A stretch of 64,000 nucleotides of DNA from Candidatus Xianfuyuplasma coldseepsis. Lineage in GTDB: Bacteria; Bacillota_I; Bacilli_A; Izemoplasmatales; Izemoplasmataceae. Positions 1-64,000 of the stretch are shown here, in pieces. The position numbers were made by a program, and so were the translations under genes. Under the pieces are notes generated by a model, which made no database searches, was not told the origin of the DNA, and saw nothing but the letters and a program-made list of their open reading frames with translations. Each line of letters starts with the position of its first letter. Position 1 is the stretch's first letter. The stretch lies in contig NZ_CP048914.1 in NCBI RefSeq assembly GCF_014023125.1, positions 1,888,698 through 1,952,697 of the forward strand. Direction: 5' to 3'.

Positions 1-661
1 TGGGACGCAGGATTGCGAAGTACAACAAACCATACACTCCCGCTAGTAACACACTGATAAATATCGTATTAAATCCGAGAACCAAACCAATCAATCCATA
101 GAGTTTGATGTCACCACCGCCAAGGGCTTCTTTTTGGAAACGTATCTTTCCGTAAATCGACATCAGAAACATGAAGCCAAAGCCTATGACCGCTCCAATA
201 ATTCCTTCGTACCATACAATGACCGGGCTCGCAATTCTAAGACCAAGTAACAGTGGTAGAAAGACAAGTAAAACGACATCGGGAACGACCTGGTAATACA
301 AATCGGAGACCGATACGATTACTAGTAATGAAATAAACACTATTACTAATATATATTCTATCATATTTTCATGTAAAAATACAAATGAAATTGCGAATAA
401 GAATCCCGTTATAAATTCCATAATTGGATATTTGACCGAAATATGCGATTTACAATTTTTACATCGACCCCTTAAAAATATATAGCCGATGATGGGAATT
501 AATTCGAGGACTCCAAGTTGGTGTCCACAATCAGGACATTTACTTCGTCCTAAAAGCGATATTTTTTCCGGAACGCGAATCCCAACAACATTAAAAAACG
601 ATCCCATAAATAATCCCATTATAAATATATAACCTGTCCATAAATAGAGTTCTAATGTCAT
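1..661 (-). CDS. pilD: Prepilin peptidase (type IV prepilin leader peptidase), 3' end outside window
   Basis: I translated this frame by hand; it stays open to the window edge, so the C-terminus is missing. It should cut the short leader from type IV prepilins at the membrane and may N-methylate the new end. Seen: an N-terminal membrane segment with GSFFNVV, two CxxC pairs (CPDC and CKNC) forming the zinc-binding loop, then further hydrophobic helices with the two catalytic aspartates expected of A24 peptidases, in SDLYYQVVPD and GGGDIK. The start at 661 follows GGTGATTACA; an ATG at 679 is in frame but has a poorer ribosome site. It is the last visible gene of the pil operon, behind the major pilin and its terminator. 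Confidence 0.93.
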   Translation of the reverse strand, partial: MTLELYLWTGYIFIMGLFMGSFFNVVGIRVPEKISLLGRSKCPDCGHQLGVLELIPIIGYIFLRGRCKNCKSHISVKYPIMEFITGFLFAISFVFLHENMIEYILVIVFISLLVIVSVSDLYYQVVPDVVLLVFLPLLLGLRIASPVIVWYEGIIGAVIGFGFMFLMSIYGKIRFQKEALGGGDIKLYGLIGLVLGFNTIFISVLLAGVYGLLYFAILRP

Positions 662-705
662 TGTAATCACCGTTATCATTTTACATTATTTTACCAATAA
701 TTGGA

Positions 706-734
706 ATAAAAAAAAGAGCTAAGCTCTTTTTTTA
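706..734 (-). terminator. Terminator of the major pilin gene
   Basis: Palindrome AAAAAGAGCTTAGCTCTTTTT with T-run, overlapping the pilin stop codon. It probably separates the highly expressed pilin message from the peptidase gene downstream, with partial readthrough. Confidence 0.8.
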
Positions 735-1166
735 GTTATCGTCTTCTGTTACGTAAGTTGTAGATGAGTCAGCGTTAACTGGGTCGGTTGAAGTAACCCA
801 TTCGAAATCGCCTTGATTTACTGCAACAGCTTCAAGTGTAATTGTCCATCCACCACTACCATTACCAGTTGCAATGGTTAAGTCATCTGTACCAGTATCA
901 TCAACATCGTATTTTGTTTTGTCAAACCCATCAAGATACGTTGCCAATTCAGTCATAGTAAGCTCCTGAGTTGATGTACATGTTACAGTTGGTTGTGCAC
1001 AGTAGTTTGCAGCTGCATTACGTACTGCTACAGCATCTTGATACACAGCTTGGCGTTGTGCAGTTTCTAAGAATGATCCTACAGCAGGAACAGCGAATGC
1101 ACTAATAATACCAATTACTACGATTACGATTAATAACTCAATTAATGTTACACCTTTATTATTCAT
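732..1166 (-). CDS. pilA: Major type IV pilin (class III signal peptide)
   Basis: Small (144 aa) pilin. The N-terminus NNKG/VTLIELLIVIVVIG is a canonical type IVa prepilin site: Gly before the cut, Glu at +5, then a long hydrophobic assembly helix. The globular part contains a Cys pair in a CAQPTVTC segment that could form a disulfide. Two adjacent ATGs exist; the second (1166) has the better spacing (7 nt) from AGGAGG, the first only 4 nt. It has its own consensus promoter and a terminator, unlike the other pil genes, which fits the high dose needed for the main fibre subunit. It could be a pseudopilin of a DNA-uptake pilus rather than a long fibre. Confidence 0.9.
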   Translation of the reverse strand: MNNKGVTLIELLIVIVVIGIISAFAVPAVGSFLETAQRQAVYQDAVAVRNAAANYCAQPTVTCTSTQELTMTELATYLDGFDKTKYDVDDTGTDDLTIATGNGSGGWTITLEAVAVNQGDFEWVTSTDPVNADSSTTYVTEDDN

Positions 1167-1217
1167 CATTTTTCCTCCTAATTCGCTTTTTTTCTATATC
1201 CAAATACTTCTGTATTC

Positions 1218-1246
1218 ACTATAGCATTAATAATGGTCAATGTCAA
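1218..1246 (-). promoter_or_regulatory. Promoter of the major pilin gene
   Basis: On the minus strand TTGACA (1241-1246), 17-bp spacer, TATAGT (1218-1223), giving a leader of about 45 nt. It lies between the pilC stop and the pilin start, so the pilin can be transcribed apart from the upstream operon. Confidence 0.8.
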
Positions 1247-1306
1247 TATTGTATCAAATATTAATTCCGTATTTAAGATTTATTTAAGATTCATATATTT
1301 TTATTA

Positions 1307-2527
1307 TTACATTGCAGTTGAGTATGAAAGGCTTGGTAACATTATTGCAAGCAACATTACAACAACCAAACTAAAGATTACTAACATCATTACGGGTTCC
1401 AGTAATTTTCGAACGCGGTCGATTTTCACAACACTGTCTTCATCGTAGAAGGTGGATAAGCTTGCCAACATTCGACCCAAATCACCGGTTTGTTCCCCTA
1501 CACTAATCATTCGGGTGAATACGACTTCCACCGCATAATGGTTCTCAAATGCTTGCGACATGTATTCCCCTTCATTGACATTTTTTTGGGCTTGAATAAT
1601 CAAATCGCGATATATACGATTGCTTACTACTTCATAGGTTGTTGCCAAACACTCTTGTAATGGTACTTTACTATTTAATAATTGCGATAATGTAGCCGCT
1701 ATCCGCGATAAATTATTCAATTTTGTAACACTACCCAATATGGGAAATTTGATGGACATATAGGATAAGAAACGCTGAAATTTTGTGGATCGTTTCTTCA
1801 GGACGATAAACGCTATCACAAATAGGATCATCCCCAAAACAAGTAAAATTCCGTTTTTCTCGAGAAAATTCCCAACCTTGATGAATAGTGCCGTTACCGC
1901 CGGCATGTCACCACCTAACGTCGCAAACATACTTTCAAATTGAGGCATTACCACGGTAAATATGAAGATACCAACAGCAAACGCAATTACCAAGTAGATA
2001 ATTGGCATCATCATCGTTTGTCGGATCGAGTTCTTGATCCGATATTGGGTTTCAAAATACCGTACGACGTCTTCAAGAGCGCTTTTCAAATTCCCAGTCT
2101 GTTCTCCAACACGAATCATCGATACCAAGATATCGGGAAAATCTGCAGGATATTCTTTATACGCATCCGCCAAAGATGTCCCACTATTCACTTCAAAATA
2201 GATCCCGTAAAAAATCCGACGAATCAGTTTATTCGTTTGTTGTGTTGCTAAGATTTCACTTGCTTCATTTAGTTTGACACCTGCTTTTAACAATGAATGC
2301 AGTTGTCGCAAGTAAAAAATCAGGTCTCGTTCTTTTAGAACTTTACCAAAACTAATCCGAGACATTTGTCCCATGATGCTTTTTTTGGTATAAATTTCAA
2401 TCGGTTTGAGACCTTGTTCTTGAAGGAATTTACTGACCATAGCTTTGTTTGGAGCTTCAGTAATTCCCTTTACGACTTTGCCATCTCGTAATCGTCGTGC
2501 GCGATATCGATAATCGAATATTTGCAT
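1307..2527 (-). CDS. pilC: Type IV pilus inner-membrane platform protein (GspF/PilC family)
   Basis: 406 aa, normal length for the family. Two GspF domains (about 65-190 and 270-395) share the family motifs, with paired GEQTG (VGEQTGNL and VGEQTGDL) and three hydrophobic helices, one near the C-terminus. In the family it is the membrane platform that couples PilB ATP hydrolysis to pilin insertion. The start follows GGAGTGATTCG. It lies 10 bp downstream of pilB and should be co-translated with it. Confidence 0.95.
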   Translation of the reverse strand: MQIFDYRYRARRLRDGKVVKGITEAPNKAMVSKFLQEQGLKPIEIYTKKSIMGQMSRISFGKVLKERDLIFYLRQLHSLLKAGVKLNEASEILATQQTNKLIRRIFYGIYFEVNSGTSLADAYKEYPADFPDILVSMIRVGEQTGNLKSALEDVVRYFETQYRIKNSIRQTMMMPIIYLVIAFAVGIFIFTVVMPQFESMFATLGGDMPAVTALFIKVGNFLEKNGILLVLGMILFVIAFIVLKKRSTKFQRFLSYMSIKFPILGSVTKLNNLSRIAATLSQLLNSKVPLQECLATTYEVVSNRIYRDLIIQAQKNVNEGEYMSQAFENHYAVEVVFTRMISVGEQTGDLGRMLASLSTFYDEDSVVKIDRVRKLLEPVMMLVIFSLVVVMLLAIMLPSLSYSTAM

Positions 2528-2537
2528 CGAATCACTC

Positions 2538-4226
2538 CTAATCTAAGCTAATTCGCATAACCTCTTCTAATGTTGTAACGCCCTCTTGGACTTTTTTCAA
2601 ACCAGCTTCAATTAATAAATTGGTCCCATCTTTTCGGGCTTGTTCTAATATTTCATATTCCCGTGCATCATTTGAAATCATCCGAATAATGGTTTCATTA
2701 ACATCGAGGATTTCAAAAATTGCGGTACGTCCTTTATATCCTTTATTATTACAGATTTCACAACCGTGAGCGCGTTTCATTTTATCTATTTTTACTCCAT
2801 TCCGCTCAAATACTTCTTGCTCAGTTTTGGTGGGTTTATCCACGGTACTACAGTGAGGACAAACAACACGGAGTAACCGTTGTGCGACAACCCCACTGAG
2901 AGAGGAGGCAACCAGGAAGGCATCAATACCCATGTCAATAAGACGGGTTATTGTTTTTACCGCACTGTTGGTATGGATGGTCGACAATACTAAGTGTCCT
3001 GTGAGTGAGGCCTTAACGGCGATTTCCGCTGTTTCACTATCACGAATCTCCCCGACCATGATGATGTTGGGGTCTTGACGTAAAATCGATCGCAATGCGT
3101 TTGCGAAGGTAAAATCGATATCCGGGTTAACGTTAACCTGGTTAATTCCTTCCAGTTCAATTTCCACAGGATCTTCAACGGTGATAATGTTGACATCATC
3201 AGCATTTAACTGATCGAGTGAAGCGTATAATGTTGTTGTTTTCCCACTACCAGTAGGTCCACTAACCAAGACAATTCCGTTGGGTCGATGAATCAGTTTT
3301 TCAAATACAGTTCGTTCTTGTGGGTCGAGTCCTAACCGATCGAGACCTTTACTGTCACGCGATAAGTCTAGAACACGCATAACTGCTTTTTCACCGCGAA
3401 TGGTAGGTAATGTTGAAATCCGAAGATCGATAGGACGACCTTCGATAATGGTTTTAATCCGACCATCTTGCGGTAATCTCGTTTCGGTAATATCCATATG
3501 GGACATAACTTTGATCCGTGAGATTAACTTCGATAAAATAACCTTCGGTAAGGTTCGCTCTGTTCCAAGAACACCATCAATCCGATATCGGATTTTAAAC
3601 TCAATATCACTCGGATCGATATGAATATCGGATGCTTCACTTTTTACTGCGGTGAGTAAAATTTGATTTACTAGTTGGATAATCGGTGATTCATTGGAAT
3701 CTCCTTCGGTATCTTGTAATAATTCTTCATAGAATTTTTCGTCTTCTTTTTTCTTTTCTTTGACTTCGATACCAAGTGATTTTAAGGTTTTGGTAAATCC
3801 ATAATATCGTGCAATTGCAGTATCGATATCATTTTGAGTAGCCAATACGGTTTCCACGTTCATTCCGGTTCGAAGACGAACGTTCTCAATCGTTGGAAAA
3901 TCAAGTGGGTCGTTGGTTGCAATGACAATCCGACGTCCGTGAATATTGATTGGCATAATACGTGATTTTGTTACAAATTCTTCGTCGAGTAGTTTTAATA
4001 CACTTTCATCAATATATAACAATTGCAAATTAACTCGTCGGATACCCAACGAGGCTTCTAGTGCATCGACGATTTGTGAGTCATTACAGAAACCAAAACG
4101 AATCAATGCTTCTCCGATTTTTTCCCCTTTTTCCCGTTTGCGGAGGGCTTCGTTAATTTGTTTCTCGGTTACAACTCCTTGTTCAAATAGAACATCCCCA
4201 AGTCGCTTTTGAACATTTCTTGCCAT
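2538..4226 (-). CDS. pilB: Type IV pilus assembly ATPase PilB (GspE family)
   Basis: 562 aa. An N-terminal MshEN/GSPII_E_N region (about 1-140) precedes the RecA-like ATPase core with Walker A GPTGSGKTTT, an Asp box (ITVEDPVE), Walker B (IIMVGEIRD) and the His box (STIHTN). A C-terminal tetracysteine zinc site (CPHC then CEIC) marks PilB/GspE extension ATPases rather than PilT. No PilT retraction ATPase lies in the window. The start follows GGGAGTGGTAAC. The MshEN region binds c-di-GMP in some homologues; a GGDEF enzyme occurs at 50.2 kb, but I cannot show a link. Confidence 0.96.
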   Translation of the reverse strand: MARNVQKRLGDVLFEQGVVTEKQINEALRKREKGEKIGEALIRFGFCNDSQIVDALEASLGIRRVNLQLLYIDESVLKLLDEEFVTKSRIMPINIHGRRIVIATNDPLDFPTIENVRLRTGMNVETVLATQNDIDTAIARYYGFTKTLKSLGIEVKEKKKEDEKFYEELLQDTEGDSNESPIIQLVNQILLTAVKSEASDIHIDPSDIEFKIRYRIDGVLGTERTLPKVILSKLISRIKVMSHMDITETRLPQDGRIKTIIEGRPIDLRISTLPTIRGEKAVMRVLDLSRDSKGLDRLGLDPQERTVFEKLIHRPNGIVLVSGPTGSGKTTTLYASLDQLNADDVNIITVEDPVEIELEGINQVNVNPDIDFTFANALRSILRQDPNIIMVGEIRDSETAEIAVKASLTGHLVLSTIHTNSAVKTITRLIDMGIDAFLVASSLSGVVAQRLLRVVCPHCSTVDKPTKTEQEVFERNGVKIDKMKRAHGCEICNNKGYKGRTAIFEILDVNETIIRMISNDAREYEILEQARKDGTNLLIEAGLKKVQEGVTTLEEVMRISLD

Positions 4227-4246
4227 GTTACCACTCCCTAAACTTC

Positions 4247-5416
4247 TTACGGTTCAAATATTATTCGATTAATTGGTGGGTAAAATTCAAATAGAATATT
4301 ATCTTTTTCTACATTACCATAGACATCGGTGATTACTCGTTCCACGTCGATGATAACGCCATTGTATCCAATTTGTAAATAGTTTACATTATTGGTTGAT
4401 TGTGTAATATATGGAATTTCTGTTTTTAGTATATTTGCTTCGATATCGTACTCAAATGGCACACCATAGAGCTTCAACTCGCCATTGAAATCATCGGTCT
4501 TTTCAACCGTGAAGTAATACGAAAACTCATTCGGATTGTAGAACGAAAAACTCTCATCAACAATCCGGGTAATAACGGTATTCCGACCAAAGTATGGATA
4601 CGTATCAATGGTATACATCGTAAAATCAATATCCGGTTCATAGTGAACCTCATTGATGATGAAATTCGTATCTAATATGGTAGCTAACATTGCCGATGAT
4701 AACATTGTTAACTCTTGATCATTTAATGAACTTCCTAAAACACTAGTAATGTCAAATAATGTTTTTTCAGGAACAAAAATCTGACCATTTGTTTCCGGAT
4801 AAAGTTCAATAATATCGGTTATAACGCTGTCAATTTGGACTCCTTCTGGAACGCGGAATGGACTACTTCCCAACTCAACAACCAGTTCCGTTGCTTCACC
4901 AAGGTAATCTTCCACATGTTTATTGGAATACGAACGCATTAACTCTGCATCGCTCAATACATCATCAATAATAATATTTATATCTATATATGGTAATACA
5001 TCTTGTAAAAACGGCAATGCGGAAATTTCAGCACGAATCATTTCCAAATCTTCTGTTTGATATTTCGCAACAAGTTCATTGGTGATTCCATCGGTTAATT
5101 TATAAGTAGACAGTTCCAAATCAAATAATATTAAATCACGATCAAAATAATACACATAATCTTGATATGTTAATTGGAACCTAATTGTGTCATCACTGTA
5201 CCAGTAATCAATTCGTTCATCGAGTAATGGAATTACTTCTGGTTCGGTTAAACCACCAATATAGACACTACCCAGTCGTGTGTCTGGCCCAAAGGTGCCA
5301 ACGCGATACCCAACGGTCATATACCATATCACAAAACCAGTGGCCAAAACCATGATGGTCACTATTGCGGTATATAATATAAAACCAAAGTTGCTATTCC
5401 GAAATTGAGAGTTCAT
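4247..5416 (-). CDS. Single-pass membrane protein of the pilus operon, YoaR/VanW-like N-terminus
   Basis: 389 aa from the start at 5416, chosen because GTGGGGTGACTAT lies just before it; an upstream ATG at 5449 has no ribosome site. One N-terminal transmembrane helix (about 10-35) is followed by a large, acidic extracellular part rich in beta-strand pattern. The segment LGSVYIGGLTEPEV shortly after the helix resembles the start of the peptidoglycan-binding PG_binding_4 domains of YoaR/VanW-like proteins, but I see no VanW core. It is the first gene of the pil operon, where PilM/N/O alignment genes sit in other bacteria; those are absent here, so it may do part of their job (inference). Function not established. 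Confidence 0.75.
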   Translation of the reverse strand: MNSQFRNSNFGFILYTAIVTIMVLATGFVIWYMTVGYRVGTFGPDTRLGSVYIGGLTEPEVIPLLDERIDYWYSDDTIRFQLTYQDYVYYFDRDLILFDLELSTYKLTDGITNELVAKYQTEDLEMIRAEISALPFLQDVLPYIDINIIIDDVLSDAELMRSYSNKHVEDYLGEATELVVELGSSPFRVPEGVQIDSVITDIIELYPETNGQIFVPEKTLFDITSVLGSSLNDQELTMLSSAMLATILDTNFIINEVHYEPDIDFTMYTIDTYPYFGRNTVITRIVDESFSFYNPNEFSYYFTVEKTDDFNGELKLYGVPFEYDIEANILKTEIPYITQSTNNVNYLQIGYNGVIIDVERVITDVYGNVEKDNILFEFYPPINRIIFEP

Positions 5417-5447
5417 ATAGTCACCCCACTTACATACTTTCAAAATC

Positions 5448-5476
5448 ATTATACAATATATTGACTAGATTTACAA
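5448..5476 (-). promoter_or_regulatory. Promoter of the pil operon
   Basis: TTGTAA (5471-5476), 17-bp spacer, TATAAT (5448-5453) on the minus strand. Start expected near 5441, with a 25-nt leader. Back to back with the minor-pilin promoter. Confidence 0.8.
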
Positions 5477-5521
5477 AAAAAACTAAAAAAACCTTCAAAT
5501 ATTAAATTTTTATTAACGATT

Positions 5522-5550
5522 TTGCTTTTGTAAACGTGTTATGATATAAT
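5522..5550 (+). promoter_or_regulatory. Promoter of the minor pilin operon
   Basis: TTGCTT (5522-5527), 17-bp spacer and an extended -10 TGATATAAT (5542-5550). It is divergent from the pil operon promoter about 45 bp away, so one regulator could act on both. Confidence 0.8.
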
Positions 5551-5585
5551 TTATATGATATAGAAAATGGAGGTGAGTATGCCCG

Positions 5586-6170
5586 ATGAAAATGAATCAA
5601 AAAGGATTTTCCATATTGGAACTAATGGCTGTTTTAGTTATTTTCTCGGTAATACTGGTTCCCTTGCTCATCTCGTTTACAAACTCACTCGAAATTAACC
5701 GACAAGCATTAACACAACGAATTGCTGCTTCTGTCGCAGAAGGTGCCTTGTACGCAATTGATAAAATTGACTATTCACAATTAGCCCTTGCTGTTCCCGA
5801 AGTTGGTGTCGACCCAGATAATTACCTTACATTAGATGTAAATACCTGTTCTACTGAGTTTGGTGGAGCAAATGATATTGCGATTTGTGAAAGCATTTTT
5901 GAAATGCAGTCACAAAATCTAACCTTTGATGCAACAGAATTCAAATTATATATTTTTGAATATGGAGCGTATGATGAGGTAGTCAATGATACGTCACTCC
6001 CAATTGATGTGCGTAATGTCGTCGCATTGGATGCCGATGTGATCGCCGCAAACGATGCACCAATTGACAGTCTATTTTGGGCCGTCATCTGGTTGGATTA
6101 TTTTGATGACCCCGATTTAATATTGGTTAACGTCGGAATTGTAGCGGATGAAGATCCGCCATTAAACTAG
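5586..6170 (+). CDS. Minor pilin-like protein (prepilin N-terminus)
   Basis: 194 aa. The prepilin signal NQKG/FSILELMAVLVIFSVILV has Gly at -1 and Glu at +5, followed by a variable acidic domain. Such minor pilins prime or tip the pilus. The start at 5586 is 11 nt from GGAGGTG; the closer ATG at 5579 is in another frame that stops early. First gene of a three-gene operon of pilin-like proteins (gaps 12 and 61 bp). Confidence 0.85.
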   Translation: MKMNQKGFSILELMAVLVIFSVILVPLLISFTNSLEINRQALTQRIAASVAEGALYAIDKIDYSQLALAVPEVGVDPDNYLTLDVNTCSTEFGGANDIAICESIFEMQSQNLTFDATEFKLYIFEYGAYDEVVNDTSLPIDVRNVVALDADVIAANDAPIDSLFWAVIWLDYFDDPDLILVNVGIVADEDPPLN

Positions 6171-6182
6171 GGTGGTGTGTCG

Positions 6183-6806
6183 ATGAAAAAACAATTAACA
6201 AAAGCCAATAAACGCCAAGCTGGTTTAACCATTATTGAATTGCTTATCGCCATGGCTATCGGATCGATTGTGTTAATGATGTTAATGCAACTGATTGTTA
6301 TGAATGTCACGGTTCGTCGTGAATACGAGTACGAAAACTTTGTAACAAACCAAAGTCTATTGATTTCGGATGTCATTCGTAAAAATCTCGCGAGTCTTCA
6401 ACCACACCGATTTGAAGTTACAGATGATGGGACGACAGTAACCGTCTCCTTCTTCCATGAATACGATTGGACTTTAAATGCTGGGGCACTTGATTTTGAT
6501 GTTTCAACCGCAGAAACAGAATACCTATATTTGGATCGAACCGCCCAAACGATTACCTATGAATACGCGAATGGTTCTACAACCGTACTGCATGCAACCA
6601 ATCTAAAAGTCTTAACTGCCAGTGATATAACCCCAACTTATTATGAAAACGTCAGCCCAGATCCAGCTACTTGTACCGATGTATATGCGGCTCGCGCCGA
6701 TCGCATTTGTGGGGATGGGTATATCGAGTTAGAATTATCACTTGCCGTTGAATTAAATGGTATATTACAAGAGGTGTACGACTTTACCACAAGAATCATC
6801 ATTTAA
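6183..6806 (+). CDS. Minor pilin-like protein (PilW/GspJ-like)
   Basis: 207 aa. Prepilin site KRQAG/LTIIELLIAMAIG with Glu at +5 and a long hydrophobic helix, then an acidic beta-rich domain with a Cys pair near the end (DPATCT and DRICGDG). Length and position fit PilW/GspJ-type minor pilins. ATG 6183 is used rather than the in-frame GTG at 6177, since GGTGGTG at 6171-6177 is the ribosome site. Confidence 0.82.
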   Translation: MKKQLTKANKRQAGLTIIELLIAMAIGSIVLMMLMQLIVMNVTVRREYEYENFVTNQSLLISDVIRKNLASLQPHRFEVTDDGTTVTVSFFHEYDWTLNAGALDFDVSTAETEYLYLDRTAQTITYEYANGSTTVLHATNLKVLTASDITPTYYENVSPDPATCTDVYAARADRICGDGYIELELSLAVELNGILQEVYDFTTRIII

Positions 6807-6867
6807 TGTATTATTCATACAATATCCACAGATATATCTTATAATATATCATGAGAGGAGGGTTCCT

Positions 6868-8694
6868 ATGATACGACTTCTCAAACAATTGTTTCACAGA
6901 TCACATAATCAGCGCGGAAATATTTTAGCTTCTGCGTTTATCAGCATGGTTATATTAAGTTTATCACTTGCTGGTATTGCCCAATTAACCGTGAATCAAT
7001 TTGTCACAACAAAAGTAAAATTAGAATCAATTGATGCGGACCTTCTCGGTGAAGGATTGTTAAAACAGTCTATTTATGATTTTGAACTATATCTCAATTC
7101 CAATACCTTTGATGTCGCTGGTTACTACAGCACCTACGTTGATGGTAGCGGTTATAACGATTACGGCATTTTAGTGGAAGACGTTAGTAATTCGACCGAT
7201 TTAAATGGTGATTATACCGATTATGATGGTATCGATGCCATCGCAACTCGATTTACCTATATCTATAATGACGGCAATAGTTACATGCGGATGTATTCCT
7301 TTGCCTCCAAAGGCCAAACTTACACAGAATCAATTGATCCTTATTTATTCCAGATGGCAACCAATGGTGATTTAATCCTTAATAGTGGTTATTTGCGGAA
7401 TCCAAACCTGTTTGGAGATCGAATTGTATTCACCAATGTCGCACCGTATATTAACGAAGGATTAGCAGCGCCTGCCAAAACACCAGCTGCTTCAGGGGTC
7501 TATCCCGACTTTAATGGGAATGGTAGTCAAGCAGACACCTATTACCGCGAGGCCTTCTACTACTGTGAACCCGATTGTTATACCCTTGGCGCAACCGTAA
7601 ATGATAATTTTGTTTTAGAGGAATCAGAGTTCTTAAACGTTGAAATTGAACCAAACTCCTTAGAAACTGGAAACATTAATGCCGATATGGTGATTGCAAA
7701 CTTCTTTAGTGATTATGCCCTTGAAGATCAATTAATTGAATATGTTCAATTGAGTGGTCCTACCGAAGATCGCACGGTTACGGACTCGATGACAATATCA
7801 ACCATCGGATCCGTCATCTACAATGACAATGCCGGCGATGCGGTATCCACCTATACCTGTATTGAATACAAACCAAATGGTACTTGTAAAACCTATGGTA
7901 CCATCGAAACAGCACCAAGTGATCCCTATGCTCGATTGAATACATTCTCTTCTTTTGATCCAGCAAATAGTGTGACGGTATTAAACACTGCGGGAATCTA
8001 CAATGGAAATTTAACCATTAGTGAAGATTTCACCATCACTAACTTTGACGTGACAAACACCGAAACAATGATTGTATGGGGCGATCTTACCATTGATAAC
8101 GTTGGTGCGATTGACATTACAGGAATGATTGTCGTTTTAGGTGACCTGTACTTCACCGGTGATGATGTTACTGTTTCTGGTGGTTTCTATGTCACTGGAC
8201 AAACCTTCATCGAATTCAATGAAGGAGAAGGTTTTGTTGATAGTGGTGGAACCGATCATAAGTTTTCACTTTATGGAATGGACAACATAATGGTCACGTC
8301 TTTGTTTGAAACACATGGAAACAACACCAACTCCAATATCTTCAACTGGTTTGTCTATACCGAAGAATCCATCTATATTGATGCAGTGAATAATGTTGTG
8401 GAAATAAATGGTGTACTATATGCTGCTGCAAAAGGTAACAGCGGTAATGAAATCCCAATGGAAGACGAATCCGGTAATCCGATTCGCGGAATCGTCGTCA
8501 ACTCATTTAATGGGTACGTACGTTCCAATGGAACAGTTACCATTAAGAATAATTATTTCACCTTTGATTTCGACCCTGTAAATGAAGCTAGTTTAGGTTC
8601 AAAATTTGTTGAACTTCCCGATTTTGAAACCGTATTGGTTCAAGAAACCGAAGAAGGGTCATACGAACGTACAGAAGTCTATTATAACAACTAA
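6868..8694 (+). CDS. Large PilX/GspK-like pilus-associated protein with beta-helix-like C-terminus
   Basis: 608 aa from ATG 6868, placed by GAGAGGAGGGTTCCT; the longer reading frame upstream has no ribosome site. Seen: basic start, QRG followed by a hydrophobic helix (about 20-45) like a prepilin but lacking Glu at +5, as in GspK/PilX tip proteins. The middle has Cys pairs (YYCEPDC, YTCIEYKPNGTC). The C-terminal third has strand-turn repeats (DLTIDN, DITGMIVVLGDLYFTG, DVTVSGGFYVTG) like a polymer-forming bactofilin-like beta-helix. I infer a tip adhesin or tip-complex protein; target unknown. Confidence 0.78.
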   Translation: MIRLLKQLFHRSHNQRGNILASAFISMVILSLSLAGIAQLTVNQFVTTKVKLESIDADLLGEGLLKQSIYDFELYLNSNTFDVAGYYSTYVDGSGYNDYGILVEDVSNSTDLNGDYTDYDGIDAIATRFTYIYNDGNSYMRMYSFASKGQTYTESIDPYLFQMATNGDLILNSGYLRNPNLFGDRIVFTNVAPYINEGLAAPAKTPAASGVYPDFNGNGSQADTYYREAFYYCEPDCYTLGATVNDNFVLEESEFLNVEIEPNSLETGNINADMVIANFFSDYALEDQLIEYVQLSGPTEDRTVTDSMTISTIGSVIYNDNAGDAVSTYTCIEYKPNGTCKTYGTIETAPSDPYARLNTFSSFDPANSVTVLNTAGIYNGNLTISEDFTITNFDVTNTETMIVWGDLTIDNVGAIDITGMIVVLGDLYFTGDDVTVSGGFYVTGQTFIEFNEGEGFVDSGGTDHKFSLYGMDNIMVTSLFETHGNNTNSNIFNWFVYTEESIYIDAVNNVVEINGVLYAAAKGNSGNEIPMEDESGNPIRGIVVNSFNGYVRSNGTVTIKNNYFTFDFDPVNEASLGSKFVELPDFETVLVQETEEGSYERTEVYYNN

Positions 8695-8721
8695 AAAAAA
8701 GACCAGAAATGGTCTTTTTTA
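8694..8721. terminator. Bidirectional terminator
   Basis: AAAAAAGACC AGAAAT GGTCTTTTTT between the convergent minor-pilin and glycine-cleavage operons; A- and T-runs flank the stem, so it works on both strands. Confidence 0.88.
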
Positions 8722-10062
8722 ATGCTCAAATCCTTTGATACATTCTCCGATTATCTCCGATAGTGTTGGATGGGCATGAATGATATTCCGATACGAATCA
8801 ATTGATATCTTGGTATACATTAATGATCCCACTTCATGAATGAGATCTGCCGCATGAGCACCAATGATATGACATCCAACGAGGACGTTCTCCTCATTAG
8901 CAAGCATCTTAATAAAACCATCGGTTTCATTCATACATTGTGCTTTCGCATTGGTTTTATACATGTATTTGCTTTTGTGATAGGTTGTTCCTTGAAGATC
9001 TTCTTCGGTTTTACCTATAGAAGCTATTTCAGGGAAACTAAAGACAACACTTGGTACCAAATCAAAATTGATATCCATTGGTTGATTTAACATATGACTA
9101 ATCGCCTTGTACCCGTCATACGTTGCCTTATGGGCGAGCATCAATTCACCGTTCACATCACCAATAGCATAGATGTTATCAATTGATGTTTGTTTATTGT
9201 CATTCACGACAATTCCCGAAGCCTGATAATCAATCCCGAGTTGTTCAAGGTTTATTCCGCCAAAATTGGGCTGTCGTCCCGTTGCGAGTAACACATAATC
9301 CGTAGGAATCTCAACGATTCCTTTTTTGGTCTTGACAAATGCCACATACTCATCATCCACTTGACGTATTTCGTCCAGTGTTGCAGATGTATGAATCGTA
9401 AGACCTTTGCGTTTAAAGAGATTTCGTGCGCGTTTTTGTATGTCTTGATCAAGTGGTGGTAAGATCTCTTTTTGATACTCGACGAGTGTCACTTCGGCAT
9501 CAAAATGTTGAAAGATTGATGCCATTTCACATCCAATGACGCCGGCTCCGACGACCAGCAAACGTTTAGGGAATTCATGTAAATCAAGAAGATCTTTGGA
9601 ATCATGAATAATCATTAATGTGTCTCCCTTGAACGGAAACTTACGGACGGACGAACCCGTTGCAATAATGATGTGTTTCGTAGCGAGTTCTGTACCATTA
9701 ACAACGACAGTATTTGCATCCTTGATTGTTGCTGTACCCTGAATCAGTTCCACACCAAGTCGTTTCAATGATGTTTCGATATTGTTCACTTGATGGGATA
9801 CAATGGATTCTTTTCGTTCTTTGATTACATCATAATCAATATTCATGGATTGTATATGAATACCAAAGGTATCTGCTTCTTTCACCTGGGCGATTTGTTT
9901 GGCGTTATGATATAACGCTTTTGTCGGAATGCAACCCCAATTTAAGCATGTACCACCGACGATATTTTCTTCTACTAAGACAACATCCAATCCATGTTCT
10001 TTGGCAAATATGGCAGTATCAAATCCACCTGGACCAGCACCGATAATGACGACATCTCTCAT
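8719..10062 (-). CDS. lpdA: Dihydrolipoyl dehydrogenase (E3 / L-protein)
   Basis: 447 aa. Reoxidises the dihydrolipoyl arm of the H-protein with NAD+. Seen: FAD-binding GAGPGGFDTA at the N-terminus, the redox-active disulfide in GGTCLNWGCIPTK, the NAD-binding GAGVIGCE, a second FAD motif (AIGDVNG) and the C-terminal HAHPTLSE base. Its ATG overlaps the gcvPB stop (ATGA), so it is a dedicated part of the glycine cleavage operon. No 2-oxoacid dehydrogenase complex lies nearby. Confidence 0.96.
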   Translation of the reverse strand: MRDVVIIGAGPGGFDTAIFAKEHGLDVVLVEENIVGGTCLNWGCIPTKALYHNAKQIAQVKEADTFGIHIQSMNIDYDVIKERKESIVSHQVNNIETSLKRLGVELIQGTATIKDANTVVVNGTELATKHIIIATGSSVRKFPFKGDTLMIIHDSKDLLDLHEFPKRLLVVGAGVIGCEMASIFQHFDAEVTLVEYQKEILPPLDQDIQKRARNLFKRKGLTIHTSATLDEIRQVDDEYVAFVKTKKGIVEIPTDYVLLATGRQPNFGGINLEQLGIDYQASGIVVNDNKQTSIDNIYAIGDVNGELMLAHKATYDGYKAISHMLNQPMDINFDLVPSVVFSFPEIASIGKTEEDLQGTTYHKSKYMYKTNAKAQCMNETDGFIKMLANEENVLVGCHIIGAHAADLIHEVGSLMYTKISIDSYRNIIHAHPTLSEIIGECIKGFEH

Positions 10063-11504
10063 AGGAGATCCCGATATTTTACAATAGGTTGGCGTGCAGC
10101 TTTTGCTTCATCTAGACGTTTTACTACTGTAGTATACGGTGCTCCTTTCACCAATTCTGGATTCGTTCTGGCTTCTTCAGCAACTGTCCGCATCACATTG
10201 ATGAAGTGATCAACTGTTTGTTTGCTTTCGGTTTCGGGTGGTTCAATCATCAACGCTTCTTTGATGACGAGTGGGAAATAAATCGTTGGTGGATGAACAT
10301 CGTAATCAAGTAGTCGTTTCGCAATATCAAGCGTTGTTACATGCTGTGTTTTATCACGAAGACCATTGAAGACAAATTCATGTTTACAAACCGATTCAAT
10401 GGGAAGTTCATATACATCTTTCAATGATTCCTTGATGTAATTCGCGTTGAGTACAGACAGTTTTCCAACGTATTCAAAATGTTCTTTGCCAACGGTTAGT
10501 AAATAGGTATATGCTTTGATTACGACACCAAAATTCCCGTAGAAATGGGATATTTGGCCAATGGTTGTGTCATTATCCATCTCGATGTCAAAGCCATTTA
10601 CGGTTTTCACGACAACCGGTTTCGGTAAATACGGACGTAGAAATTCTTTGACGCCAACCGGTCCACTACCTGGTCCGCCACCACCGTGTGGTGTCGAGAA
10701 CGTTTTGTGGAGATTGATGTGCATAATGTCAAAGCCCATATCACCAGGACGAGCAACTCCAAGTATTGGATTCAAGTTTGCTCCATCGTAATATAACAAG
10801 CCACCCGCTTCATGTACCAAACGGGATATTTCTAAAATATCTTTTTCAAAAATTCCGACGGTATTTGGATTGGTAAGCATGATTCCTGCGATTTCGTCAC
10901 TAAGAACCGTTTCCAAATCCTCAATGTGAACAGTACCATCTACATTGGATTTTACTTCAATAATATCGAAACCGGCAACGGCAGCACTTGCTGGATTGGT
11001 TCCATGAGCACTGTCGGGCACAATGACTTTCGTCCGTTTAAAATCACCACGATCATGATGATATTTCTTCATAATCATCAGGCCAACGAGTTCACCATGA
11101 GCACCCGCGTATGGATTTAAAGTAAACTCATCCAGTCCACTTAATTCCGATAGAATTCGCTGCGTTTCATAGTAGATTTCCAAGTTTCCCTGAACGGATT
11201 TAATCGGTTGATAGGGATGCAGATGAAACGCTGGGAGATTACTGATATCTTGATTGATTTTCGGGTTGTATTTCATCGTACATGATCCAAGGGGATAAAA
11301 TCCTTTTTCGATCCCAAAGTTTTTAAAACTAACATTGGTATAATGGCGCAATGTTTCCAGTTCGCTTACTTCCGGTAACAACAAATCGTCTTCACGACAT
11401 AATCCCGGATTAATTTTATGTTCAGGAATGTCATAATTTGGTAGACTATATCCTTTTCTCTCTGGAGTGGATAAATCAAATATCAATTTATCGTAATACA
11501 TCAT
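10059..11504 (-). CDS. gcvPB: Glycine dehydrogenase (decarboxylating) subunit 2
   Basis: 481 aa, the PLP-binding half of the split P-protein. The PLP lysine lies in INLHKTFSTPHGGGGPG; HGTNPASAA is also typical. With GcvPA it decarboxylates glycine and passes the aminomethyl group to lipoyl-GcvH. ATGA overlap with gcvPA upstream and with lpd downstream. Confidence 0.97.
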   Translation of the reverse strand: MMYYDKLIFDLSTPERKGYSLPNYDIPEHKINPGLCREDDLLLPEVSELETLRHYTNVSFKNFGIEKGFYPLGSCTMKYNPKINQDISNLPAFHLHPYQPIKSVQGNLEIYYETQRILSELSGLDEFTLNPYAGAHGELVGLMIMKKYHHDRGDFKRTKVIVPDSAHGTNPASAAVAGFDIIEVKSNVDGTVHIEDLETVLSDEIAGIMLTNPNTVGIFEKDILEISRLVHEAGGLLYYDGANLNPILGVARPGDMGFDIMHINLHKTFSTPHGGGGPGSGPVGVKEFLRPYLPKPVVVKTVNGFDIEMDNDTTIGQISHFYGNFGVVIKAYTYLLTVGKEHFEYVGKLSVLNANYIKESLKDVYELPIESVCKHEFVFNGLRDKTQHVTTLDIAKRLLDYDVHPPTIYFPLVIKEALMIEPPETESKQTVDHFINVMRTVAEEARTNPELVKGAPYTTVVKRLDEAKAARQPIVKYRDLL

Positions 11505-12829
11505 AATCCCTCCAATACTGTCACAAAGCGATCAATATCGGCTTTGCTTCGTTTTTCTGTTGCACTAAACAAATAGAGGTCTTTCATGGAGGAATCCAAA
11601 CGCTCTAAGGCCAAAGGTCCAACAAAACCAGCATCAAAACAGACGTCTTCTAGGACCGTTGGATCAACACTTGAACGGAGAACGACATCTTTGAAGAACG
11701 GCTGTTTAAAAACACCTTTAAAGGATGTTTTTTGTTCCAGTTGATTCGCAAGATAATGCGTTGCATTAACCGATTTTTGTTGCGCTTCACGGATTCCTTG
11801 TTTTCCCATAACGGTTGCGTATATGGTAACAAATAATGCTAGTAAACTTTGATTGGAACAGATGTTCGAGTTGGCTTTTTCCCGACGAATATGTTGTTCA
11901 CGCGCTTGCAATGTTAAAACAAAAGCACGTTTTCCATCACTATCGGTTGTGACACCACAGATTCGACCTGGCATTTTCCGCATAAGTTTAGTAGTCGTTG
12001 CTAAATAGCCAATATATGGTCCACCAAATGATAGTGGAACGCCAAGACTCTGACAATCTCCTACGGCAATGTCAGCACCAAATTCACCGGGTGCTTTTAA
12101 GATGGATAAACTGCTGATATCACTATTCACTATGAACAAACCTTTGGTTTCATCCAAGATGGCACGATAGGGTGTAAGATCTTCAATGATGCCATACATG
12201 TTTGGACTTTGCACAATGATTCCTGCATATTCTTTACTATTTTTCTGGGTGAAATCATCCACATCAGTAACACCATTTTTCATTGCCACAAATTCGACCT
12301 TTAACCCACGATAATGCGCATAGGTATTGATGACATTAATGATGTTTGGATTGACAGTTTTTGATACGAGGATCTGTGAGCGTTTTTTGGCATTTGTTGC
12401 CATAAACATCGCTTCCGCAGTAGCTGTAGCACCATCGTACATCGATGCATTGGAGACATCCATTTTTGTTAGTTCTGTAATGACACTCTGAAACTCAAAT
12501 ATATACTGCAAAGTCCCCTGCGATATCTCCGGTTGATATGGTGTATACGACGTCAAAAATTCTTGTCGTTCGACAAGATGACGAAGAATACTTGGTGTGT
12601 AATGATCATATGCACCAGCACCAACAAATGGGATGAGCACATTATTTTTTTGTGCCAGTTCTTCAAACCGTTGATAGATTTCTAATTCACTATGAGACTG
12701 TGGTACATCCAAATCCAAGCCTTTTAAAGAATCAGGTATTTCAAGAAACAAGTCATTGATGTCAGAAACACCAATAACTTGTAGCATTTGTTCAATATCT
12801 AGCTTGGTATGGGGCAGATATTTAAACAT
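11501..12829 (-). CDS. gcvPA: Glycine dehydrogenase (decarboxylating) subunit 1
   Basis: 442 aa, the non-PLP-binding partner in the two-subunit P-protein usual in Bacillota. Family motifs include AGAYDHYTPSI, TPYQPEISQGTLQ and CGVTTDSDG. The start follows AGGAGGCACCT. It lies 9 bp after gcvH. Confidence 0.97.
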   Translation of the reverse strand: MFKYLPHTKLDIEQMLQVIGVSDINDLFLEIPDSLKGLDLDVPQSHSELEIYQRFEELAQKNNVLIPFVGAGAYDHYTPSILRHLVERQEFLTSYTPYQPEISQGTLQYIFEFQSVITELTKMDVSNASMYDGATATAEAMFMATNAKKRSQILVSKTVNPNIINVINTYAHYRGLKVEFVAMKNGVTDVDDFTQKNSKEYAGIIVQSPNMYGIIEDLTPYRAILDETKGLFIVNSDISSLSILKAPGEFGADIAVGDCQSLGVPLSFGGPYIGYLATTTKLMRKMPGRICGVTTDSDGKRAFVLTLQAREQHIRREKANSNICSNQSLLALFVTIYATVMGKQGIREAQQKSVNATHYLANQLEQKTSFKGVFKQPFFKDVVLRSSVDPTVLEDVCFDAGFVGPLALERLDSSMKDLYLFSATEKRSKADIDRFVTVLEGL

Positions 12830-12838
12830 AGGTGCCTC

Positions 12839-13216
12839 CTACTCGCAAATGTCTTCGTATTCTTCAGCTGATAATAAATCGTTTAATTCTGTTTCGTCTT
12901 CAAAATCCAGTTTTACAATCCAATTTTCATAAGGATCTTCATTAATCAATTCAGGACTATCTTCCAAATCATCGTTGACAACAACGATGGTTCCAGTAAG
13001 TGGTGAAATAACATCACTTGCAGCTTTAACACTCTCAATCGCGCTAAATTCTTCTCCTGCTTCGATGGTTGTCTCTTCTTCAGGAAGTTCTACAAACACA
13101 ATTTCTCCGAGACTTTCTTGGGCGTAATCCGTAATCCCGATATACGCAAATCCATCTTCCACTTTTACCCATTCATGGGTGTTCGTATAATACAATCCTT
13201 TTACAATTTTGCTCAT
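12839..13216 (-). CDS. gcvH: Glycine cleavage system H protein
   Basis: 125 aa lipoyl carrier. The lipoylated lysine is in SAIESVKAASDV; the N-terminal THEWV and the acidic C-terminus are standard. It is the shuttling substrate for GcvP, GcvT and Lpd, and the substrate to be lipoylated by the fused ligase/synthase encoded at the head of this operon. Confidence 0.97.
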   Translation of the reverse strand: MSKIVKGLYYTNTHEWVKVEDGFAYIGITDYAQESLGEIVFVELPEEETTIEAGEEFSAIESVKAASDVISPLTGTIVVVNDDLEDSPELINEDPYENWIVKLDFEDETELNDLLSAEEYEDICE

Positions 13217-13228
13217 TTTTGTCCTCCT

Positions 13229-14317
13229 CTATTTCTTATAGTTTTTATTATAAAACTTTTTCGTTCTGACAACAACACTTTTTCGTTTTCCACGAATATC
13301 AACCGTTAATTTTGTTCCCCGTTTATCATAAGGACGATCAATCAGGGCCAATGCAACGGTTTCATTTGTACTTGGGGACTTGTATCCCGTGGTAACAACA
13401 CCAACCACCGTATCCTCGTGATATACCTCGTATCCATGTCGCAATATTCCTTTATCCATCATGGTTAATCCACATAGTCGTCGCAACGTTCCTTGTTCTT
13501 GTTGTTGTACTAATGCATCACGGCCGATGAAGTCTTGACGATCCAATTTAACCGCAAAGGATAATCCAGCCTCAAGTGGAGTAATGGTAGGGCTTAGTTC
13601 ATTACCATAAAGCGGTAAAGCCACTTCAAATCGTAATGTATCCCGGGCACCAAGGCCAATCGGAGCAATTTGATTGCCCCCTGTAACTAGCAATTGTTCC
13701 CAAATCAACTCAATATCTTGATGGGCACCATAGATTTCAAATCCATCTTCTCCCGTATATCCGGTTCGAGATACCAAGAATGTCATTCCATCAATGGGTA
13801 TCATTTGGGATGTAAAAAAGGTAATTTGATTCAAGTCGTATTGCGTAAGTTTTTGCAACACATGTTGCGCTAACGGACCTTGTAACGCAACTTCACTAAA
13901 ATTATCCGATTCATTGGTGACACGACAATCAAAATGATTTTGCTCCAATACCCAAGCATAATCTTTATCTACGTTTGATGCATTAACGACCAGTAAAAAG
14001 TGATCTTCAGCAAAGCGATACACCAGCAAATCATCGACAACACCACCATCGGGATAACACATCATCCCATATAACACCTGATGATCATCCATTGCTGCTA
14101 CATCATTGGTAAAAATGTAATCAACAAGGTGCAATGCTTCCTTACCACGAACACATATTTCGCCCATATGCGATACATCAAATAGTCCACATTTTTCACG
14201 AACATATCCATGCTCTTCGGTAATAGAAGTATAGGAAATGGGCATTTCCCATCCTGCAAAGTCAACCATTTTAGCACCTAAATCTATGTGTTTCTGATAC
14301 AGCGCTGTTTGTTTCAT
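13229..14317 (-). CDS. gcvT: Aminomethyltransferase (T-protein)
   Basis: 362 aa. Transfers the aminomethyl carbon from the H-protein to tetrahydrofolate, releasing ammonia. Full length, with the N-terminal MVDFAGWEMPI, VSHMGEI and TGYTGEDGFEIY of the family and the C-terminal barrel (GLGARDTLR, YKSPS). AAAGGAGAGTCGGA precedes the start; the ATG overlaps the stop of the fusion gene before it. Confidence 0.97.
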   Translation of the reverse strand: MKQTALYQKHIDLGAKMVDFAGWEMPISYTSITEEHGYVREKCGLFDVSHMGEICVRGKEALHLVDYIFTNDVAAMDDHQVLYGMMCYPDGGVVDDLLVYRFAEDHFLLVVNASNVDKDYAWVLEQNHFDCRVTNESDNFSEVALQGPLAQHVLQKLTQYDLNQITFFTSQMIPIDGMTFLVSRTGYTGEDGFEIYGAHQDIELIWEQLLVTGGNQIAPIGLGARDTLRFEVALPLYGNELSPTITPLEAGLSFAVKLDRQDFIGRDALVQQQEQGTLRRLCGLTMMDKGILRHGYEVYHEDTVVGVVTTGYKSPSTNETVALALIDRPYDKRGTKLTVDIRGKRKSVVVRTKKFYNKNYKK

Positions 14318-16161
14318 TCCGACTCTCCTTTGAATTGTTTATGTGCTTCATAGCTACTTCGAACCATTGGTCCTGAAGCAACAAACTGGAATCCCAACTG
14401 TTTACCAATATCTTTGTAATCGGCAAATGTCTCTAGCGATATATACTCATCGACTTCACGATGATTTTTCGATGGTTGCAAGTATTGGCCAATCGTCAAA
14501 ATATCACAACCAACTGCTCGTAAGTCTTTCATTAACGAAATCACTTCTTCTTTGGTCTCACCAATTCCAAGCATAATCCCTGATTTGGTTAAGATACTCG
14601 AATCAATTTCTTTCACGCGCTTGAGTAATGTTAGACTACGCTGATAATTGGCACGATCACGAAATCCAGGATAAATCCGTTCAATCGTCTCTACATTATG
14701 ATTAATGACATCCGGTTTTGCATCAACAACGCGTTTAATTGATACATAATCTCCCATAAAATCTGGTACCAAAACCTCAATGGTCGTATCGGGTGCGCCT
14801 TGCTGAATGGTTTTAATGACGTCAACAAAATGACTACTTCCATAATCACCACGTAAATCATCCCTTGTCACGGAGGTAATCACAACGTGCTGTAGTTTCA
14901 TTAATTTTACCGCTCGTAATATATTATTCGGTTCTTCTTTATCCACTGCCAGAGGTCGTCCTTGAGCAACATCACAAAATGCACAATTTCGGGTACACCT
15001 TGTACCGAGAATCATAAATGTTGCCGTTTTATGACTAAAACACTCCATCTGATTGGGACAACTAGCTTCCTGGCAAACCGTATGTAAATTATGCTGTTCA
15101 AGCAATGCTCTAATTTTCTTTGTCTGACGGTTTAAATCTTTTAAATCGACTTTCAAGTAATCTGGTTTTTCCTTTTGCTTTTTCGTTCTTTTCCCAAAAA
15201 TTAGTTCGAGAAATTCACCTCGTTTTAATCCATGAAAATACAATCGAACTCTATGTTGCTTCGTAACATCTACAAATGCTTGACGAGTAAACGCAACATC
15301 ACGAAATGCCATTTCAAACTCACGAACATTCTGTAGACTGAAAAAATCTCCAGTGATTCTCAATTGTTGCACATGATTGTGTTTGACATCGATATGCACA
15401 GTGTAATTACCTGAATCAAATTTCATCGTCCTTTCGAATGAAAACTTGGGATTCTTTCCATAATTCCATTCATCGGTATGAAATTTCTGCTCATATTGGT
15501 GTATACGATCAAGATCCAGCTCTCGTAACGGCATGGATTCTGTCGCAATCTCCTGTACCAGATGTTGATACAGTTCATCCTTTGTCAAATCAGTAATTGT
15601 ACCAATATTGATAACACGACTCTCGACACTGGAAATCGCATGTTTTGTTAATTTGGATTTGTCCGGCGTTAATGCCCCGATTAAATGTTCCATATTTGAA
15701 TCAAATAATATCGTACCATGAACGACTAGCTTATCCTTATATATATATTCAGCGTTGCCGCTAAATTTACGACCGTTAACCAAAATATCATTACGACCAG
15801 TAAATTCGGCATTAATTTGCACCTTGTGCAACGCATTAATAATATGATTTACGTGCGTCTTAAAAATATCAGGATGATTCTTTTTTTTAGTAATGAACGA
15901 AAACTGAAAACACCCAGGGTCCGTATACACAGCTCCCCCACCACTATTCCGTCGAACGACCTGAATATGGTTAGTATCTACATATTCCTGATCCAATTCA
16001 ACACTTGTAACTTGATGACGACCAATCATAACCGTAGGATCTACAGTCCATAGTAAGAAAACGTCTTGATCATGTGAAAAATCTTTGATTAAATACTCTT
16101 CAAGCCCAAAGTAAAAAGCACATGTATGAATCGTATTCTCCGTTGTATCAATATACAGCAT
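14314..16161 (-). CDS. Lipoate-protein ligase / lipoyl synthase fusion (LplA-LipA)
   Basis: 615 aa, about the sum of both enzymes. Residues 1-330 are a lipoate/octanoate-protein ligase: RRNSGGGAVY, GRKFSGNAEY, the catalytic-lysine region DKLVVHGTILFD, then the accessory domain. Residues about 333-615 are a radical-SAM lipoyl synthase: KPDYLKV, the auxiliary-cluster CQEASCPNQMEC (about 362), the SAM-cluster CTRNCAFC (about 390) and the terminal RSSY. Known roles: the ligase loads lipoate or octanoate onto GcvH; LipA inserts two sulfurs into octanoyl-GcvH. In one chain it could scavenge octanoate and finish the cofactor in place (inference). No frame break is visible, and the linker near 320-333 is in frame. 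It leads the gcv operon. Confidence 0.93.
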   Translation of the reverse strand: MLYIDTTENTIHTCAFYFGLEEYLIKDFSHDQDVFLLWTVDPTVMIGRHQVTSVELDQEYVDTNHIQVVRRNSGGGAVYTDPGCFQFSFITKKKNHPDIFKTHVNHIINALHKVQINAEFTGRNDILVNGRKFSGNAEYIYKDKLVVHGTILFDSNMEHLIGALTPDKSKLTKHAISSVESRVINIGTITDLTKDELYQHLVQEIATESMPLRELDLDRIHQYEQKFHTDEWNYGKNPKFSFERTMKFDSGNYTVHIDVKHNHVQQLRITGDFFSLQNVREFEMAFRDVAFTRQAFVDVTKQHRVRLYFHGLKRGEFLELIFGKRTKKQKEKPDYLKVDLKDLNRQTKKIRALLEQHNLHTVCQEASCPNQMECFSHKTATFMILGTRCTRNCAFCDVAQGRPLAVDKEEPNNILRAVKLMKLQHVVITSVTRDDLRGDYGSSHFVDVIKTIQQGAPDTTIEVLVPDFMGDYVSIKRVVDAKPDVINHNVETIERIYPGFRDRANYQRSLTLLKRVKEIDSSILTKSGIMLGIGETKEEVISLMKDLRAVGCDILTIGQYLQPSKNHREVDEYISLETFADYKDIGKQLGFQFVASGPMVRSSYEAHKQFKGESE

Positions 16162-16184
16162 TTAACCACCATCTTTCTACCATT

Positions 16185-16212
16185 ATGATACCATATAAAT
16201 TATTGAATACAA
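16185..16212 (-). promoter_or_regulatory. Promoter of the glycine cleavage operon
   Basis: TTGTAT (16207-16212), 16-bp spacer, extended -10 TGGTATCAT (TATCAT at 16185-16190). The leader to the first ATG is under 25 nt, which leaves no room for a glycine riboswitch. Confidence 0.72.
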
Positions 16213-16223
16213 GCGTTTTCCGC

Positions 16224-16255
16224 ACAAAAAAAACAGAGGTAAATACCTCTGTTTA
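16224..16255 (-). terminator. Terminator of the HU-domain gene
   Basis: AAACAGAGGTATTTACCTCTG followed by eight T on the minus strand, overlapping the stop codon of the gene upstream. Separates it from the gcv promoter. Confidence 0.88.
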
Positions 16256-17788
16256 TTCTTCGTTTACATCGTCTTTGAAAACGTCATCAAACCGGAATCG
16301 AACCTGGTGATGTGCAGGTACAATAATCTTCTCATTTGTTTGTGGATTTACAGCCTCTTTTTCTGGCATTTCGATTGTGGTAAAGAATCCTAATCCAGGC
16401 AATTCTACCTCATCTCGATTAGCCAAAGCTTCTTTTACAACTTCAGCAAAGTATTTTAAAAACTTGTTGGCCTTATTTTTACTTAAATCAGTTGTTTCTT
16501 CCATCAGTTCAATAAAGTCTTTTTTTGTTTTGGTAACAATTTTAGCTTTTTTGGGTTTCTTTGGTTTTGGTTTAGGTTCCTCTTTAGTTTCCTCTTTAGG
16601 TTCCTCTTTAGTTTCTTCCTCAGGTTCTTCCTCAAGTTCTTCCTCAGGTTCTTCCTCAGGTTCTTCCTCAAGTTCTTCCTCAGGTTCTTCCTCAGGTTTT
16701 TCTTCAGGTTCTTCTTCAGGTTCTTCTTCAGGTTCTTCCTCAGGTTTTTCTTCAGGTTCTTCTTTAGGTTCTATTGTGTCCTCAACAACAGGTTCTGGAG
16801 TTGATTCTGGTGCTGGTTCTTCAGCTATGACTTCTTCGACAACTGGTTCTTCTTTTGGTTCAATTTCAGGAGCGACTACCGGTTCTTCACCATCATCATC
16901 AACCAGATCTGTTTCGATACCAAAAGCGTCCAAAAACTGTTTGAATGGTTGGAACTCTACAGTGTTGTGTGCCTCTACATGAACCATCGCATCTACTGTA
17001 GCATCATATTCATCGTGTTCATCAATATGAACTTTCGAGAAACGACCGAAATTTGCAATTTTAACAACATCATCTTCGACCACTGTTTCCTTGATTGTTT
17101 CTAAGAATGCATTGACAAACGATCGAGCATCATTTTGACTAAGTCCTGTTTGTTTTGATAAAAGGATAACCAGCTCCGTTTTATTTAGTTTATCAGCACG
17201 TTGCTTGTGTTCTTTGAGTGCTTCTCTTTCAATTTCATGCTGCTCGATTTGTGCCATTTCTTGTTTCATTTCACGGCGTTGTTCACGTTTTGATTTTTGG
17301 TTGTCAAATGCTTCGAAAACTTTATCTTTGAGGGATACAAAAAAGTCACCAATAGTAGACCAAAAATCATTTAATGAGCGTTGTACAGATTGGAGGATAG
17401 TTTCATTGTTTGGGTTGTGTGATTGTTTTCCTTGGCGTAGTTTCGCGTACAGTTCTTCACGTGATATTTCGGTAATTTCGACCGTTTCTTGTTCTAGTGA
17501 ACGGCGGTATTCCGATACGGATAATAACTTCGATTCTTTATGCGCAAATTCATAGAAGACGCGACCGGTGATAAGAAATATTATAGTACCAAAAAATAAT
17601 GGAAGTAATGAAAAACGGAAAAATGGGGCATCATCACGAATACAGACAAATGTATTCACTGCTTGACAGTCAATTTTCCCAAGTAGCATTCCAAAGAATA
17701 AGTCAATTAAGAATAGGATGAAAAAAATCGCACTAAATATGAATGCTATTTTCATGAATTTTTCATAGAAGATTTGTGTTTTAGACAT
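16253..17788 (-). CDS. Membrane-anchored protein with two HU-like DNA-binding domains and acidic E/P linker
   Basis: 511 aa from the second ATG (5 nt from GAGGTG). Two N-terminal transmembrane helices (about 14-37 and 60-80) enclose a short outside loop with two cysteines (42 and 50 from the first ATG). Then a basic coiled-coil-like stretch (about 165-200), HU-like domain 1 (about 199-288, LNKTELVILLSKQTGLS), an acidic linker of four-residue repeats (EEEP and variants), a basic KPKPKKPKKAK patch, and HU-like domain 2 (about 418-505), which keeps the DNA-arm signature NPQTNEKI. HU1 lacks it. Topology puts both HU domains in the cytoplasm. I infer a nucleoid-to-membrane tether or organiser; no family name known to me. 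Confidence 0.85.
   Translation of the reverse strand: MSKTQIFYEKFMKIAFIFSAIFFILFLIDLFFGMLLGKIDCQAVNTFVCIRDDAPFFRFSLLPLFFGTIIFLITGRVFYEFAHKESKLLSVSEYRRSLEQETVEITEISREELYAKLRQGKQSHNPNNETILQSVQRSLNDFWSTIGDFFVSLKDKVFEAFDNQKSKREQRREMKQEMAQIEQHEIEREALKEHKQRADKLNKTELVILLSKQTGLSQNDARSFVNAFLETIKETVVEDDVVKIANFGRFSKVHIDEHDEYDATVDAMVHVEAHNTVEFQPFKQFLDAFGIETDLVDDDGEEPVVAPEIEPKEEPVVEEVIAEEPAPESTPEPVVEDTIEPKEEPEEKPEEEPEEEPEEEPEEKPEEEPEEELEEEPEEEPEEELEEEPEEETKEEPKEETKEEPKPKPKKPKKAKIVTKTKKDFIELMEETTDLSKNKANKFLKYFAEVVKEALANRDEVELPGLGFFTTIEMPEKEAVNPQTNEKIIVPAHHQVRFRFDDVFKDDVNEE
16590..16770. repeat. 12-bp tandem repeats encoding the E/P linker
   Basis: Units of GGTTCTTCCTCA with single-base variants (AGTTCTTCCTCA, GGTTTTTCTTCA) run for about 15 copies, coding for EEEP-type tetrads. 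Prone to slippage, so linker length may vary between strains. On the plus strand it makes a false serine-rich reading frame. Confidence 0.9.
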
Positions 17789-17806
17789 CATATCACCTCA
17801 ATAGTC

Positions 17807-17835
17807 ATTGTACCCTATGAAAATTAAAAAAGCAA
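17807..17835 (-). promoter_or_regulatory. Promoter of the HU-domain gene
   Basis: TTGCTT (17830-17835), 17-bp spacer, TACAAT (17807-17812) on the minus strand, just after the terminator of the preceding gene. Confidence 0.6.
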
Positions 17836-17838
17836 ACA

Positions 17839-17866
17839 AAAATGGTCAAATGTTGACCATTTTTTA
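17839..17866 (-). terminator. Terminator after the B3/B4 gene
   Basis: AAATGGTCAACATTTGACCATTT on the minus strand, with a short T-rich tail. Confidence 0.75.
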
Positions 17867-17887
17867 ATTCTCGGTGGCTCTAAGTGG

Positions 17888-18541
17888 TTAAATTATTCGC
17901 TGTTCAACTATTGTTGCATCCGCATATTTTGAATAAATATCAGCTGCAAAATCAAGTTCCTCTTGGAGAGATTGTGTGCCAGTAAACGAGATTATAAATA
18001 GCAAAATCTTGGATGTTTTCATCGTTATTTTTGTTCGGTCTGTATCACTAGTGGTCGAACCAAATGGTCCAATTTCATCTTCGTATAGAGGAATATGTTC
18101 AATATTTAACTTTCCACGACCTATTCCGTAATATTCATCATTGGATGTTCCTAGACGGATTACTACATCTCCTTTGATCTGATGATAGTCCAAAACAGCA
18201 ACACTTTTACGTGTATGCAACGAAAGAACATTACCTAGATCTACCACATTATTGATTCGATACAAAGCATTGCCTTTCACAATCCGACGATAGAGACTTT
18301 CTACTGCTAACCGATACCTTGAAGGGTCTTTACCAAAGGCTTTGTAGGCATCGCGACCTTCTTTGATAATCGGAAGATTCACAACATCAGAAATGTCATA
18401 TTGTGAGGATATGGATGATTCGTAGTCGTGTACAATTTGGTTAAGTTCAGAACGACTGTCAACCGTCACATTCGCAATTAAAACGGCCACATGAAACTGT
18501 GGTACTTTTGTCTGAATTGATGAATCAATTGTTATTTTCAT
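17888..18541 (-). CDS. B3/B4 tRNA-binding-domain protein
   Basis: 217 aa from ATG 18541, set by AGGAGGTGCGT; an upstream ATG at 18559 has no site. The body matches the B3/B4 domain otherwise found in phenylalanyl-tRNA synthetase beta: GRDAYKAFGKDPSRYRLAVESLYRRI, then NNVVDLGNVLSL. Stand-alone copies occur in many Bacillota and are thought to act on tRNA or amino-acid adducts; the substrate here is unknown. Transcribed after ackA but with a terminator between them. Confidence 0.85.
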   Translation of the reverse strand: MKITIDSSIQTKVPQFHVAVLIANVTVDSRSELNQIVHDYESSISSQYDISDVVNLPIIKEGRDAYKAFGKDPSRYRLAVESLYRRIVKGNALYRINNVVDLGNVLSLHTRKSVAVLDYHQIKGDVVIRLGTSNDEYYGIGRGKLNIEHIPLYEDEIGPFGSTTSDTDRTKITMKTSKILLFIISFTGTQSLQEELDFAADIYSKYADATIVEQRII

Positions 18542-18556
18542 ACGCACCTCCTGGTA

Positions 18557-18583
18557 CAAAAAAGAAAGTATTCAAACTTTCTA
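18557..18583 (-). terminator. Terminator of ackA
   Basis: AGAAAGT-TTGAAT-ACTTTCT followed by T6 on the minus strand, overlapping the ackA stop codon. Confidence 0.8.
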
Positions 18584-19765
18584 TTTGGATAAGCGTAATG
18601 TATCACGAGCAATCATGACTTCTTCATTTGTTGGAAGTAAAAATAGCTTAATTGGTGAGTCATCGGTCGATATTAGTTTCTCGACTCCACGAACAAAGTT
18701 ACGTTCCTCATCAATGTGAACGCCTAGTGGTCGTAATCGTTTCGCAATCAATTGGCGGGTAAAGATTGCATTTTCTCCAACACCAGCCGTGAAACATATG
18801 GCATCACAACCACCCATTGTAACAAAGTAAGCAGCCACGTAATCACTAATCATTTTGACTTGTTTTTTAACAGCTAACAGACTTTGTTTGTCCCCTTTAT
18901 GAGCTGCTGTCCATAAATCGCGTGAATCGCTTGAGTTATTTGAGATTCCGAGATATCCTGATTGCTTATTTAAAATGTTAACAACTTCTGAGACATCGAG
19001 ATTTTCTTTTTTTGCGATAAACTCCACAATAGCTGGGTCGATATCACCTGAACGAGTCCCCATCAGGATTCCCGCAAGTGGTGTAAAGCCCATGGATGTA
19101 TCGACACTTTTTCCACCATCTACAGCGCATATACTAGCACCATTCCCTAGATGCAAGACAATTATTTTTGTATCTTCTAGTGGTTTGTTCAATAGTTGTG
19201 CGGCACGTTCGGCAACAAATCGATGACTTGTTCCATGAAATCCATATTTTCGAACGCTATATTTTGTATACCAATCATAGGGTACACCATACAAGTATTC
19301 TTCTTCCTTCATTGTTTGATGAAAGGCGGTATCAAATACCGCTACTCCCTTGATATGTGGTAACGCTTCTTGAAAAGCGCGAATTCCTGTAAGATTAGCG
19401 GGGTTATGAAGCGGTGCTAAATCACTTACTTCTTCAATCGCTTGAATAACGTCCTCTGTAATTTCAACACTATTCGCAAATTTCTCACCACCATGAACAA
19501 CACGATGACCAACACCATTTATGTCTTCTATTGATGATACAATGTTTAAATCAACCAGTTTGTGTAATAATAGTTTTACAGCAACGCTATGATCCTTAAC
19601 AGGCGTTTTCTCTTCAAACTTCTCACCGTTCATCTTGATTTTTATAACGGAATTCTCGATTCCAATTCGTTCTACAATACCAGATGTTAGCACCGTTTCT
19701 TGTGGCATTTCTAATAATTGAAATTTCAGCGATGAACTCCCTGCATTCACAGCAATAATTTTCAT
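18581..19765 (-). CDS. ackA: Acetate kinase
   Basis: 394 aa from ATG 19765 (GGAGGTACATT). Makes ATP from acetyl phosphate. Full set of ASKHA motifs: VNAGSSSLKFQLL at the start, HRVVHGGEKF, FDTAFHQTM, GFHGTSHRF, HLGNGAS and GFTPLAGILMGTRSGDIDP. No pta lies beside it; glycine cleavage and the CoA-transferase in this window are other sources or sinks of C1/C2 units. Confidence 0.97.
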   Translation of the reverse strand: MKIIAVNAGSSSLKFQLLEMPQETVLTSGIVERIGIENSVIKIKMNGEKFEEKTPVKDHSVAVKLLLHKLVDLNIVSSIEDINGVGHRVVHGGEKFANSVEITEDVIQAIEEVSDLAPLHNPANLTGIRAFQEALPHIKGVAVFDTAFHQTMKEEEYLYGVPYDWYTKYSVRKYGFHGTSHRFVAERAAQLLNKPLEDTKIIVLHLGNGASICAVDGGKSVDTSMGFTPLAGILMGTRSGDIDPAIVEFIAKKENLDVSEVVNILNKQSGYLGISNNSSDSRDLWTAAHKGDKQSLLAVKKQVKMISDYVAAYFVTMGGCDAICFTAGVGENAIFTRQLIAKRLRPLGVHIDEERNFVRGVEKLISTDDSPIKLFLLPTNEEVMIARDTLRLSK

Positions 19766-19873
19766 AATGTACCTCCATTTATATAAATTCATGTATATGT
19801 GATTCTTTGAGGCAAACAATGTTGTTGATCACCTTGATTATATCGATCCAATAAATCACACTAACTATGTGAA

Positions 19874-19902
19874 ATTATACCACAAATGTCCGCTATTTTT
19901 AA
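19874..19902 (-). promoter_or_regulatory. Probable ackA promoter (extended -10)
   Basis: TGGTATAAT on the minus strand (TATAAT at 19874-19879) with a weak -35 TTAAAA 17 bp upstream. An imperfect dyad TCACA-N7-TGTGA lies just downstream and could be an operator. Confidence 0.55.
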
Positions 19903-19931
19903 CTCATTATGTTCTTTTTTACGAAATATGC

Positions 19932-19962
19932 TTGACTTTCACGTTACGTAAAGGTTTATAAT
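19932..19962 (+). promoter_or_regulatory. MerR-type promoter with 19-bp spacer and operator dyad
   Basis: TTGACT (19932-19937), 19-bp spacer, TATAAT (19957-19962). The over-long spacer holds an imperfect dyad, CTTTCACGT/ACGTAAAG (19936-19953). Long spacers that the regulator untwists are the hallmark of MerR-controlled promoters, so the gene behind it is probably autoregulated. Confidence 0.82.
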
Positions 19963-19978
19963 AACGGTGGTGATGGAT

Positions 19979-20740
19979 ATGGAATACAAAATTCATGAAG
20001 TAGCACAGATATCAGGAGTTACAACGAGAACCCTTCGTTACTATGATAAAATTGGTCTCTTACAACCACAACGAATTCGCGAAAATAACTATCGCATATA
20101 TGATGATACAAGTATTTCTAAGTTACAAATCATCTTATTATATCGAAACATTGGCTTATCACTAGCTGATATTAAACAGATGATTTCTAGTCGTGATTTT
20201 GATTACATTACGGCATTAGAACGTCATCGTCAAAAGATTCTTGAGGAACAAAAAAAACTACATCAGATTATTAGTACAATCGATCAAACAATCGCATCTC
20301 ACAAAGGAGGCAAACAAATGAGTAATCAAGACAAGTTCTACGGGCTCAAAGAAGAAATTATTGCAAAAAATGAGGAAGATTTCGGAGACGAAATTCGTGC
20401 AAAATACAGTGCAGAGACCATTAATCAGTCCTATCAAAAAATGCGTAAGATGTCAAAATGGCAATGGCAAGAAGCTGAACGTATTGGTGCATTGATATTG
20501 GAAAAGTTACCTCAGGCTATGAATCAAGGCATTGATAGTGATACCACAAAGAGGGTATGTGAATTGCATAAAGAGTGGATACAATTTTACTGGCCAACAT
20601 ATGACCAACAGGCGCATGTTGAACTGGTAAAAATGTACACTGTAGATGAACGATTTACAGCATATTATGATGCCGTGAAACCGGGAGCAGCACACTTTCT
20701 ATATCAGGCGATTAAACACTATATAAACGATCTGGATTAA
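19979..20740 (+). CDS. MerR-family regulator with TipAS antibiotic-recognition domain
   Basis: 253 aa. The N-terminal MerR winged helix (YKIHEVAQISGVTTRTLRYYDKIGLL) is followed by a coiled-coil dimerisation helix (about 75-110) and a C-terminal TipAS-type domain (WQWQEAERI, VCELHKEWIQFYWPTY, YTVDERFTAYYD). In TipA homologues this domain traps thiopeptide-like ligands. ATG 19979 best fits GGTGGTG; 19967 (GTG) and 19973 are also in frame. Carries an internal ribosome site for a short form. Confidence 0.9.
   Translation: MEYKIHEVAQISGVTTRTLRYYDKIGLLQPQRIRENNYRIYDDTSISKLQIILLYRNIGLSLADIKQMISSRDFDYITALERHRQKILEEQKKLHQIISTIDQTIASHKGGKQMSNQDKFYGLKEEIIAKNEEDFGDEIRAKYSAETINQSYQKMRKMSKWQWQEAERIGALILEKLPQAMNQGIDSDTTKRVCELHKEWIQFYWPTYDQQAHVELVKMYTVDERFTAYYDAVKPGAAHFLYQAIKHYINDLD
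20303..20320 (+). promoter_or_regulatory. Internal ribosome site for a TipAS-like short protein
   Basis: A perfect AAAGGAGG (20303-20310), 7 nt, then ATG (20318-20320), in frame with the MerR gene exactly at the junction between the coiled coil and the ligand domain. Translation from here gives a 140-residue ligand-binding protein without the DNA-binding part, as with TipAS in Streptomyces. Confidence 0.75.
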
Positions 20741-20754
20741 AGGTCGTTTTTTTT
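20727..20754 (+). terminator. Terminator of the MerR gene
   Basis: ACGATC / GGTCGT stem (one G-U pair) followed by eight T, spanning the stop codon. Confidence 0.7.
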
Positions 20755-20762
20755 GGTCGCAA

Positions 20763-20789
20763 TAAAAAAAGCACGACAACGGTCATGCT
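20763..20789 (-). terminator. Terminator of tRNA-Leu
   Basis: AGCATGAC-CGTT-GTCGTGCT plus seven T on the minus strand (one G-U pair), 15 nt after the tRNA 3' end. Confidence 0.82.
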
Positions 20790-20803
20790 ATTGATTACAA
20801 AAA

Positions 20804-20890
20804 TGGTACCAGCGGTCGGAGTCGAACCGACACGGCCTTGCGGCCACAAGATTTTGAGTCTAGCGTGTCTACCTATTCCACCACGCTGGC
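20804..20890 (-). tRNA. tRNA-Leu, anticodon CAA
   Basis: 87-nt class II tRNA read on the minus strand: 7-bp acceptor stem GCCAGCG/CGCTGGT (G-U at the end), D-arm TGGTGGAATAGGTAGACAC, anticodon loop CTCAAAA, a variable arm (TGGCCGCAAGGCC), TTCGACTC T-loop, discriminator A and encoded CCA. It decodes UUG. One U-U mismatch is visible in the anticodon stem. Confidence 0.93.
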
Positions 20891-20901
20891 ACAGCAATAA
20901 T

Positions 20902-20929
20902 ATTATACAATATTTTCGCCTTGATGCAA
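20902..20929 (-). promoter_or_regulatory. Promoter of tRNA-Leu
   Basis: TTGCAT (20924-20929), 16-bp spacer, TATAAT (20902-20907) on the minus strand, ending about 12 bp before the mature 5' end. Confidence 0.7.
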
Positions 20930-20937
20930 CAACAAAT

Positions 20938-21756
20938 TTAAATTATTATGACATCTCCAGTTTTTATATGTTGGATTTTATCACGCATAATCATTTTTAA
21001 TTGTTGATATGCATCTTTACCGGTACAATGACACGAGTAAAACTTGGATTCTTGTCGTTGTTCAAATTTATGACCCAGCTGAGTTAAGTAATCCGTTTGT
21101 TTAAAATCAAATGAATCATAGTGTGAAAAGTGATACCCGCCAATTATATGAGTGAATGAAATCGCATGCTCAGTTTCCAACGTATCAATGATATTCTCAA
21201 TACCTTTATGAGAGCATCCACTAAACAGTACCGTGTTCTCTTCTTCTTGAACGACAAGATAAATCTCGTGAGCAAAGTTTTCATCAATGAATCGACCGTT
21301 GTAATAGAACTTTAACTTGTCATCTTTAATCATCGATTCAACGAACGGCACTTTGGCATAAATCGTTATTTCTTCATCAATAAATACATCCTCTTCAACA
21401 AAGACAAATCGATCCAACTGTTTTGGCTGTTTGATACCAATATTTTCATATCCATTTGTCTTTTGCTTCACGTGATCATCAAATGCATATTTAGAGACGT
21501 AAATAATGGCCTTTTTATTGATTTTTAAAAACTTTTGAAGCCCTGAACCATGATCAAAATGGCCGTGTGAGATAACCAAAATGTCAATCTCTTCAAGATT
21601 GACACCGAGTTGTTTTGCATTTCTTATAAAATAATTATTTGGTCCTACATCAAATAAAATATTGTGTTTGTACGTTTCAATATACAAACTCAGACCATGT
21701 GCTGGTTTTAAGTTTTTTTGCTCACTTTCGTTTTCCAGCAAAGTAACTACTTGCAT
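20938..21756 (-). CDS. MBL-fold metallohydrolase
   Basis: 272 aa; the ATG at 21756 fits GGAGTGATTTG (a TTG one codon earlier is in frame). The metallo-beta-lactamase motif SHGHFDHGSG binds two metals; later ligands are in FSGCSHKG and GGYHFSH, and a final CHCTGKDAY. It resembles the cytoplasmic MBL subfamily annotated as dihydropterin-ribofuranosyl-aminobenzene-phosphate synthase-like, but the substrate cannot be told. It follows the YerC-like gene by 25 bp. Confidence 0.85.
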   Translation of the reverse strand: MQVVTLLENESEQKNLKPAHGLSLYIETYKHNILFDVGPNNYFIRNAKQLGVNLEEIDILVISHGHFDHGSGLQKFLKINKKAIIYVSKYAFDDHVKQKTNGYENIGIKQPKQLDRFVFVEEDVFIDEEITIYAKVPFVESMIKDDKLKFYYNGRFIDENFAHEIYLVVQEEENTVLFSGCSHKGIENIIDTLETEHAISFTHIIGGYHFSHYDSFDFKQTDYLTQLGHKFEQRQESKFYSCHCTGKDAYQQLKMIMRDKIQHIKTGDVIII

Positions 21757-21781
21757 CAAATCACTCCAAGATTTCTAGAAA

Positions 21782-22084
21782 CTATTCATCCTCGTTACGT
21801 AGTTTCTTAATAAGTAATTCATAGCCCCCTGGTCCAAATGTAAATGATTTGGATATCTTTGAAATCGTTGCTGCGCTAATCCCTGTTTCACGCTCGATTT
21901 CTTGATACGTTTTTTTTGCATATAACATTTTTGCAACATCAAATCGTTGGCCAAACGCTTCCAACTCATTGATGGTACACAAATCATCAAAGAAACGATA
22001 ACATTCTTCAATGTTCTCTAATTTCAAAATTGCTTCAAACAATCGATCAATTTGCTCGTTTTGAATTTTGTATCGATAATTCAT
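21782..22084 (-). CDS. YerC/YecD-type TrpR-like DNA-binding protein
   Basis: 100 aa. Matches the small TrpR-superfamily YerC proteins: LEAFGQRFDVAKMLYAKKTYQEIERETGISAATISKISKSFTFGPGGYELLI, with a helix-turn-helix at about 58-80. Likely a dimeric repressor; its effector is unknown. GAGGTGATAGT precedes the start. Confidence 0.9.
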   Translation of the reverse strand: MNYRYKIQNEQIDRLFEAILKLENIEECYRFFDDLCTINELEAFGQRFDVAKMLYAKKTYQEIERETGISAATISKISKSFTFGPGGYELLIKKLRNEDE

Positions 22085-22105
22085 ACTATCACCTCTACAA
22101 ACAAC

Positions 22106-22114
22106 ATTATATCA
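22106..22114 (-). promoter_or_regulatory. Extended -10 promoter of the YerC/MBL operon
   Basis: TGATATAAT on the minus strand, 22 nt from the start codon; no convincing -35. Confidence 0.55.
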
Positions 22115-22189
22115 TGAATGTATTAAAATAATTGTATTAATTTTTTCAATTTTTACCAATAAAATTGTACTCCTAATTGTTATATGGGT

Positions 22190-22275
22190 GAAAGCAGATC
22201 AACTATCTACCTTTTGGTGGGGACACACCATAAACGATACGTTAGAAAACATGTGAGGGTGTAACGCACCCTCCT
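22190..22275 (+). other. Gene-free stretch with four short hairpins
   Basis: The 258-bp gap between divergent genes holds, on the plus strand, AGAT/ATCT, TGGTG/CACCA, AACG/CGTT and a stronger GAGGGTG-TAACG-CACCCTC (22254-22272). The last has only a C/T-rich tail, not a T-run. Could be a small RNA or operator array; no clear promoter seen. Confidence 0.35.
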
Positions 22276-22296
22276 CCCTTCTTCTTTCTATATTTC

Positions 22297-22325
22297 TTTA
22301 CATCATCTCGAAAAGTACATATAAT
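22297..22325 (+). promoter_or_regulatory. Promoter of the sigma factor gene
   Basis: TTTACA (22297-22302), 17-bp spacer, TATAAT (22320-22325). The predicted start lies right at the ribosome site GAGGTGAT, so the leader is almost absent. Confidence 0.7.
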
Positions 22326-22342
22326 AGTTACGAGGTGATATG

Positions 22343-22864
22343 ATGACACCAAAAGAGTTGAATCGACTTGTTAAACGACTACAAAATGGTGATATGTCTG
22401 TATTTGACCCGATCTATTATGAAACGAAAAGTTTGGTATATTATACCGTACTAAACATCTTAAAAGATCAATCATTATCAGAAGATATCATGCAAGATAG
22501 TTATTTAAAAGCATTGGAAAAAATCCACTCATTCAAACCATCGTACAGTTTTAAATCCTGGATTGTGATGATTGCTAGAAATCTTGCAATCAATGAATAC
22601 AATCGACGTAAACGTGAATTATCATTCGATGTGAATGAGGATGAATATATATTTGGAACCCAAGAAAGTACCAGCGAAAAACAGATGATTGTTAAAGAAA
22701 TGTTGGAATCCTTAAAACCGGAAGAACAAGAAATCGTAATCCTGCATGTAATCGGTGATATGAAACACCGAGAGATCGCAGCGATATTAAATAAACCAAT
22801 TGGAACCGTAACATGGGCATACAATGAAGCCATAAAAAAATTACGGAACCAATACAGAGAGTAG
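22343..22864 (+). CDS. ECF-type RNA polymerase sigma factor
   Basis: 173 aa. Region 2 (about 20-90: YYTVLNILKDQSLSEDIMQDSYLKAL, FKSWIVMIARNLAINEYNRRKRE) and region 4 (about 118-170: LKPEEQEIVILHVIGDMKHREIAAILNKPIGTVTWAYNEAIKKLR) are joined by a short linker, with no regions 1 or 3. The second of two ATGs is preferred for spacing. Eight bp upstream of an RsgI-like anti-sigma gene, which should hold it at the membrane. Confidence 0.92.
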   Translation: MTPKELNRLVKRLQNGDMSVFDPIYYETKSLVYYTVLNILKDQSLSEDIMQDSYLKALEKIHSFKPSYSFKSWIVMIARNLAINEYNRRKRELSFDVNEDEYIFGTQESTSEKQMIVKEMLESLKPEEQEIVILHVIGDMKHREIAAILNKPIGTVTWAYNEAIKKLRNQYRE

Positions 22865-22872
22865 GTGATTGT

Positions 22873-23721
22873 ATGAATGATGAGAAATTTAAAAAACAGA
22901 TACGTGATGCATTTGAAAAAGACGTACCTGATGTGCTGAACCAAATCAAAGCATCGCCAGAGTACCGTGTACCCGATAAACCGCGGCGGTTTGGATGGTC
23001 GTTTACGACGAAACGATTGGTGCTTAGTGCTACCAGTGTTGTTGTCATTGCCCTTCTTCTAATCATTGGTGCAAGACGCCTACAAGATCCTGTTGTTGCA
23101 TCTACCGTAACGCTCGAAATCAATCCCTCTATTCAAATCACTTTGGATGAAGATGACAATGTGATTGCTGTAACAGCAATCAATGATGACGGTGATGCCA
23201 TCATCCAACGAAACATTCGTTATCGTGGGTTGACCATTGAACAAGTTACAGAGATTCTTATCAATCGGTTTGAAGCGCTGGGATACATTGTCGACACCAC
23301 GGATGAATCCAATATTATATTAATAGAAGTTGATGCCGATAACGACAGCATCCAGTCCCGTGTGGAAGGCGCATTCAAACAGAGCCTTGAAACAAGAATG
23401 GGCCGTTTCAATGCACCTTATTGGGTACTTAATGCGCGTCAAATTCCACTTACTCCCGAGCAAGAACAAGCCATTCAACAAGATCGGATTATGAATCAAT
23501 ATACACGAGCTAGAGTAGCATTGATTTACCGGATTACTACCTTGGATGACAGTTACACCATTCAAGAATTATTGCCATTGACCGTACGTGAGTTATATGA
23601 TTTATTTATCAATTTAGAAGATCCTGATAATCTACCGGATTATGACGATATGCCCCATCATCCAATGGGACCACACATGAATCCATATCTACCCGATACT
23701 TCGATCATATTCAGTTATTAA
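22873..23721 (+). CDS. RsgI-like membrane anti-sigma factor
   Basis: 282 aa. A cytoplasmic N-terminus (1-45) is followed by one transmembrane helix (about 47-66), then an extracellular RsgI-type core: STVTLEINPSIQITLDEDDNVIAVTAINDDGDAII, as in RsgI of SigI systems. The C-terminus (about 190-282) is acidic and ends in a His/Met/Pro-rich stretch (DDMPHHPMGPHMNPYLP) that could bind metal. No carbohydrate-binding module is present. It pairs with an ECF sigma rather than SigI, judged by sequence. Signal sensed: unknown. Confidence 0.83.
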   Translation: MNDEKFKKQIRDAFEKDVPDVLNQIKASPEYRVPDKPRRFGWSFTTKRLVLSATSVVVIALLLIIGARRLQDPVVASTVTLEINPSIQITLDEDDNVIAVTAINDDGDAIIQRNIRYRGLTIEQVTEILINRFEALGYIVDTTDESNIILIEVDADNDSIQSRVEGAFKQSLETRMGRFNAPYWVLNARQIPLTPEQEQAIQQDRIMNQYTRARVALIYRITTLDDSYTIQELLPLTVRELYDLFINLEDPDNLPDYDDMPHHPMGPHMNPYLPDTSIIFSY

Positions 23722-23727
23722 TTATAA

Positions 23728-23759
23728 GAAAAGGACATCTCAATGATGTCCTTTTTTTG
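23728..23759. terminator. Bidirectional terminator
   Basis: AAAAGGACATC-TCAAT-GATGTCCTTTT between the convergent anti-sigma gene and the 14-gene redox operon. Confidence 0.88.
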
Positions 23760-23760
23760 A

Positions 23761-25755
23761 TTACTTAATCCCCCGTTGTTTTGGTGTTAACCCTGGAGTT
23801 GATTCTTTTGCAGCTTGGCGCATATGTGCAAGCGTAGAACTTACTTTTTGCTTTTTCGATTTGTTATATAACATCTCATCGATACCTTGAGCAGCGCGAT
23901 GTCCATCCGCAACTCCACTGATTAGATCTGGTCCTCGGAAGATATCTCCTCCGACAAACAACCATGGAACACCTTCTACTTGTCCAAGCTCATTGGCTTT
24001 GATTTTTCCACGAGTAAATTCCAATTTATCTTGTAATCCTTGTGGTATATATTCATAATCTGGAGCTTGTCCGATGGCAATAAAAATTTGTTCTCCTTCA
24101 ATAATTTGTTCACATTCGTTGTCAAACTCAGGATTGAAGTGACCTTCATCATCAAAGATGCATAGGCATTTCCATAAACGTAGACCTTCTACGTTTCCTT
24201 TTTTATTTATAACAACTTCTTGTGGTCCATTACCACAGAAGAACTCAATACCTTCTTCGTTTCCTTCGATGTATTCATCATCGGAAGCTGGTAGACTATC
24301 TTCGTTTTCTAGTGATGTCAATTTAACATGTGATTCACCATATTTTAGCATTTGCAAGCGCGTTGCACTTCGGGCAACATCAAAGGCGACATCTCCACCA
24401 CCAATAACCACAACACTACGCTCTACATGGATATCTTCAAGTTTTAGATTCCCACGTTCATACTCCCGTACCTGGGGTAAGAACTCCATAGCACCAACAA
24501 CATTTTTATGATTGCTACCAGGAATGTTAAGATCGCGTGGTTTGAAGAATCCAGTTCCTAAGAATACAGCATCATATTTTGTTTCAAGATCGTCCATTGT
24601 TACATCTTTCCCAACGCGTGTGTTGGTATGAATAGTAACACCTAAGTTTTCGATAAAATCAATGTCTTTATCAATTGCGGTATCCGGTAAACGATAGGCT
24701 GGAATACCATAGCGCATAACACCACCAGTTTGTGGCATTTCTTCAAATACGTCGACTTCATAGCCCATGACTCTTAAATAATAGGCTGCACCTAAACCAG
24801 CTGGTCCACTACCGACAACAGCAACTTTGCCATCAACAACTTCACTGACAGGTTCGTGGATGGCTTTATGATAAATATCATTTGGGGCACTGTCGATGAT
24901 ATAGCGTTTTAACCAACGAATCGCAATGGCTTCTCCACGAACGGCAATCGCACATGCAGTCTCACAGTTGTGAGTACAAACGCGACCACAAACACCTGGT
25001 AATGGATTGGTTTCGTATACTTGGCGTAATGCCCCTTCAATATCATCTTCCCAGATGGATTTGATGTACGCCGGAATGTGCATTTGAACAGGACAACTGC
25101 TTTCACAGACACCACATTCCACACAACGAGCAGCTTCTTGTTTCGCATATTCTTTACTATATCCGCGGACTATCTCGATAAAATTCGATTTCCGATCCTC
25201 CGCATCTTCATGTTCCATATGAACACGTTCTAAGTCGAGTAAATCACTAACATCATCTTTTACCCAACCATCCTCTACTTCTTGACCTTGCCATGTTTTT
25301 TCCGGCATTAACAAAAACTCGTTAGGGTCAGTATGGGCATAGATGTATTCTTTACTCATTTTCAACGAACCAGTTGTACACGTATCAACACAAAGGGCAC
25401 AGAAACAGCACCGTCCATAATCAATAACGGGTCGCTGTTGATGTTCTCCAGCTTTTTCTGGAATGTCGAGTCGTTCCACCATTGTAATCGCTTCTGTTGG
25501 ACAGATTTCTTCACAGGTTGAACAACCAATACACTCTTCCCAATCGTTGGTGTGAAACCCGCGAATGTTATCAGGTGCAGTACGTGGTGCACTGTTTTCT
25601 ACGTCAATGGGTTTTGTGATCGAGTTTCGATTTAAATAGTTTGCATTTTTCTTGGTGAAAATACGTTCAAAGGGGTGGGTTACTGGTTTTTTAAATAGAT
25701 ATTTCCATAAACGTAATGGTTTAAATATACTTGGTTTTGGATATTTACTTTTCAT
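23761..25755 (-). CDS. NuoI-type ferredoxin fused to GltD/NfnB-type FAD/NAD(P)H oxidoreductase
   Basis: 664 aa (second ATG, 5 nt from AGGAGG). Positions from the first ATG. Residues about 70-135 hold two [4Fe-4S] motifs, C76-C79-C82-C86P and C117-C120-C123-C127, as in NuoI/MbhN. Residues about 205-660 are a GltD-like module: two further cluster motifs (C212-C215-C218-C222P; C257-C261-C265-C269), FAD site VAVVGSGPAGLGAAYYL, NAD(P)H site VVVIGGGDVAFD and the GDIFRGPDLISGVADG C-terminus. Up to four clusters and one FAD would join NAD(P)H to the quinone-less membrane complex. Last gene of the Mbx/Mbs-like operon, in the place of mbxN. Confidence 0.92.
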   Translation of the reverse strand: MKSKYPKPSIFKPLRLWKYLFKKPVTHPFERIFTKKNANYLNRNSITKPIDVENSAPRTAPDNIRGFHTNDWEECIGCSTCEEICPTEAITMVERLDIPEKAGEHQQRPVIDYGRCCFCALCVDTCTTGSLKMSKEYIYAHTDPNEFLLMPEKTWQGQEVEDGWVKDDVSDLLDLERVHMEHEDAEDRKSNFIEIVRGYSKEYAKQEAARCVECGVCESSCPVQMHIPAYIKSIWEDDIEGALRQVYETNPLPGVCGRVCTHNCETACAIAVRGEAIAIRWLKRYIIDSAPNDIYHKAIHEPVSEVVDGKVAVVGSGPAGLGAAYYLRVMGYEVDVFEEMPQTGGVMRYGIPAYRLPDTAIDKDIDFIENLGVTIHTNTRVGKDVTMDDLETKYDAVFLGTGFFKPRDLNIPGSNHKNVVGAMEFLPQVREYERGNLKLEDIHVERSVVVIGGGDVAFDVARSATRLQMLKYGESHVKLTSLENEDSLPASDDEYIEGNEEGIEFFCGNGPQEVVINKKGNVEGLRLWKCLCIFDDEGHFNPEFDNECEQIIEGEQIFIAIGQAPDYEYIPQGLQDKLEFTRGKIKANELGQVEGVPWLFVGGDIFRGPDLISGVADGHRAAQGIDEMLYNKSKKQKVSSTLAHMRQAAKESTPGLTPKQRGIK

Positions 25756-25764
25756 CATAACCTC

Positions 25765-26871
25765 CTATCGATCGATTTCTGGCGAACAAACACCCATGGT
25801 GTCTACCCATAATGCCGCATCGTCAATTCGTGTTCCAGGAAGGTATTTTTCAATACCCAACAATCCCTGTGGATAACTTGCTCCACGGACACCAACCCGG
25901 TAGGGATGTGTCCCACCATTACTAACCATATAATACCCAAATTCACCCCGAGATGATTCAACACATGCATATGCATGTCCTTTTGGTACGGTCCAACGCA
26001 TCGATTGACCTTTTGCGATCGGAACGCGGACGTCACCGTTTGGCATTTTTTCCAAACACTGACGAATGATTCGAATCGATTGCGTTAATTCAATCAATTT
26101 AATATTTACACGACTTCTCGCATCGCTATATCCACTAACTGGTACATCGAACTCCACTTGATCATACCGCGCATACGGTTGAACTTTACGCAGGTCGTAT
26201 GGCTTGTTTACGGCACTACGCATACCTACACCGGTAACACCGAGTTCCCATACGACTTCTTCAGGTAACATAATGGTGTCGCTAATCCGCTTCAAAATGG
26301 TTGGATTTTCAATTCCAATATCACGATATTCAGTATAACGACTTTCCAAATCATCTAAAAAGTCATGAATATCTTGTTCAATTCCAACTGGTAAATCTTT
26401 TCGAACTCCACCGGGAACGATGTATTGATGATACACACGATGACCGGTAATTTTCTCAAAAATATCTAAGATTCGATTTCTGTCCGCATGGGCATGGTAC
26501 ATGATTGTATAGTTTCCAGTAGGGCTACCAAGACCACCATACGCCATTAGATGGATACTAATTCGAGCGAGTTCCAATATAATCATCCGGATCCAGTGAG
26601 CTCGTTCTGGTACTTCCAATTTGGCTAATTTTTCTACTGCCATGGCAAATGCCATCTCATTGATGTCTGGTTCGACGACACAAACCCGTGGAATCAAACT
26701 TATATTATTCACCCAACTATGACGTTCCATACCTTTTTCAAATCCGCGGTGTAGCATTCCTGGAAGTAAGTACGATTTTTTAATGATATCGCCTTCCACA
26801 TACATATGTACCGACGCATTTCCATGCATCCCAGGATGCTGAGGTCCTAAGAATAATTTCAATTCACGCAT
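25765..26871 (-). CDS. NuoD/MbxL-like large subunit (degenerate [NiFe] site)
   Basis: 368 aa, complex I 49-kDa/[NiFe]-hydrogenase large-subunit family (LGPQHPGMHG, RGFEKGMERHSW, GGLGSPTGNY, RGEFGYYMVSNGG, YPQGL). The paired cysteines that bind NiFe in group 4 hydrogenases are each reduced to one: Cys64 in RVCVVE (Glu67 for the second) and Cys362 in DTMGVC (Met359 for the first). Losing one Cys from each pair is as I recall it for archaeal MbxL/MbsL, so no hydrogen chemistry is expected; the true acceptor is open. Overlaps nuoC-like stop by one base. Confidence 0.9.
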   Translation of the reverse strand: MRELKLFLGPQHPGMHGNASVHMYVEGDIIKKSYLLPGMLHRGFEKGMERHSWVNNISLIPRVCVVEPDINEMAFAMAVEKLAKLEVPERAHWIRMIILELARISIHLMAYGGLGSPTGNYTIMYHAHADRNRILDIFEKITGHRVYHQYIVPGGVRKDLPVGIEQDIHDFLDDLESRYTEYRDIGIENPTILKRISDTIMLPEEVVWELGVTGVGMRSAVNKPYDLRKVQPYARYDQVEFDVPVSGYSDARSRVNIKLIELTQSIRIIRQCLEKMPNGDVRVPIAKGQSMRWTVPKGHAYACVESSRGEFGYYMVSNGGTHPYRVGVRGASYPQGLLGIEKYLPGTRIDDAALWVDTMGVCSPEIDR

Positions 26872-27449
26872 TATTTACGACCTCCTTTACCGATTGTTGT
26901 AATTCGCTCTTTCCGAGCTTCACGTTGTTTTTGTTTACTCGATTGATTATTCAAAACCGTATGGCGATCTTCATACTCACGTTTTGCAAAATGAGCATCG
27001 CTATAGGCTCTGGGATCAAAATCCTTACGTAGGGGTGGAATATCATCCCACTCTTCCAAGATTAATTGTTTTTCAAAATCTGGATTTCCAGGAAACTTGA
27101 CACCAAAGAATTCATGGCATTCACGTTCATAGTATTTACATCCTGGAAAGATGGATAAAACACTGTCCATTTCCGGATGTTCTCGATCGATGCGCGTCCG
27201 AACTTGAATATGGAGTGCTTTGTCCCAATTCATCACGATATAGACCAATTCAAATTCGTTGTCTTCTAACCAATCGATGGCACTTAAGTAGGATAATTGA
27301 ATCCATCCCGCTTGTTTTAACATCGATAATAAGCGATGGACATCATCACGTGTTACTTCAAAGCTGATTTGATATTGATCTACGACTTCCGTTTTCAATA
27401 CTTGGAATTTCGATTCAACAAGTTCTCTCGCAAATTCAACGCTATTCAT
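26871..27449 (-). CDS. NuoC/MbxK-like subunit
   Basis: 192 aa from ATG 27449; AAGGATGAG is its ribosome site and the in-frame ATG at 27458 overlaps that site. It belongs to the complex I 30-kDa family: YLSAIDWLEDNEFELVYIV, RVRTRIDREHPEMDSV, then the signature YERECHEFFGVKFPGNPD. The C-terminus is longer and basic. Peripheral arm subunit holding NuoD. Overlaps the preceding gene by 8 bp. Confidence 0.93.
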   Translation of the reverse strand: MNSVEFARELVESKFQVLKTEVVDQYQISFEVTRDDVHRLLSMLKQAGWIQLSYLSAIDWLEDNEFELVYIVMNWDKALHIQVRTRIDREHPEMDSVLSIFPGCKYYERECHEFFGVKFPGNPDFEKQLILEEWDDIPPLRKDFDPRAYSDAHFAKREYEDRHTVLNNQSSKQKQREARKERITTIGKGGRK

Positions 27450-28011
27450 GGAACTCATCCTTCACTTCAATGGATCCGAGTGAATCCAGTTGATTTTTCT
27501 TATACCATTCGTAGTTTTCGTGATATCGTTTCCAACCATCTGCTTTTTTCGTTTTAATGAGTTCCATTAAATCGATGAAGCCATTCATAACGGCTTCGGT
27601 ATTTGGCATACATCCAGCTACGTATGTATCCACCGGGATGTATTGATCCAATTGGTTGATTACCGCATGGGAATCATGATAAATTCCACCATTAATCGTG
27701 CAACTACCAAAGCCAACCACGTATTTGGGTTCACTCATTTGTTCGTAGGTATAGATTAAACGTCGCAACGTTTTCAACGATAAGTACCCCGTCACAAGCA
27801 ATACATCCGCTTGACGAGGAGTTGCCATTGGTCCCATACCAAGGCGTTCCATATCATATGCCGAGGTCATTGCAGGTGGTAATTCAATCGCACAGCAACC
27901 CGTACAATACATTAACATCCATAATGAGTTACGACGGAAAAAGTCTCCTATTTCCCACCATTTACGATCGACCTCTTCCTTGGTCATCGGACTATATTTT
28001 GTCGACAACAT
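27442..28011 (-). CDS. NuoB/MbxJ-like [4Fe-4S] subunit
   Basis: 189 aa, carrier of the proximal (N2-type) cluster. Ligand cysteines are visible in YCTGCCAIE, in VGFGSCTINGG and in YVAGCMPNTEAVMNG (Met where Pro is usual). The C-terminal 40 residues form a charged extension. Passes electrons from the NuoI-type clusters to the NuoD-like active site. Confidence 0.94.
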   Translation of the reverse strand: MLSTKYSPMTKEEVDRKWWEIGDFFRRNSLWMLMYCTGCCAIELPPAMTSAYDMERLGMGPMATPRQADVLLVTGYLSLKTLRRLIYTYEQMSEPKYVVGFGSCTINGGIYHDSHAVINQLDQYIPVDTYVAGCMPNTEAVMNGFIDLMELIKTKKADGWKRYHENYEWYKKNQLDSLGSIEVKDEFHE

Positions 28012-28012
28012 A

Positions 28013-28927
28013 TTAAATCACCAACCCTAAATAAATTGCCATAACGGCTTGAATAACGGCCAATAACAATGGCCATTTGTAGAAGAATACAACAACTTGA
28101 TCGATTTTAAACCGACCGTTGACATAACTAATTAAGTTCACAAATGTATAAACGGCAACATACTTGACTAAGAAAATAATTATATTCTCTGCACCACCGA
28201 GGAACAAGTGAACAAATAAACTAACTTCAATAAATACGGTAATCTCATGCATGATAAACAACATACCGAGTTGTTTTCCACCATATTCAACCATTGGTCC
28301 CGATGCAATTTCTGCTGGAGCAATATAGGTTTCAAATGGTTTTTTACCAAGCATTCCCATCAAGCTTAACACAGCGACGACTCCACCAATTGGTAAGGCG
28401 ATGATAAACCAGTTGAAATCGCCACCTAATTGTTGTGCTTGGGCAATAGCAGAAACACTGGATTCACCGGTTAAATTGATGATTGTTAAGACAATAACCA
28501 TAAACGGTACTTCGTACGCAAGCATCGTCGTTAACGCGCGCATAACACCAATACTAGCAAGAGGGTTCCCACTACCACTAGCACTCATGGCCATACCTAA
28601 CATCCCAACTGCAATCAAGTAGACAAAGATGAAGAAATTGTCAAACCCTTCAAACGCAAGTAGGTTATTCGTAATCGGCATAAACATCGCTGTTGCGATA
28701 ATTCCACCAAGTGCCATAATGACACCAAAATCAAAAATCCAACCATGACTCGTCGCCCGTTTTGACAACAACTTAAAGATATCGATGAACTCTTGGTACC
28801 ATTTTGGTCCATATCGTTTTTGTAATCGTGCAACGACTTTACGATTCAAACCAGCCACACTGGTTTGAAGGACAAAACCAAATAATGCAACGCCAAGACC
28901 GGCGATAATACTTAGACCGATACTCAT
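28013..28927 (-). CDS. NuoH/MbxM-like membrane subunit
   Basis: 304 aa, about eight transmembrane helices. Complex I subunit 1 family: RLQKRYGPKWYQEFIDIFKLLSKR and SGPMVEYGGKQLGMLFIMHE match the loops that touch the peripheral arm. It couples the redox module to the antiporter subunits. 4-bp overlap with the gene before. Confidence 0.93.
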   Translation of the reverse strand: MSIGLSIIAGLGVALFGFVLQTSVAGLNRKVVARLQKRYGPKWYQEFIDIFKLLSKRATSHGWIFDFGVIMALGGIIATAMFMPITNNLLAFEGFDNFFIFVYLIAVGMLGMAMSASGSGNPLASIGVMRALTTMLAYEVPFMVIVLTIINLTGESSVSAIAQAQQLGGDFNWFIIALPIGGVVAVLSLMGMLGKKPFETYIAPAEIASGPMVEYGGKQLGMLFIMHEITVFIEVSLFVHLFLGGAENIIIFLVKYVAVYTFVNLISYVNGRFKIDQVVVFFYKWPLLLAVIQAVMAIYLGLVI

Positions 28928-30747
28928 ACGACATCACCCCACAATAAGAATAGTAATACCAGGATGATCCAAAACACCGTAATCTCTGGTTTATATGTAA
29001 AGAAGAAATACCGGACAACTTGTCCAAACTCTTTTACCTTATACGCTAGGTTTTTATAGAAATCCTTCATGATGGTTGTATATTGATCATACAATCGCTC
29101 TAACGGTGCATAGAAATCCGTTGTATAGTGTAGCAACTGCTCGTTATACACAAAATTACCGGCAGTATACGTATCCGTTAATTCTACTTTTCGTGATTTT
29201 TTAAGCACGATGAAAATGATGAATGCGACACCAACCCCAACGGCAAACATCCCACTAATTAACGCGGGTTGTAAATTCCCATTGTTACCTTGAATGATGA
29301 AATTCCCATCTAATCCAAGAGGACTAACACCAACTTCACTAAGAATCTTATTGATATACGACAATACAAAATTGGGAATAACACCAGTCACAACATTCAA
29401 CAAACTTAAGATAATCATTGGAATCAACATCAAGAAAGGTGCTTCTTTTATGGTTGTTTTGTACTCAGATAATTCCTGTCCTAAGAACAATGCCGCAAGC
29501 GGACGGAACACATAGAGGAAACTACCAATACTACCAAAGAATGTCGCAATACTCAGGATGATTAATCCTTCGTTAATCATGCTTTGGAAGATCAACCATT
29601 TACTGATGAATCCACCCATTGGTGGAATCCCAGCCATACTGATAATCGCAATCAAATACACCATGTAACTAATTGGCATTTTATGAATCATCCCACCAAG
29701 TTCCGACATTTTCGTCGTTCCTGTTTGACGATTCACGGCACCAATGGCCAAGAAGGCTGCGGTACTTGCTAACGCATGGGCAAGGACATGATAAAGCGCC
29801 CCACTAACACTGGTATCCGTCATTACTGCTAAGGCTAAAATGATGTACCCTCCATTACTCATTGATGAGTAGGCAAGTAGTTTTTTCGCATCATCTTGAC
29901 GGATTGCCATCAACGTACCAAATACAATCGTCAGTGCGCCTAGGAACCCCACAACATATTGTCCAAGGGTTAAACCTAAGACATCAATCATGGGTCCTAC
30001 GGGACTAAGCCGAAGCAATACTAAAACCGCAACAAAAGCGCCCATTTTTTCTAGTCCACCACTGAACACAGCGGTAACTGGATCGGGTGAAGACCCGAGA
30101 ACTTTCGGTAACCATATATGAAGTGGAAAGGCACCGAGTTTCGCAAATCCCGCAATAATCAAGAGGACAAATACAAGATTTTGTTCACTACCACTAACGA
30201 TTCCAAGTGCGGTATAGATATTGGAATCTGTACCGCTTAAAATGAATAATGCAAATAATAAACTAAAACTTCCAAACGCACTAAATCCATAATACCATGC
30301 GGTTGATTTGATTCGTTTTCCGAGTGGAATGAGGAACATACTACTCCAGACGACCAACTCGAAATAGAAGAAAAATCCTAATAAGTTGGTTACAAAGAAT
30401 ACCCCAATCACACCGGCTAAACTAAGTAAATATAACATGCTATACAGTGCCGGATACTTCATTTTCCCAACAAAATATGGATTGAAAAATGACACCATAA
30501 AGAACACAAAACTAACGAGTGCAGCAAAGTAAATCGATGCATAGCTTTCTGCATATGCAAACGCAGGAACAAGATTTGACGTAACGTCCAATGTTCCGTT
30601 TAGTCCATAATACGCAATACTCACAAAGACAAATCCACTTGCCACTATTGTTATAGCACTTCCTAATACTTTATGAAGGGATCCAAGGACAAAAGCAATG
30701 ACTGCACTTGTAAAAACACCAAGGATAACGAGTTCCAAACCTGCCAT
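28924..30747 (-). CDS. Second antiporter-like subunit (MbxH'/NuoL-like)
   Basis: 607 aa with about 14 or more transmembrane helices. Proton/sodium-antiporter family of MrpD/NuoLMN: FYFELVVWSSMFLIPLG with the conserved Glu, KLGAFPLHIWLPKVLGSSPDPVTAVFSGGLEKMGAF with the conserved Lys and His region, KKLLAYSSMSNGGYI. A longer C-terminal tail than the neighbouring MrpD. A second MrpD-like gene here is what sets Mbx (H, H') clusters apart from Mbh. Confidence 0.9.
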   Translation of the reverse strand: MAGLELVILGVFTSAVIAFVLGSLHKVLGSAITIVASGFVFVSIAYYGLNGTLDVTSNLVPAFAYAESYASIYFAALVSFVFFMVSFFNPYFVGKMKYPALYSMLYLLSLAGVIGVFFVTNLLGFFFYFELVVWSSMFLIPLGKRIKSTAWYYGFSAFGSFSLLFALFILSGTDSNIYTALGIVSGSEQNLVFVLLIIAGFAKLGAFPLHIWLPKVLGSSPDPVTAVFSGGLEKMGAFVAVLVLLRLSPVGPMIDVLGLTLGQYVVGFLGALTIVFGTLMAIRQDDAKKLLAYSSMSNGGYIILALAVMTDTSVSGALYHVLAHALASTAAFLAIGAVNRQTGTTKMSELGGMIHKMPISYMVYLIAIISMAGIPPMGGFISKWLIFQSMINEGLIILSIATFFGSIGSFLYVFRPLAALFLGQELSEYKTTIKEAPFLMLIPMIILSLLNVVTGVIPNFVLSYINKILSEVGVSPLGLDGNFIIQGNNGNLQPALISGMFAVGVGVAFIIFIVLKKSRKVELTDTYTAGNFVYNEQLLHYTTDFYAPLERLYDQYTTIMKDFYKNLAYKVKEFGQVVRYFFFTYKPEITVFWIILVLLFLLWGDVV

Positions 30748-32102
30748 TAGATGCCACCTCCAATCGATGCAATAACATCAAAGTATAATTGAACATAACT
30801 ACCAAATACGACAAGAATACCAGCAATAACTAAGATGACATACACTTGCAACTTGGTAAACGATAGTTTTGGTGCTTCTTTTTTGCTGTACCAGAAGGAA
30901 ACAAGCATTTTAATGAAGTACACACCTTCTACAACACTACTGAGTAGTATAATCGCTGGGAACAGTAAATTATCCGCAGCAAACAACGCTTCTAATATCG
31001 ATAACTTCACCAGGAATCCCGCAAACAATGGTAATCCAAGAACACTCAGAACAACGGCACTAAATCCAGCACCAACCCACTTGTTCGCGGCAAAGACACC
31101 ACGTAAATCGGCAATCTCGTCCGATCCAGTTTGTGCACTCATCTGAGCTATCACGGTAAATAATACCAATTTACTAAAGACATTCAAGGTCACAAAGAGT
31201 ACCCCAATTAATGCAAATCCATACACAAACATCAAGACAGCAATCCCCGCTTGGGCAATGCTGCTGAACAACAGTACTTGACGTGCTTTTGTACTTGCGT
31301 ATGCCATCGCTTCCCCAGCAAGAATACTAAATCCAACTACCACCGATACAATCAGCATCAATTGATCACTTAATACAAATACGCTGGTTAACAATCGACC
31401 AAAGACAAACAAACTAGCACCCGCATAAACTCCGGCAATCATTGGACCACTCAGGGTATTCGCATGACCTAAAATTCCTTTCACCCATGCGTTGAATGGT
31501 ACTAATTTTGCTTCGACTCCCAATCCAATAAACATCAACAAGAACGGGAAGGCAACAAGAACCGGATTCACACCTACCAAGGCATCGGCCATATCTGCCA
31601 TGTTCAACGTACCAAACATGTTATATAAAATGATTAAACCTAATAAATACAAACTACTACCGACCGTTCCAGCAACTAAATAATGGAACGTATGCAATGG
31701 CTTTTTGTTGGTTGAACTAATTAAATATGCACTGATTCCAGCAATTTCCAAGAAAACAAACAAGTTGAACAAATCACCGGTTAATAAGAGCCCATTTAAT
31801 CCTGCCAAAGCCACCAACAGAATCGTACCCATTTTTTTATAGTCACAAAAGTTCATCGCTGCAATCAGGAAGAACGCAATGTTCGTCACATATAATGCAA
31901 TTTGACTATATTGATCCAATACTAAGACAATTCCCCATGGGCTCTGATACCCACCGATTAGAATCGTTTCTTGTGGTACGACCGTTAACAATACAACCAA
32001 CGCTGCGGATACAATCAGCATCAAATAAGGGGCTACTTTTTTAGATAAAATACTTAAGAATGCGGCCAATAAGGGAATCGCAATAAACAATACAGCACTC
32101 AT
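30747..32102 (-). CDS. MrpD-type antiporter subunit (MbxH-like)
   Basis: 451 aa from ATG 32102 (GGGGGAGGAATAAC). About 14 transmembrane helices; FNLFVFLEIAGISAYLIS (conserved Glu), KLVPFNAWVKGILGHANTLSGPMIAGVYAGASLF (Lys) and ARQVLLFSSIAQAGI. Ion channel subunit of the Mrp module. Coupled to the next gene by a one-base overlap. Confidence 0.92.
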   Translation of the reverse strand: MSAVLFIAIPLLAAFLSILSKKVAPYLMLIVSAALVVLLTVVPQETILIGGYQSPWGIVLVLDQYSQIALYVTNIAFFLIAAMNFCDYKKMGTILLVALAGLNGLLLTGDLFNLFVFLEIAGISAYLISSTNKKPLHTFHYLVAGTVGSSLYLLGLIILYNMFGTLNMADMADALVGVNPVLVAFPFLLMFIGLGVEAKLVPFNAWVKGILGHANTLSGPMIAGVYAGASLFVFGRLLTSVFVLSDQLMLIVSVVVGFSILAGEAMAYASTKARQVLLFSSIAQAGIAVLMFVYGFALIGVLFVTLNVFSKLVLFTVIAQMSAQTGSDEIADLRGVFAANKWVGAGFSAVVLSVLGLPLFAGFLVKLSILEALFAADNLLFPAIILLSSVVEGVYFIKMLVSFWYSKKEAPKLSFTKLQVYVILVIAGILVVFGSYVQLYFDVIASIGGGI

Positions 32103-32103
32103 G

Positions 32104-32442
32104 TTATTCCTCCCCCTTAATCTCATCTAAATCAAATGTACCATATTGATTGTAGATGTTTTTTGCAAGCGCTAGTCCTAGTGCTGTCGTACCAACACCG
32201 ATGACAATTGCCGTTAAGACCAATGCTTGTGGTAGCGGATCAACAAATGCGACCGCATTGGTAGGATATGTACTAGTGAAAATTGGTGCAACACCATCTG
32301 TAACATACCCGACACTAATAATAAAAATATTCAATCCTATTTCTAATACATTGAGCGAAATGATGATTTTAATCACATTTCGTTGCGTTAATAATCCATA
32401 CAATCCTAACATGATGAGGATAATCGCTACATATTGCAACAT
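32104..32442 (-). CDS. MrpC/NuoK-like subunit (MbxG-like)
   Basis: 112 aa, three transmembrane helices. LGLYGLLTQRNVIKIIISLNVLEIGLNIFIIS and LPQALVLTAIVIGVGTTALGLAL match MrpC/NuoK. Starts 1 bp after the preceding stop. Confidence 0.92.
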   Translation of the reverse strand: MLQYVAIILIMLGLYGLLTQRNVIKIIISLNVLEIGLNIFIISVGYVTDGVAPIFTSTYPTNAVAFVDPLPQALVLTAIVIGVGTTALGLALAKNIYNQYGTFDLDEIKGEE

Positions 32443-32443
32443 A

Positions 32444-33190
32444 TTACATAGCCTCCTCTGTTAAGAAATGGTCGATAATTCCCGAAATTTCACTACCTAC
32501 TTTTAATCCGATTAGGACATATACAATCGGAATAATTCCAGAACTAACCAGTTCACCTAGAATTCCATTATCAAGGAAATTTATCAGGAAGTAATCAAAG
32601 ACAAACAATCCAACTAAACCGATAATGACATATAAGCTACCCGCAATACTTTCCAGTACTTTAAACGACTTCACTTTCGTTCGAAACTCGTCATCTGCGA
32701 GATACAGCAGTAAAATACTCGACGCAATCATCGTTCCTCCTGGGAACCCTCCACCAGGTGTTAAATGTCCATGAACAATGATGAATACTCCAGTCATCAA
32801 GATGATTCCAAATAATGCTCTTGAACCAACTTTGAGCATGAAGTTCGGATGGAAATCCAACTCCATTCGTTTGGCTTTGGACGTTGCAAGTAACAAAGCG
32901 ACTCCTAATGAACTAATAAACAACACGGTAATTTCACCCAACGTGTCAAAACTACGATAATCGGCAACAATCGATGTAACGATATTTGCTGGACCGCTTT
33001 CAAGATCTACGCTCTCACCAAACTCAACACCACTGTTTGCTCCATTCACATCACGATCGATAAACTGTTGGGAAATACGATCAGCAACACGGATATCTCC
33101 ATACTCGACAAACAAGGCATTTCCTTGCAAGCTCAGTACAATTAAGACACCGAGTGCAGCGACGACGATAAAACTGAGAAATTGTTTCAT
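32444..33190 (-). CDS. MrpB-type subunit with MrpA C-terminal-type N-terminus (MbxE/F-like)
   Basis: 248 aa. Residues 1-110 resemble the C-terminal piece of MrpA (MbhE-type: NIVTSIVADYRSFDTLGEITVLFISSLGVALLL); residues 120-245 are MrpB (GHLTPGGGFPGGTMIAS, followed by membrane helices). Two subunits that are separate in Mbh are joined here. Part of the cation-translocating module. Confidence 0.88.
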   Translation of the reverse strand: MKQFLSFIVVAALGVLIVLSLQGNALFVEYGDIRVADRISQQFIDRDVNGANSGVEFGESVDLESGPANIVTSIVADYRSFDTLGEITVLFISSLGVALLLATSKAKRMELDFHPNFMLKVGSRALFGIILMTGVFIIVHGHLTPGGGFPGGTMIASSILLLYLADDEFRTKVKSFKVLESIAGSLYVIIGLVGLFVFDYFLINFLDNGILGELVSSGIIPIVYVLIGLKVGSEISGIIDHFLTEEAM

Positions 33191-33441
33191 TGTTTACGCT
33201 CCACCTTTCGTACAGATAATAAGGTAAAGACAAATAAACTCGTTACAAGTCCACTACCAATGACGGCTTCAGTAACCGCAACATCCGGTGCATGCATCAT
33301 TACAAATGCCAATACACTTAACATTGACATTGCTGATAAAAACATCACCGTTTTAATCAAACTTTTGACATTGATGGCTAAAAAGGCTAACACGACAATG
33401 AATATTCCCAGGATAAGTTCAAGTACACTAACGAGCATCAT
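33187..33441 (-). CDS. DUF4040/MbhD-like antiporter subunit
   Basis: 84 aa, three transmembrane helices; VTEAVIGSGLVTSLFVFTLL is the MbhD/MrpA-fragment signature. The ATG at 33441 or 33438 follows GGAGGTGAC; a TTG at 33453 is unlikely. Overlaps both neighbours. Confidence 0.85.
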   Translation of the reverse strand: MMLVSVLELILGIFIVVLAFLAINVKSLIKTVMFLSAMSMLSVLAFVMMHAPDVAVTEAVIGSGLVTSLFVFTLLSVRKVERKQ

Positions 33442-33769
33442 CGTCACCTCCAAACCATTCTTTCAAATCATCTTCAACAACATTATCCGGTGCCCCATAC
33501 GCTTTGTAGGTTGCTTTGGCAAGCACACTACTTCCAATCGGGTTGGATAGGGCAATAAAGATAATGATTAACACAACTTTTAACAACCACTCAGGATGAG
33601 CGATTCCAACACCAATCAACAGACTAAATGCACCAAGCGTTGTCGCTTTGGTACCAGCTTGAATTCGATTAAATGTATCGGGCATCCGTAACACGCCAAG
33701 ACCACCGAGGAAATAGAACACTCCACCAATGATCATAAATACATAACTACTAATCTCAACGATGGTCAT
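33428..33769 (-). CDS. MrpG-type antiporter subunit (MbxC-like)
   Basis: 113 aa from ATG 33769 (GGAGGGAAATC). MnhG family: GGVFYFLGGLGVLRMPDTFNRIQAGTKATTLG. Three transmembrane helices and an acidic C-terminus. Overlaps the mrpF-like gene. Confidence 0.92.
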   Translation of the reverse strand: MTIVEISSYVFMIIGGVFYFLGGLGVLRMPDTFNRIQAGTKATTLGAFSLLIGVGIAHPEWLLKVVLIIIFIALSNPIGSSVLAKATYKAYGAPDNVVEDDLKEWFGGDDDAR

Positions 33770-34025
33770 GATTTCCCTCCAAATATCGTGCAAAGACGAT
33801 GGTTTCTAAGAATGCTAAGATTCCATAGACAATAGCAATATCCAAATACAGACCATTATCAAATACGAAACTAAGTAAACCAATGGATCCAATAACGATG
33901 ACATTAAATGTATCTAGGGCAACAGCTCGATCCGATACTTTCGGTCCTTTAATCAAGCGAATAACGGCAAACAACATCCCAGTTGCTACCAGACCAAATA
34001 CGATATAATTCAATACATCATTCAT
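33756..34025 (-). CDS. MrpF-type antiporter subunit (MbxB-like)
   Basis: 89 aa, three transmembrane helices: LIKGPKVSDRAVALDTFNVIVIGSIGLL and AIVYGILAFLETIVFARYLE. Overlaps mrpE by 4 bp. Confidence 0.93.
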   Translation of the reverse strand: MNDVLNYIVFGLVATGMLFAVIRLIKGPKVSDRAVALDTFNVIVIGSIGLLSFVFDNGLYLDIAIVYGILAFLETIVFARYLEGNHDHR

Positions 34026-34504
34026 TTGAACACCCTCCCTAGAATCGATTCAAATAACGCACTGATATGTGCTTTGTGCTCTTCTTGCGTTGAGCCTTTA
34101 ACATCAACGGTATGAACATATAAATCCTGTTCATGAACATCGACGCTTAATGTACCAGGTGTCAATGTAATTGAGTTTGCTAACATCAATTTTGCAAAAT
34201 CACCCTGCAATTCGGAATCGATTTTAACGAATCCCGGATTGAGGGGAATTTTCGGACTTAATACCCGACGTGCAACATCAAGGTTAGCAAGCAATAATTG
34301 CCAGATAAAAACTGGTAGATATATCACTAGAAAAATGACAATCCGTAGTGGCAATTTGAGATCAACTTGATAATTGACATAACGCGCGATAATTATCGTT
34401 AATATCACACTGATCAATGCACCTAGTATCAGTTCCTGTACTGCAAATCCTGCTAATAAGACATAGATTGCAAAGAGTACAAGAAACGTTGCTACATATT
34501 TCAT
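34022..34504 (-). CDS. MrpE-type antiporter subunit (MbxA-like)
   Basis: 160 aa. Two N-terminal transmembrane helices, a third near 55-75, then the cytoplasmic domain with LANSITLTPGTLSVDV typical of MrpE. ATG overlaps the stop of the gene before (4 bp). Confidence 0.92.
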   Translation of the reverse strand: MKYVATFLVLFAIYVLLAGFAVQELILGALISVILTIIIARYVNYQVDLKLPLRIVIFLVIYLPVFIWQLLLANLDVARRVLSPKIPLNPGFVKIDSELQGDFAKLMLANSITLTPGTLSVDVHEQDLYVHTVDVKGSTQEEHKAHISALFESILGRVFK

Positions 34505-35409
34505 AATGTTCCTCCTTTAGTTTGAGTGTTCTTATATATTTTCATCTTGACGGCGAAACTGCGTTCTTCAGAGAATGGCCAAAATAGCCACTTACTCCGT
34601 TGTTCTACGACTTTTTCGTCAAGGTTATATAGACCATAATCTCCAAGGCCAATACCATATTTATTCACATAGCCTTCATAGATTTCATCCATCACATCTT
34701 TACTTTTGATTCCATTTTTCACTCGCAAGTAAAAATCACTTCCATTATTGAGTTCAAAGATATCGCTGAGTACCATCAGGTACCCGTCCTTTTTAAGGAG
34801 TTGGAGCACATTATCATTAAAACGATCAATAATAGCCGGCATTTCCTCAAGCATCTTTTCTTCGAGGTACTTCAGAAGGTGCTCCGGATATCCATGGCTA
34901 CGGAGTTCGCTACACTCCAGTAAAAATTGCTGATACACCAATTGCGTATAAATCGGACTGACATAGACAACGTCATGCCTGTGAAACTCTTCTTCTAAAA
35001 AACGGTACTCGACAATCGGTGATAGCTTCTGTTGCAGAATTTGATCGAGTTTCTCATACGACTGCGTCGTGGCAACACGAGCCTTAAAATCTTCAAAAAA
35101 CAACGCATCATCAAAACCGGTATATTCAACCTGCTTAATTTGAACTGTATGTTGGTATTTGTCCCATTCTTGTATCGAGACAAGATCCACATCTGTCAAC
35201 ACTACATGAGAGAAATGCTCAATAAAAATAGGCAAGGAAAAATCTTTACATTTTCCAGCGCCTATTATACATGCACGTGATTTCGATGATAATGTACGTA
35301 TCAATGAACGAAGTGACATATCGACTTGATCACGAAATTCATTACCTGTATGCTGCGGACGTTGATAGCTTTGATTTAATCTATGATTAAACGCTTCAAT
35401 TTTACTCAT
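34501..35409 (-). CDS. Unrecognised Rossmann-like protein leading the Mbx/Mbs-like operon
   Basis: 302 aa, soluble, no signal or membrane helix. After a helical start, SRACIIGAGKCKDFSLPIFIEHFSHVVLTDVD has the beta-GxGxxxD-alpha-beta-Asp layout of a class I methyltransferase or related Rossmann fold; VYVSPIYTQLVY and GYLMVLSDIFEL follow as later strands, and the end is basic. I do not recognise a family. Translationally coupled (4-bp overlap) to mrpE and under the operon promoter, so it may modify or help assemble the complex, or be an unrelated passenger (inference). Confidence 0.7.
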   Translation of the reverse strand: MSKIEAFNHRLNQSYQRPQHTGNEFRDQVDMSLRSLIRTLSSKSRACIIGAGKCKDFSLPIFIEHFSHVVLTDVDLVSIQEWDKYQHTVQIKQVEYTGFDDALFFEDFKARVATTQSYEKLDQILQQKLSPIVEYRFLEEEFHRHDVVYVSPIYTQLVYQQFLLECSELRSHGYPEHLLKYLEEKMLEEMPAIIDRFNDNVLQLLKKDGYLMVLSDIFELNNGSDFYLRVKNGIKSKDVMDEIYEGYVNKYGIGLGDYGLYNLDEKVVEQRSKWLFWPFSEERSFAVKMKIYKNTQTKGGTL

Positions 35410-35428
35410 ATTTCATCACCACATCAAC

Positions 35429-35456
35429 ATTATAACAAACTAAGTTTGTGATACAA
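35429..35456 (-). promoter_or_regulatory. Promoter with near-perfect palindromic operator for the 14-gene operon
   Basis: TTGTAT (35451-35456), 16-bp spacer, TATAAT (35429-35434) on the minus strand. The whole region 35431-35453 is a 23-bp palindrome: arms TATCACAAACT and AGTTTGTTATA around one T, one mismatch in 11. It overlaps both promoter boxes, so a bound dimer would block polymerase. Not a Rex site (half-sites point the other way). Confidence 0.85.
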
Positions 35457-35573
35457 CTAGTTATTTTGTATACGAATTTAAGACCATATTACAACCTAAT
35501 GGTTTAATGGCTCAATGTGGCTAAATAGTATGAATCAGTGATTTATATAATTATAATTTTTATGTATATTAAG

Positions 35574-35585
35574 GTGCATATGCAC
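35574..35585. promoter_or_regulatory. GTGCATATGCAC palindrome in the intergenic region
   Basis: Perfect 12-bp palindrome in an AT-rich 230-bp gap without genes; possible operator of unknown use. Confidence 0.35.
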
Positions 35586-35612
35586 ATAATTAGAAAATAT
35601 TCTCTTTACTAT

Positions 35613-35642
35613 CAAAAAAAAGAACACCAATTTGGTGTCCTT
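35613..35642 (-). terminator. Terminator of the ABC-F/exporter operon
   Basis: GGACACCA-AAT-TGGTGTTC plus eight T on the minus strand (one G-U pair), at the stop codon of the last gene. Confidence 0.85.
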
Positions 35643-37474
35643 TAAGAGCTAATACGTGATTTCTCAACTTGCTCATTTTTGAATTGATTGGTATAGAGTT
35701 GATAGTATTTACCGGTTTCTTTAATCAGTTCTTGATGGGTTCCTGATTCAATAATGTTACCATCTTCTAAAACCAAGATGCGATCACTTGTCGTAATCGT
35801 CGATAACCGGTGGGCTACCACAATACTTGTGCGATTACGCAATACAACTTCAATGGCTCGTTGAATGCTTTTTTCGGTTTTCGTATCGACACTGCTGGTT
35901 GCTTCATCAAGGATGAGAATTCGGGGATTTGCAATCAGAGCTCTTGCAAAACTGATCAACTGTTTTTGACCGACGCTTAAGCGTGCTCCACCTTCACCAA
36001 CAACCGTGTCATACCCATCTTCAAATTCGATGATGAAATCATGGGCTTCGACAAGTTTCGCGGCTTCGATGATGTCCTCCATTGTTGCTTCTTCGTTACC
36101 GTATTGAATATTATCTTTAATCGTACCGCTAAATAAATGCGGGGATTGAAGCACATATCCAAGGTTCGCATGGAGCCATCCTAAACTGCGATCTTTGTAG
36201 TCTCTGCCATCGATGAGAATCGTGCCATCGGTTGGTTCGTAAAAACGACAGACAAGGTTGACAATGGTCGATTTACCAGCACCGGTATGACCAACCAAGG
36301 CAATGCTTTCTCCTTCGTTAATCGTTAAGTTAAAGTGATCCAGTACCTTTTCTCCCTTGTCGTACTTAAAGGTGACATCGCGAAACTCCACTTTACCGTG
36401 TAATGGTTCCCAGTTCTCTCTTTTAAAGTCAATCGCGTCACCATAGGTGTCAATGACATCCGGCCGATCCCAAATATCGGGTTCGGTTTCGATTAACGAC
36501 ATCAATCGTTCGGCAGATGCTTGGGCTTGTTGAAAGCGAGCGAGAATATTTGCAAGTTGCATAACGGGATCAAAGAATTGTCCAATATACATGATGAAGG
36601 TAGCCAATGTGGCCACTTCAATGATATCCAACGCAATCCGATTTCCACCATAATACATGACAACTCCCGTTGCAACCGAGGCGATAAACAATATCGTTGG
36701 AAAATACAATCCAGCAAACATCGCAGCTCGAATCGAGTGTCGTTTCATCGTCGACGTTTTGCGATCAAAATCGCGATAATTCTGTTCTTCTAGTACCAAT
36801 GTTTTTGTGGTTTTTGCTCCAGTAATTCCTTCATTAAAGGCACCAGTGATTTTCGAATTTTCTTTCCGAATTTTCCGATATGCATGTAAGATTTTCTTGC
36901 GGAAGTAATAACTGACAAGTAATAGTATCGGCATAACCGCTAGTACAATGAGGGCTAATTGCCAATCTGTTAGTAACATTGCTATGGTGATAAAAATCAT
37001 CATTAATGATCCCCATGACATATCAATCATACCCCAACTAAGGATTTCGGATAAGTTCCGTGAATCACTCGTCATCCGTGCCATAATCCAACCTACAGGT
37101 GTTTTATCGTAGTATGAAAACGGCAATTTCTGCAAGTTATGAAAGGCCTTTTTACGTAATGTATACGATAGTTTTTGTTGCAGTTTTCCCGCATGGATAA
37201 TGAAGGTATATACCATCGATCCAATCACAATCATCAGGACAATGTATAGACCGATAAATAGTGGTAATTTACTGAGATCTTTATCCCCAGCCATCAAAAT
37301 CGCATACCGGTTAATTTGGGGGTACACTGCATCTACAGCAGCAAGCATGATTGCTGCAGCAACACCGACGATCAGGTGTTTCTTAAATGGCGTCATCATC
37401 TTGAAGATTTTAATCCAAATTTCAAGGTCAAACTTACTCTCAGTATATTCTTCTTCGTCAAAGTAGTTATTCAT
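35642..37474 (-). CDS. ABC exporter half-transporter, catalytic-site subunit (pair A)
   Basis: 610 aa from ATG 37474 (AGGTGGGAACAC); the longer frame has no ribosome site. Six membrane helices (about 35-320), then the nucleotide-binding domain: Walker A GHTGAGKST, signature LSVGQ (variant), Walker B ILILDEATSS with the catalytic Glu, H-loop VVAHRLST. Partner of the gene just upstream: heterodimeric multidrug exporters (BmrCD/LmrCD type) have one canonical and one degenerate ATP site. Overlaps that gene by 8 bp. Confidence 0.9.
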   Translation of the reverse strand: MNNYFDEEEYTESKFDLEIWIKIFKMMTPFKKHLIVGVAAAIMLAAVDAVYPQINRYAILMAGDKDLSKLPLFIGLYIVLMIVIGSMVYTFIIHAGKLQQKLSYTLRKKAFHNLQKLPFSYYDKTPVGWIMARMTSDSRNLSEILSWGMIDMSWGSLMMIFITIAMLLTDWQLALIVLAVMPILLLVSYYFRKKILHAYRKIRKENSKITGAFNEGITGAKTTKTLVLEEQNYRDFDRKTSTMKRHSIRAAMFAGLYFPTILFIASVATGVVMYYGGNRIALDIIEVATLATFIMYIGQFFDPVMQLANILARFQQAQASAERLMSLIETEPDIWDRPDVIDTYGDAIDFKRENWEPLHGKVEFRDVTFKYDKGEKVLDHFNLTINEGESIALVGHTGAGKSTIVNLVCRFYEPTDGTILIDGRDYKDRSLGWLHANLGYVLQSPHLFSGTIKDNIQYGNEEATMEDIIEAAKLVEAHDFIIEFEDGYDTVVGEGGARLSVGQKQLISFARALIANPRILILDEATSSVDTKTEKSIQRAIEVVLRNRTSIVVAHRLSTITTSDRILVLEDGNIIESGTHQELIKETGKYYQLYTNQFKNEQVEKSRISS

Positions 37475-39278
37475 GTGTTCCCACCTCTCTTTCCAATTGT
37501 TGATAATCGTACTCGATGTTGGTTTGAATGTCCCATAATTCATTGTAAATACCTTGTTGTGCTAACAACTGATCATGGGTACCCATTTCCACAATTTCAC
37601 CTTTGTCGATCACAATAATCTTGTCGGCTTCCATTGCCGTGGTTATGCGATGAGTAATAATAAATACGGTTGTGTTTTTCCAGTAATCGTTTAAGGCACG
37701 TCGGATTTGAATATCAGTTTCCGTATCAACAGCACTTAGACTATCGTCAAAAATCAATACCGGTTTGCTGTGGAGTAGCATTCGAGCAATAGCGACACGT
37801 TGCTTTTGGCCACCACTGAGTGTTACACCTCGTTCTCCAACAATCGTTTTATATCCACTTTCAAAATTGACAATGTCTTCATGTAAAGCGGCAATGGATG
37901 CTGCTCGATAGACTTTGTCCTCTTCGGCATTCTCGTCCATGATTCCAATGTTGTCATACACCGTACGACTGTACAGGAATGGTTCTTGCATAATAATACC
38001 AACATTTTTCCGTAAATGTTTCTTATTGATGTCCTTGATATCGACATCATCAAATAGAATGGATCCACTGTTATAATCCAACAGTCGTACCATCAAGTTA
38101 ATAAGCGTAGATTTTCCGCTACCTGTTTTACCGACAATCGCAACGCTCTCACCACGTTCAACGGTAAATGAAATGTTTTTCAATAGCGGTTTGTGGTCAT
38201 CGTCAAACTGGAAGGTCACTTCCTTGAACTCCACTTTACCAGAAATAACCGGTTCAAAGGTCGCATCATCTTTATGTTCACTTGTTTGCAGTACAATTTC
38301 ATCCAATCGATCAAGGGCAACGGTTGTTTTCCCGAAATCACCAACAATCCGTCCTAATTGACGAAGTGGCCATACAATCATCCCAATAAAGGATAAGAAG
38401 GCAATGTACTCACCGAGTGTCAGTTCATTATTTACTGTCATAACGATACCAACACTTAAGGTGATCGCGTACTGAATAAAGATGATAAAATCCGTCCCAC
38501 CCCAGAAGTACGCCATCAATTTTAATAATCGAATGTCTTCTTCATAGTAGTTTTGAGAATCCTCATCAAATTTAGTTATTTCGTATTGTTCTTTTGCAAA
38601 TGCTTTAACAACACGGATTCCAGTAACGCTTTCTTGCAGGGTTGTTGTCATTTTTGCTTCTGCTTCTTCGACACGTTTGAATACTTTCTTAACATAGATG
38701 AAGTAAACGAATGCTGCGGCAAAGATAATCGGTGTTACGATTACACTATATCCCGTCATTTTCGGACTGATTAACATCATCTGAAAGATGGTAAAACCAA
38801 TCAAGAAGAACAATCGGAAAATCTCAATTAATTGTTCCCCGATAAAGCGGCGATAGGTATCAACATCGGTCGTACAGCGCTGAATCAAATCTCCTGTTTC
38901 AGCATGACTATGATAGGTAAAGCTTAAATTTTGCAGTTTGTTGTATAACGTATTTCGCATGTTATATGCGATATTCTCTGTAAAATACGCGTTGATCATT
39001 CGGCGACCGAACATAATTACAACACGAATTAAAGTAAAGGATACATAGACGATTGCGACAATTAGTAATTGGGACCGAATCGTATCTCCTTGTAAAAATA
39101 CTTGGATAAATTGTGGTAATGGTGAATTGATTCCATTGAATATCGTATCAACGATGTGCGTCATGAATAATGGTGACAACGTACGTAGATACTGTAATGA
39201 AACCAGTAAAAGAACCGCGATCAAGTAAATTAATCGATAGCCTTTCATCCATTTTGTCATTTGTTTCAATCGTTTCAT
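37467..39278 (-). CDS. ABC exporter half-transporter, degenerate-site subunit (pair A)
   Basis: 603 aa. Six membrane helices (about 15-310); Walker A GKTGSGKST, signature LSGGQKQ, Walker B VLIFDDSLSA with Asp in place of the catalytic Glu, H-loop IITHRITT. GAGGTGTAACCG just before the start overlaps the ABC-F stop codon, so the two are coupled. Likely drug efflux (inference from the ABC-F neighbour). Confidence 0.9.
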   Translation of the reverse strand: MKRLKQMTKWMKGYRLIYLIAVLLLVSLQYLRTLSPLFMTHIVDTIFNGINSPLPQFIQVFLQGDTIRSQLLIVAIVYVSFTLIRVVIMFGRRMINAYFTENIAYNMRNTLYNKLQNLSFTYHSHAETGDLIQRCTTDVDTYRRFIGEQLIEIFRLFFLIGFTIFQMMLISPKMTGYSVIVTPIIFAAAFVYFIYVKKVFKRVEEAEAKMTTTLQESVTGIRVVKAFAKEQYEITKFDEDSQNYYEEDIRLLKLMAYFWGGTDFIIFIQYAITLSVGIVMTVNNELTLGEYIAFLSFIGMIVWPLRQLGRIVGDFGKTTVALDRLDEIVLQTSEHKDDATFEPVISGKVEFKEVTFQFDDDHKPLLKNISFTVERGESVAIVGKTGSGKSTLINLMVRLLDYNSGSILFDDVDIKDINKKHLRKNVGIIMQEPFLYSRTVYDNIGIMDENAEEDKVYRAASIAALHEDIVNFESGYKTIVGERGVTLSGGQKQRVAIARMLLHSKPVLIFDDSLSAVDTETDIQIRRALNDYWKNTTVFIITHRITTAMEADKIIVIDKGEIVEMGTHDQLLAQQGIYNELWDIQTNIEYDYQQLEREVGTHE

Positions 39279-39281
39279 CGG

Positions 39282-41150
39282 TTACACCTCATTTCTCTCA
39301 TGTGCTTCCAACAGATTGTAATAACTCTCTTCCAACTCGTGTAGCGTTTGTTCTTTGTGACGAATATCATCTTGTAAGGCATGGATTTTATTATAATCTT
39401 CATATACCTCGGGAATAAACGTCTCTTGACGTAACTCATGAATTTCCTGTTCGAGTAATTGAATCTGATGTTCTGTTTGCTTAATTTGTTTTTGTACCGA
39501 TTGTGTTTGTGGTTTTTCCTGACGTTTTAACGTCGCTTTCGGCTCCGATTTCACTGGTTTACGTGATTCCTTAAAGGCATCATATGATCCTGTAAACTCG
39601 ATAGCCTCTTGCGCATCAAGATGCACAAGTTTTGTTGCAATTTTATTGATGAAGTACCGGTCATGAGAAACAAATATTATCGGTCCCATAAACTGGCTTA
39701 AGACATCTTCAACGATATCTTTTGTTTCAATATCAAGATGGTTTGTTGGTTCATCTAAAATGAGTAAGTCTGGTTCTTCTAGCATCATCAGTAATAATAC
39801 GAGTCGGACTTTTTCACCACCACTCAATATATGAATTGGTTTGTCCAAATCATCACCAAAGAATAAGAATTTGGCGGCCACACTACGTATATCATAATTG
39901 GTATACATCGGATGATAATCGTGAATTTCGCTAAATATTGTTTTATCACAATGAAGAGATTCTTGATTTTGGTCAAAGTATCCAATTTTATAGTTCCGCA
40001 AGAAATAAATGGACCCAGAAAGCGGAGATAATGTTTTGTCAATCACACGTAATAACGTTGTTTTTCCTGTTCCATTTGGACCAACAATTGCGAGTTTATC
40101 AAACCCTCGCATGGTAAAATTAATATTGCTGAGAAGAGTATTATTTGGATATCCAATTGATAATTCCTTCGCTTGTAAAATAATTTCTCGCGTGGGTCGT
40201 TTTCCAGTTAACTGAATATGGACACGCTGTTTAGATAAATGTGGTTTTTCAATTTTTTCGATTCGATCAATTTTCTTTTGTCGATCCTTCGCAAGACTTG
40301 CTCGTTTCGCATTATATCGAAATCGGTCAATAAAACTTTGCAAGTGTGCAATCTCTTTTTGTTGACGATTATATTGCTTCAGTAACAACTCATATCGTTT
40401 CACTTTTTCTTCCTGGTACTGATCGAAAGTTCCATGATAGACATGGGATGTATGATGATCAATTTCAATCATTTTTCGACAAACCTTACTGATGAAATAC
40501 TTATCATGTGTCACAATCAGAACTGCACCGTCATACTTGGTTAAGTAATCTTCCAACCAGTCAATAATTTCAATGTCGAGATGGTTGGTTGGCTCATCCA
40601 GTATTAATAAATCTGGATTTTCCAGTAGTAATTTCGCAAATGCAACACGCGTTTTTTCACCACCGCTAAAACTCGATATCTGACGTTCAAACATTGACTC
40701 ATCAAATCCGAATTGACTGAGGATCATTTGAATTTTGGTTTGGTACTCATACCCGCCGATCACTTCGTATCGGTGTACGATTTGGCTGTATGCTTTGATC
40801 AACTCAGCATTTTCCGGTTCTTCTTCCATTTGATTGGTGATATCGTGTATCCGTTGTTCAAGATACATGATATCCTCAAAGACATCCAGCATTTCTTGAT
40901 ATAATGTGTTATCTTTTTGAGATATTACATCTTGTGATAAATAGCCAATGGTTGCTTGTTTATTAATATAAATATCACCTTCATCAGCACGAATTTCACC
41001 TTGAATCATTTTTAATAATGTTGATTTTCCGGTTCCATTTTTACCAATAACAGCGATTTTATCTTTACTATTTATGTCAAAAGAGATGTTGTGAAATAAC
41101 AATTCACCACTGAACTCTTTTTTTAATTTTGATATTGTTAAAATATTCAT
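39282..41150 (-). CDS. ABC-F family ATPase (ribosome protection/translation factor)
   Basis: 622 aa from ATG 41150 (TTGAGGTG); an in-frame GTG lies at 41159. Two ABC domains and no membrane helix: GKNGTGKST / FSGGEKTR / LLILDEPTNHLD and GPNGTGKTT / LSGGEKVRL / LLILDEPTNHLD. A linker of about 80 residues between them (YELLLKQYNRQQKEIAHLQSF) and a C-terminal coiled coil (about 545-620). ABC-F proteins enter the ribosomal E site; several free the ribosome from peptidyl-transferase drugs. The leader with terminator and the exporter genes downstream favour an antibiotic-resistance type. Confidence 0.92.
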   Translation of the reverse strand: MNILTISKLKKEFSGELLFHNISFDINSKDKIAVIGKNGTGKSTLLKMIQGEIRADEGDIYINKQATIGYLSQDVISQKDNTLYQEMLDVFEDIMYLEQRIHDITNQMEEEPENAELIKAYSQIVHRYEVIGGYEYQTKIQMILSQFGFDESMFERQISSFSGGEKTRVAFAKLLLENPDLLILDEPTNHLDIEIIDWLEDYLTKYDGAVLIVTHDKYFISKVCRKMIEIDHHTSHVYHGTFDQYQEEKVKRYELLLKQYNRQQKEIAHLQSFIDRFRYNAKRASLAKDRQKKIDRIEKIEKPHLSKQRVHIQLTGKRPTREIILQAKELSIGYPNNTLLSNINFTMRGFDKLAIVGPNGTGKTTLLRVIDKTLSPLSGSIYFLRNYKIGYFDQNQESLHCDKTIFSEIHDYHPMYTNYDIRSVAAKFLFFGDDLDKPIHILSGGEKVRLVLLLMMLEEPDLLILDEPTNHLDIETKDIVEDVLSQFMGPIIFVSHDRYFINKIATKLVHLDAQEAIEFTGSYDAFKESRKPVKSEPKATLKRQEKPQTQSVQKQIKQTEHQIQLLEQEIHELRQETFIPEVYEDYNKIHALQDDIRHKEQTLHELEESYYNLLEAHERNEV

Positions 41151-41168
41151 CGTGTTCACCTCAATTCA

Positions 41169-41203
41169 TAAAAAAAGTGCCTTTCATCATCCATGAAAGA
41201 CAC
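41169..41203 (-). terminator. Attenuator terminator in the ABC-F leader
   Basis: GTGTCTTTCAT-GGATG-ATGAAAGGCAC (one G-U pair) followed by seven T on the minus strand. It lies 38 nt after the leader-peptide stop and just upstream of the ABC-F ribosome site, so it would stop transcription before the gene. Drug-stalled ribosomes on the leader are the likely switch. Confidence 0.85.
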
Positions 41204-41240
41204 ATTCGTCACATTAAAAATAGAGACGTTTTACGAATTG

Positions 41241-41342
41241 TTATAGATTCGTATGTTTCATGAGTGATGGATTTTTTTGCATGACAAAAAAAGCTGGTAA
41301 TACATCATTGCTTGCTTGAGGTGCATAGATAAATGTCATCAT
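41241..41342 (-). CDS. Leader peptide of the ABC-F attenuator (33 aa)
   Basis: ATG at 41342 (or 41339) behind AAAGGAGTGATGGGC, ending TAA at 41241. The peptide begins MMTFIYAPQASND and ends with SLMKHTNL. After the stop, ACGAAT-N7-ATTCGT can form a small hairpin that overlaps the stop codon, a possible anti-terminator element. Short upstream ORFs with a terminator are typical of ABC-F and erm resistance genes. It is too short for homology. Confidence 0.7.
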   Translation of the reverse strand: MMTFIYAPQASNDVLPAFFVMQKNPSLMKHTNL

Positions 41343-41387
41343 GCCCATCACTCCTTTCGTTCGAATTTGCAACTATTAACCTCTCTA

Positions 41388-41416
41388 AGTTTAGCATACT
41401 ACATTATGCTTGTAAA
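41388..41416 (-). promoter_or_regulatory. Promoter of the ABC-F operon
   Basis: TTTACA (41411-41416), 17-bp spacer, extended -10 TGCTAAACT (TAAACT 41388-41393) on the minus strand. Gives a leader of about 230 nt before the ABC-F start. Confidence 0.75.
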
Positions 41417-41439
41417 GGGTTTACAATATTTTTTTAAAA

Positions 41440-42309
41440 TTATATCTCATCGTCCTCAAACACCGCTTCAGGTGGTGTCAGCAAGACCTCGGGATTGCTC
41501 ATGATACGCATTGCTAATTTGATTGCACTTGCAAAGTAATAACCATCTACAACGCGTTCATCTGCGACGACTTTTAAATCCATTGCTTTGCGTTGAGAAA
41601 CACTTAAATCATCATCAATTATTTGTTCCTTTGAGCGAACACCGAATGCGATAAATATTGTGTTTGTACCGAAGTTATAGATATGATGATAGACCGGCTT
41701 AATTCCTAGCGATCCCAAATCTGTCACAAACAGACTGGAGTGAAACGGACTTAGCTCAAGAATAAATTTTGGTAACATATTATGACGATCCATCCATTTA
41801 ATGAACCACACAGCAAAGGTGACGATAAACTGAGGTAGAACATGGAAAAACTTCGCAAATTTATCAGTATTGTTGTCTTCACTTTCCCCTTTGTTGTTTT
41901 CAATCGCATCATTTACGCGTTCAATCACATCATAGATGGTGTCGGTTGGTTGAAATTTGACTTTAATAGTCGTTTCTTCTGCTTCTTCTTTCATTTCTTT
42001 TTTTACAGCCAATGAAATCGATATTTCATTACGGGCGTATGTCCGTTTTCCAACGACAAATCGATTGACTTTTGGTTTTTGGGAAATAACACGAACCATA
42101 CTCGCTAAAACGATGTGTAAAAACCCAACACGATGTCCTTCACGACGTAGTTGTCGAATTACCTCATTTGGTTTATCAAGATACACTCGTTCTTCAAAAA
42201 AGATTTGAGCGTCATTTCGCTCGGGCATAATGTGTGGTATTAGCCGAAAGAATGGATTTGCTTTTCGTAATTTATAGCCATCTTTTCGGTCCCCAATTCG
42301 TCGTTTCAT
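41440..42309 (-). CDS. 2-oxoacid dehydrogenase E2-like catalytic-domain protein without lipoyl domain
   Basis: 289 aa. The whole protein is the acyltransferase (CAT-like) fold of E2 enzymes: MPERNDAQIFFEERVYLD, FHSSLFVTDLGSLGI, IFIAFGVRSKE and VVADERVVDGYYFASAIKLA. The catalytic HxxxDG of E2 reads ERVVDG, with Glu for His. No lipoyl or E1-binding domain. I recall similar short proteins in clostridia with the same change; their function is unknown. Own promoter; stands alone between two transporter operons. Confidence 0.82.
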   Translation of the reverse strand: MKRRIGDRKDGYKLRKANPFFRLIPHIMPERNDAQIFFEERVYLDKPNEVIRQLRREGHRVGFLHIVLASMVRVISQKPKVNRFVVGKRTYARNEISISLAVKKEMKEEAEETTIKVKFQPTDTIYDVIERVNDAIENNKGESEDNNTDKFAKFFHVLPQFIVTFAVWFIKWMDRHNMLPKFILELSPFHSSLFVTDLGSLGIKPVYHHIYNFGTNTIFIAFGVRSKEQIIDDDLSVSQRKAMDLKVVADERVVDGYYFASAIKLAMRIMSNPEVLLTPPEAVFEDDEI

Positions 42310-42329
42310 ATTCTCACGCTCCTTGCTTC

Positions 42330-42359
42330 ATTATAGCAAACTCAACCACGATAAGTAAA
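42330..42359 (-). promoter_or_regulatory. Promoter of the E2-like gene
   Basis: TTTACT (42354-42359), 18-bp spacer, extended -10 TGCTATAAT (TATAAT 42330-42335) on the minus strand. Confidence 0.65.
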
Positions 42360-42361
42360 GA

Positions 42362-42394
42362 AAAAAAGAGGATGTACTAGACACCCTCTTCAAG
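42362..42394 (-). terminator. Terminator of the TetR/exporter operon
   Basis: AGAGGGTG-TCTAGTA-CATCCTCT (one mismatch) plus seven T on the minus strand, spanning the last stop codon. Confidence 0.75.
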
Positions 42395-44275
42395 AACCAA
42401 ATCTTTAAATTGTGTGGTATATAAATCATAGTAGAAACCACGATCTTGTAGTAACGAATGATGATCTCCTTGTTCAATTAATTGTCCATCTTTAATGACT
42501 AAGATTTTATCCGCATTGCGAATGGTTTGCAGTCGATGGGCAATGACAAAACTGGTTCGACCTTGCATTAACCGATGCATGCTCTCTTGAATCTTAAACT
42601 CCGTTCTCGTATCGACATTACTGGTCGCTTCATCCAAAATGAGAATATCGGGATTGGACAATATTGTCCGTGCGATTGATATCAGTTGTCGTTCACCCTG
42701 GGAGAAATTATTTCCCCCTTCAGTAACTTCAGTTTCGTATCCATGAGGTAATTTCATGATAAAATCATGGGCATTTGCCATCTTAGCGGCTGCCTCCACA
42801 TCATCTTTTGTCGCATCGATTCGACCATATACAATGTTATCATAGACACTACCTGTGAACAAGCTTGTGTCTTGAAGGACAACACCGATATGTTTTCGAA
42901 GATGATCTTTCTTATACTCTTTGATGTCCACATCATCGATTCGAATGGTACCTTGTTCAATATCATAGAAGCGATTCAGCAAATTGATAATTGTTGTTTT
43001 CCCACTTCCGGTTGGCCCGACAATGGCGATGGTCTTCCCAATCGTTGCTTCAAAAGAAATATTTGTTAATACTTCTTTTCCTTCTTCATAGGCGAAGTGA
43101 ACACCATCAAATTCTACATGTCCATGTAAATCCTCAATCTCAATCGACCCATCATTTTCATACTCACTGGCTTCATCAATGACATTGAACACGCGTTCGG
43201 CACCCGCAATACCTTGTTGAATTGTATTAAACAACTGAGCTAAGTTGGAAATTGGTTGACTAAACTGCCGGGCATACTGCGTGATTGCAGCAATATCGAG
43301 GATACTTACACCAGCGAAGCCGATGATGATAAACCATGTTCCAAATCCAATTACTGCAACATAGGTAAGATTGGTAATGAATCCGACTATCGGCATCAGG
43401 AATCCCGACACTACTTGTGCTTTATATCCAGCATTTCGTAACTTTATGTTGGAATCAATAAAATCATCTTTGATTTCCTCTTCACGACCATAGAGTTTGA
43501 TTACTTTTAATCCGGCAATGCTCTCTTCCACAATACTATTTAAATTCCCAAGATGTTTTTGTTGGGCAATGAATCCACTACGACTGATTTTCGCGATACG
43601 TTTTGTCAGTACTAAAATAATCGGTACAAATGCAATGACCACTAGCGCAAGGGCCCAGTTCAATACAAACATCATAATTAAAGAACCTACCAACATAATC
43701 ACCGATTGAACAAACTGATTGATAAACGCAGCAAGCACGTTACTAATCAAATCAACATCATTGGTAATTCGCGAGACAATATCTCCAGGTTGATTGGTAT
43801 CGTAATATTTCACTGGTAATACTTGAAGTTTATCAAATGCTTCTTTACGTATGCGCGATACCGTTTCTTGAGAGATAACCAATGTTACATATCGTCCAAC
43901 CATTCTTATCAGACTATTGGCCATAGAAACTACGATTATCAATCCTGCAAGTCGATACGCTCCACTAAAATCAAATGTTTTTATATAATCATTTAATGCT
44001 AAGGCAAATAAATAGGGGATCACAAGGTTTAACAGACTGCTAACAATATTCGCAACTAAAATGACAATAATGCCACCATGGTATCCTTCTAAGTAGGACC
44101 ACAAACGTAAAATGGTACCTTTGCGATCACTCGCATTTTTCCCGAGATACATCCGCCGCGGACCCCCACCAACAACTTTGTTAAGATCTTTGGAATAGTC
44201 TTTGTTTTGTTGATTCCGTAATTTAATCGCTCGCTTATCCAAGACAACGCGAGAATGATCGACATTATTGTTCAT
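42377..44275 (-). CDS. ABC exporter half-transporter, catalytic-site subunit (pair B)
   Basis: 632 aa from ATG 44275 (GGAGGAGGTGCCCCAT). An N-terminal cytoplasmic stretch of about 65 residues, six membrane helices, then Walker A GPTGSGKTT, variant signature FSQGERQ, Walker B ILILDEATSN with catalytic Glu, H-loop VIAHRLQT. Partner of the gene upstream, which it overlaps by 11 bp. Confidence 0.9.
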   Translation of the reverse strand: MNNNVDHSRVVLDKRAIKLRNQQNKDYSKDLNKVVGGGPRRMYLGKNASDRKGTILRLWSYLEGYHGGIIVILVANIVSSLLNLVIPYLFALALNDYIKTFDFSGAYRLAGLIIVVSMANSLIRMVGRYVTLVISQETVSRIRKEAFDKLQVLPVKYYDTNQPGDIVSRITNDVDLISNVLAAFINQFVQSVIMLVGSLIMMFVLNWALALVVIAFVPIILVLTKRIAKISRSGFIAQQKHLGNLNSIVEESIAGLKVIKLYGREEEIKDDFIDSNIKLRNAGYKAQVVSGFLMPIVGFITNLTYVAVIGFGTWFIIIGFAGVSILDIAAITQYARQFSQPISNLAQLFNTIQQGIAGAERVFNVIDEASEYENDGSIEIEDLHGHVEFDGVHFAYEEGKEVLTNISFEATIGKTIAIVGPTGSGKTTIINLLNRFYDIEQGTIRIDDVDIKEYKKDHLRKHIGVVLQDTSLFTGSVYDNIVYGRIDATKDDVEAAAKMANAHDFIMKLPHGYETEVTEGGNNFSQGERQLISIARTILSNPDILILDEATSNVDTRTEFKIQESMHRLMQGRTSFVIAHRLQTIRNADKILVIKDGQLIEQGDHHSLLQDRGFYYDLYTTQFKDLVLEEGV

Positions 44276-46034
44276 ATGGGGCACCTCCTCCAAGTTGTGA
44301 TAAGGCAATTTCTTGGTAGACCGTACTGGTTTTCATCAGTTCTTCATGGGAAGCAAACCCATCGATTTCACCTTTGTTTGACAACACGAGGATTTTATCC
44401 ATATCCTTTATGGTTGATATCTTTTGCGATATGACAATCGAGGTCATCGCGTGGGATAATGCATCAATTTGTTGTAAGATAGCCTCTTCGCTTTTGGCAT
44501 CAACTGCACTTGTTGAGTCATCTAAAATCAAAATTTTTGGTTGGCGGACAAACGCCCGTGCTAAACTCACTCGTTGCTTTTGTCCCCCGCTTAAATTACT
44601 ACCTTTTTGTTGGGTTTCATGGTTAAACCAATCGTCATACTGTTCGATAAACTCCATTGCTTGTGCTTGTGTTGATGCATCAACCAATTCATCGAAGGAT
44701 GCATGGGATTTCCCCATTTGCATATTCGTACCAATACTTCCACTGAAGATGGTCGCCGTTTGTGTAACAAATCCTATTTGAGAACGTAAGGTTGCTAAAT
44801 CGTACTGTTTGATATTGACACCATCAATTAAAATCTGACCATTAACAACATCATAGAGTCGGGGAATCAGCTGAATCAACGATGATTTCCCACTCCCTGT
44901 CGAACCAATGATTCCAATGCGTTCACCTGTTTTTATATGAAAACTGATATTATTAAGAACATGATTACCATCTTTTTCATAGGCAAAGTCAACGTTTTTA
45001 AATTCAATTTCACCTTGCAAATCCACATCACGAATGCAATCCTCATCATTTTCAAGATCAATCACTTCATCTAACACTTCTTTAATTCGATTGGCACTTG
45101 CTAATGCTCGAGAGATAAATATCATAATCATTGCAAACATTAACAGGCCAAATAAGATAAACATCGTATAGTTATTAAACGCCATTAACACACCAATATT
45201 GGGTAGTCCAGTAAGGTCGTTTATCAATAACCCTTGATTCATATAGTATGCACCTAAAAAGATTAAACCTGCAATCGTTGAGTTAAATATCAACATGATG
45301 ATTGGTTCTGCAAATAAGTTTACTTTCTCCGCTGCAACATTAGTGTTTTTAAACAATTGGTTAGCGTCATCAAATCGTTGGTTTTCTGTATCCATACGGA
45401 CAAACGATTTAATCACTCGTGGCGCATTCGCCGTTTCCAATGAAACCTTATTCAAGCCATCAATTGTTTTTTGCACACGCATGTAACGAGGGAAAGCAAT
45501 CACCATGATAATCACAATCGTAATTAACAAAAGTGGTAAGGAAATATAGAATATATTGGACAATTCTCGCGATGTTACAATCGCCATATATAAACCGATT
45601 CCAAACATTAATGGGGCACGGATTATAATCCGCAGTAACATTTGGAAAAACTGTTGTATTCGCATTACATCATTGGTTGATGTAGTAATCAATCGACTGG
45701 TTTTAAACTTATCAATATTTGTAAAACTGAGTCGTTCAATCTTTTCAAATAAATCCATCCGCAAATCCGCCGTTGCATACATTGCAACCCTTTGCGATGT
45801 GATTGTATTGATAATACCCGTAATAAGACCAACAAATGCAATTCCAATCATTAATCCACCCGTCTCAAACAACAAGTCCATATCAAGCGTTGGCAACGCT
45901 TCATCAATCAATACGGGAGTTAGTCGAATCACGTAAAAAGCTGCTACTACATTGATAATCATCAAAACAACGGACAATAGTACGGCTGGCCAATATCGAA
46001 AAACGTATGTAAATACACGTCCTAAGCTGCTCAT
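44265..46034 (-). CDS. ABC exporter half-transporter, strongly degenerate site (pair B)
   Basis: 589 aa from ATG 46034 (AGGAGAACGATT), overlapping the tetR stop as ATGA. Six membrane helices (about 15-300); Walker A GSTGSGKSS, canonical LSGGQKQ, Walker B ILILDDSTSA (Asp for Glu), and H-loop ISQKIST with Gln replacing the switch His. Both changes lie in the site expected to be non-hydrolytic. Confidence 0.9.
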   Translation of the reverse strand: MSSLGRVFTYVFRYWPAVLLSVVLMIINVVAAFYVIRLTPVLIDEALPTLDMDLLFETGGLMIGIAFVGLITGIINTITSQRVAMYATADLRMDLFEKIERLSFTNIDKFKTSRLITTSTNDVMRIQQFFQMLLRIIIRAPLMFGIGLYMAIVTSRELSNIFYISLPLLLITIVIIMVIAFPRYMRVQKTIDGLNKVSLETANAPRVIKSFVRMDTENQRFDDANQLFKNTNVAAEKVNLFAEPIIMLIFNSTIAGLIFLGAYYMNQGLLINDLTGLPNIGVLMAFNNYTMFILFGLLMFAMIMIFISRALASANRIKEVLDEVIDLENDEDCIRDVDLQGEIEFKNVDFAYEKDGNHVLNNISFHIKTGERIGIIGSTGSGKSSLIQLIPRLYDVVNGQILIDGVNIKQYDLATLRSQIGFVTQTATIFSGSIGTNMQMGKSHASFDELVDASTQAQAMEFIEQYDDWFNHETQQKGSNLSGGQKQRVSLARAFVRQPKILILDDSTSAVDAKSEEAILQQIDALSHAMTSIVISQKISTIKDMDKILVLSNKGEIDGFASHEELMKTSTVYQEIALSQLGGGAPYEQ

Positions 46035-46645
46035 AATCGTTCTCCTACTTCTAGCAATCCATGCTGTAATATATTTATATGCCATTGTAATAGTTCAATC
46101 GCTCGATCGCGACTCATGTTCATCATTAATGATTTCTGTATTACAATCCGTTTAATATTTTGAATAAACTCATACAACTGAACTTTGTCATCGGTTGTTA
46201 AATCGATGAAGTTCGACAAATCCATTTTATCCATGATACTCATAATATATTCTCGTCGCAACGTATTATGATGTTCCAAATACTCATTGTTTGACCCAAT
46301 GCTTTTTAATACATTCATAATAAAACGATGGCGCTCGTCGTTCATGTAATTATCAAGATCAATAATAAACGAACGCATGACATAATCAAATAGATCATCC
46401 GTACGATTGGCCAATTGACGTCCTTCTTCAAAAATAGTGGCAAATACACTATCTATAATGTGATAATATAAATCGTCTAAGTCTTCAAAATACTGATAAA
46501 AACTACCACGGGGGATTTCCGCCTCGCGTATAATATGTGATACACGAGCTTTATGAAGAGGATGCTCTGTAAATTCCTTTACAGCAGCATCAAATATCTT
46601 CGATTGCTTGTCATCATCTAAGTTAAAAAATGTTTCTCTTGGCAT
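46031..46645 (-). CDS. TetR-family repressor of exporter pair B
   Basis: 204 aa. The TetR helix-turn-helix is at about 10-55 (KIFDAAVKEFTEHPLHKARVSHIIREAEIPRGSFYQYFEDLDDLYYHI); the rest is an alpha-helical ligand domain. GAGGAGGTAACGT precedes the start. It leads the operon and its promoter carries two matching palindromes, so it should repress itself and the exporter until a drug-like ligand binds. Confidence 0.92.
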   Translation of the reverse strand: MPRETFFNLDDDKQSKIFDAAVKEFTEHPLHKARVSHIIREAEIPRGSFYQYFEDLDDLYYHIIDSVFATIFEEGRQLANRTDDLFDYVMRSFIIDLDNYMNDERHRFIMNVLKSIGSNNEYLEHHNTLRREYIMSIMDKMDLSNFIDLTTDDKVQLYEFIQNIKRIVIQKSLMMNMSRDRAIELLQWHINILQHGLLEVGERL

Positions 46646-46660
46646 ACGTTACCTCCTCTT

Positions 46661-46708
46661 ATGACAATGTGTCATTTCAATTTTATATGACACCGTGTCA
46701 TATGTCAA
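46661..46708 (-). promoter_or_regulatory. tetR promoter with two operators
   Basis: TTGACA (46703-46708), 17-bp spacer, TAAAAT (46680-46685) on the minus strand. The spacer holds a perfect 19-bp palindrome, ATATGACAC-C-GTGTCATAT (46685-46703). A second site ATGACAA-T-GTGTCAT (46661-46675, one mismatch) lies 26 bp downstream, next to the ribosome site. Confidence 0.88.
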
Positions 46709-46716
46709 TTAAAACA

Positions 46717-46750
46717 CAAAAAAAGTCTCTTGGGGATCGAGACTTTTTTT
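46717..46750. terminator. Bidirectional terminator-like hairpin
   Basis: AAAAAGTCTC-N9-GAGACTTTTT, upstream of tetR. Its minus-strand supplier gene is the SAP-domain gene, which already has its own terminator. Confidence 0.75.
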
Positions 46751-46855
46751 GGATATAATGCTTATTAGAGGATTTTTTAAATGATGATACCTCATTATAA
46801 CAAGTTTATATGGGCATGTTTTGAATCTTGTGTGAATATTTTGTGAATATTTCCA

Positions 46856-46882
46856 TTAAAAAAACCTCATATGAGGTTATTT
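46856..46882 (-). terminator. Terminator of the SAP-domain gene
   Basis: AACCTCATATGAGGTT (perfect 16-bp palindrome) followed by T-run on the minus strand, spanning the stop codon. Confidence 0.8.
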
Positions 46883-47221
46883 TAATAAGTCAATTAATTC
46901 TGCTTTTTTCAACGTAGAATATCCTGTTAAACCACGATCTTTTGCCAACGCTTTTAAATCCGCAACCGTTAGGCTTTCCAAATCTACTTCTGGTTCTTTT
47001 TTCTCTGGTTGTTCTGGTTCTTCTTCAGGTTCAGGAGTAGGTTCGGGTGCAACTTCAACTGTGGGTTCTAGCGTTGGTTCTTCAGCTACGACTTCATCAA
47101 CGACAACTTCTTCTTCAACTGGTTCAACGACTTCCTCTTCCGGTTCTTGTTGAACAGGTTCTGGTTTTACTTCTTCTTGTTTCGGTTTTTTCTTCTTTCT
47201 GAATAAATCCAAAAATGACAT
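46877..47221 (-). CDS. Small acidic E/P-rich protein with C-terminal SAP/Rho-N-like domain
   Basis: 114 aa from ATG 47221 (AAAGGGTGAAATAT). MSFLDLFRKKKKPK start (amphipathic helix plus lysines, possibly membrane-touching), a long low-complexity Glu/Pro/Val linker (about 20-80), then ESLTVADLKALAKDRGLTGYSTLKKAELIDLLK, a helix-extended-loop-helix of the SAP/Rho N-terminal type that binds DNA or RNA. The layout recalls the HU protein at 16.3-17.8 kb: a membrane-near end, an E/P spacer and a nucleic-acid-binding end. Function unknown. Confidence 0.78.
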   Translation of the reverse strand: MSFLDLFRKKKKPKQEEVKPEPVQQEPEEEVVEPVEEEVVVDEVVAEEPTLEPTVEVAPEPTPEPEEEPEQPEKKEPEVDLESLTVADLKALAKDRGLTGYSTLKKAELIDLLK

Positions 47222-47256
47222 ATATTTCACCCTTTCTTTCCAATCATTGTTACTTT

Positions 47257-47285
47257 ATTATACTAAATATAGTAGTAATATTCAA
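47257..47285 (-). promoter_or_regulatory. Promoter of the SAP-domain gene
   Basis: TTGAAT (47280-47285), 17-bp spacer, TATAAT (47257-47262) on the minus strand. Confidence 0.75.
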
Positions 47286-47390
47286 TAAAACCTCAATGAA
47301 AACATTTTCCTTACAAATAACGAAATCATTTGTTGTATATCTATATTATAAAGTTTCTATATTTGGTACAATATAGTTGAGGTGAAAAAC

Positions 47391-48335
47391 ATGGAAAAAA
47401 GTAAAGTTGTTATTGTTGGTACTGGTTTTGTTGGTATGAGTTATGCCTATGCGTTGGTAAATCAAGGCGCAGTTGAAGAGCTAGTACTTATTGACATTGA
47501 TCATAAAAAGGCAGAAGGCGAAGCGATGGATTTAAATCACGGTCTAGCATTCGCTCCACGAAAAATGACAATACGTGCCGGTGATTACGATGAATGTAAG
47601 GACGCTGGATTGGTAGTGATCACTGCTGGTGTAAACCAAAAAGACGGTGAAACTCGAATTCATTTATTAAACCGCAATGCCCAAATAATCAAATCTGTTG
47701 TCAAAGACATCATGAAAAGTGGATTCAATGGCATCCTTTTGGTTGCAAGTAATCCTGTTGATATTTTAGCGTATGTTGCATGGAAAGAATCCGGGCTCGA
47801 TAAATCTCGTGTTATCGGTAGTGGTACTTCTTTAGATACTGCCCGATTACGTTATGAAATTTCACGCTATGTCAAAATAGATCCCCGTAATATTCATGCA
47901 TATATCCTTGGTGAACATGGAGATAGCGAATTCGTAGTATGGTCTAACGCAAATATTGCAGCAAAACCAATTATGGATGTTGTCGATACGATGGATGAAA
48001 TTGATTTTACCGATTTGGACAATATTTATCGCGACGTTCGCAACGCTGCATACGAAATCATATCACGAAAGCGGGCGACTTACTATGGAATTGGTATGGC
48101 CTTAGTTCGTATTACCGTTGCTATTTTTAACAATGAAAATCGAATTATGCCAATCAGTAGTTTGAACGATGGCGTATATGAATGTGACCCTGATGTATAC
48201 ATCGGTTTACCTGTTGTACTAAATCGTCAAGGAGTACATCACATTGTCAAATTTCAGTTGTCCGATGGAGAAAAGAAAAAACTCCAAAACAGTGCCAACA
48301 TTCTTCGAAAGAACTTAACCGATATTGGGTATTAA
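47391..48335 (+). CDS. ldh: L-lactate dehydrogenase
   Basis: 314 aa from ATG 47391 (TTGAGGTGAAAAAC; a GTG at 47382 is in frame). Reduces pyruvate to L-lactate with NADH. NAD site VGTGFVGMSYA, the specificity loop AGVNQKDGETR (Gln gives lactate over malate), ASNPVDI, GSGTSLDTARLR and the catalytic His in ILGEHGDSE. An extended -10 (TTTGGTACAAT, 47362-47372) lies upstream with no good -35. Confidence 0.96.
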   Translation: MEKSKVVIVGTGFVGMSYAYALVNQGAVEELVLIDIDHKKAEGEAMDLNHGLAFAPRKMTIRAGDYDECKDAGLVVITAGVNQKDGETRIHLLNRNAQIIKSVVKDIMKSGFNGILLVASNPVDILAYVAWKESGLDKSRVIGSGTSLDTARLRYEISRYVKIDPRNIHAYILGEHGDSEFVVWSNANIAAKPIMDVVDTMDEIDFTDLDNIYRDVRNAAYEIISRKRATYYGIGMALVRITVAIFNNENRIMPISSLNDGVYECDPDVYIGLPVVLNRQGVHHIVKFQLSDGEKKKLQNSANILRKNLTDIGY

Positions 48336-48362
48336 AAAAATCTGCAGATGCAGATTTTTTTT
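48334..48362. terminator. Bidirectional terminator
   Basis: AAATCTGC-AGAT-GCAGATTT with A- and T-runs, between the convergent ldh and oxidoreductase genes. Confidence 0.88.
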
Positions 48363-49335
48363 ATTGTTCGAAAGGATACACCAATCCAATTTTTTCTCGA
48401 ATGGCATCCATTAGAGTCACAATTTTCATCGTTTCTTCCTGAGACATGATAGGATTATTCAGTTCCTGACGCAAAATACTATTTGCAAACGATTCAATTT
48501 CATATTCAAAACCACTTACTCGATGAGGAAAATCAAATGGTTCATCATTGATGATAATTCGCGTTGTACTCCAAAAATTAGGGACAATAACTGTTCCATG
48601 TTCAAATGTCAATACAGCCTCATTTGATAGTGCTTGATCAACCGCACACTCCAGTACAAACTGCGTCGATTGTGAATTATCCAGTTCACCAGTGATGTGC
48701 AAATGTAGATCTACACCTGTGTCAGCAAAAACAGGTTTGACCTCAAAGCTTCTTATGGGGGCATTTGCCACCAACAATAACATACTGACATTATACACAC
48801 CCAAATCAAGTAAACTTCCTCCAGCCAATTGGGGATTCAGTATCCGCCCCGTTGCCGATAATCGATCTCCCATATCAAAACCAAACGATACATCGATGGA
48901 CTGAAGCAATCCGAAATCATGCTGTGCAAGGATATTCTTGAGATGTGTCGTTGCAGGTAGAAACCGAGTCCATAGGGCTTCCATTAATAACATGTTTTGA
49001 CGTTGTGCTTCCGCAAACATTTCAGCTGCATCTCCTGCATTAACCGCTAGAGGTTTTTCACACAAAACATGCTTCTTGTGACGAAGACTTAACATGGTAT
49101 GCTCTTTATGAAAATTATGAGGTGTTGCGACATATATCGCATCTACACCATCAAATGATACTAAATCTTGATAACTACCAAATGCATAATCGAGATCAAA
49201 TTCATTGCAAAACTGCTCCGCTTTTTCCATCGAACGACTTGCTACTGCTACAAGCGTTGCATTGTCTACTGCAGTGATATCGCTCGCGAACTTACGAGCA
49301 ATGTTTCCTGCGCCAATGATTCCAAAACGTATCAT
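48361..49335 (-). CDS. Gfo/Idh/MocA-family oxidoreductase
   Basis: 324 aa. N-terminal NAD(P)-binding Rossmann fold (FGIIGAGNIARKFASD), then the family EKP motif (HVLCEKPLAVN) and a C-terminal beta-sheet domain (GGSLLDLGVYN). Acts on a sugar, inositol or related polyol; the substrate cannot be read from sequence. Start overlaps the stop of the aldo/keto reductase gene (TAATG), so the two form an operon. Confidence 0.9.
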   Translation of the reverse strand: MIRFGIIGAGNIARKFASDITAVDNATLVAVASRSMEKAEQFCNEFDLDYAFGSYQDLVSFDGVDAIYVATPHNFHKEHTMLSLRHKKHVLCEKPLAVNAGDAAEMFAEAQRQNMLLMEALWTRFLPATTHLKNILAQHDFGLLQSIDVSFGFDMGDRLSATGRILNPQLAGGSLLDLGVYNVSMLLLVANAPIRSFEVKPVFADTGVDLHLHITGELDNSQSTQFVLECAVDQALSNEAVLTFEHGTVIVPNFWSTTRIIINDEPFDFPHRVSGFEYEIESFANSILRQELNNPIMSQEETMKIVTLMDAIREKIGLVYPFEQ

Positions 49336-50159
49336 TAGAACATCACATTATCGAACTCAGGAAACATTTTATTTCCTTTATTCAATCCTTTAATGCGTTC
49401 CATATCGGAATCTTCAAGTGAGAAATCATGGACATCAAAATTTGCTAGAATACGCTCTTTGTTCACGCTTTTTGGTAGTGCAACAATTCCACGTTGTTCC
49501 AACCACTTTAATGTTACTTGTGGCACAGTCTTTTGATATTTCTCAGCAATTTCTTGCAACGTTTCATTTTGAATCAACTCATCAACTCGCCAACTCATAA
49601 ATGGTGCGTACGCTTCTAAAACGATATCGTGCTCTGCGCAATAAGAACGTAGAAATTCGTTTTGTAATTCAACGTGAGTCTCGACTTGATTCACCATTGG
49701 TTTGATTGTTGCATGTTCAATCAGATTCATTAAGTGATGAACATTATGGTTACTTACACCAATCGCACGAATCTTACCTTCGTTGTAGAGTTCTTCCATC
49801 GCACGCCATGATGCCAATCCTTTTTCATACCCCTTAAACCAATGAATCAAGTACAAATCAACATATTCCAACTCCATAGCGTCCAACGAATGTTGAAATG
49901 CTTTTTTCGTGGATTCATATCCCTGTGATGTGTTCCATAGCTTGGTCGTTACAAAAATGTCTTCGCGAGGAACCTTTGAATCCTTTATAGCGCGTCCTAC
50001 TTGTTCTTCATTGCCATAGATTTGTGCCGTATCAATATGACGATAACCGGCTTCTAACGCCCACAATGTCGCTTGATAAGCATCTTCTTCTCTGCTCTTC
50101 CATGTACCGAGCCCGATTGCTGGAATTGATACGCCGTTTGCTAATGTAAATGTCTTCAA
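49335..50159 (-). CDS. Aldo/keto reductase (2,5-diketogluconate reductase-like)
   Basis: 274 aa. AKR barrel with GYRHIDTAQIYGNEEQVG (Asp and Tyr of the tetrad), TTKLWN (Lys), LYLIHW (His), GVSNHNV, and the NADPH-loop PKSVNKERILANFDVHDF. Starts with TTG at 50159 behind GAGGTGATATAA. Carbonyl reduction; probably a detoxifying or sugar reductase. Confidence 0.93.
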   Translation of the reverse strand: MKTFTLANGVSIPAIGLGTWKSREEDAYQATLWALEAGYRHIDTAQIYGNEEQVGRAIKDSKVPREDIFVTTKLWNTSQGYESTKKAFQHSLDAMELEYVDLYLIHWFKGYEKGLASWRAMEELYNEGKIRAIGVSNHNVHHLMNLIEHATIKPMVNQVETHVELQNEFLRSYCAEHDIVLEAYAPFMSWRVDELIQNETLQEIAEKYQKTVPQVTLKWLEQRGIVALPKSVNKERILANFDVHDFSLEDSDMERIKGLNKGNKMFPEFDNVMF

Positions 50160-50177
50160 TTATATCACCTCAAGTTT

Positions 50178-50206
50178 ATTATATCGAAATTATTCTAACA
50201 GAACAA
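50178..50206 (-). promoter_or_regulatory. Promoter of the AKR/Gfo operon
   Basis: TTGTTC (50201-50206), 17-bp spacer, TATAAT (50178-50183) on the minus strand. Confidence 0.65.
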
Positions 50207-50221
50207 TCAATAAACAATAAG

Positions 50222-50242
50222 AAAGAGGGCATTGCCCTCTTA
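50222..50242 (-). terminator. Terminator of the GGDEF gene
   Basis: AAGAGGGC-AAT-GCCCTCTT on the minus strand followed by a short T-rich tail; spans the stop codon. Confidence 0.65.
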
Positions 50243-52174
50243 CATCGAAATTTTATGTTTTCCACTTGCTTTGGATTCATATAGTAACTGATCGGCTTCA
50301 TCATAGAAATCCGAGAATCGTCGTTTGTTTTCTTGAATAATCAGCCGTGTTACACCTGCACTAAATCCTACTCTTACGTCTTTGGTATACGAATGATTAC
50401 CAACGGCGTCCATGAGTTTAATCATGAAATTCATAACCTGTTCATCGCTCATGTTCGTTAAGAATACCGCAAACTCATCGCCACCAATTCGGTAGAAACG
50501 TACATTTTTACTGGATACGTGAAGAAACAATTTCGATATCTCTTGAAGGACAAAATCCCCAAAACTATGACCGTATTGATCATTGGCAGGTTTAAAATCA
50601 TCCAAATCCAGCATCGCCAGATGTGCTTTTCCACCTTTTTTGACAAACGGATAAATATCGTCGTTGTAATCTTTTACCATTAGTCGTCGGTTACCTAATT
50701 GCGTTAACTCATCTTTCATCGATAACGCTTCTAGTTGCCGCTCGGTTGTAATTTTCTCGGTAACATCTGAGATGATATAGAGATTCGACATTTGTCCATT
50801 AAACTCGATTTCTTCCATAATATATTTTACAAACATGTCCTGTTTTATACCGTATAAAATATAATATCCATCTTCTTCTACCATAATTTGATCAAAATTG
50901 ATGATCGTGGATTTCTCTCGGTCACCGTACACAATTTGAGATCCGAGCTGGTTGGTATAAATGAGCTCTCCTTGCTTGTTCGTAATGATAATAATTTCCG
51001 ATGTTAAGTCGGCGAATTTTTGATAGAGTTTTTTCTCTTCTTCTAACACATTTTGGGATAACAAAATATTGTTTTTCACGACGCGATAAAGCAGAAACGT
51101 CAAGACAATCATGACGATATAAGATGGGACTTTAATCATTAAAACAGTGTTGTAATTATTCAAACGGAATGCATCTAAAATATTGTCGTATAAGTTCAAA
51201 TCTGAGGATGCACCTACAATCATATCCCATTCCTCGACAACCGTTACATACGCCACCTTATTCGTGATGACGCCATTGACATAATTACTATAAAACTCAT
51301 ATTCTAAAAATCCTTCATCATGTTCATCCGTATAATCAATTATAATTTGCAACGTTTCTTGCCACACGGGATACGTATCGTCTTCGATCGTTAAACCAAT
51401 TGCATCTTCATTTTGATGATACAAGATTTCACCAGTAGAACTCAACACATAGATTGTATTGGTATAATTATCGTACACATCTTCGATTTGTGCCAGTGCA
51501 CGTAGCTTTTCCTTCTCACTAAACTGATCATAACCGATATAGGTCGTAAGGATCATATTCGTGTCTTCAACCAAATGACCAAACACAATGTATTCATGTA
51601 ATACTTCATCTTCGATTCGGTACATCGAAACATATCCCTGATGCGTCTCTGAAGATGTAACTTCATCAATAAGTAGCGATATATATTGCTTTCCGAGTTC
51701 ATCCTCCTCGGTTATTTTATTGATATTTGATTCCATTCCAGTCGATCCATCAAGGAGCTCGATTCCATCGGTGCTGTAGACGTAGTGCTGATGATTTTGA
51801 TCGACATCATTATAGGTTTTTGTAAGTTCAATAATACTATCATCAATCTCTTCTGGTGTCATAATGTCCGCGTTTATGGTCGTTAACGAATCTGCAGCAA
51901 ACGCCAAGTCCGATAACACATCCTCGGCATGTAAAATTGCATTTTCGTGTAATTTATCAATAATAAAAGCAAAATCTTCGTTTGCAGCCGTTACCATATC
52001 TTGAACATCGTCATATACGTCCTGTGTCAAATCCGATTGGATTAACTCGACTTCACGGTTAAAGATAATGATCTCACGAACGATATCCTGTAACATTAAA
52101 ATCACGAGAAAAGCGAGCAACAAATAAACTATTTGTCGCCACCGACGTGCGATTAATGACTGCAAATCTCTCAT
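50240..52174 (-). CDS. Membrane diguanylate cyclase (extracellular sensor, PAS-like, GGDEF)
   Basis: 644 aa. TM1 (about 13-33), a large extracellular Cache-like sensor (about 34-345), TM2 (about 347-365), a coiled coil, a PAS-like domain (about 380-475), then GGDEF (about 480-644). The active-site motif is intact (RIGGDEF at 562-568), with ALSMKDELTQLGNRR at the domain start; no RxxD inhibitory site lies just before it. Should make c-di-GMP in response to an outside ligand. AAGGTGATTCT precedes the start. A c-di-GMP link to the pilus at 1-8.7 kb is plausible but only inferred. Confidence 0.92.
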   Translation of the reverse strand: MRDLQSLIARRWRQIVYLLLAFLVILMLQDIVREIIIFNREVELIQSDLTQDVYDDVQDMVTAANEDFAFIIDKLHENAILHAEDVLSDLAFAADSLTTINADIMTPEEIDDSIIELTKTYNDVDQNHQHYVYSTDGIELLDGSTGMESNINKITEEDELGKQYISLLIDEVTSSETHQGYVSMYRIEDEVLHEYIVFGHLVEDTNMILTTYIGYDQFSEKEKLRALAQIEDVYDNYTNTIYVLSSTGEILYHQNEDAIGLTIEDDTYPVWQETLQIIIDYTDEHDEGFLEYEFYSNYVNGVITNKVAYVTVVEEWDMIVGASSDLNLYDNILDAFRLNNYNTVLMIKVPSYIVMIVLTFLLYRVVKNNILLSQNVLEEEKKLYQKFADLTSEIIIITNKQGELIYTNQLGSQIVYGDREKSTIINFDQIMVEEDGYYILYGIKQDMFVKYIMEEIEFNGQMSNLYIISDVTEKITTERQLEALSMKDELTQLGNRRLMVKDYNDDIYPFVKKGGKAHLAMLDLDDFKPANDQYGHSFGDFVLQEISKLFLHVSSKNVRFYRIGGDEFAVFLTNMSDEQVMNFMIKLMDAVGNHSYTKDVRVGFSAGVTRLIIQENKRRFSDFYDEADQLLYESKASGKHKISM

Positions 52175-52406
52175 AGAATCACCTTATGCTTTTTATCAAT
52201 ATCGTTCAAGAAAACTCCCTGTTCAACAATATACTGTATTGTAACTGGTGAGATGAATTGGAGAAACTCGCTCGAGTTCAGTGTTGTTGATTTGTCAAGT
52301 AATTATGTTAACTCTGGTTCATTTTAAAAAAAATGATAAATGTCTATGTCAATACTTATATTTCAATATTTTCTCCTATATAATAGATATATCAAGAAGG
52401 AGTTAG

Positions 52407-52454
52407 GTGATTTCATGTAGACGTGAAAAATCCAATAAAACAACAATAATTTAA
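52407..52454 (+). other. Possible 15-residue ORF
   Basis: GTG at 52407 four nt after AAGGAG, 15 codons, TAA. A TATAAT box lies at 52379-52384 with a poor -35. Alternatively the following ATG-TAG at 52415-52420 is a start-stop pair. Chance is likely. Confidence 0.2.
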
Positions 52455-52524
52455 TATTTGAAATTCTATATGGACTTGACGAAAACCAAGGACATTCAAC
52501 ACAAAAATATTCAAAATGAAACAC

Positions 52525-52640
52525 AATAGAAGCGTACGGGACAGACGCGATCGCTCGGTCCATTTGCGCGCACTAATGCGCACTACCCGAGAAGCCCCCT
52601 CTTCAACTCTATAATTAAGTGGTGGGAGCAGGTTCACCAT
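52525..52640 (-). ncRNA. Candidate GC-rich structured RNA, family unknown
   Basis: The 520-bp gap 52175-52694 has no convincing gene. In it, 52535-52640 is far richer in G+C than its surroundings. Read on the minus strand it begins GGTGAACCTGCTCCCACC at about the start point set by a good promoter, then GAAG/CTTC, a long interrupted hairpin CTCGG ... TGCGC/GCGCA ... CCGAG and GCGT/ACGC. It ends in an AT-rich stretch with no clear terminator. Could be a stand-alone small RNA or a long leader of the GGDEF gene. No known riboswitch core matched by eye. Confidence 0.5.
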
Positions 52641-52644
52641 AAGT

Positions 52645-52672
52645 ATTATACCATTTGTTGACTGATTTACAA
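52645..52672 (-). promoter_or_regulatory. Promoter of the candidate RNA
   Basis: TTGTAA (52667-52672), 16-bp spacer, extended -10 TGGTATAAT (TATAAT 52645-52650) on the minus strand. Confidence 0.75.
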
Positions 52673-52682
52673 ACACTTCCAA

Positions 52683-52711
52683 GAAAAAGCGACACTATGT
52701 GGTGTCGCTTT
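52683..52711 (-). terminator. Terminator of the MarR/exporter operon
   Basis: AGCGACACC-N4-GTGTCGCT plus TTTTTC on the minus strand, spanning the stop codon of the last gene. Confidence 0.8.
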
Positions 52712-54494
52712 CTTCTTGATATTGTAATTTGTATAAATTATAGTAATGACCACGATGTCGTAACAACTCTTGATGCGAGCCTTCTTCAATTACTTTCCCA
52801 TGACTTAAGACAATGATTTTATCTACATTTTGGATGGTAGATAGACGATGTGCAACAACCAACATGGTTCCAATTGACATCATTTTTTCAAGTGAATCTT
52901 GAATCAACTGCTCGGTTTCAGTGTCGATATTACTTGTTGCTTCATCCAATATCATAACCTTCGGATCATGGACAATGGTCCGGGCAAACGACAACAACTG
53001 TCGTTGTCCGCTACTGAAGTTATTCCCTCGTTCACGCACTTCCTCATCGTATTTTTGTGGTAACTTATTGATGAAGTAACTTGCATTTACATAGTTACAT
53101 GCTTGTTCAAGCGTTTCTTGAGTTATCGTATCGTTCCGCAAGGTTATATTGGAACGTATTGTACCACTAAAGAGGAATACATCCTGGAGCATTTGGCCGA
53201 TATATTTTCGTAAGGATCGTTTCTTAATGGTTTTTATATCGACACCATCAATTAATATTTGTCCTCTTTGAATGTCATAATATCTGGTAATCAGACTTAG
53301 AATTGTCGTTTTTCCTGCTCCCGTTGCCCCAACAAAGGCAGCACTCTCTTTGGCATTGACTTTGAAGGATACATCTTGTAGCACCCATTCGCCTTCATTG
53401 TAGGCAAACCAGACATTTTTAAACTCGATCGATCCTTGTACATGATCAATGTCCATTGCGCTGTCTTGATCCACCACTTGTGGCTTGGTATCCAATATTC
53501 CAAAGATTCGTTCTCCTGCAGCAAAGGCACTTTGAACAATATTAAACTGCTCAGCTAATTGCTGAATCGGATTGAACAAATCCGATACATAACGATGGAA
53601 CATAATCAATAATCCCACTTGATAAGCACCGGATAAAATCGATTGACTTCCGAAGTACAGGACAATCACAACAGCTAGCATATGTACCATGTACATCGTT
53701 GGACGGAATACAGCAAAAATCCCAATTTGTCGATAGTACGACGCTTTTAATTTGTCATTTCGCTCTTTAAATTGAATGTATTTAATATGTTCTTTGTTGA
53801 ATATCTGAATGATTTTCATTCCCGATAGATGCTCTGCTAAGAAGGCATTAACGCTCGATAGATTCGACCGAATTTGACGATATGCTTTTCGCGATAACGT
53901 ACGGAAGAAATACGAGGCTATGATAATTAACGGAACTACAGTAAGTACGTACAACGTTAACTGAGCATTTATATAAAACATGACAATGATGATACCAATT
54001 ACTTTGAATGAACTTTGGAAAATGGTAATTAACACACTTGTGTAAAATTCATTTAGGGCATTGGTGTCATTGGTAACACGGGTAACCAATGCTCCCGCTG
54101 CTTTTTGGTGCAAATACGCTAGGTCATGATATTCAAGATGTGTAAAAACATCTTTGCGTACATTGAAAATAATTCCTTGTCCCGTAATATTGAGTATAAT
54201 ATTTTGGGCATACGTCAAGATACGCGTTGATAGAATGATAACGACCAAAATGGTAATATTATTCAGAAGCTGTGATAATTCAAAACTAGATTCGCTAAAA
54301 AGACTAATCGTATTCCCAATGACAATCGGTTCGTATAAAGCAAATAGAATCGTGACAAACATGATACTGTAAACAATAGCAAAATGCTTACGAAATGGTT
54401 TGCTGTAACGAATCAAGCGACGAACAATTTCTTTGTCTGTATAATTATATAAACGAGTGACATCTTCTTCATGCATTTGTCCGCGTGGAGGCAT
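52695..54494 (-). CDS. ABC exporter half-transporter, catalytic-site subunit (pair C)
   Basis: 599 aa. Six membrane helices (about 40-320), Walker A GATGAGKTT, variant signature FSSGQRQ, Walker B VMILDEATSN with the catalytic Glu, H-loop VVAHRLST. The ATG overlaps the stop of its partner (TAATG). Confidence 0.9.
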   Translation of the reverse strand: MPPRGQMHEEDVTRLYNYTDKEIVRRLIRYSKPFRKHFAIVYSIMFVTILFALYEPIVIGNTISLFSESSFELSQLLNNITILVVIILSTRILTYAQNIILNITGQGIIFNVRKDVFTHLEYHDLAYLHQKAAGALVTRVTNDTNALNEFYTSVLITIFQSSFKVIGIIIVMFYINAQLTLYVLTVVPLIIIASYFFRTLSRKAYRQIRSNLSSVNAFLAEHLSGMKIIQIFNKEHIKYIQFKERNDKLKASYYRQIGIFAVFRPTMYMVHMLAVVIVLYFGSQSILSGAYQVGLLIMFHRYVSDLFNPIQQLAEQFNIVQSAFAAGERIFGILDTKPQVVDQDSAMDIDHVQGSIEFKNVWFAYNEGEWVLQDVSFKVNAKESAAFVGATGAGKTTILSLITRYYDIQRGQILIDGVDIKTIKKRSLRKYIGQMLQDVFLFSGTIRSNITLRNDTITQETLEQACNYVNASYFINKLPQKYDEEVRERGNNFSSGQRQLLSFARTIVHDPKVMILDEATSNIDTETEQLIQDSLEKMMSIGTMLVVAHRLSTIQNVDKIIVLSHGKVIEEGSHQELLRHRGHYYNLYKLQYQEESDTT

Positions 54495-56269
54495 TATTCC
54501 TGCACCTCCATTTCGTCTTCAAGTCGTTGACGTTCGACCATATCACGATAAAACTCACAACGCTCGTATAACACTTCGTGAGGTCCAATATCAACGATTT
54601 TGCCGTCATCGATAACGATAATTCGATCGGAGTAAATCAAGGTGCTGATGCGATGGGCTATGATCAATGTGGTTTTGTCTTTACGAACTTGTTTTAGGTT
54701 TTCTAAGATGGTGACTTCGGTATTGGTATCTACCGCTGATACACTATCATCTAAAATCATAATTGGTGAATTCTTTATCAGTGCTCGTGCGATTGAAACG
54801 CGTTGTCGCTGTCCACCGGATAAGGTGACCCCACGTTCGCCAATAACGGTATCATATCCATCTGCAAACTCGATGATGTTATTATGAACATCACTCATGA
54901 TTGCAGCTTGTTGAATTTTATCATATTCATCTGTTGCTTTGGTAAAATCAAGTGAGATATTATTGCGAATTGAGTCGGAGAATAAGAATCCATCTTGTGG
55001 TACATAACCAATACTGTCACGTACTTGGGCTAGAGGTAGTTTCATAATGTCATATCCGTCAATAAAAATCGTATTTGGTTCAACATTGTAAATTCGAAGT
55101 AATAAATCTACTATACTCGTTTTCCCACTACCAGTTCGTCCTAAGATTCCAATCGTCTCCCCTTGTTGGATAGTAAAGGACATATCTTGTAATACATCTA
55201 CTTCTGTATGCGGATAACGGAAGGTTAAATTACGAAACTCAATGTCGCCATGCAATGCTTCCACCTTAACTACATCTTCGGCGTCCTTAATATCGATGGG
55301 TTCGTTGAGAATTTGTTCAATCCGCTGCAACGATCCTTTACCACGATTCCGTACATTAATGATACGGCCAAGTGCCATCATTGGCCATATTAAAAGACCA
55401 AATAGAAAAAAGAATCGAATCAAATCACTGATTTCAAACACAGTACTTCCTAATCCTTGTTGTGTTTGCCAAATTAAATAACCACCATAACCAATAATTA
55501 CAACATAAATTAAACTGACAAAGGCACCAATGGAAATATCTAGAAGCTGCTGTGTTTTCACATAATCAATATTGCGATCATGCGCATTTTGATTTGCTTT
55601 AAGAAACTCATCAATTTCAATATCTTCTTTCACAAATGCTTTTACAACTCGAATACCACTTAAATTTTCATTGGTGAAATCACTAAGTCGTTCAAATGCT
55701 TCTTGTGCTTTTCTAAATTTTCGGCGAATTTTACGTCCAAATACGCTACCTACAATGGCAATAATGAGCATTGGTAGGGCAGTGAACAATGTTAATGTGA
55801 CATTTAGTCGTAGCAATTGAATGATAACAATCGTTCCCAGGAAGAATGTATCCACAACCATAACCATCCCAAATCCTACGGTACGTCTAACCGCTTCAAT
55901 GTCATTGGTGAAGTAGGCCATTAACCCCCCAACTTTATGCTCTGAATAGAATTGATTGGACAACTTCTCGGCATGTTCAAATAAATCATTACGAAGACCG
56001 TAATCAAAACGACGCGATGACCCCATGATGAAGATACGCCATAAAAAGCGTCCAACCATGATGATTACGACATATAATCCAATCTGTAAAATAATCTCAA
56101 GTACACCATCTAAGGTAATATTACCATCGGTTAATCCGTCGGTAATGTCCCCTATTAATAACGGAATCAACGTTTGAACATAATCAATACCCGCGATGAC
56201 CAAAATCCCTAAAATAAACCAATGTAAATTTTGGAGATAATACTTATTTATCGATTTTCCAAAAATCAT
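54494..56269 (-). CDS. ABC exporter half-transporter, degenerate-site subunit (pair C)
   Basis: 591 aa. Six membrane helices; Walker A GRTGSGKTS, LSGGQRQ, Walker B IMILDDSVSA (Asp for Glu), H-loop IIAHRIST. Overlaps the marR stop as ATGA. Heterodimer with the gene downstream; substrate probably the inducer of the MarR protein or a related toxic compound. Confidence 0.9.
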   Translation of the reverse strand: MIFGKSINKYYLQNLHWFILGILVIAGIDYVQTLIPLLIGDITDGLTDGNITLDGVLEIILQIGLYVVIIMVGRFLWRIFIMGSSRRFDYGLRNDLFEHAEKLSNQFYSEHKVGGLMAYFTNDIEAVRRTVGFGMVMVVDTFFLGTIVIIQLLRLNVTLTLFTALPMLIIAIVGSVFGRKIRRKFRKAQEAFERLSDFTNENLSGIRVVKAFVKEDIEIDEFLKANQNAHDRNIDYVKTQQLLDISIGAFVSLIYVVIIGYGGYLIWQTQQGLGSTVFEISDLIRFFFLFGLLIWPMMALGRIINVRNRGKGSLQRIEQILNEPIDIKDAEDVVKVEALHGDIEFRNLTFRYPHTEVDVLQDMSFTIQQGETIGILGRTGSGKTSIVDLLLRIYNVEPNTIFIDGYDIMKLPLAQVRDSIGYVPQDGFLFSDSIRNNISLDFTKATDEYDKIQQAAIMSDVHNNIIEFADGYDTVIGERGVTLSGGQRQRVSIARALIKNSPIMILDDSVSAVDTNTEVTILENLKQVRKDKTTLIIAHRISTLIYSDRIIVIDDGKIVDIGPHEVLYERCEFYRDMVERQRLEDEMEVQE

Positions 56270-56691
56270 GTTGGATCACCACCAAATTTATTGAAAATTT
56301 TAATTAGAAACTTCATTTCTTTTTTTGACAAGACATCAAACATCTTATCAACAGCTCGTTTACTCTCTAATATATTGGTGGTAGCTAATGTCCGTCCCAT
56401 CTCTGTAAGCGAGATATAATAGACACGTTTATCTTCACTACTTTTTGCTTTTTCTATGAATCCGTTGGATTCGAATACATTGATGACCTCAGTCACGGTT
56501 GGTTTAGATAAATCAAAATGTTCAGCTAGTTCCGTCAATGTTGTTTTTCCGCGTTTATGAATTTCCTTTAGGTACTTGAAGCGACTACCTTTAATGCGAT
56601 CAAAATGAATTTCTTCATAAACATCATTGCATGCATCAAAATACATTCTAAGGAACTTATTAAACGATAAACGCACTTCTTCTTTATCCAT
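56266..56691 (-). CDS. MarR-family repressor of exporter pair C
   Basis: 141 aa. Winged helix at about 40-105 (KRGKTTLTELAEHFDLSKPTVTEVINVFESNGFIEKAKSSEDKRVYYISLTEMG). Two TTAGG-type palindromes lie at its promoter, and it is followed with a 4-bp overlap by the exporter genes: the usual ligand-released local repressor. Confidence 0.93.
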   Translation of the reverse strand: MDKEEVRLSFNKFLRMYFDACNDVYEEIHFDRIKGSRFKYLKEIHKRGKTTLTELAEHFDLSKPTVTEVINVFESNGFIEKAKSSEDKRVYYISLTEMGRTLATTNILESKRAVDKMFDVLSKKEMKFLIKIFNKFGGDPT

Positions 56692-56717
56692 AAATTCCCA
56701 TCCTTTCTCTAATTTGA

Positions 56718-56795
56718 TTAGGAGAGACCTAATTATAAATACAATATTGTTAGGTTCTACCTAATTATTATAGATATACCACAGTAAAAAGTCAA
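56718..56795 (-). promoter_or_regulatory. marR promoter with two operators
   Basis: TTGACT (56790-56795), 17-bp spacer, TATAAT (56767-56772) on the minus strand. Operator 1, TTAGGT-TCT-ACCTAA (56750-56764), covers the start point; operator 2, TTAGGA-GAG-ACCTAA (56718-56732), lies 32 bp, three helix turns, further down on the same face. Confidence 0.87.
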
Positions 56796-56824
56796 TAAAA
56801 ATAACTAGCAAACGCTAGTTATTT
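56796..56824 (-). terminator. Terminator of the Ig-repeat surface protein gene
   Basis: AATAACTAGC-GTTT-GCTAGTTATT with T-run on the minus strand, spanning the stop codon. Its 3' part abuts the marR -35 box. Confidence 0.82.
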
Positions 56825-58642
56825 TTTCATTTTATGGATTATAACTCCGGCGATAATTACGGTTATTGAGTAGACAATCACCGGACGTACAATCGACCAA
56901 TAATTCTCGGCATTTGGTTCAGCAACCTGGATATTGAAATCTTTTACATATTCTACACCATTCGCGCCTACATACTTCACAGAGTATGAATAGACTCCTT
57001 CTTGTGTTTCATGACCTGTGTACTCATCTTCAAGTATTTCAATGGTGTAATCTTGTTTCGGCATATCTTTGTTCTCAATCAGAACCTGTAATGCATCACG
57101 AGGAGAGAAGATTGCTTGGGGAGTTACTGAAATTAATAGATTATCAACAATTATTTGTGGTGCAACATCATCAATCAATTGAATCGTGAATGTGAACTCA
57201 CCTCGATTTTGTGCCTCGTCTAACACTTCTACGGTTACTACGAAATTTCCTACACTTGTCTCTCGATTGGTGTAATGATCGGCGATGACCGTTATATCAC
57301 CAGTTTGTAATACCGACGCATTATCACTCACATTTAACGTGTTAATGATATCACTGATCGATGGGGGCGATGTATAAGATGATGTATATATTGTTTCTCC
57401 ATTAATGAGTGGTGAAATATCGTCCAGTACATCAATTGTAATCATTTCTGTACGAATATTTCCGGATGTATCCTCTAGCGACATCGTCACAGTATGAGAC
57501 CCAACAACATGTTCAAAGGATGTGTAATCATCTTGTACAATCGACACAAGAATATCACTGTTATCATCATAGTTATCCGTTGTATCAATCATTGTGACAA
57601 TGGTTTCAAGATCACGTTCCATTGATGCAGGTGTTGTAATGGTTGTGTTCACAACAGAAGGCGCAGTTGTATCTTTTACATTAATGGAAAACGTCATGTT
57701 CGCTTCATTTCCACTATTATCTACAGTGGATACGGTTACGATATAACTTCCCAAAGTTGCCTTGTTTGGGGTGTAGTAATCCATTTCAACGGTGTACCCT
57801 AAATCGCCGTCATGTCCATCGATAAAGCTGAACTGTTCATCTAGTATGGTCGCCAAAGACGGTTGTTCATCCACATCCACATTTAATACTGGTGGTCCAT
57901 ATATCATGGGATTAATAAGATCTTGAACAATGATATCCAAATCAAACGTCGCGGTATTACCGCTACTATCTTCGGCTTGCAAGACAACGTTATACTCACC
58001 AACAGTTGTTTGATTCGTTGTGTAATTATCCTGTAGTACCGTAATGGAATCCGTTATATCCCCATCGATGTCATCATATGCAATTATGTATTGATCGATA
58101 ATAGCATCAATACTAATGGTCTCCGTGTAGGATTTAACGAATAGTGCTGACCCTTGAAAAGTCGGATCTGTCACATCAGTAGCCGGAGCAACATAGGATT
58201 CATACGCTGTAGGAACGAGTCCTTCTTCCAACTGGATATCTTGAAACCCATAAAAATCAATATATTGCTGCCAGCCTGTAGCAAAAATATCAAATTCTAC
58301 GGTATCATAGGCTCCTGTATTAAACGTACAGTACGTATAGTTCGTTGTACCTGTACAATTGGTAAGTTCCGCAAGATCACCTTCTACAAATGTAACATCG
58401 TTATTATAGATATTTATGTAGGGGTTTGCTAGAATACTTTCTGGAGGAAACCACAGGACATACGACGTAAGTGGCTTCACCCGTATCGGGTCATCACTCG
58501 ATAATCGATCCGACACAATGATCGTATTGGCTTCATCAATATAGTTCTTACCTCCCGGTAATAATGTTGCAAGTCCCGTTGCACGAACCGATGTTACGGA
58601 CAATAAAATAAGTAGCAGCATTACCATTAGTTGTTTTCTCAT
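56819..58642 (-). CDS. Cell-surface protein with Ig-like (DUF5011/HYR-type) repeats
   Basis: 607 aa. Signal peptide 1-22 (cut near VRATG), an N-terminal domain with a Cys pair (NCTGTTNYTYC), then four to five repeats of about 85 residues from about 165: each has YT...VGxYxVxxxxxDxSGNxxxFxxxIxVxDxxxPxI, the DUF5011-like Ig fold. C-terminal transmembrane helix (about 583-602) and HKMKK tail hold it in the membrane; no LPXTG. Probably an adhesin or matrix protein; ligand unknown. GAGGTGAAAAAATT precedes the start. Confidence 0.83.
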   Translation of the reverse strand: MRKQLMVMLLLILLSVTSVRATGLATLLPGGKNYIDEANTIIVSDRLSSDDPIRVKPLTSYVLWFPPESILANPYINIYNNDVTFVEGDLAELTNCTGTTNYTYCTFNTGAYDTVEFDIFATGWQQYIDFYGFQDIQLEEGLVPTAYESYVAPATDVTDPTFQGSALFVKSYTETISIDAIIDQYIIAYDDIDGDITDSITVLQDNYTTNQTTVGEYNVVLQAEDSSGNTATFDLDIIVQDLINPMIYGPPVLNVDVDEQPSLATILDEQFSFIDGHDGDLGYTVEMDYYTPNKATLGSYIVTVSTVDNSGNEANMTFSINVKDTTAPSVVNTTITTPASMERDLETIVTMIDTTDNYDDNSDILVSIVQDDYTSFEHVVGSHTVTMSLEDTSGNIRTEMITIDVLDDISPLINGETIYTSSYTSPPSISDIINTLNVSDNASVLQTGDITVIADHYTNRETSVGNFVVTVEVLDEAQNRGEFTFTIQLIDDVAPQIIVDNLLISVTPQAIFSPRDALQVLIENKDMPKQDYTIEILEDEYTGHETQEGVYSYSVKYVGANGVEYVKDFNIQVAEPNAENYWSIVRPVIVYSITVIIAGVIIHKMKK

Positions 58643-58696
58643 AATTTTTTCACCTCAACCATATGATACGTAAATGATGCCCATCTTTCTCACACA

Positions 58697-58725
58697 AAAA
58701 AAAAGAAACAGCTACAGCTGTTTCT
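58697..58725 (-). terminator. Terminator of the cyclase-fold-like gene
   Basis: GAAACAGCT-GT-AGCTGTTTC with nine T on the minus strand, spanning the stop codon. Confidence 0.85.
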
Positions 58726-59581
58726 TCCATTGTTGTAGGACATATGTTACATCGTACTCCATCCATACAGCCCAGTCGTACTTCACTTGTTGGAATACAT
58801 CATCATACTGATTCCATGACCAGTTTGGAAGAAGTTCTCCCTCCTGTAAGAGCCGTTCTTTTTGAAGAATATTCACCGCTAAACTATCTTGATATGCTTC
58901 CATAAACTCCGGCGCAATACGATAGACTTTATACGGTTCAAGTCCATAACTAGACCAAGATTCAGGTTCTGTTTGGAGATGTTGCTGAAGCAATGTAACA
59001 AGACGAGGTTTGATGCGCTGCTTAATGTCCAAACTCACTCGTTTATAAAACAGCAAATAGCTAATGAGGACATGCATTTGGATATGTTCATCATCGGTAT
59101 CCATTAGGTATTTAATTACGTTATTGATAAATGTATCAAGAGGAAATCCTTGCAAATAATTCTGATATTGGTACAAGAATCCCGCGATTTCAGGATTGGG
59201 ATTTCCAAAGGTGAAAGAATCCAATCCATCGTAGTTCCACCAAATTGCATGGGGATAATTGTCGACCTCGTTTGGGACCATCTCAAATGATAACGTATCA
59301 TAATCAAATACCGACTCATAATATTGAACGATTTGTTGAATCATTGTCTCCTTTGCGTTCGATTGAGGAAGATCGTCAAGAAGACTAATCGCTAAATCTG
59401 TACTAGCAACATTGCTTTTTGGGAGTTGAATATCCGGTTCTAATCCATGACCAAAGCCACCATCATCGTTCTGAAACCCTTGTAATGCGTTGAGTACTCC
59501 CTGATCATTATTGGATTCAACAAACTGCATCAACGCCATATACAATGCCTGAAAACGTGCACTAAGACGATTCTTATTCAT
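58712..59581 (-). CDS. Uncharacterised protein with terpenoid-cyclase/prenyltransferase-like alpha-toroid repeat
   Basis: 289 aa from ATG 59581, overlapping the GyrI-like gene by 8 bp; the ribosome site (GGAT) is weak, so coupling is likely. LNALQGFQNDDGGFGHGLEPD resembles the QW-type repeats of alpha/alpha toroids (squalene cyclase, prenyltransferases), followed by STDLAISLL. No DxDD motif is visible. All helical, soluble, many Trp/Tyr. Function not known to me; the cyclase resemblance concerns the fold only. Confidence 0.6.
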   Translation of the reverse strand: MNKNRLSARFQALYMALMQFVESNNDQGVLNALQGFQNDDGGFGHGLEPDIQLPKSNVASTDLAISLLDDLPQSNAKETMIQQIVQYYESVFDYDTLSFEMVPNEVDNYPHAIWWNYDGLDSFTFGNPNPEIAGFLYQYQNYLQGFPLDTFINNVIKYLMDTDDEHIQMHVLISYLLFYKRVSLDIKQRIKPRLVTLLQQHLQTEPESWSSYGLEPYKVYRIAPEFMEAYQDSLAVNILQKERLLQEGELLPNWSWNQYDDVFQQVKYDWAVWMEYDVTYVLQQWKKQL

Positions 59582-60056
59582 CACGATTATCCGTTTCGAG
59601 CAACATCGAAAAATGTAGCACTGAATCGTCTGCATTGGTATAATCTTGATCGTTTAAATAGTCTTCAAAATCAAACCCCATATGAACGTTAATGTTATGT
59701 TCTTTAACGTATTCATAACATGCGTGGATTTGATTGGTAATATCACGAAATAATATTTCAAAACTGATGTAGGAACCTGCTGGTAGTTTTTTTGACACAA
59801 ATCCATCCTGCTCGACCAATTCAGATGTTTGAATCATCGTATAATAATCAAACGTTTTCGTCTCTCTGAAATCAGGTGGATAACACTCTAAACCAATAAA
59901 CTTGTCTTGTAATTTTGATTGATCAAGTAACTTCATGTCATCGAAAAAGGACTCCCACAGCAAAGGAATTTTATCTGCGGAAGAATGGTGTACTCCCCCT
60001 TCTAGTTCAATGCCTATAAAATAGCGTTCTGGATATTCTTTTATGCTGTATTTCAT
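59574..60056 (-). CDS. GyrI-like effector-binding domain protein
   Basis: 160 aa. Single AraC_E_bind/GyrI-like (SOUL-fold) domain: KEYPERYFIGIELEGGVHH start, FIGLECYPPDF, LPAGSYISFEILF in the middle. Such stand-alone domains bind small drugs or are hydrolases. No DNA-binding part. Operon with the cyclase-fold-like gene. Confidence 0.75.
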   Translation of the reverse strand: MKYSIKEYPERYFIGIELEGGVHHSSADKIPLLWESFFDDMKLLDQSKLQDKFIGLECYPPDFRETKTFDYYTMIQTSELVEQDGFVSKKLPAGSYISFEILFRDITNQIHACYEYVKEHNINVHMGFDFEDYLNDQDYTNADDSVLHFSMLLETDNRDE

Positions 60057-60073
60057 AACATCACCTCGACTAT

Positions 60074-60102
60074 ATTATAAAGTAAACGAAAAAGAACATC
60101 AA
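60074..60102 (-). promoter_or_regulatory. Promoter of the GyrI-like operon, inside a terminator
   Basis: TTGATG (60097-60102), 17-bp spacer, TATAAT (60074-60079) on the minus strand. The -35 box lies in the loop and stem of the preceding terminator. Confidence 0.72.
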
Positions 60103-60119
60103 CAATCGATGTTCTTTTT
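60088..60119 (-). terminator. Terminator of the CoA-transferase/hydrolase operon
   Basis: AAAAAGAACATC-N7-GATGTTCTTTTT; T-run on the minus strand. Confidence 0.85.
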
Positions 60120-60130
60120 CAATAGGAGTT

Positions 60131-61012
60131 TTACTGAATGAAATGTATTATTTGCTTCGCTAGTTTGTCTGGGCAATCAACTAACGGACTATGTCCTGAA
60201 TTCTCTAATGTGATTTTTTTTACGTTTTGCAGTGCCTCAACGGTTTCATCCACCATATACTCAAGGACAACCATATCTTGTTCACTCCAAAACGACAAGA
60301 CGGGACAATCAATTTGATGAATCGTACCATCTCCCAATGTAACACCATTGGAGAAGTTGGATAAATTGAAGGTCATTAATCCCCAATCAATATCGACAAG
60401 ATTCCGTTGTTTCATCGTTTCACTTAGATACAAATCATTATCTTCTTTGGATGGCTTATTTACGGTGTAAATCGCTTGATCCCATACCGCATTCATCATT
60501 GCAACATTATTTGTTTCAAATGCCTGTACCATCGGTGCAATTTGTACTGGATCTGTCGCCATGTCTTCTTTGGATTGATAATAATCCCCAACAATAGGTT
60601 GAAATTGATCATTCTTTTTAAAAATCGGGTATCCGCGATAACTACAGGATTCAATAAGAATTAGTTTATCGATTTGGTTTGGGGCTTTTATTGCCATCGA
60701 CATCGCAATTGCTCCACCGGTACTCCATCCTGCAAGATGATATTTTTTTACTCCTAAAATACGAAGGAAATCAAGAACATCATCAGCTAGATCATGGAGT
60801 GAATCAATAGGCTTTTTATAGGATGAGTCACCAAACCCCCGCATATCTGGAGCAATCACTCGATATTGCCCTTTAAATCTCTCGATTAGTGGTTTATAGT
60901 GAATACTACTTGACATGTTTCCATGTAACAAGACAATAATTTGATCTCCTTTTTCGGTATCAATATAATAATACTGTTCTTCATTTTTTAATGTGATAGC
61001 TTTCTTCTTCAT
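60131..61012 (-). CDS. Alpha/beta hydrolase
   Basis: 293 aa. Oxyanion loop LLHGNMSS, nucleophile elbow GWSTGG (Ser), acid in FWSEQDMVV (Asp) and base in NSGHSPL (His). APDMRGFGDSSYKK is standard for the fold. Substrate unknown. Last gene of the SBP/CoA-transferase operon, 8 bp after a second hydrolase. Confidence 0.9.
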   Translation of the reverse strand: MKKKAITLKNEEQYYYIDTEKGDQIIVLLHGNMSSSIHYKPLIERFKGQYRVIAPDMRGFGDSSYKKPIDSLHDLADDVLDFLRILGVKKYHLAGWSTGGAIAMSMAIKAPNQIDKLILIESCSYRGYPIFKKNDQFQPIVGDYYQSKEDMATDPVQIAPMVQAFETNNVAMMNAVWDQAIYTVNKPSKEDNDLYLSETMKQRNLVDIDWGLMTFNLSNFSNGVTLGDGTIHQIDCPVLSFWSEQDMVVLEYMVDETVEALQNVKKITLENSGHSPLVDCPDKLAKQIIHFIQ

Positions 61013-61020
61013 AATCTCTC

Positions 61021-61851
61021 CTATACGATTGATGGTTTATCCTTGTGATTGATAAACCCAAGTACGATACTTGTGAACAAATCAGGTTGTTCATACATAG
61101 ATGCGTGCCCACACTGTGGTAAGACCACTAATTTGGAATCCGCAATTCGTTGATGTAAAATCTCTTGTTCATACACTGGTGTTAAACAATCCATATCCCC
61201 TGAAAGGATTAGGGTATGTGCAGTAATCTTGTCGAGGACGTCAATTGTATTGTGCGTTTCCGCACTAACTGTTAGCCGAATCATGGCATCAAGAAATGAG
61301 GGATTACTAAATAGGGGTATTAACATCTCTTTTCGTTGCTCCATCCAAGCAATCTCTTTGGTATAAAATTGCGGTGAATAAATATAAGGAATCGTGATGT
61401 TATAATACGCCAAACCATTCCGCGACTTGGCTACTTCGTTCCATCCATCACCTATAGCCTTTAACCATGGTGATGTCTTTGCTACTGCATTTGCAACAAC
61501 TAAATGTTGTACAGTTTTCGGATATTTTGCCGCGTATTGTAACGCAACACTTGCACCATAACTAATCCCAACGATATTGACTTCTTTAATCTTCAAATAC
61601 ATTAATAAATGATGCAAGATCTCGACTTGCAGTTCTTGTGTATATGTTGTATTCATTTTGGTACTTTGCCCTTGATCAAGCATATCATACCGGATGACTG
61701 GATGATGTTCTGTAAATGCTGGTATAAAAGCATCCCAACTCACGGTTGACATCATAATTCCATTTAGGATAATAACTGGGATTGCATCGGTTTTATTCGC
61801 ACCATCAATCGTGTAATAAATCCGATATTTTTTATATTCGAATATACTCAT
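61021..61851 (-). CDS. Alpha/beta hydrolase
   Basis: 276 aa. Nucleophile elbow GISYGAS, acid LSGDMDCLTP, base PQCGHASM; YDMLDQGQSTK loop. Similar to 3-oxoadipate enol-lactonase/esterase-type hydrolases. Start overlaps the CoA-transferase stop (ATGA), so the two are closely coupled. Could split a thioester, ester or lactone made by the neighbouring enzyme (inference). Confidence 0.9.
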   Translation of the reverse strand: MSIFEYKKYRIYYTIDGANKTDAIPVIILNGIMMSTVSWDAFIPAFTEHHPVIRYDMLDQGQSTKMNTTYTQELQVEILHHLLMYLKIKEVNIVGISYGASVALQYAAKYPKTVQHLVVANAVAKTSPWLKAIGDGWNEVAKSRNGLAYYNITIPYIYSPQFYTKEIAWMEQRKEMLIPLFSNPSFLDAMIRLTVSAETHNTIDVLDKITAHTLILSGDMDCLTPVYEQEILHQRIADSKLVVLPQCGHASMYEQPDLFTSIVLGFINHKDKPSIV

Positions 61852-63149
61852 TCGATATACCCGATTTCTTTTGCTTGTTGACGCAGTTCATCGCGAAATT
61901 TCGGATGTGCAACACTAATAAGTAGTTCAACACGTTCCTTAATACTTGTCCCACGTAAACGTACGGCACCATATTCTGTGACAATATAATCCACATCATT
62001 ACGAGATAAACTCACTGCAGCCCCCGGTTTTAATGTAGGGACGATTTTGGAGACTTCAATGCGTTCTCCGGTCTCTTTATCTCGCACCTTTGTGGTGGAG
62101 TAAAGCGCAATAAAACTACGCCCATTCTTCGCCCGTTGTGCCCCCGTTGCAGTATCCGTTTGTCCACCGGTACCACTAAACTGTCTTGTACCGATTGATT
62201 CACTACAACACTGTCCAGTTAAATCAACTTCAATGGTTGTATTGATGGATACTTGATTGTCATTTTGCCCGATGATGCAAGGATCATTCACATAATTTCC
62301 ATCCAACAATAATATCCCAGGATTGTCATCAATAAAGTCGTACAATTCCGGAGTACCCAGTGCAAATGCAGCAACCATTTTACCATTATGTAACGTCTTT
62401 TTCTTATTGGTTACCGCGCCTGCCTTAAACAACTTCATAAATCCTGTTGTCAACATTTCTGTATGCACACCTAAATCCTTTTTGTCCATAAGGGCATTCG
62501 CTACAGCATTGGGAATTCCACCAATACCCAGTTGAATCGTATCCCCATCGTGGATATAACTGGCGATTAACTCCCCAATCTTTAAATCTTTCTCATTCGG
62601 CTCGGTATCGGGTAATTCTGGCGGTAAATAATCTACTTTGACAAAATAATCTATATCTGATTGATGAACCTCAAGATCCCCGAGTGTTCGAGGGAAATGG
62701 GGATTAATTTCTAAAATAACAGTATCTGCTGCTTCCAACATTTTCTTTTCATACACATTGGAAAGCGATAACGAAACAAATCCATGTTTGTCAGGAAGGG
62801 TACAGTTTCCAACATAGATATTCGGTTTTTTGTGTTCTATCCGTCGTACTCCGGCAAAGTGTAATTGGTTCGGAATGAATGCGATGTTCCCGTTTCGAAA
62901 CGCCTTTCGGATATCGCCACTAAAAAACCAGCTATTGACTGTAAAATGATCCTTGTACTGATCATTAACCATAAATTCATATGGATACATTGGTAAGCAA
63001 TTATCAATAGTAATATGTTCTATGCGATCAGATACTTCATGTAATTTCGTAAAGAACTCTCGACCTTCACTCGCTGCCATTCCTGCAACAATATGATCGC
63101 CTTCTTGAACAAGGTTCAAAGCCTCATTGATCGTAATAATCTTCGCCAT
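61848..63149 (-). CDS. Acetyl-CoA hydrolase/transferase family CoA-transferase
   Basis: 433 aa, family of 4-hydroxybutyrate, butyryl and succinyl CoA:acetate transferases. Seen: GDTIQLGIGGIPNAVANAL, the catalytic Glu in QCCSESIG, the GTGGQTD CoA loop, and VTEYGAVRLRG at the C-terminus. It moves CoA between acetyl-CoA and another short acid; the acid cannot be fixed from sequence. It works next to two hydrolases and an uptake binding protein. Confidence 0.92.
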   Translation of the reverse strand: MAKIITINEALNLVQEGDHIVAGMAASEGREFFTKLHEVSDRIEHITIDNCLPMYPYEFMVNDQYKDHFTVNSWFFSGDIRKAFRNGNIAFIPNQLHFAGVRRIEHKKPNIYVGNCTLPDKHGFVSLSLSNVYEKKMLEAADTVILEINPHFPRTLGDLEVHQSDIDYFVKVDYLPPELPDTEPNEKDLKIGELIASYIHDGDTIQLGIGGIPNAVANALMDKKDLGVHTEMLTTGFMKLFKAGAVTNKKKTLHNGKMVAAFALGTPELYDFIDDNPGILLLDGNYVNDPCIIGQNDNQVSINTTIEVDLTGQCCSESIGTRQFSGTGGQTDTATGAQRAKNGRSFIALYSTTKVRDKETGERIEVSKIVPTLKPGAAVSLSRNDVDYIVTEYGAVRLRGTSIKERVELLISVAHPKFRDELRQQAKEIGYIE

Positions 63150-63175
63150 ATTTATTCCTCCTAGTCATGACGAGA

Positions 63176-63197
63176 AGGATGGAGAATGCTCCATCCT
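63176..63197. other. Intergenic hairpin without T-run
   Basis: AGGATGGAG-AATG-CTCCATCCT, 9-bp stem, between the binding-protein and CoA-transferase genes. Lacking a T-run, it may protect the mRNA end of the abundant binding protein rather than terminate. Confidence 0.6.
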
Positions 63198-63222
63198 ATT
63201 GCCATGATAAAATCTTGTGTAA

Positions 63223-64000
63223 TTATTCGCCTAAAATTTCAGTAATTGATTGAATAGGTTGCAAGGTAGTAAATGCGGCTGCTTCACCAACAACAGCAGC
63301 TTGTAAGAATGCCATTGATTCGGTTCCAACTCGTTTTCCATCCGCATAATCAACCGTGACATCAAATGGTAATGGTACTGGGTTTTCTTCCATTGCATCA
63401 ATAAAGTTATCCCACGTTAAGTCATCGGTTCCAACTCGTTCTAATCCTTCAACGAACGTTGCTGCAGCAATCCAACCAGCAAATGCAAATGCGTTGTTAA
63501 CATATGCAGGATCTACTTCTGCTGCATACAAGTTATAATCAGCAGATAATGCACCTTCAGAATCGAAGATATCAATCCATGCACTTGCATAAATATCAAA
63601 GCTTGATAGCGCAGACATAACTGGGGTAATCCATGTTCCTGCTGCATTAACATATGATGTAATGACAGGAATATCACTACCAGCAGCTTCTAGAGCCAAA
63701 ACGATGGTTGTAGCTGGTGCTTGATTTGCGGCAACGATAATTACGTCAACATCTGCTGCAATCATTTGTTGTGCAGCGGTACTCATATCATCTGAAGTTG
63801 CTGCAACGGATGCAGTAGCCATCGATAATCCGATTTGAGTTGCATAGCTTTGTGCTCCATTTAACCAACCATATCCTGCATCATCCGTTGTATAAATAAT
63901 ACCAACAGATTCTGCACTTAAATCACTGATTGCACGAGCAAGCATTACTTCACCTTCGGTATTGTAAACAGGTTGTACAGGGAAGCTAGCTCGTTCGGTT
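63223..64000 (-). CDS. ABC transporter substrate-binding protein (branched-chain amino-acid type), 5' end outside window
   Basis: Open to the window edge; at least 258 C-terminal residues present. Type I periplasmic-binding fold of the Leu/Ile/Val family: EVMLARAISDLSAESVGIIYTTDDAGYG, ADVDVIIVAANQAPATTIVLALEAAG, AFAFAGWIAAATFVEGLERVG, then WDNFIDAMEENPVPLPFDVTVDYADGKRVG. Binds an amino acid or small carboxylate outside the cell. Leads into the CoA-transferase genes after 73 bp. Confidence 0.88.
   Translation of the reverse strand, partial: TERASFPVQPVYNTEGEVMLARAISDLSAESVGIIYTTDDAGYGWLNGAQSYATQIGLSMATASVAATSDDMSTAAQQMIAADVDVIIVAANQAPATTIVLALEAAGSDIPVITSYVNAAGTWITPVMSALSSFDIYASAWIDIFDSEGALSADYNLYAAEVDPAYVNNAFAFAGWIAAATFVEGLERVGTDDLTWDNFIDAMEENPVPLPFDVTVDYADGKRVGTESMAFLQAAVVGEAAAFTTLQPIQSITEILGE

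What the first reader, a model, noticed from the sequence alone, without database searches (positions are those of the whole stretch)
16253..17788. Membrane-tethered double-HU protein with a 12-bp-repeat E/P spacer
Two helices, two outside cysteines, one degenerate HU-like domain, a long acidic repeat, a Lys/Pro patch and a second HU-like domain with its DNA-arm signature. HU proteins are normally 90-residue soluble dimers. This layout suggests a nucleoid-membrane anchor with a stiff spacer, and an internal HU-HU dimer is possible.
Basis: partly seen in the sequence, partly recalled or inferred. Interest (0 to 1): 0.8.

Follow-up and report, generated by a model that had tools for sequence, protein, structure and literature searches.

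The report
Membrane-anchored protein with two HU domains
A wall-less deep-sea bacterium and about twenty of its relatives carry a conserved protein that sits in the cell membrane and holds two copies of the DNA-packaging HU fold inside the cell on a stretchy spacer, so it may tie the chromosome to the membrane, although the DNA-gripping charges of this copy are unusually weak and nobody has tested it.

Summary
Window 17788-16253 (minus strand) is a real gene of Xianfuyuplasma coldseepsis zrk13 (genome length matches the published 1,958,905 bp). It has two N-terminal membrane helices, a two-cysteine loop, HU1, a 12-bp-repeat E/P spacer, a Lys/Pro patch and HU2. Orthologues occur in 20 of 49 genomes of its family (8 of 17 genera), at one conserved locus just upstream of the lipoate/glycine-cleavage genes, mostly with their own terminators. 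Positive-inside charges put both HU domains in the cytoplasm. AlphaFold gives two HU folds joined by a disordered spacer. Spacer sequence and charge are not conserved; HU2 and, in most genera, the Lys patch before it are.

A cytoplasmic, membrane-tethered HU is well supported. DNA binding is not shown: both domains of this copy have lost the basic arm residues (arm net charge HU1 -7, HU2 -2; soluble HU +5). An obligatory internal HU1-HU2 dimer is unlikely, because orthologues with one or at least three HU domains exist.

Best model: a nucleoid-membrane tether acting through HU2 plus the Lys patch, or through mixed dimers with soluble HU. Other Mollicutes carry an apparently independent 2TM-spacer-HU design, and Bacteroidota carry HU-HU-TM-SPOR. 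New variant of a known kind.

The parts
16253..17788 (-). MemHU gene (511 aa from the second ATG; ORF tool start 17791)
   Evidence: orthologues start at MSK; SD GAGGTGAT just upstream
17693..17749 (-). first membrane helix (hydropathy core, residues 15-33 of the 512-aa ORF; helix 3-35 in the model)
17624..17692 (-). short outer loop with Cys42 and Cys50 (residues 34-56); net charge -1; Cys pair in 16 of 17 proteins scanned
17567..17623 (-). second membrane helix (hydropathy core, residues 57-75; helix 55-86 in the model)
17198..17395 (-). charged helical linker (model residues 132-197, predicted helix of low confidence)
16922..17188 (-). HU1 (residues ~202-290): complete HU fold, acidic arm, NPxT tip lost
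   Evidence: (62.2 bits)
16529..16921 (-). low-complexity spacer (residues ~291-421), predicted disordered over 292-414, net charge -49 over residues 292-415, ending in the Lys/Pro patch
16574..16772 (-). 12-bp tandem repeat, 16.6 copies, encoding (P)EEE-type repeats
16529..16594 (-). Lys/Pro patch just before HU2 (KEETKEEPKPKPKKPKKAKIVT, net +5)
16259..16525 (-). HU2 (residues ~423-511 of 512): complete HU fold, NPQT/VPA tip kept, basic arm residues lost
   Evidence: (85.2 bits)
16231..16254 (-). intrinsic terminator directly after the stop codon
17838..17864 (-). terminator-like hairpin between the upstream B3/4 gene and MemHU
17808..17836 (-). possible promoter TTGCTT-17-TACAAT (read by eye; not listed by the scan)
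   Evidence: sequence; not found by the scan

Best explanation
The gene encodes a membrane-anchored HU-family protein (called MemHU here). Two N-terminal helices fix it in the cell membrane with a short Cys-Cys loop outside. Everything after the second helix, including both HU domains, is in the cytoplasm [inferred from charge rules]. The low-complexity spacer is a flexible or extended arm, up to about 38 nm contour in this protein if fully extended [calculated], whose exact sequence does not matter. HU2 with the Lys patch before it is the working end: it docks on the nucleoid, either by touching DNA itself or by forming mixed dimers with the cell's ordinary soluble HU, which this genome also encodes [inferred]. 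HU1 is a more weakly conserved helper domain. The net effect would be a movable, sequence-independent link between nucleoid and membrane in a wall-less cell [inferred, untested].
For: Two PF00216 domains well over cut-off and two predicted HU folds matching solved HU/IHF structures. Two helices with positive-inside bias in 17 of 17 proteins: N-terminus net +1 to +4, loop net 0 to -6, 3-7 Lys/Arg after helix 2; Cys pair in 16 of 17. Orthologues in 20 of 49 family genomes at one conserved locus. HU2 is the best conserved part (66-78% identity to three relatives, against 37-50% for HU1) and the pre-HU2 segment is basic (median +4) although the spacer charge ranges from -53 to +37. A soluble HU is present in the same genome. 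The same layout arose apparently independently in code-4 Mollicutes with a more canonical HU arm tip, and a MemHU-type HU2 was joined to another membrane module in Izimaplasma HR2.
Against: In this very protein both HU domains are acidic (net -9 and -6) and their arms have lost the basic residues of soluble HU, so direct DNA binding may be weak or absent. The Lys patch is not kept in genera g3 and g8. No experiment, expression data or DNA-complex model was available. Relative placement of the domains is not predicted (pTM 0.23). Most other Izemoplasma genera lack the protein, so it is not essential to the group.
Confidence: 0.52

Rival explanations
1. The HU domains are protein-protein modules, no longer DNA binders. 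MemHU is a membrane scaffold that recruits another partner through HU-type dimerisation.
For: Acidic arms of HU1 (-7) and HU2 (-2), arm deleted in HU1 of G009 and G019, and weak matches to HU-CCDC81 models.
Against: HU2 is basic in HR2, G009 and G012 (+6 to +10), its arm-tip Pro is kept, and a Lys patch precedes it in the main clade.
Confidence: 0.25
2. MemHU faces outward and captures extracellular DNA, which these bacteria are reported to degrade.
For: Cultured Izemoplasma are DNA degraders (PMC8397711, PMC10470597).
Against: Positive-inside charges in all 17 proteins place the HU part inside; the Cys pair sits in the opposite loop.
Confidence: 0.05
3. MemHU is a membrane-bound regulator of the neighbouring lipoate and glycine-cleavage genes.
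For: Conserved position just upstream of lplA-lipA or gcvT.
Against: A terminator follows its stop codon in 14 of 16 orthologues; the gcv genes are present in most family and order genomes without MemHU; HU folds are normally not sequence-specific.
Confidence: 0.07
4. MemHU replaces a lost chromosome-partitioning system such as ParB.
For: Small wall-less cells with reduced genomes.
Against: ParB is present in zrk13 and in most relatives with or without MemHU.
Confidence: 0.03

Closest known systems
Soluble HU (PF00216, for example the zrk13 HU at genome 1621851-1622117)
   Same: HU fold, GFGxF-type core, arm tip NPxT...PA in HU2
   Different: HU is a ~90-aa basic soluble dimer; MemHU has two HU domains behind two membrane helices, with acidic arms in this species
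Bacteroidota HU-CCDC81_bac_1 / bac_2 - TM - SPOR proteins (Pfam PF18174, PF18175, PF05036; HU clades of Burroughs et al. 2017, PMC5499826, not readable here)
   Same: two HU-type domains in a protein with a membrane segment; the Pfam domains were checked in two genomes
   Different: HU domains are N-terminal and adjacent, one membrane segment (read by eye, below the hydropathy threshold used), and a SPOR domain, normally peptidoglycan-binding; MemHU has the helices first, a long spacer, no SPOR, and a wall-less host
2TM-spacer-HU proteins of code-4 Mollicutes (class family f6 here: genera g32, g107, g173)
   Same: two helices, charged and often repeat-rich spacer of variable length, HU behind it
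   Different: one HU only, longer outer loop without the Cys pair, main copy beside mnmG, HU clade of its own
Single-chain IHF (PDB 2IIE/2IIF, engineered)
   Same: two HU/IHF folds in one chain; found by fold and sequence search
   Different: engineered intra-chain dimer; no membrane part; in MemHU an internal dimer is not shown
TonB EP/KP-rich segment
   Same: EP/KP-rich extended spacer following a membrane anchor; weak sequence match only (E 0.3-0.5)
   Different: spacer of MemHU is cytoplasmic and of unrelated origin

Membership tests
HU/IHF superfamily (PF00216) | sequence match over the curated cut-off | tested here: met
   HU2 85.2 bits and HU1 62.2 bits, cut-off 22.4
HU/IHF superfamily (PF00216) | HU fold: two helices, three-strand sheet with beta arm, C-terminal helix | tested here: met
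   AlphaFold model and Foldseek to HU/IHF, best E 5e-7
Functional HU (DNA-bending nucleoid protein) | basic beta arm with intercalating proline | tested here: inconclusive
   HU2 keeps Pro but arm net is -2; HU1 lost the tip, arm net -7; soluble HU of the same genome +5
Functional HU (DNA-bending nucleoid protein) | obligate dimer | not testable with these tools
   domain arrangement not predicted (pTM 0.23)
Functional HU (DNA-bending nucleoid protein) | ~90-aa soluble protein | tested here: not met
   511 aa with two membrane helices
HU-CCDC81_bac - TM - SPOR proteins | HU-CCDC81_bac_1 followed by bac_2 over cut-off, and a SPOR domain | tested here: not met
   bac_1 below cut-off, bac_2 at 35.5 against 35 but PF00216 far better, no SPOR; positive control
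NCBIfam IHF/HU equivalogs | score over the equivalog cut-off | tested here: not met
   best 78.4 against 111
Orthologous MemHU family of Izemoplasma | 2TM + HU(s) at the locus upstream of lplA-lipA/gcvT | tested here: met

The most novel reading that the evidence does not exclude
Wall-less bacteria have evolved more than once a dedicated, sequence-independent nucleoid-membrane tether by hanging HU domains from the membrane on a freely varying repeat spacer (Izemoplasma MemHU; the 2TM-HU proteins of code-4 Mollicutes). In Xianfuyuplasma the tether grips DNA indirectly, through mixed dimers of acidic HU domains with soluble HU.
Probability: 0.3. Interest if true: 0.78.

Novelty: new variant of a known kind. 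Interest (0 to 1): 0.62.

Why it matters
How chromosomes are held at the membrane in cells without a wall is poorly known. A direct HU-based tether present in a cultured organism (zrk13), and a parallel design in other Mollicutes, would make the question testable with one gene, and would show nucleoid proteins being recruited repeatedly as membrane anchors. If DNA binding turns out to be lost, it becomes a clear case of an HU fold reused as a protein-docking module.

Tried and rejected
Single-sequence scan of genome contigs found nothing; the alignment-based scan found nine real relatives, the other six hits being ordinary or unrelated HU. No relatives in viral contigs. ParB replacement was considered and disfavoured. 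Regulation of the gcv genes was considered; terminators and the wide occurrence of gcv without MemHU speak against it. No riboswitch or other Rfam RNA near the gene except a tRNA. Literature searches for membrane-anchored HU found no paper in the held library; the key paper on HU clades (PMC5499826) is not held.

Full report
WHAT IS THERE. The window lies in a 1,958,905-bp single-contig genome; the same length is published for Xianfuyuplasma coldseepsis zrk13, a cultured wall-less Izemoplasma (PMC8397711; lineage). The ORF is on the minus strand, 17791-16253, 512 codons. Orthologues start with M-S-K at the second Met and a good ribosome site precedes it, so 17788 is the likely start.

ARCHITECTURE. 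Pfam sees two Bac_DNA_binding domains; in the genome search HU2 scores 85.2 and HU1 62.2 bits, the soluble HU of the same genome 114.5, cut-off 22.4. Hydropathy gives two helices at 15-33 and 57-75. AlphaFold with ten sequences gives long helices 3-35 and 55-86, an HU fold at 203-288 (pLDDT about 65-77), a disordered stretch 292-414 (pLDDT mostly under 40) and an HU fold at 422-510 (pLDDT about 71-85). pTM is 0.23, so the arrangement of the domains is not predicted. Foldseek matches HU/IHF structures, best E 5e-7. The 12-bp tandem repeat covers 16574-16772, 16.6 copies, score 251.

TOPOLOGY. In 17 of 17 orthologues with a readable N-terminus, the segment before helix 1 is net +1 to +4, the loop 0 to -6, and the 25 residues after helix 2 hold 3-7 Lys/Arg. 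This places N- and C-termini inside and the loop outside. The Cys pair in the loop is kept in 16 of those 17 (absent in G013); G079, read later, also lacks it. Topology is inferred, not measured.

ORTHOLOGUES AND LOCUS. Members occur in 20 of 49 family genomes: G000, G001, G002, G005, G008, G009, G010, G012, G013, G019, G020, G023, G024, G071, G072, G073, G074, G079, G081, G083 (my count; some are fragments at contig ends). They fall in 8 of 17 genera. The locus is constant where it can be read: (ackA - B3/4 protein -) MemHU - (lplA-lipA fusion -) gcvT - gcvH - gcvPA - gcvPB - lpdA. In other genera of the family, gcvT has other neighbours and no MemHU. No member was found in the other two families of the order. 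Among 395 genomes of the class none outside the family matched over the full length. The matched genome contigs records are labelled Izimaplasma/Izemoplasma, Mycoplasmatota, Tenericutes, Bacilli or Bacillales.

VARIATION. Spacers are EEEP-type (zrk13), EP (G002), long mixed repeats (G001), strongly basic (G013, net +37) or nearly absent (G005, G010, G024, G083). HU number varies: only HU2 in MC10 and GMC6, only HU1 in G020, at least three HU2-type domains in G023. HU2 is the most conserved part (78, 77 and 66% identity to G002, G001 and G019, against 50, 50 and 37% for HU1). The 22 residues before HU2 are basic (median +4 over 21 proteins), and in zrk13 only 0.6% of linker segments are as basic. 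In the short-spacer genera g3 and g8 the Lys patch is not kept (net 0 to -4).

DNA BINDING. The arm of the soluble HU of zrk13 is net +5 (soluble HUs of relatives +2 to +6). In zrk13 HU1 has arm -7 and domain -9, HU2 arm -2 and domain -6. HU1 lost the NPxT tip (YDATV); HU1 of G009 and G019 lost the arm altogether. HU2 keeps NPQT...VPA. In other genera HU2 is basic (HR2 +9, G012 +10). DNA binding is therefore an open question for this protein, and direct DNA contact is inference.

REGULATION. A stem-loop with T-run follows the stop codon in 14 of 16 orthologues (12 called by the script, G001 and G019 read by eye; G020 has it 61 nt further on, G002 none). A hairpin separates MemHU from the upstream gene, and a TTGCTT-17-TACAAT promoter can be read by eye, though the scan did not list it. 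MemHU is probably its own transcript, so the conserved neighbourhood does not by itself mean a role in glycine cleavage. ParB is present in zrk13 and most relatives, so MemHU is not a ParB substitute.

PARALLELS. Code-4 Mollicutes of class family f6 carry proteins of about 270-470 aa with two helices, an outer loop of roughly 40-80 aa, a charged spacer that often contains repeats, and an HU domain behind it; all seven g32 genomes have the main copy, beside mnmG where the locus was read, and several have more copies. In an HU-domain tree they form their own clade (99/99), apart from the Izemoplasma tethered HU domains, which suggests separate origins; the alignment is short (92 columns) and the tree program warns of long branches. 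Izimaplasma HR2 has a further protein in which an HU2-type domain (within the HU2 clade) follows a different two-helix module, in a cluster with SipW-like and TasA-like genes (the S26-like reading of its loop is by eye). Bacteroidota proteins with HU-CCDC81_bac_1, bac_2 and SPOR were confirmed in two genomes.

MECHANISM. Shown: two HU-type sequences, two hydrophobic helices, conserved locus, variable spacer. Inferred: cytoplasmic HU, disordered arm, nucleoid docking by HU2 plus Lys patch or by mixed dimers with soluble HU. The main rival is a scaffold whose HU domains bind proteins only.

VERDICT.

Noticed in passing
L126-L137, L156-L164 (genomes G092, G104, G167, G179, G191, G214, G249, G343, G435, G457, G458, G459): Second lineage of membrane-tethered HU in code-4 Mollicutes: two helices, variable spacer, HU domain; all seven genomes of genus g32, several copies in some.
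   Followed up: partly
L067:7077-8219 (-), Izimaplasma HR2 genome (G071): HU2-type domain fused behind a different two-helix module with a ~110-aa outer loop, inside a SipW/TasA-like gene cluster.
   Followed up: partly
L038:10886-12181 (-) (G023): MemHU orthologue with three HU2-type domains on one contig; N-terminus on another contig (L039:3-581).
   Followed up: partly
L047:8135-9175 (+) (G020): Orthologue that ends after HU1; the terminator seen after HU2 in its sister G005 lies 61 nt downstream, as if HU2 had been deleted.
   Followed up: partly
window 14314-16161 (-): Lipoate-protein ligase and lipoyl synthase fused in one ORF (reading from sequence), conserved in several MemHU genomes and absent from this locus in genera g3, g8 and in G019.
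   Followed up: no
window 16377-16982 (+): 201-aa Ser/Gly-rich ORF opposite the MemHU repeat; an artefact of the 12-bp repeat.
   Followed up: no
L076:115-726 (-) (G051): 203-aa protein with a weak HU match (27 bits) and a C-terminal extension in another family of the order.
   Followed up: no
L166 (G455): Two neighbouring ~240-aa proteins with C-terminal HU and no membrane helix in another code-4 genus.
   Followed up: no
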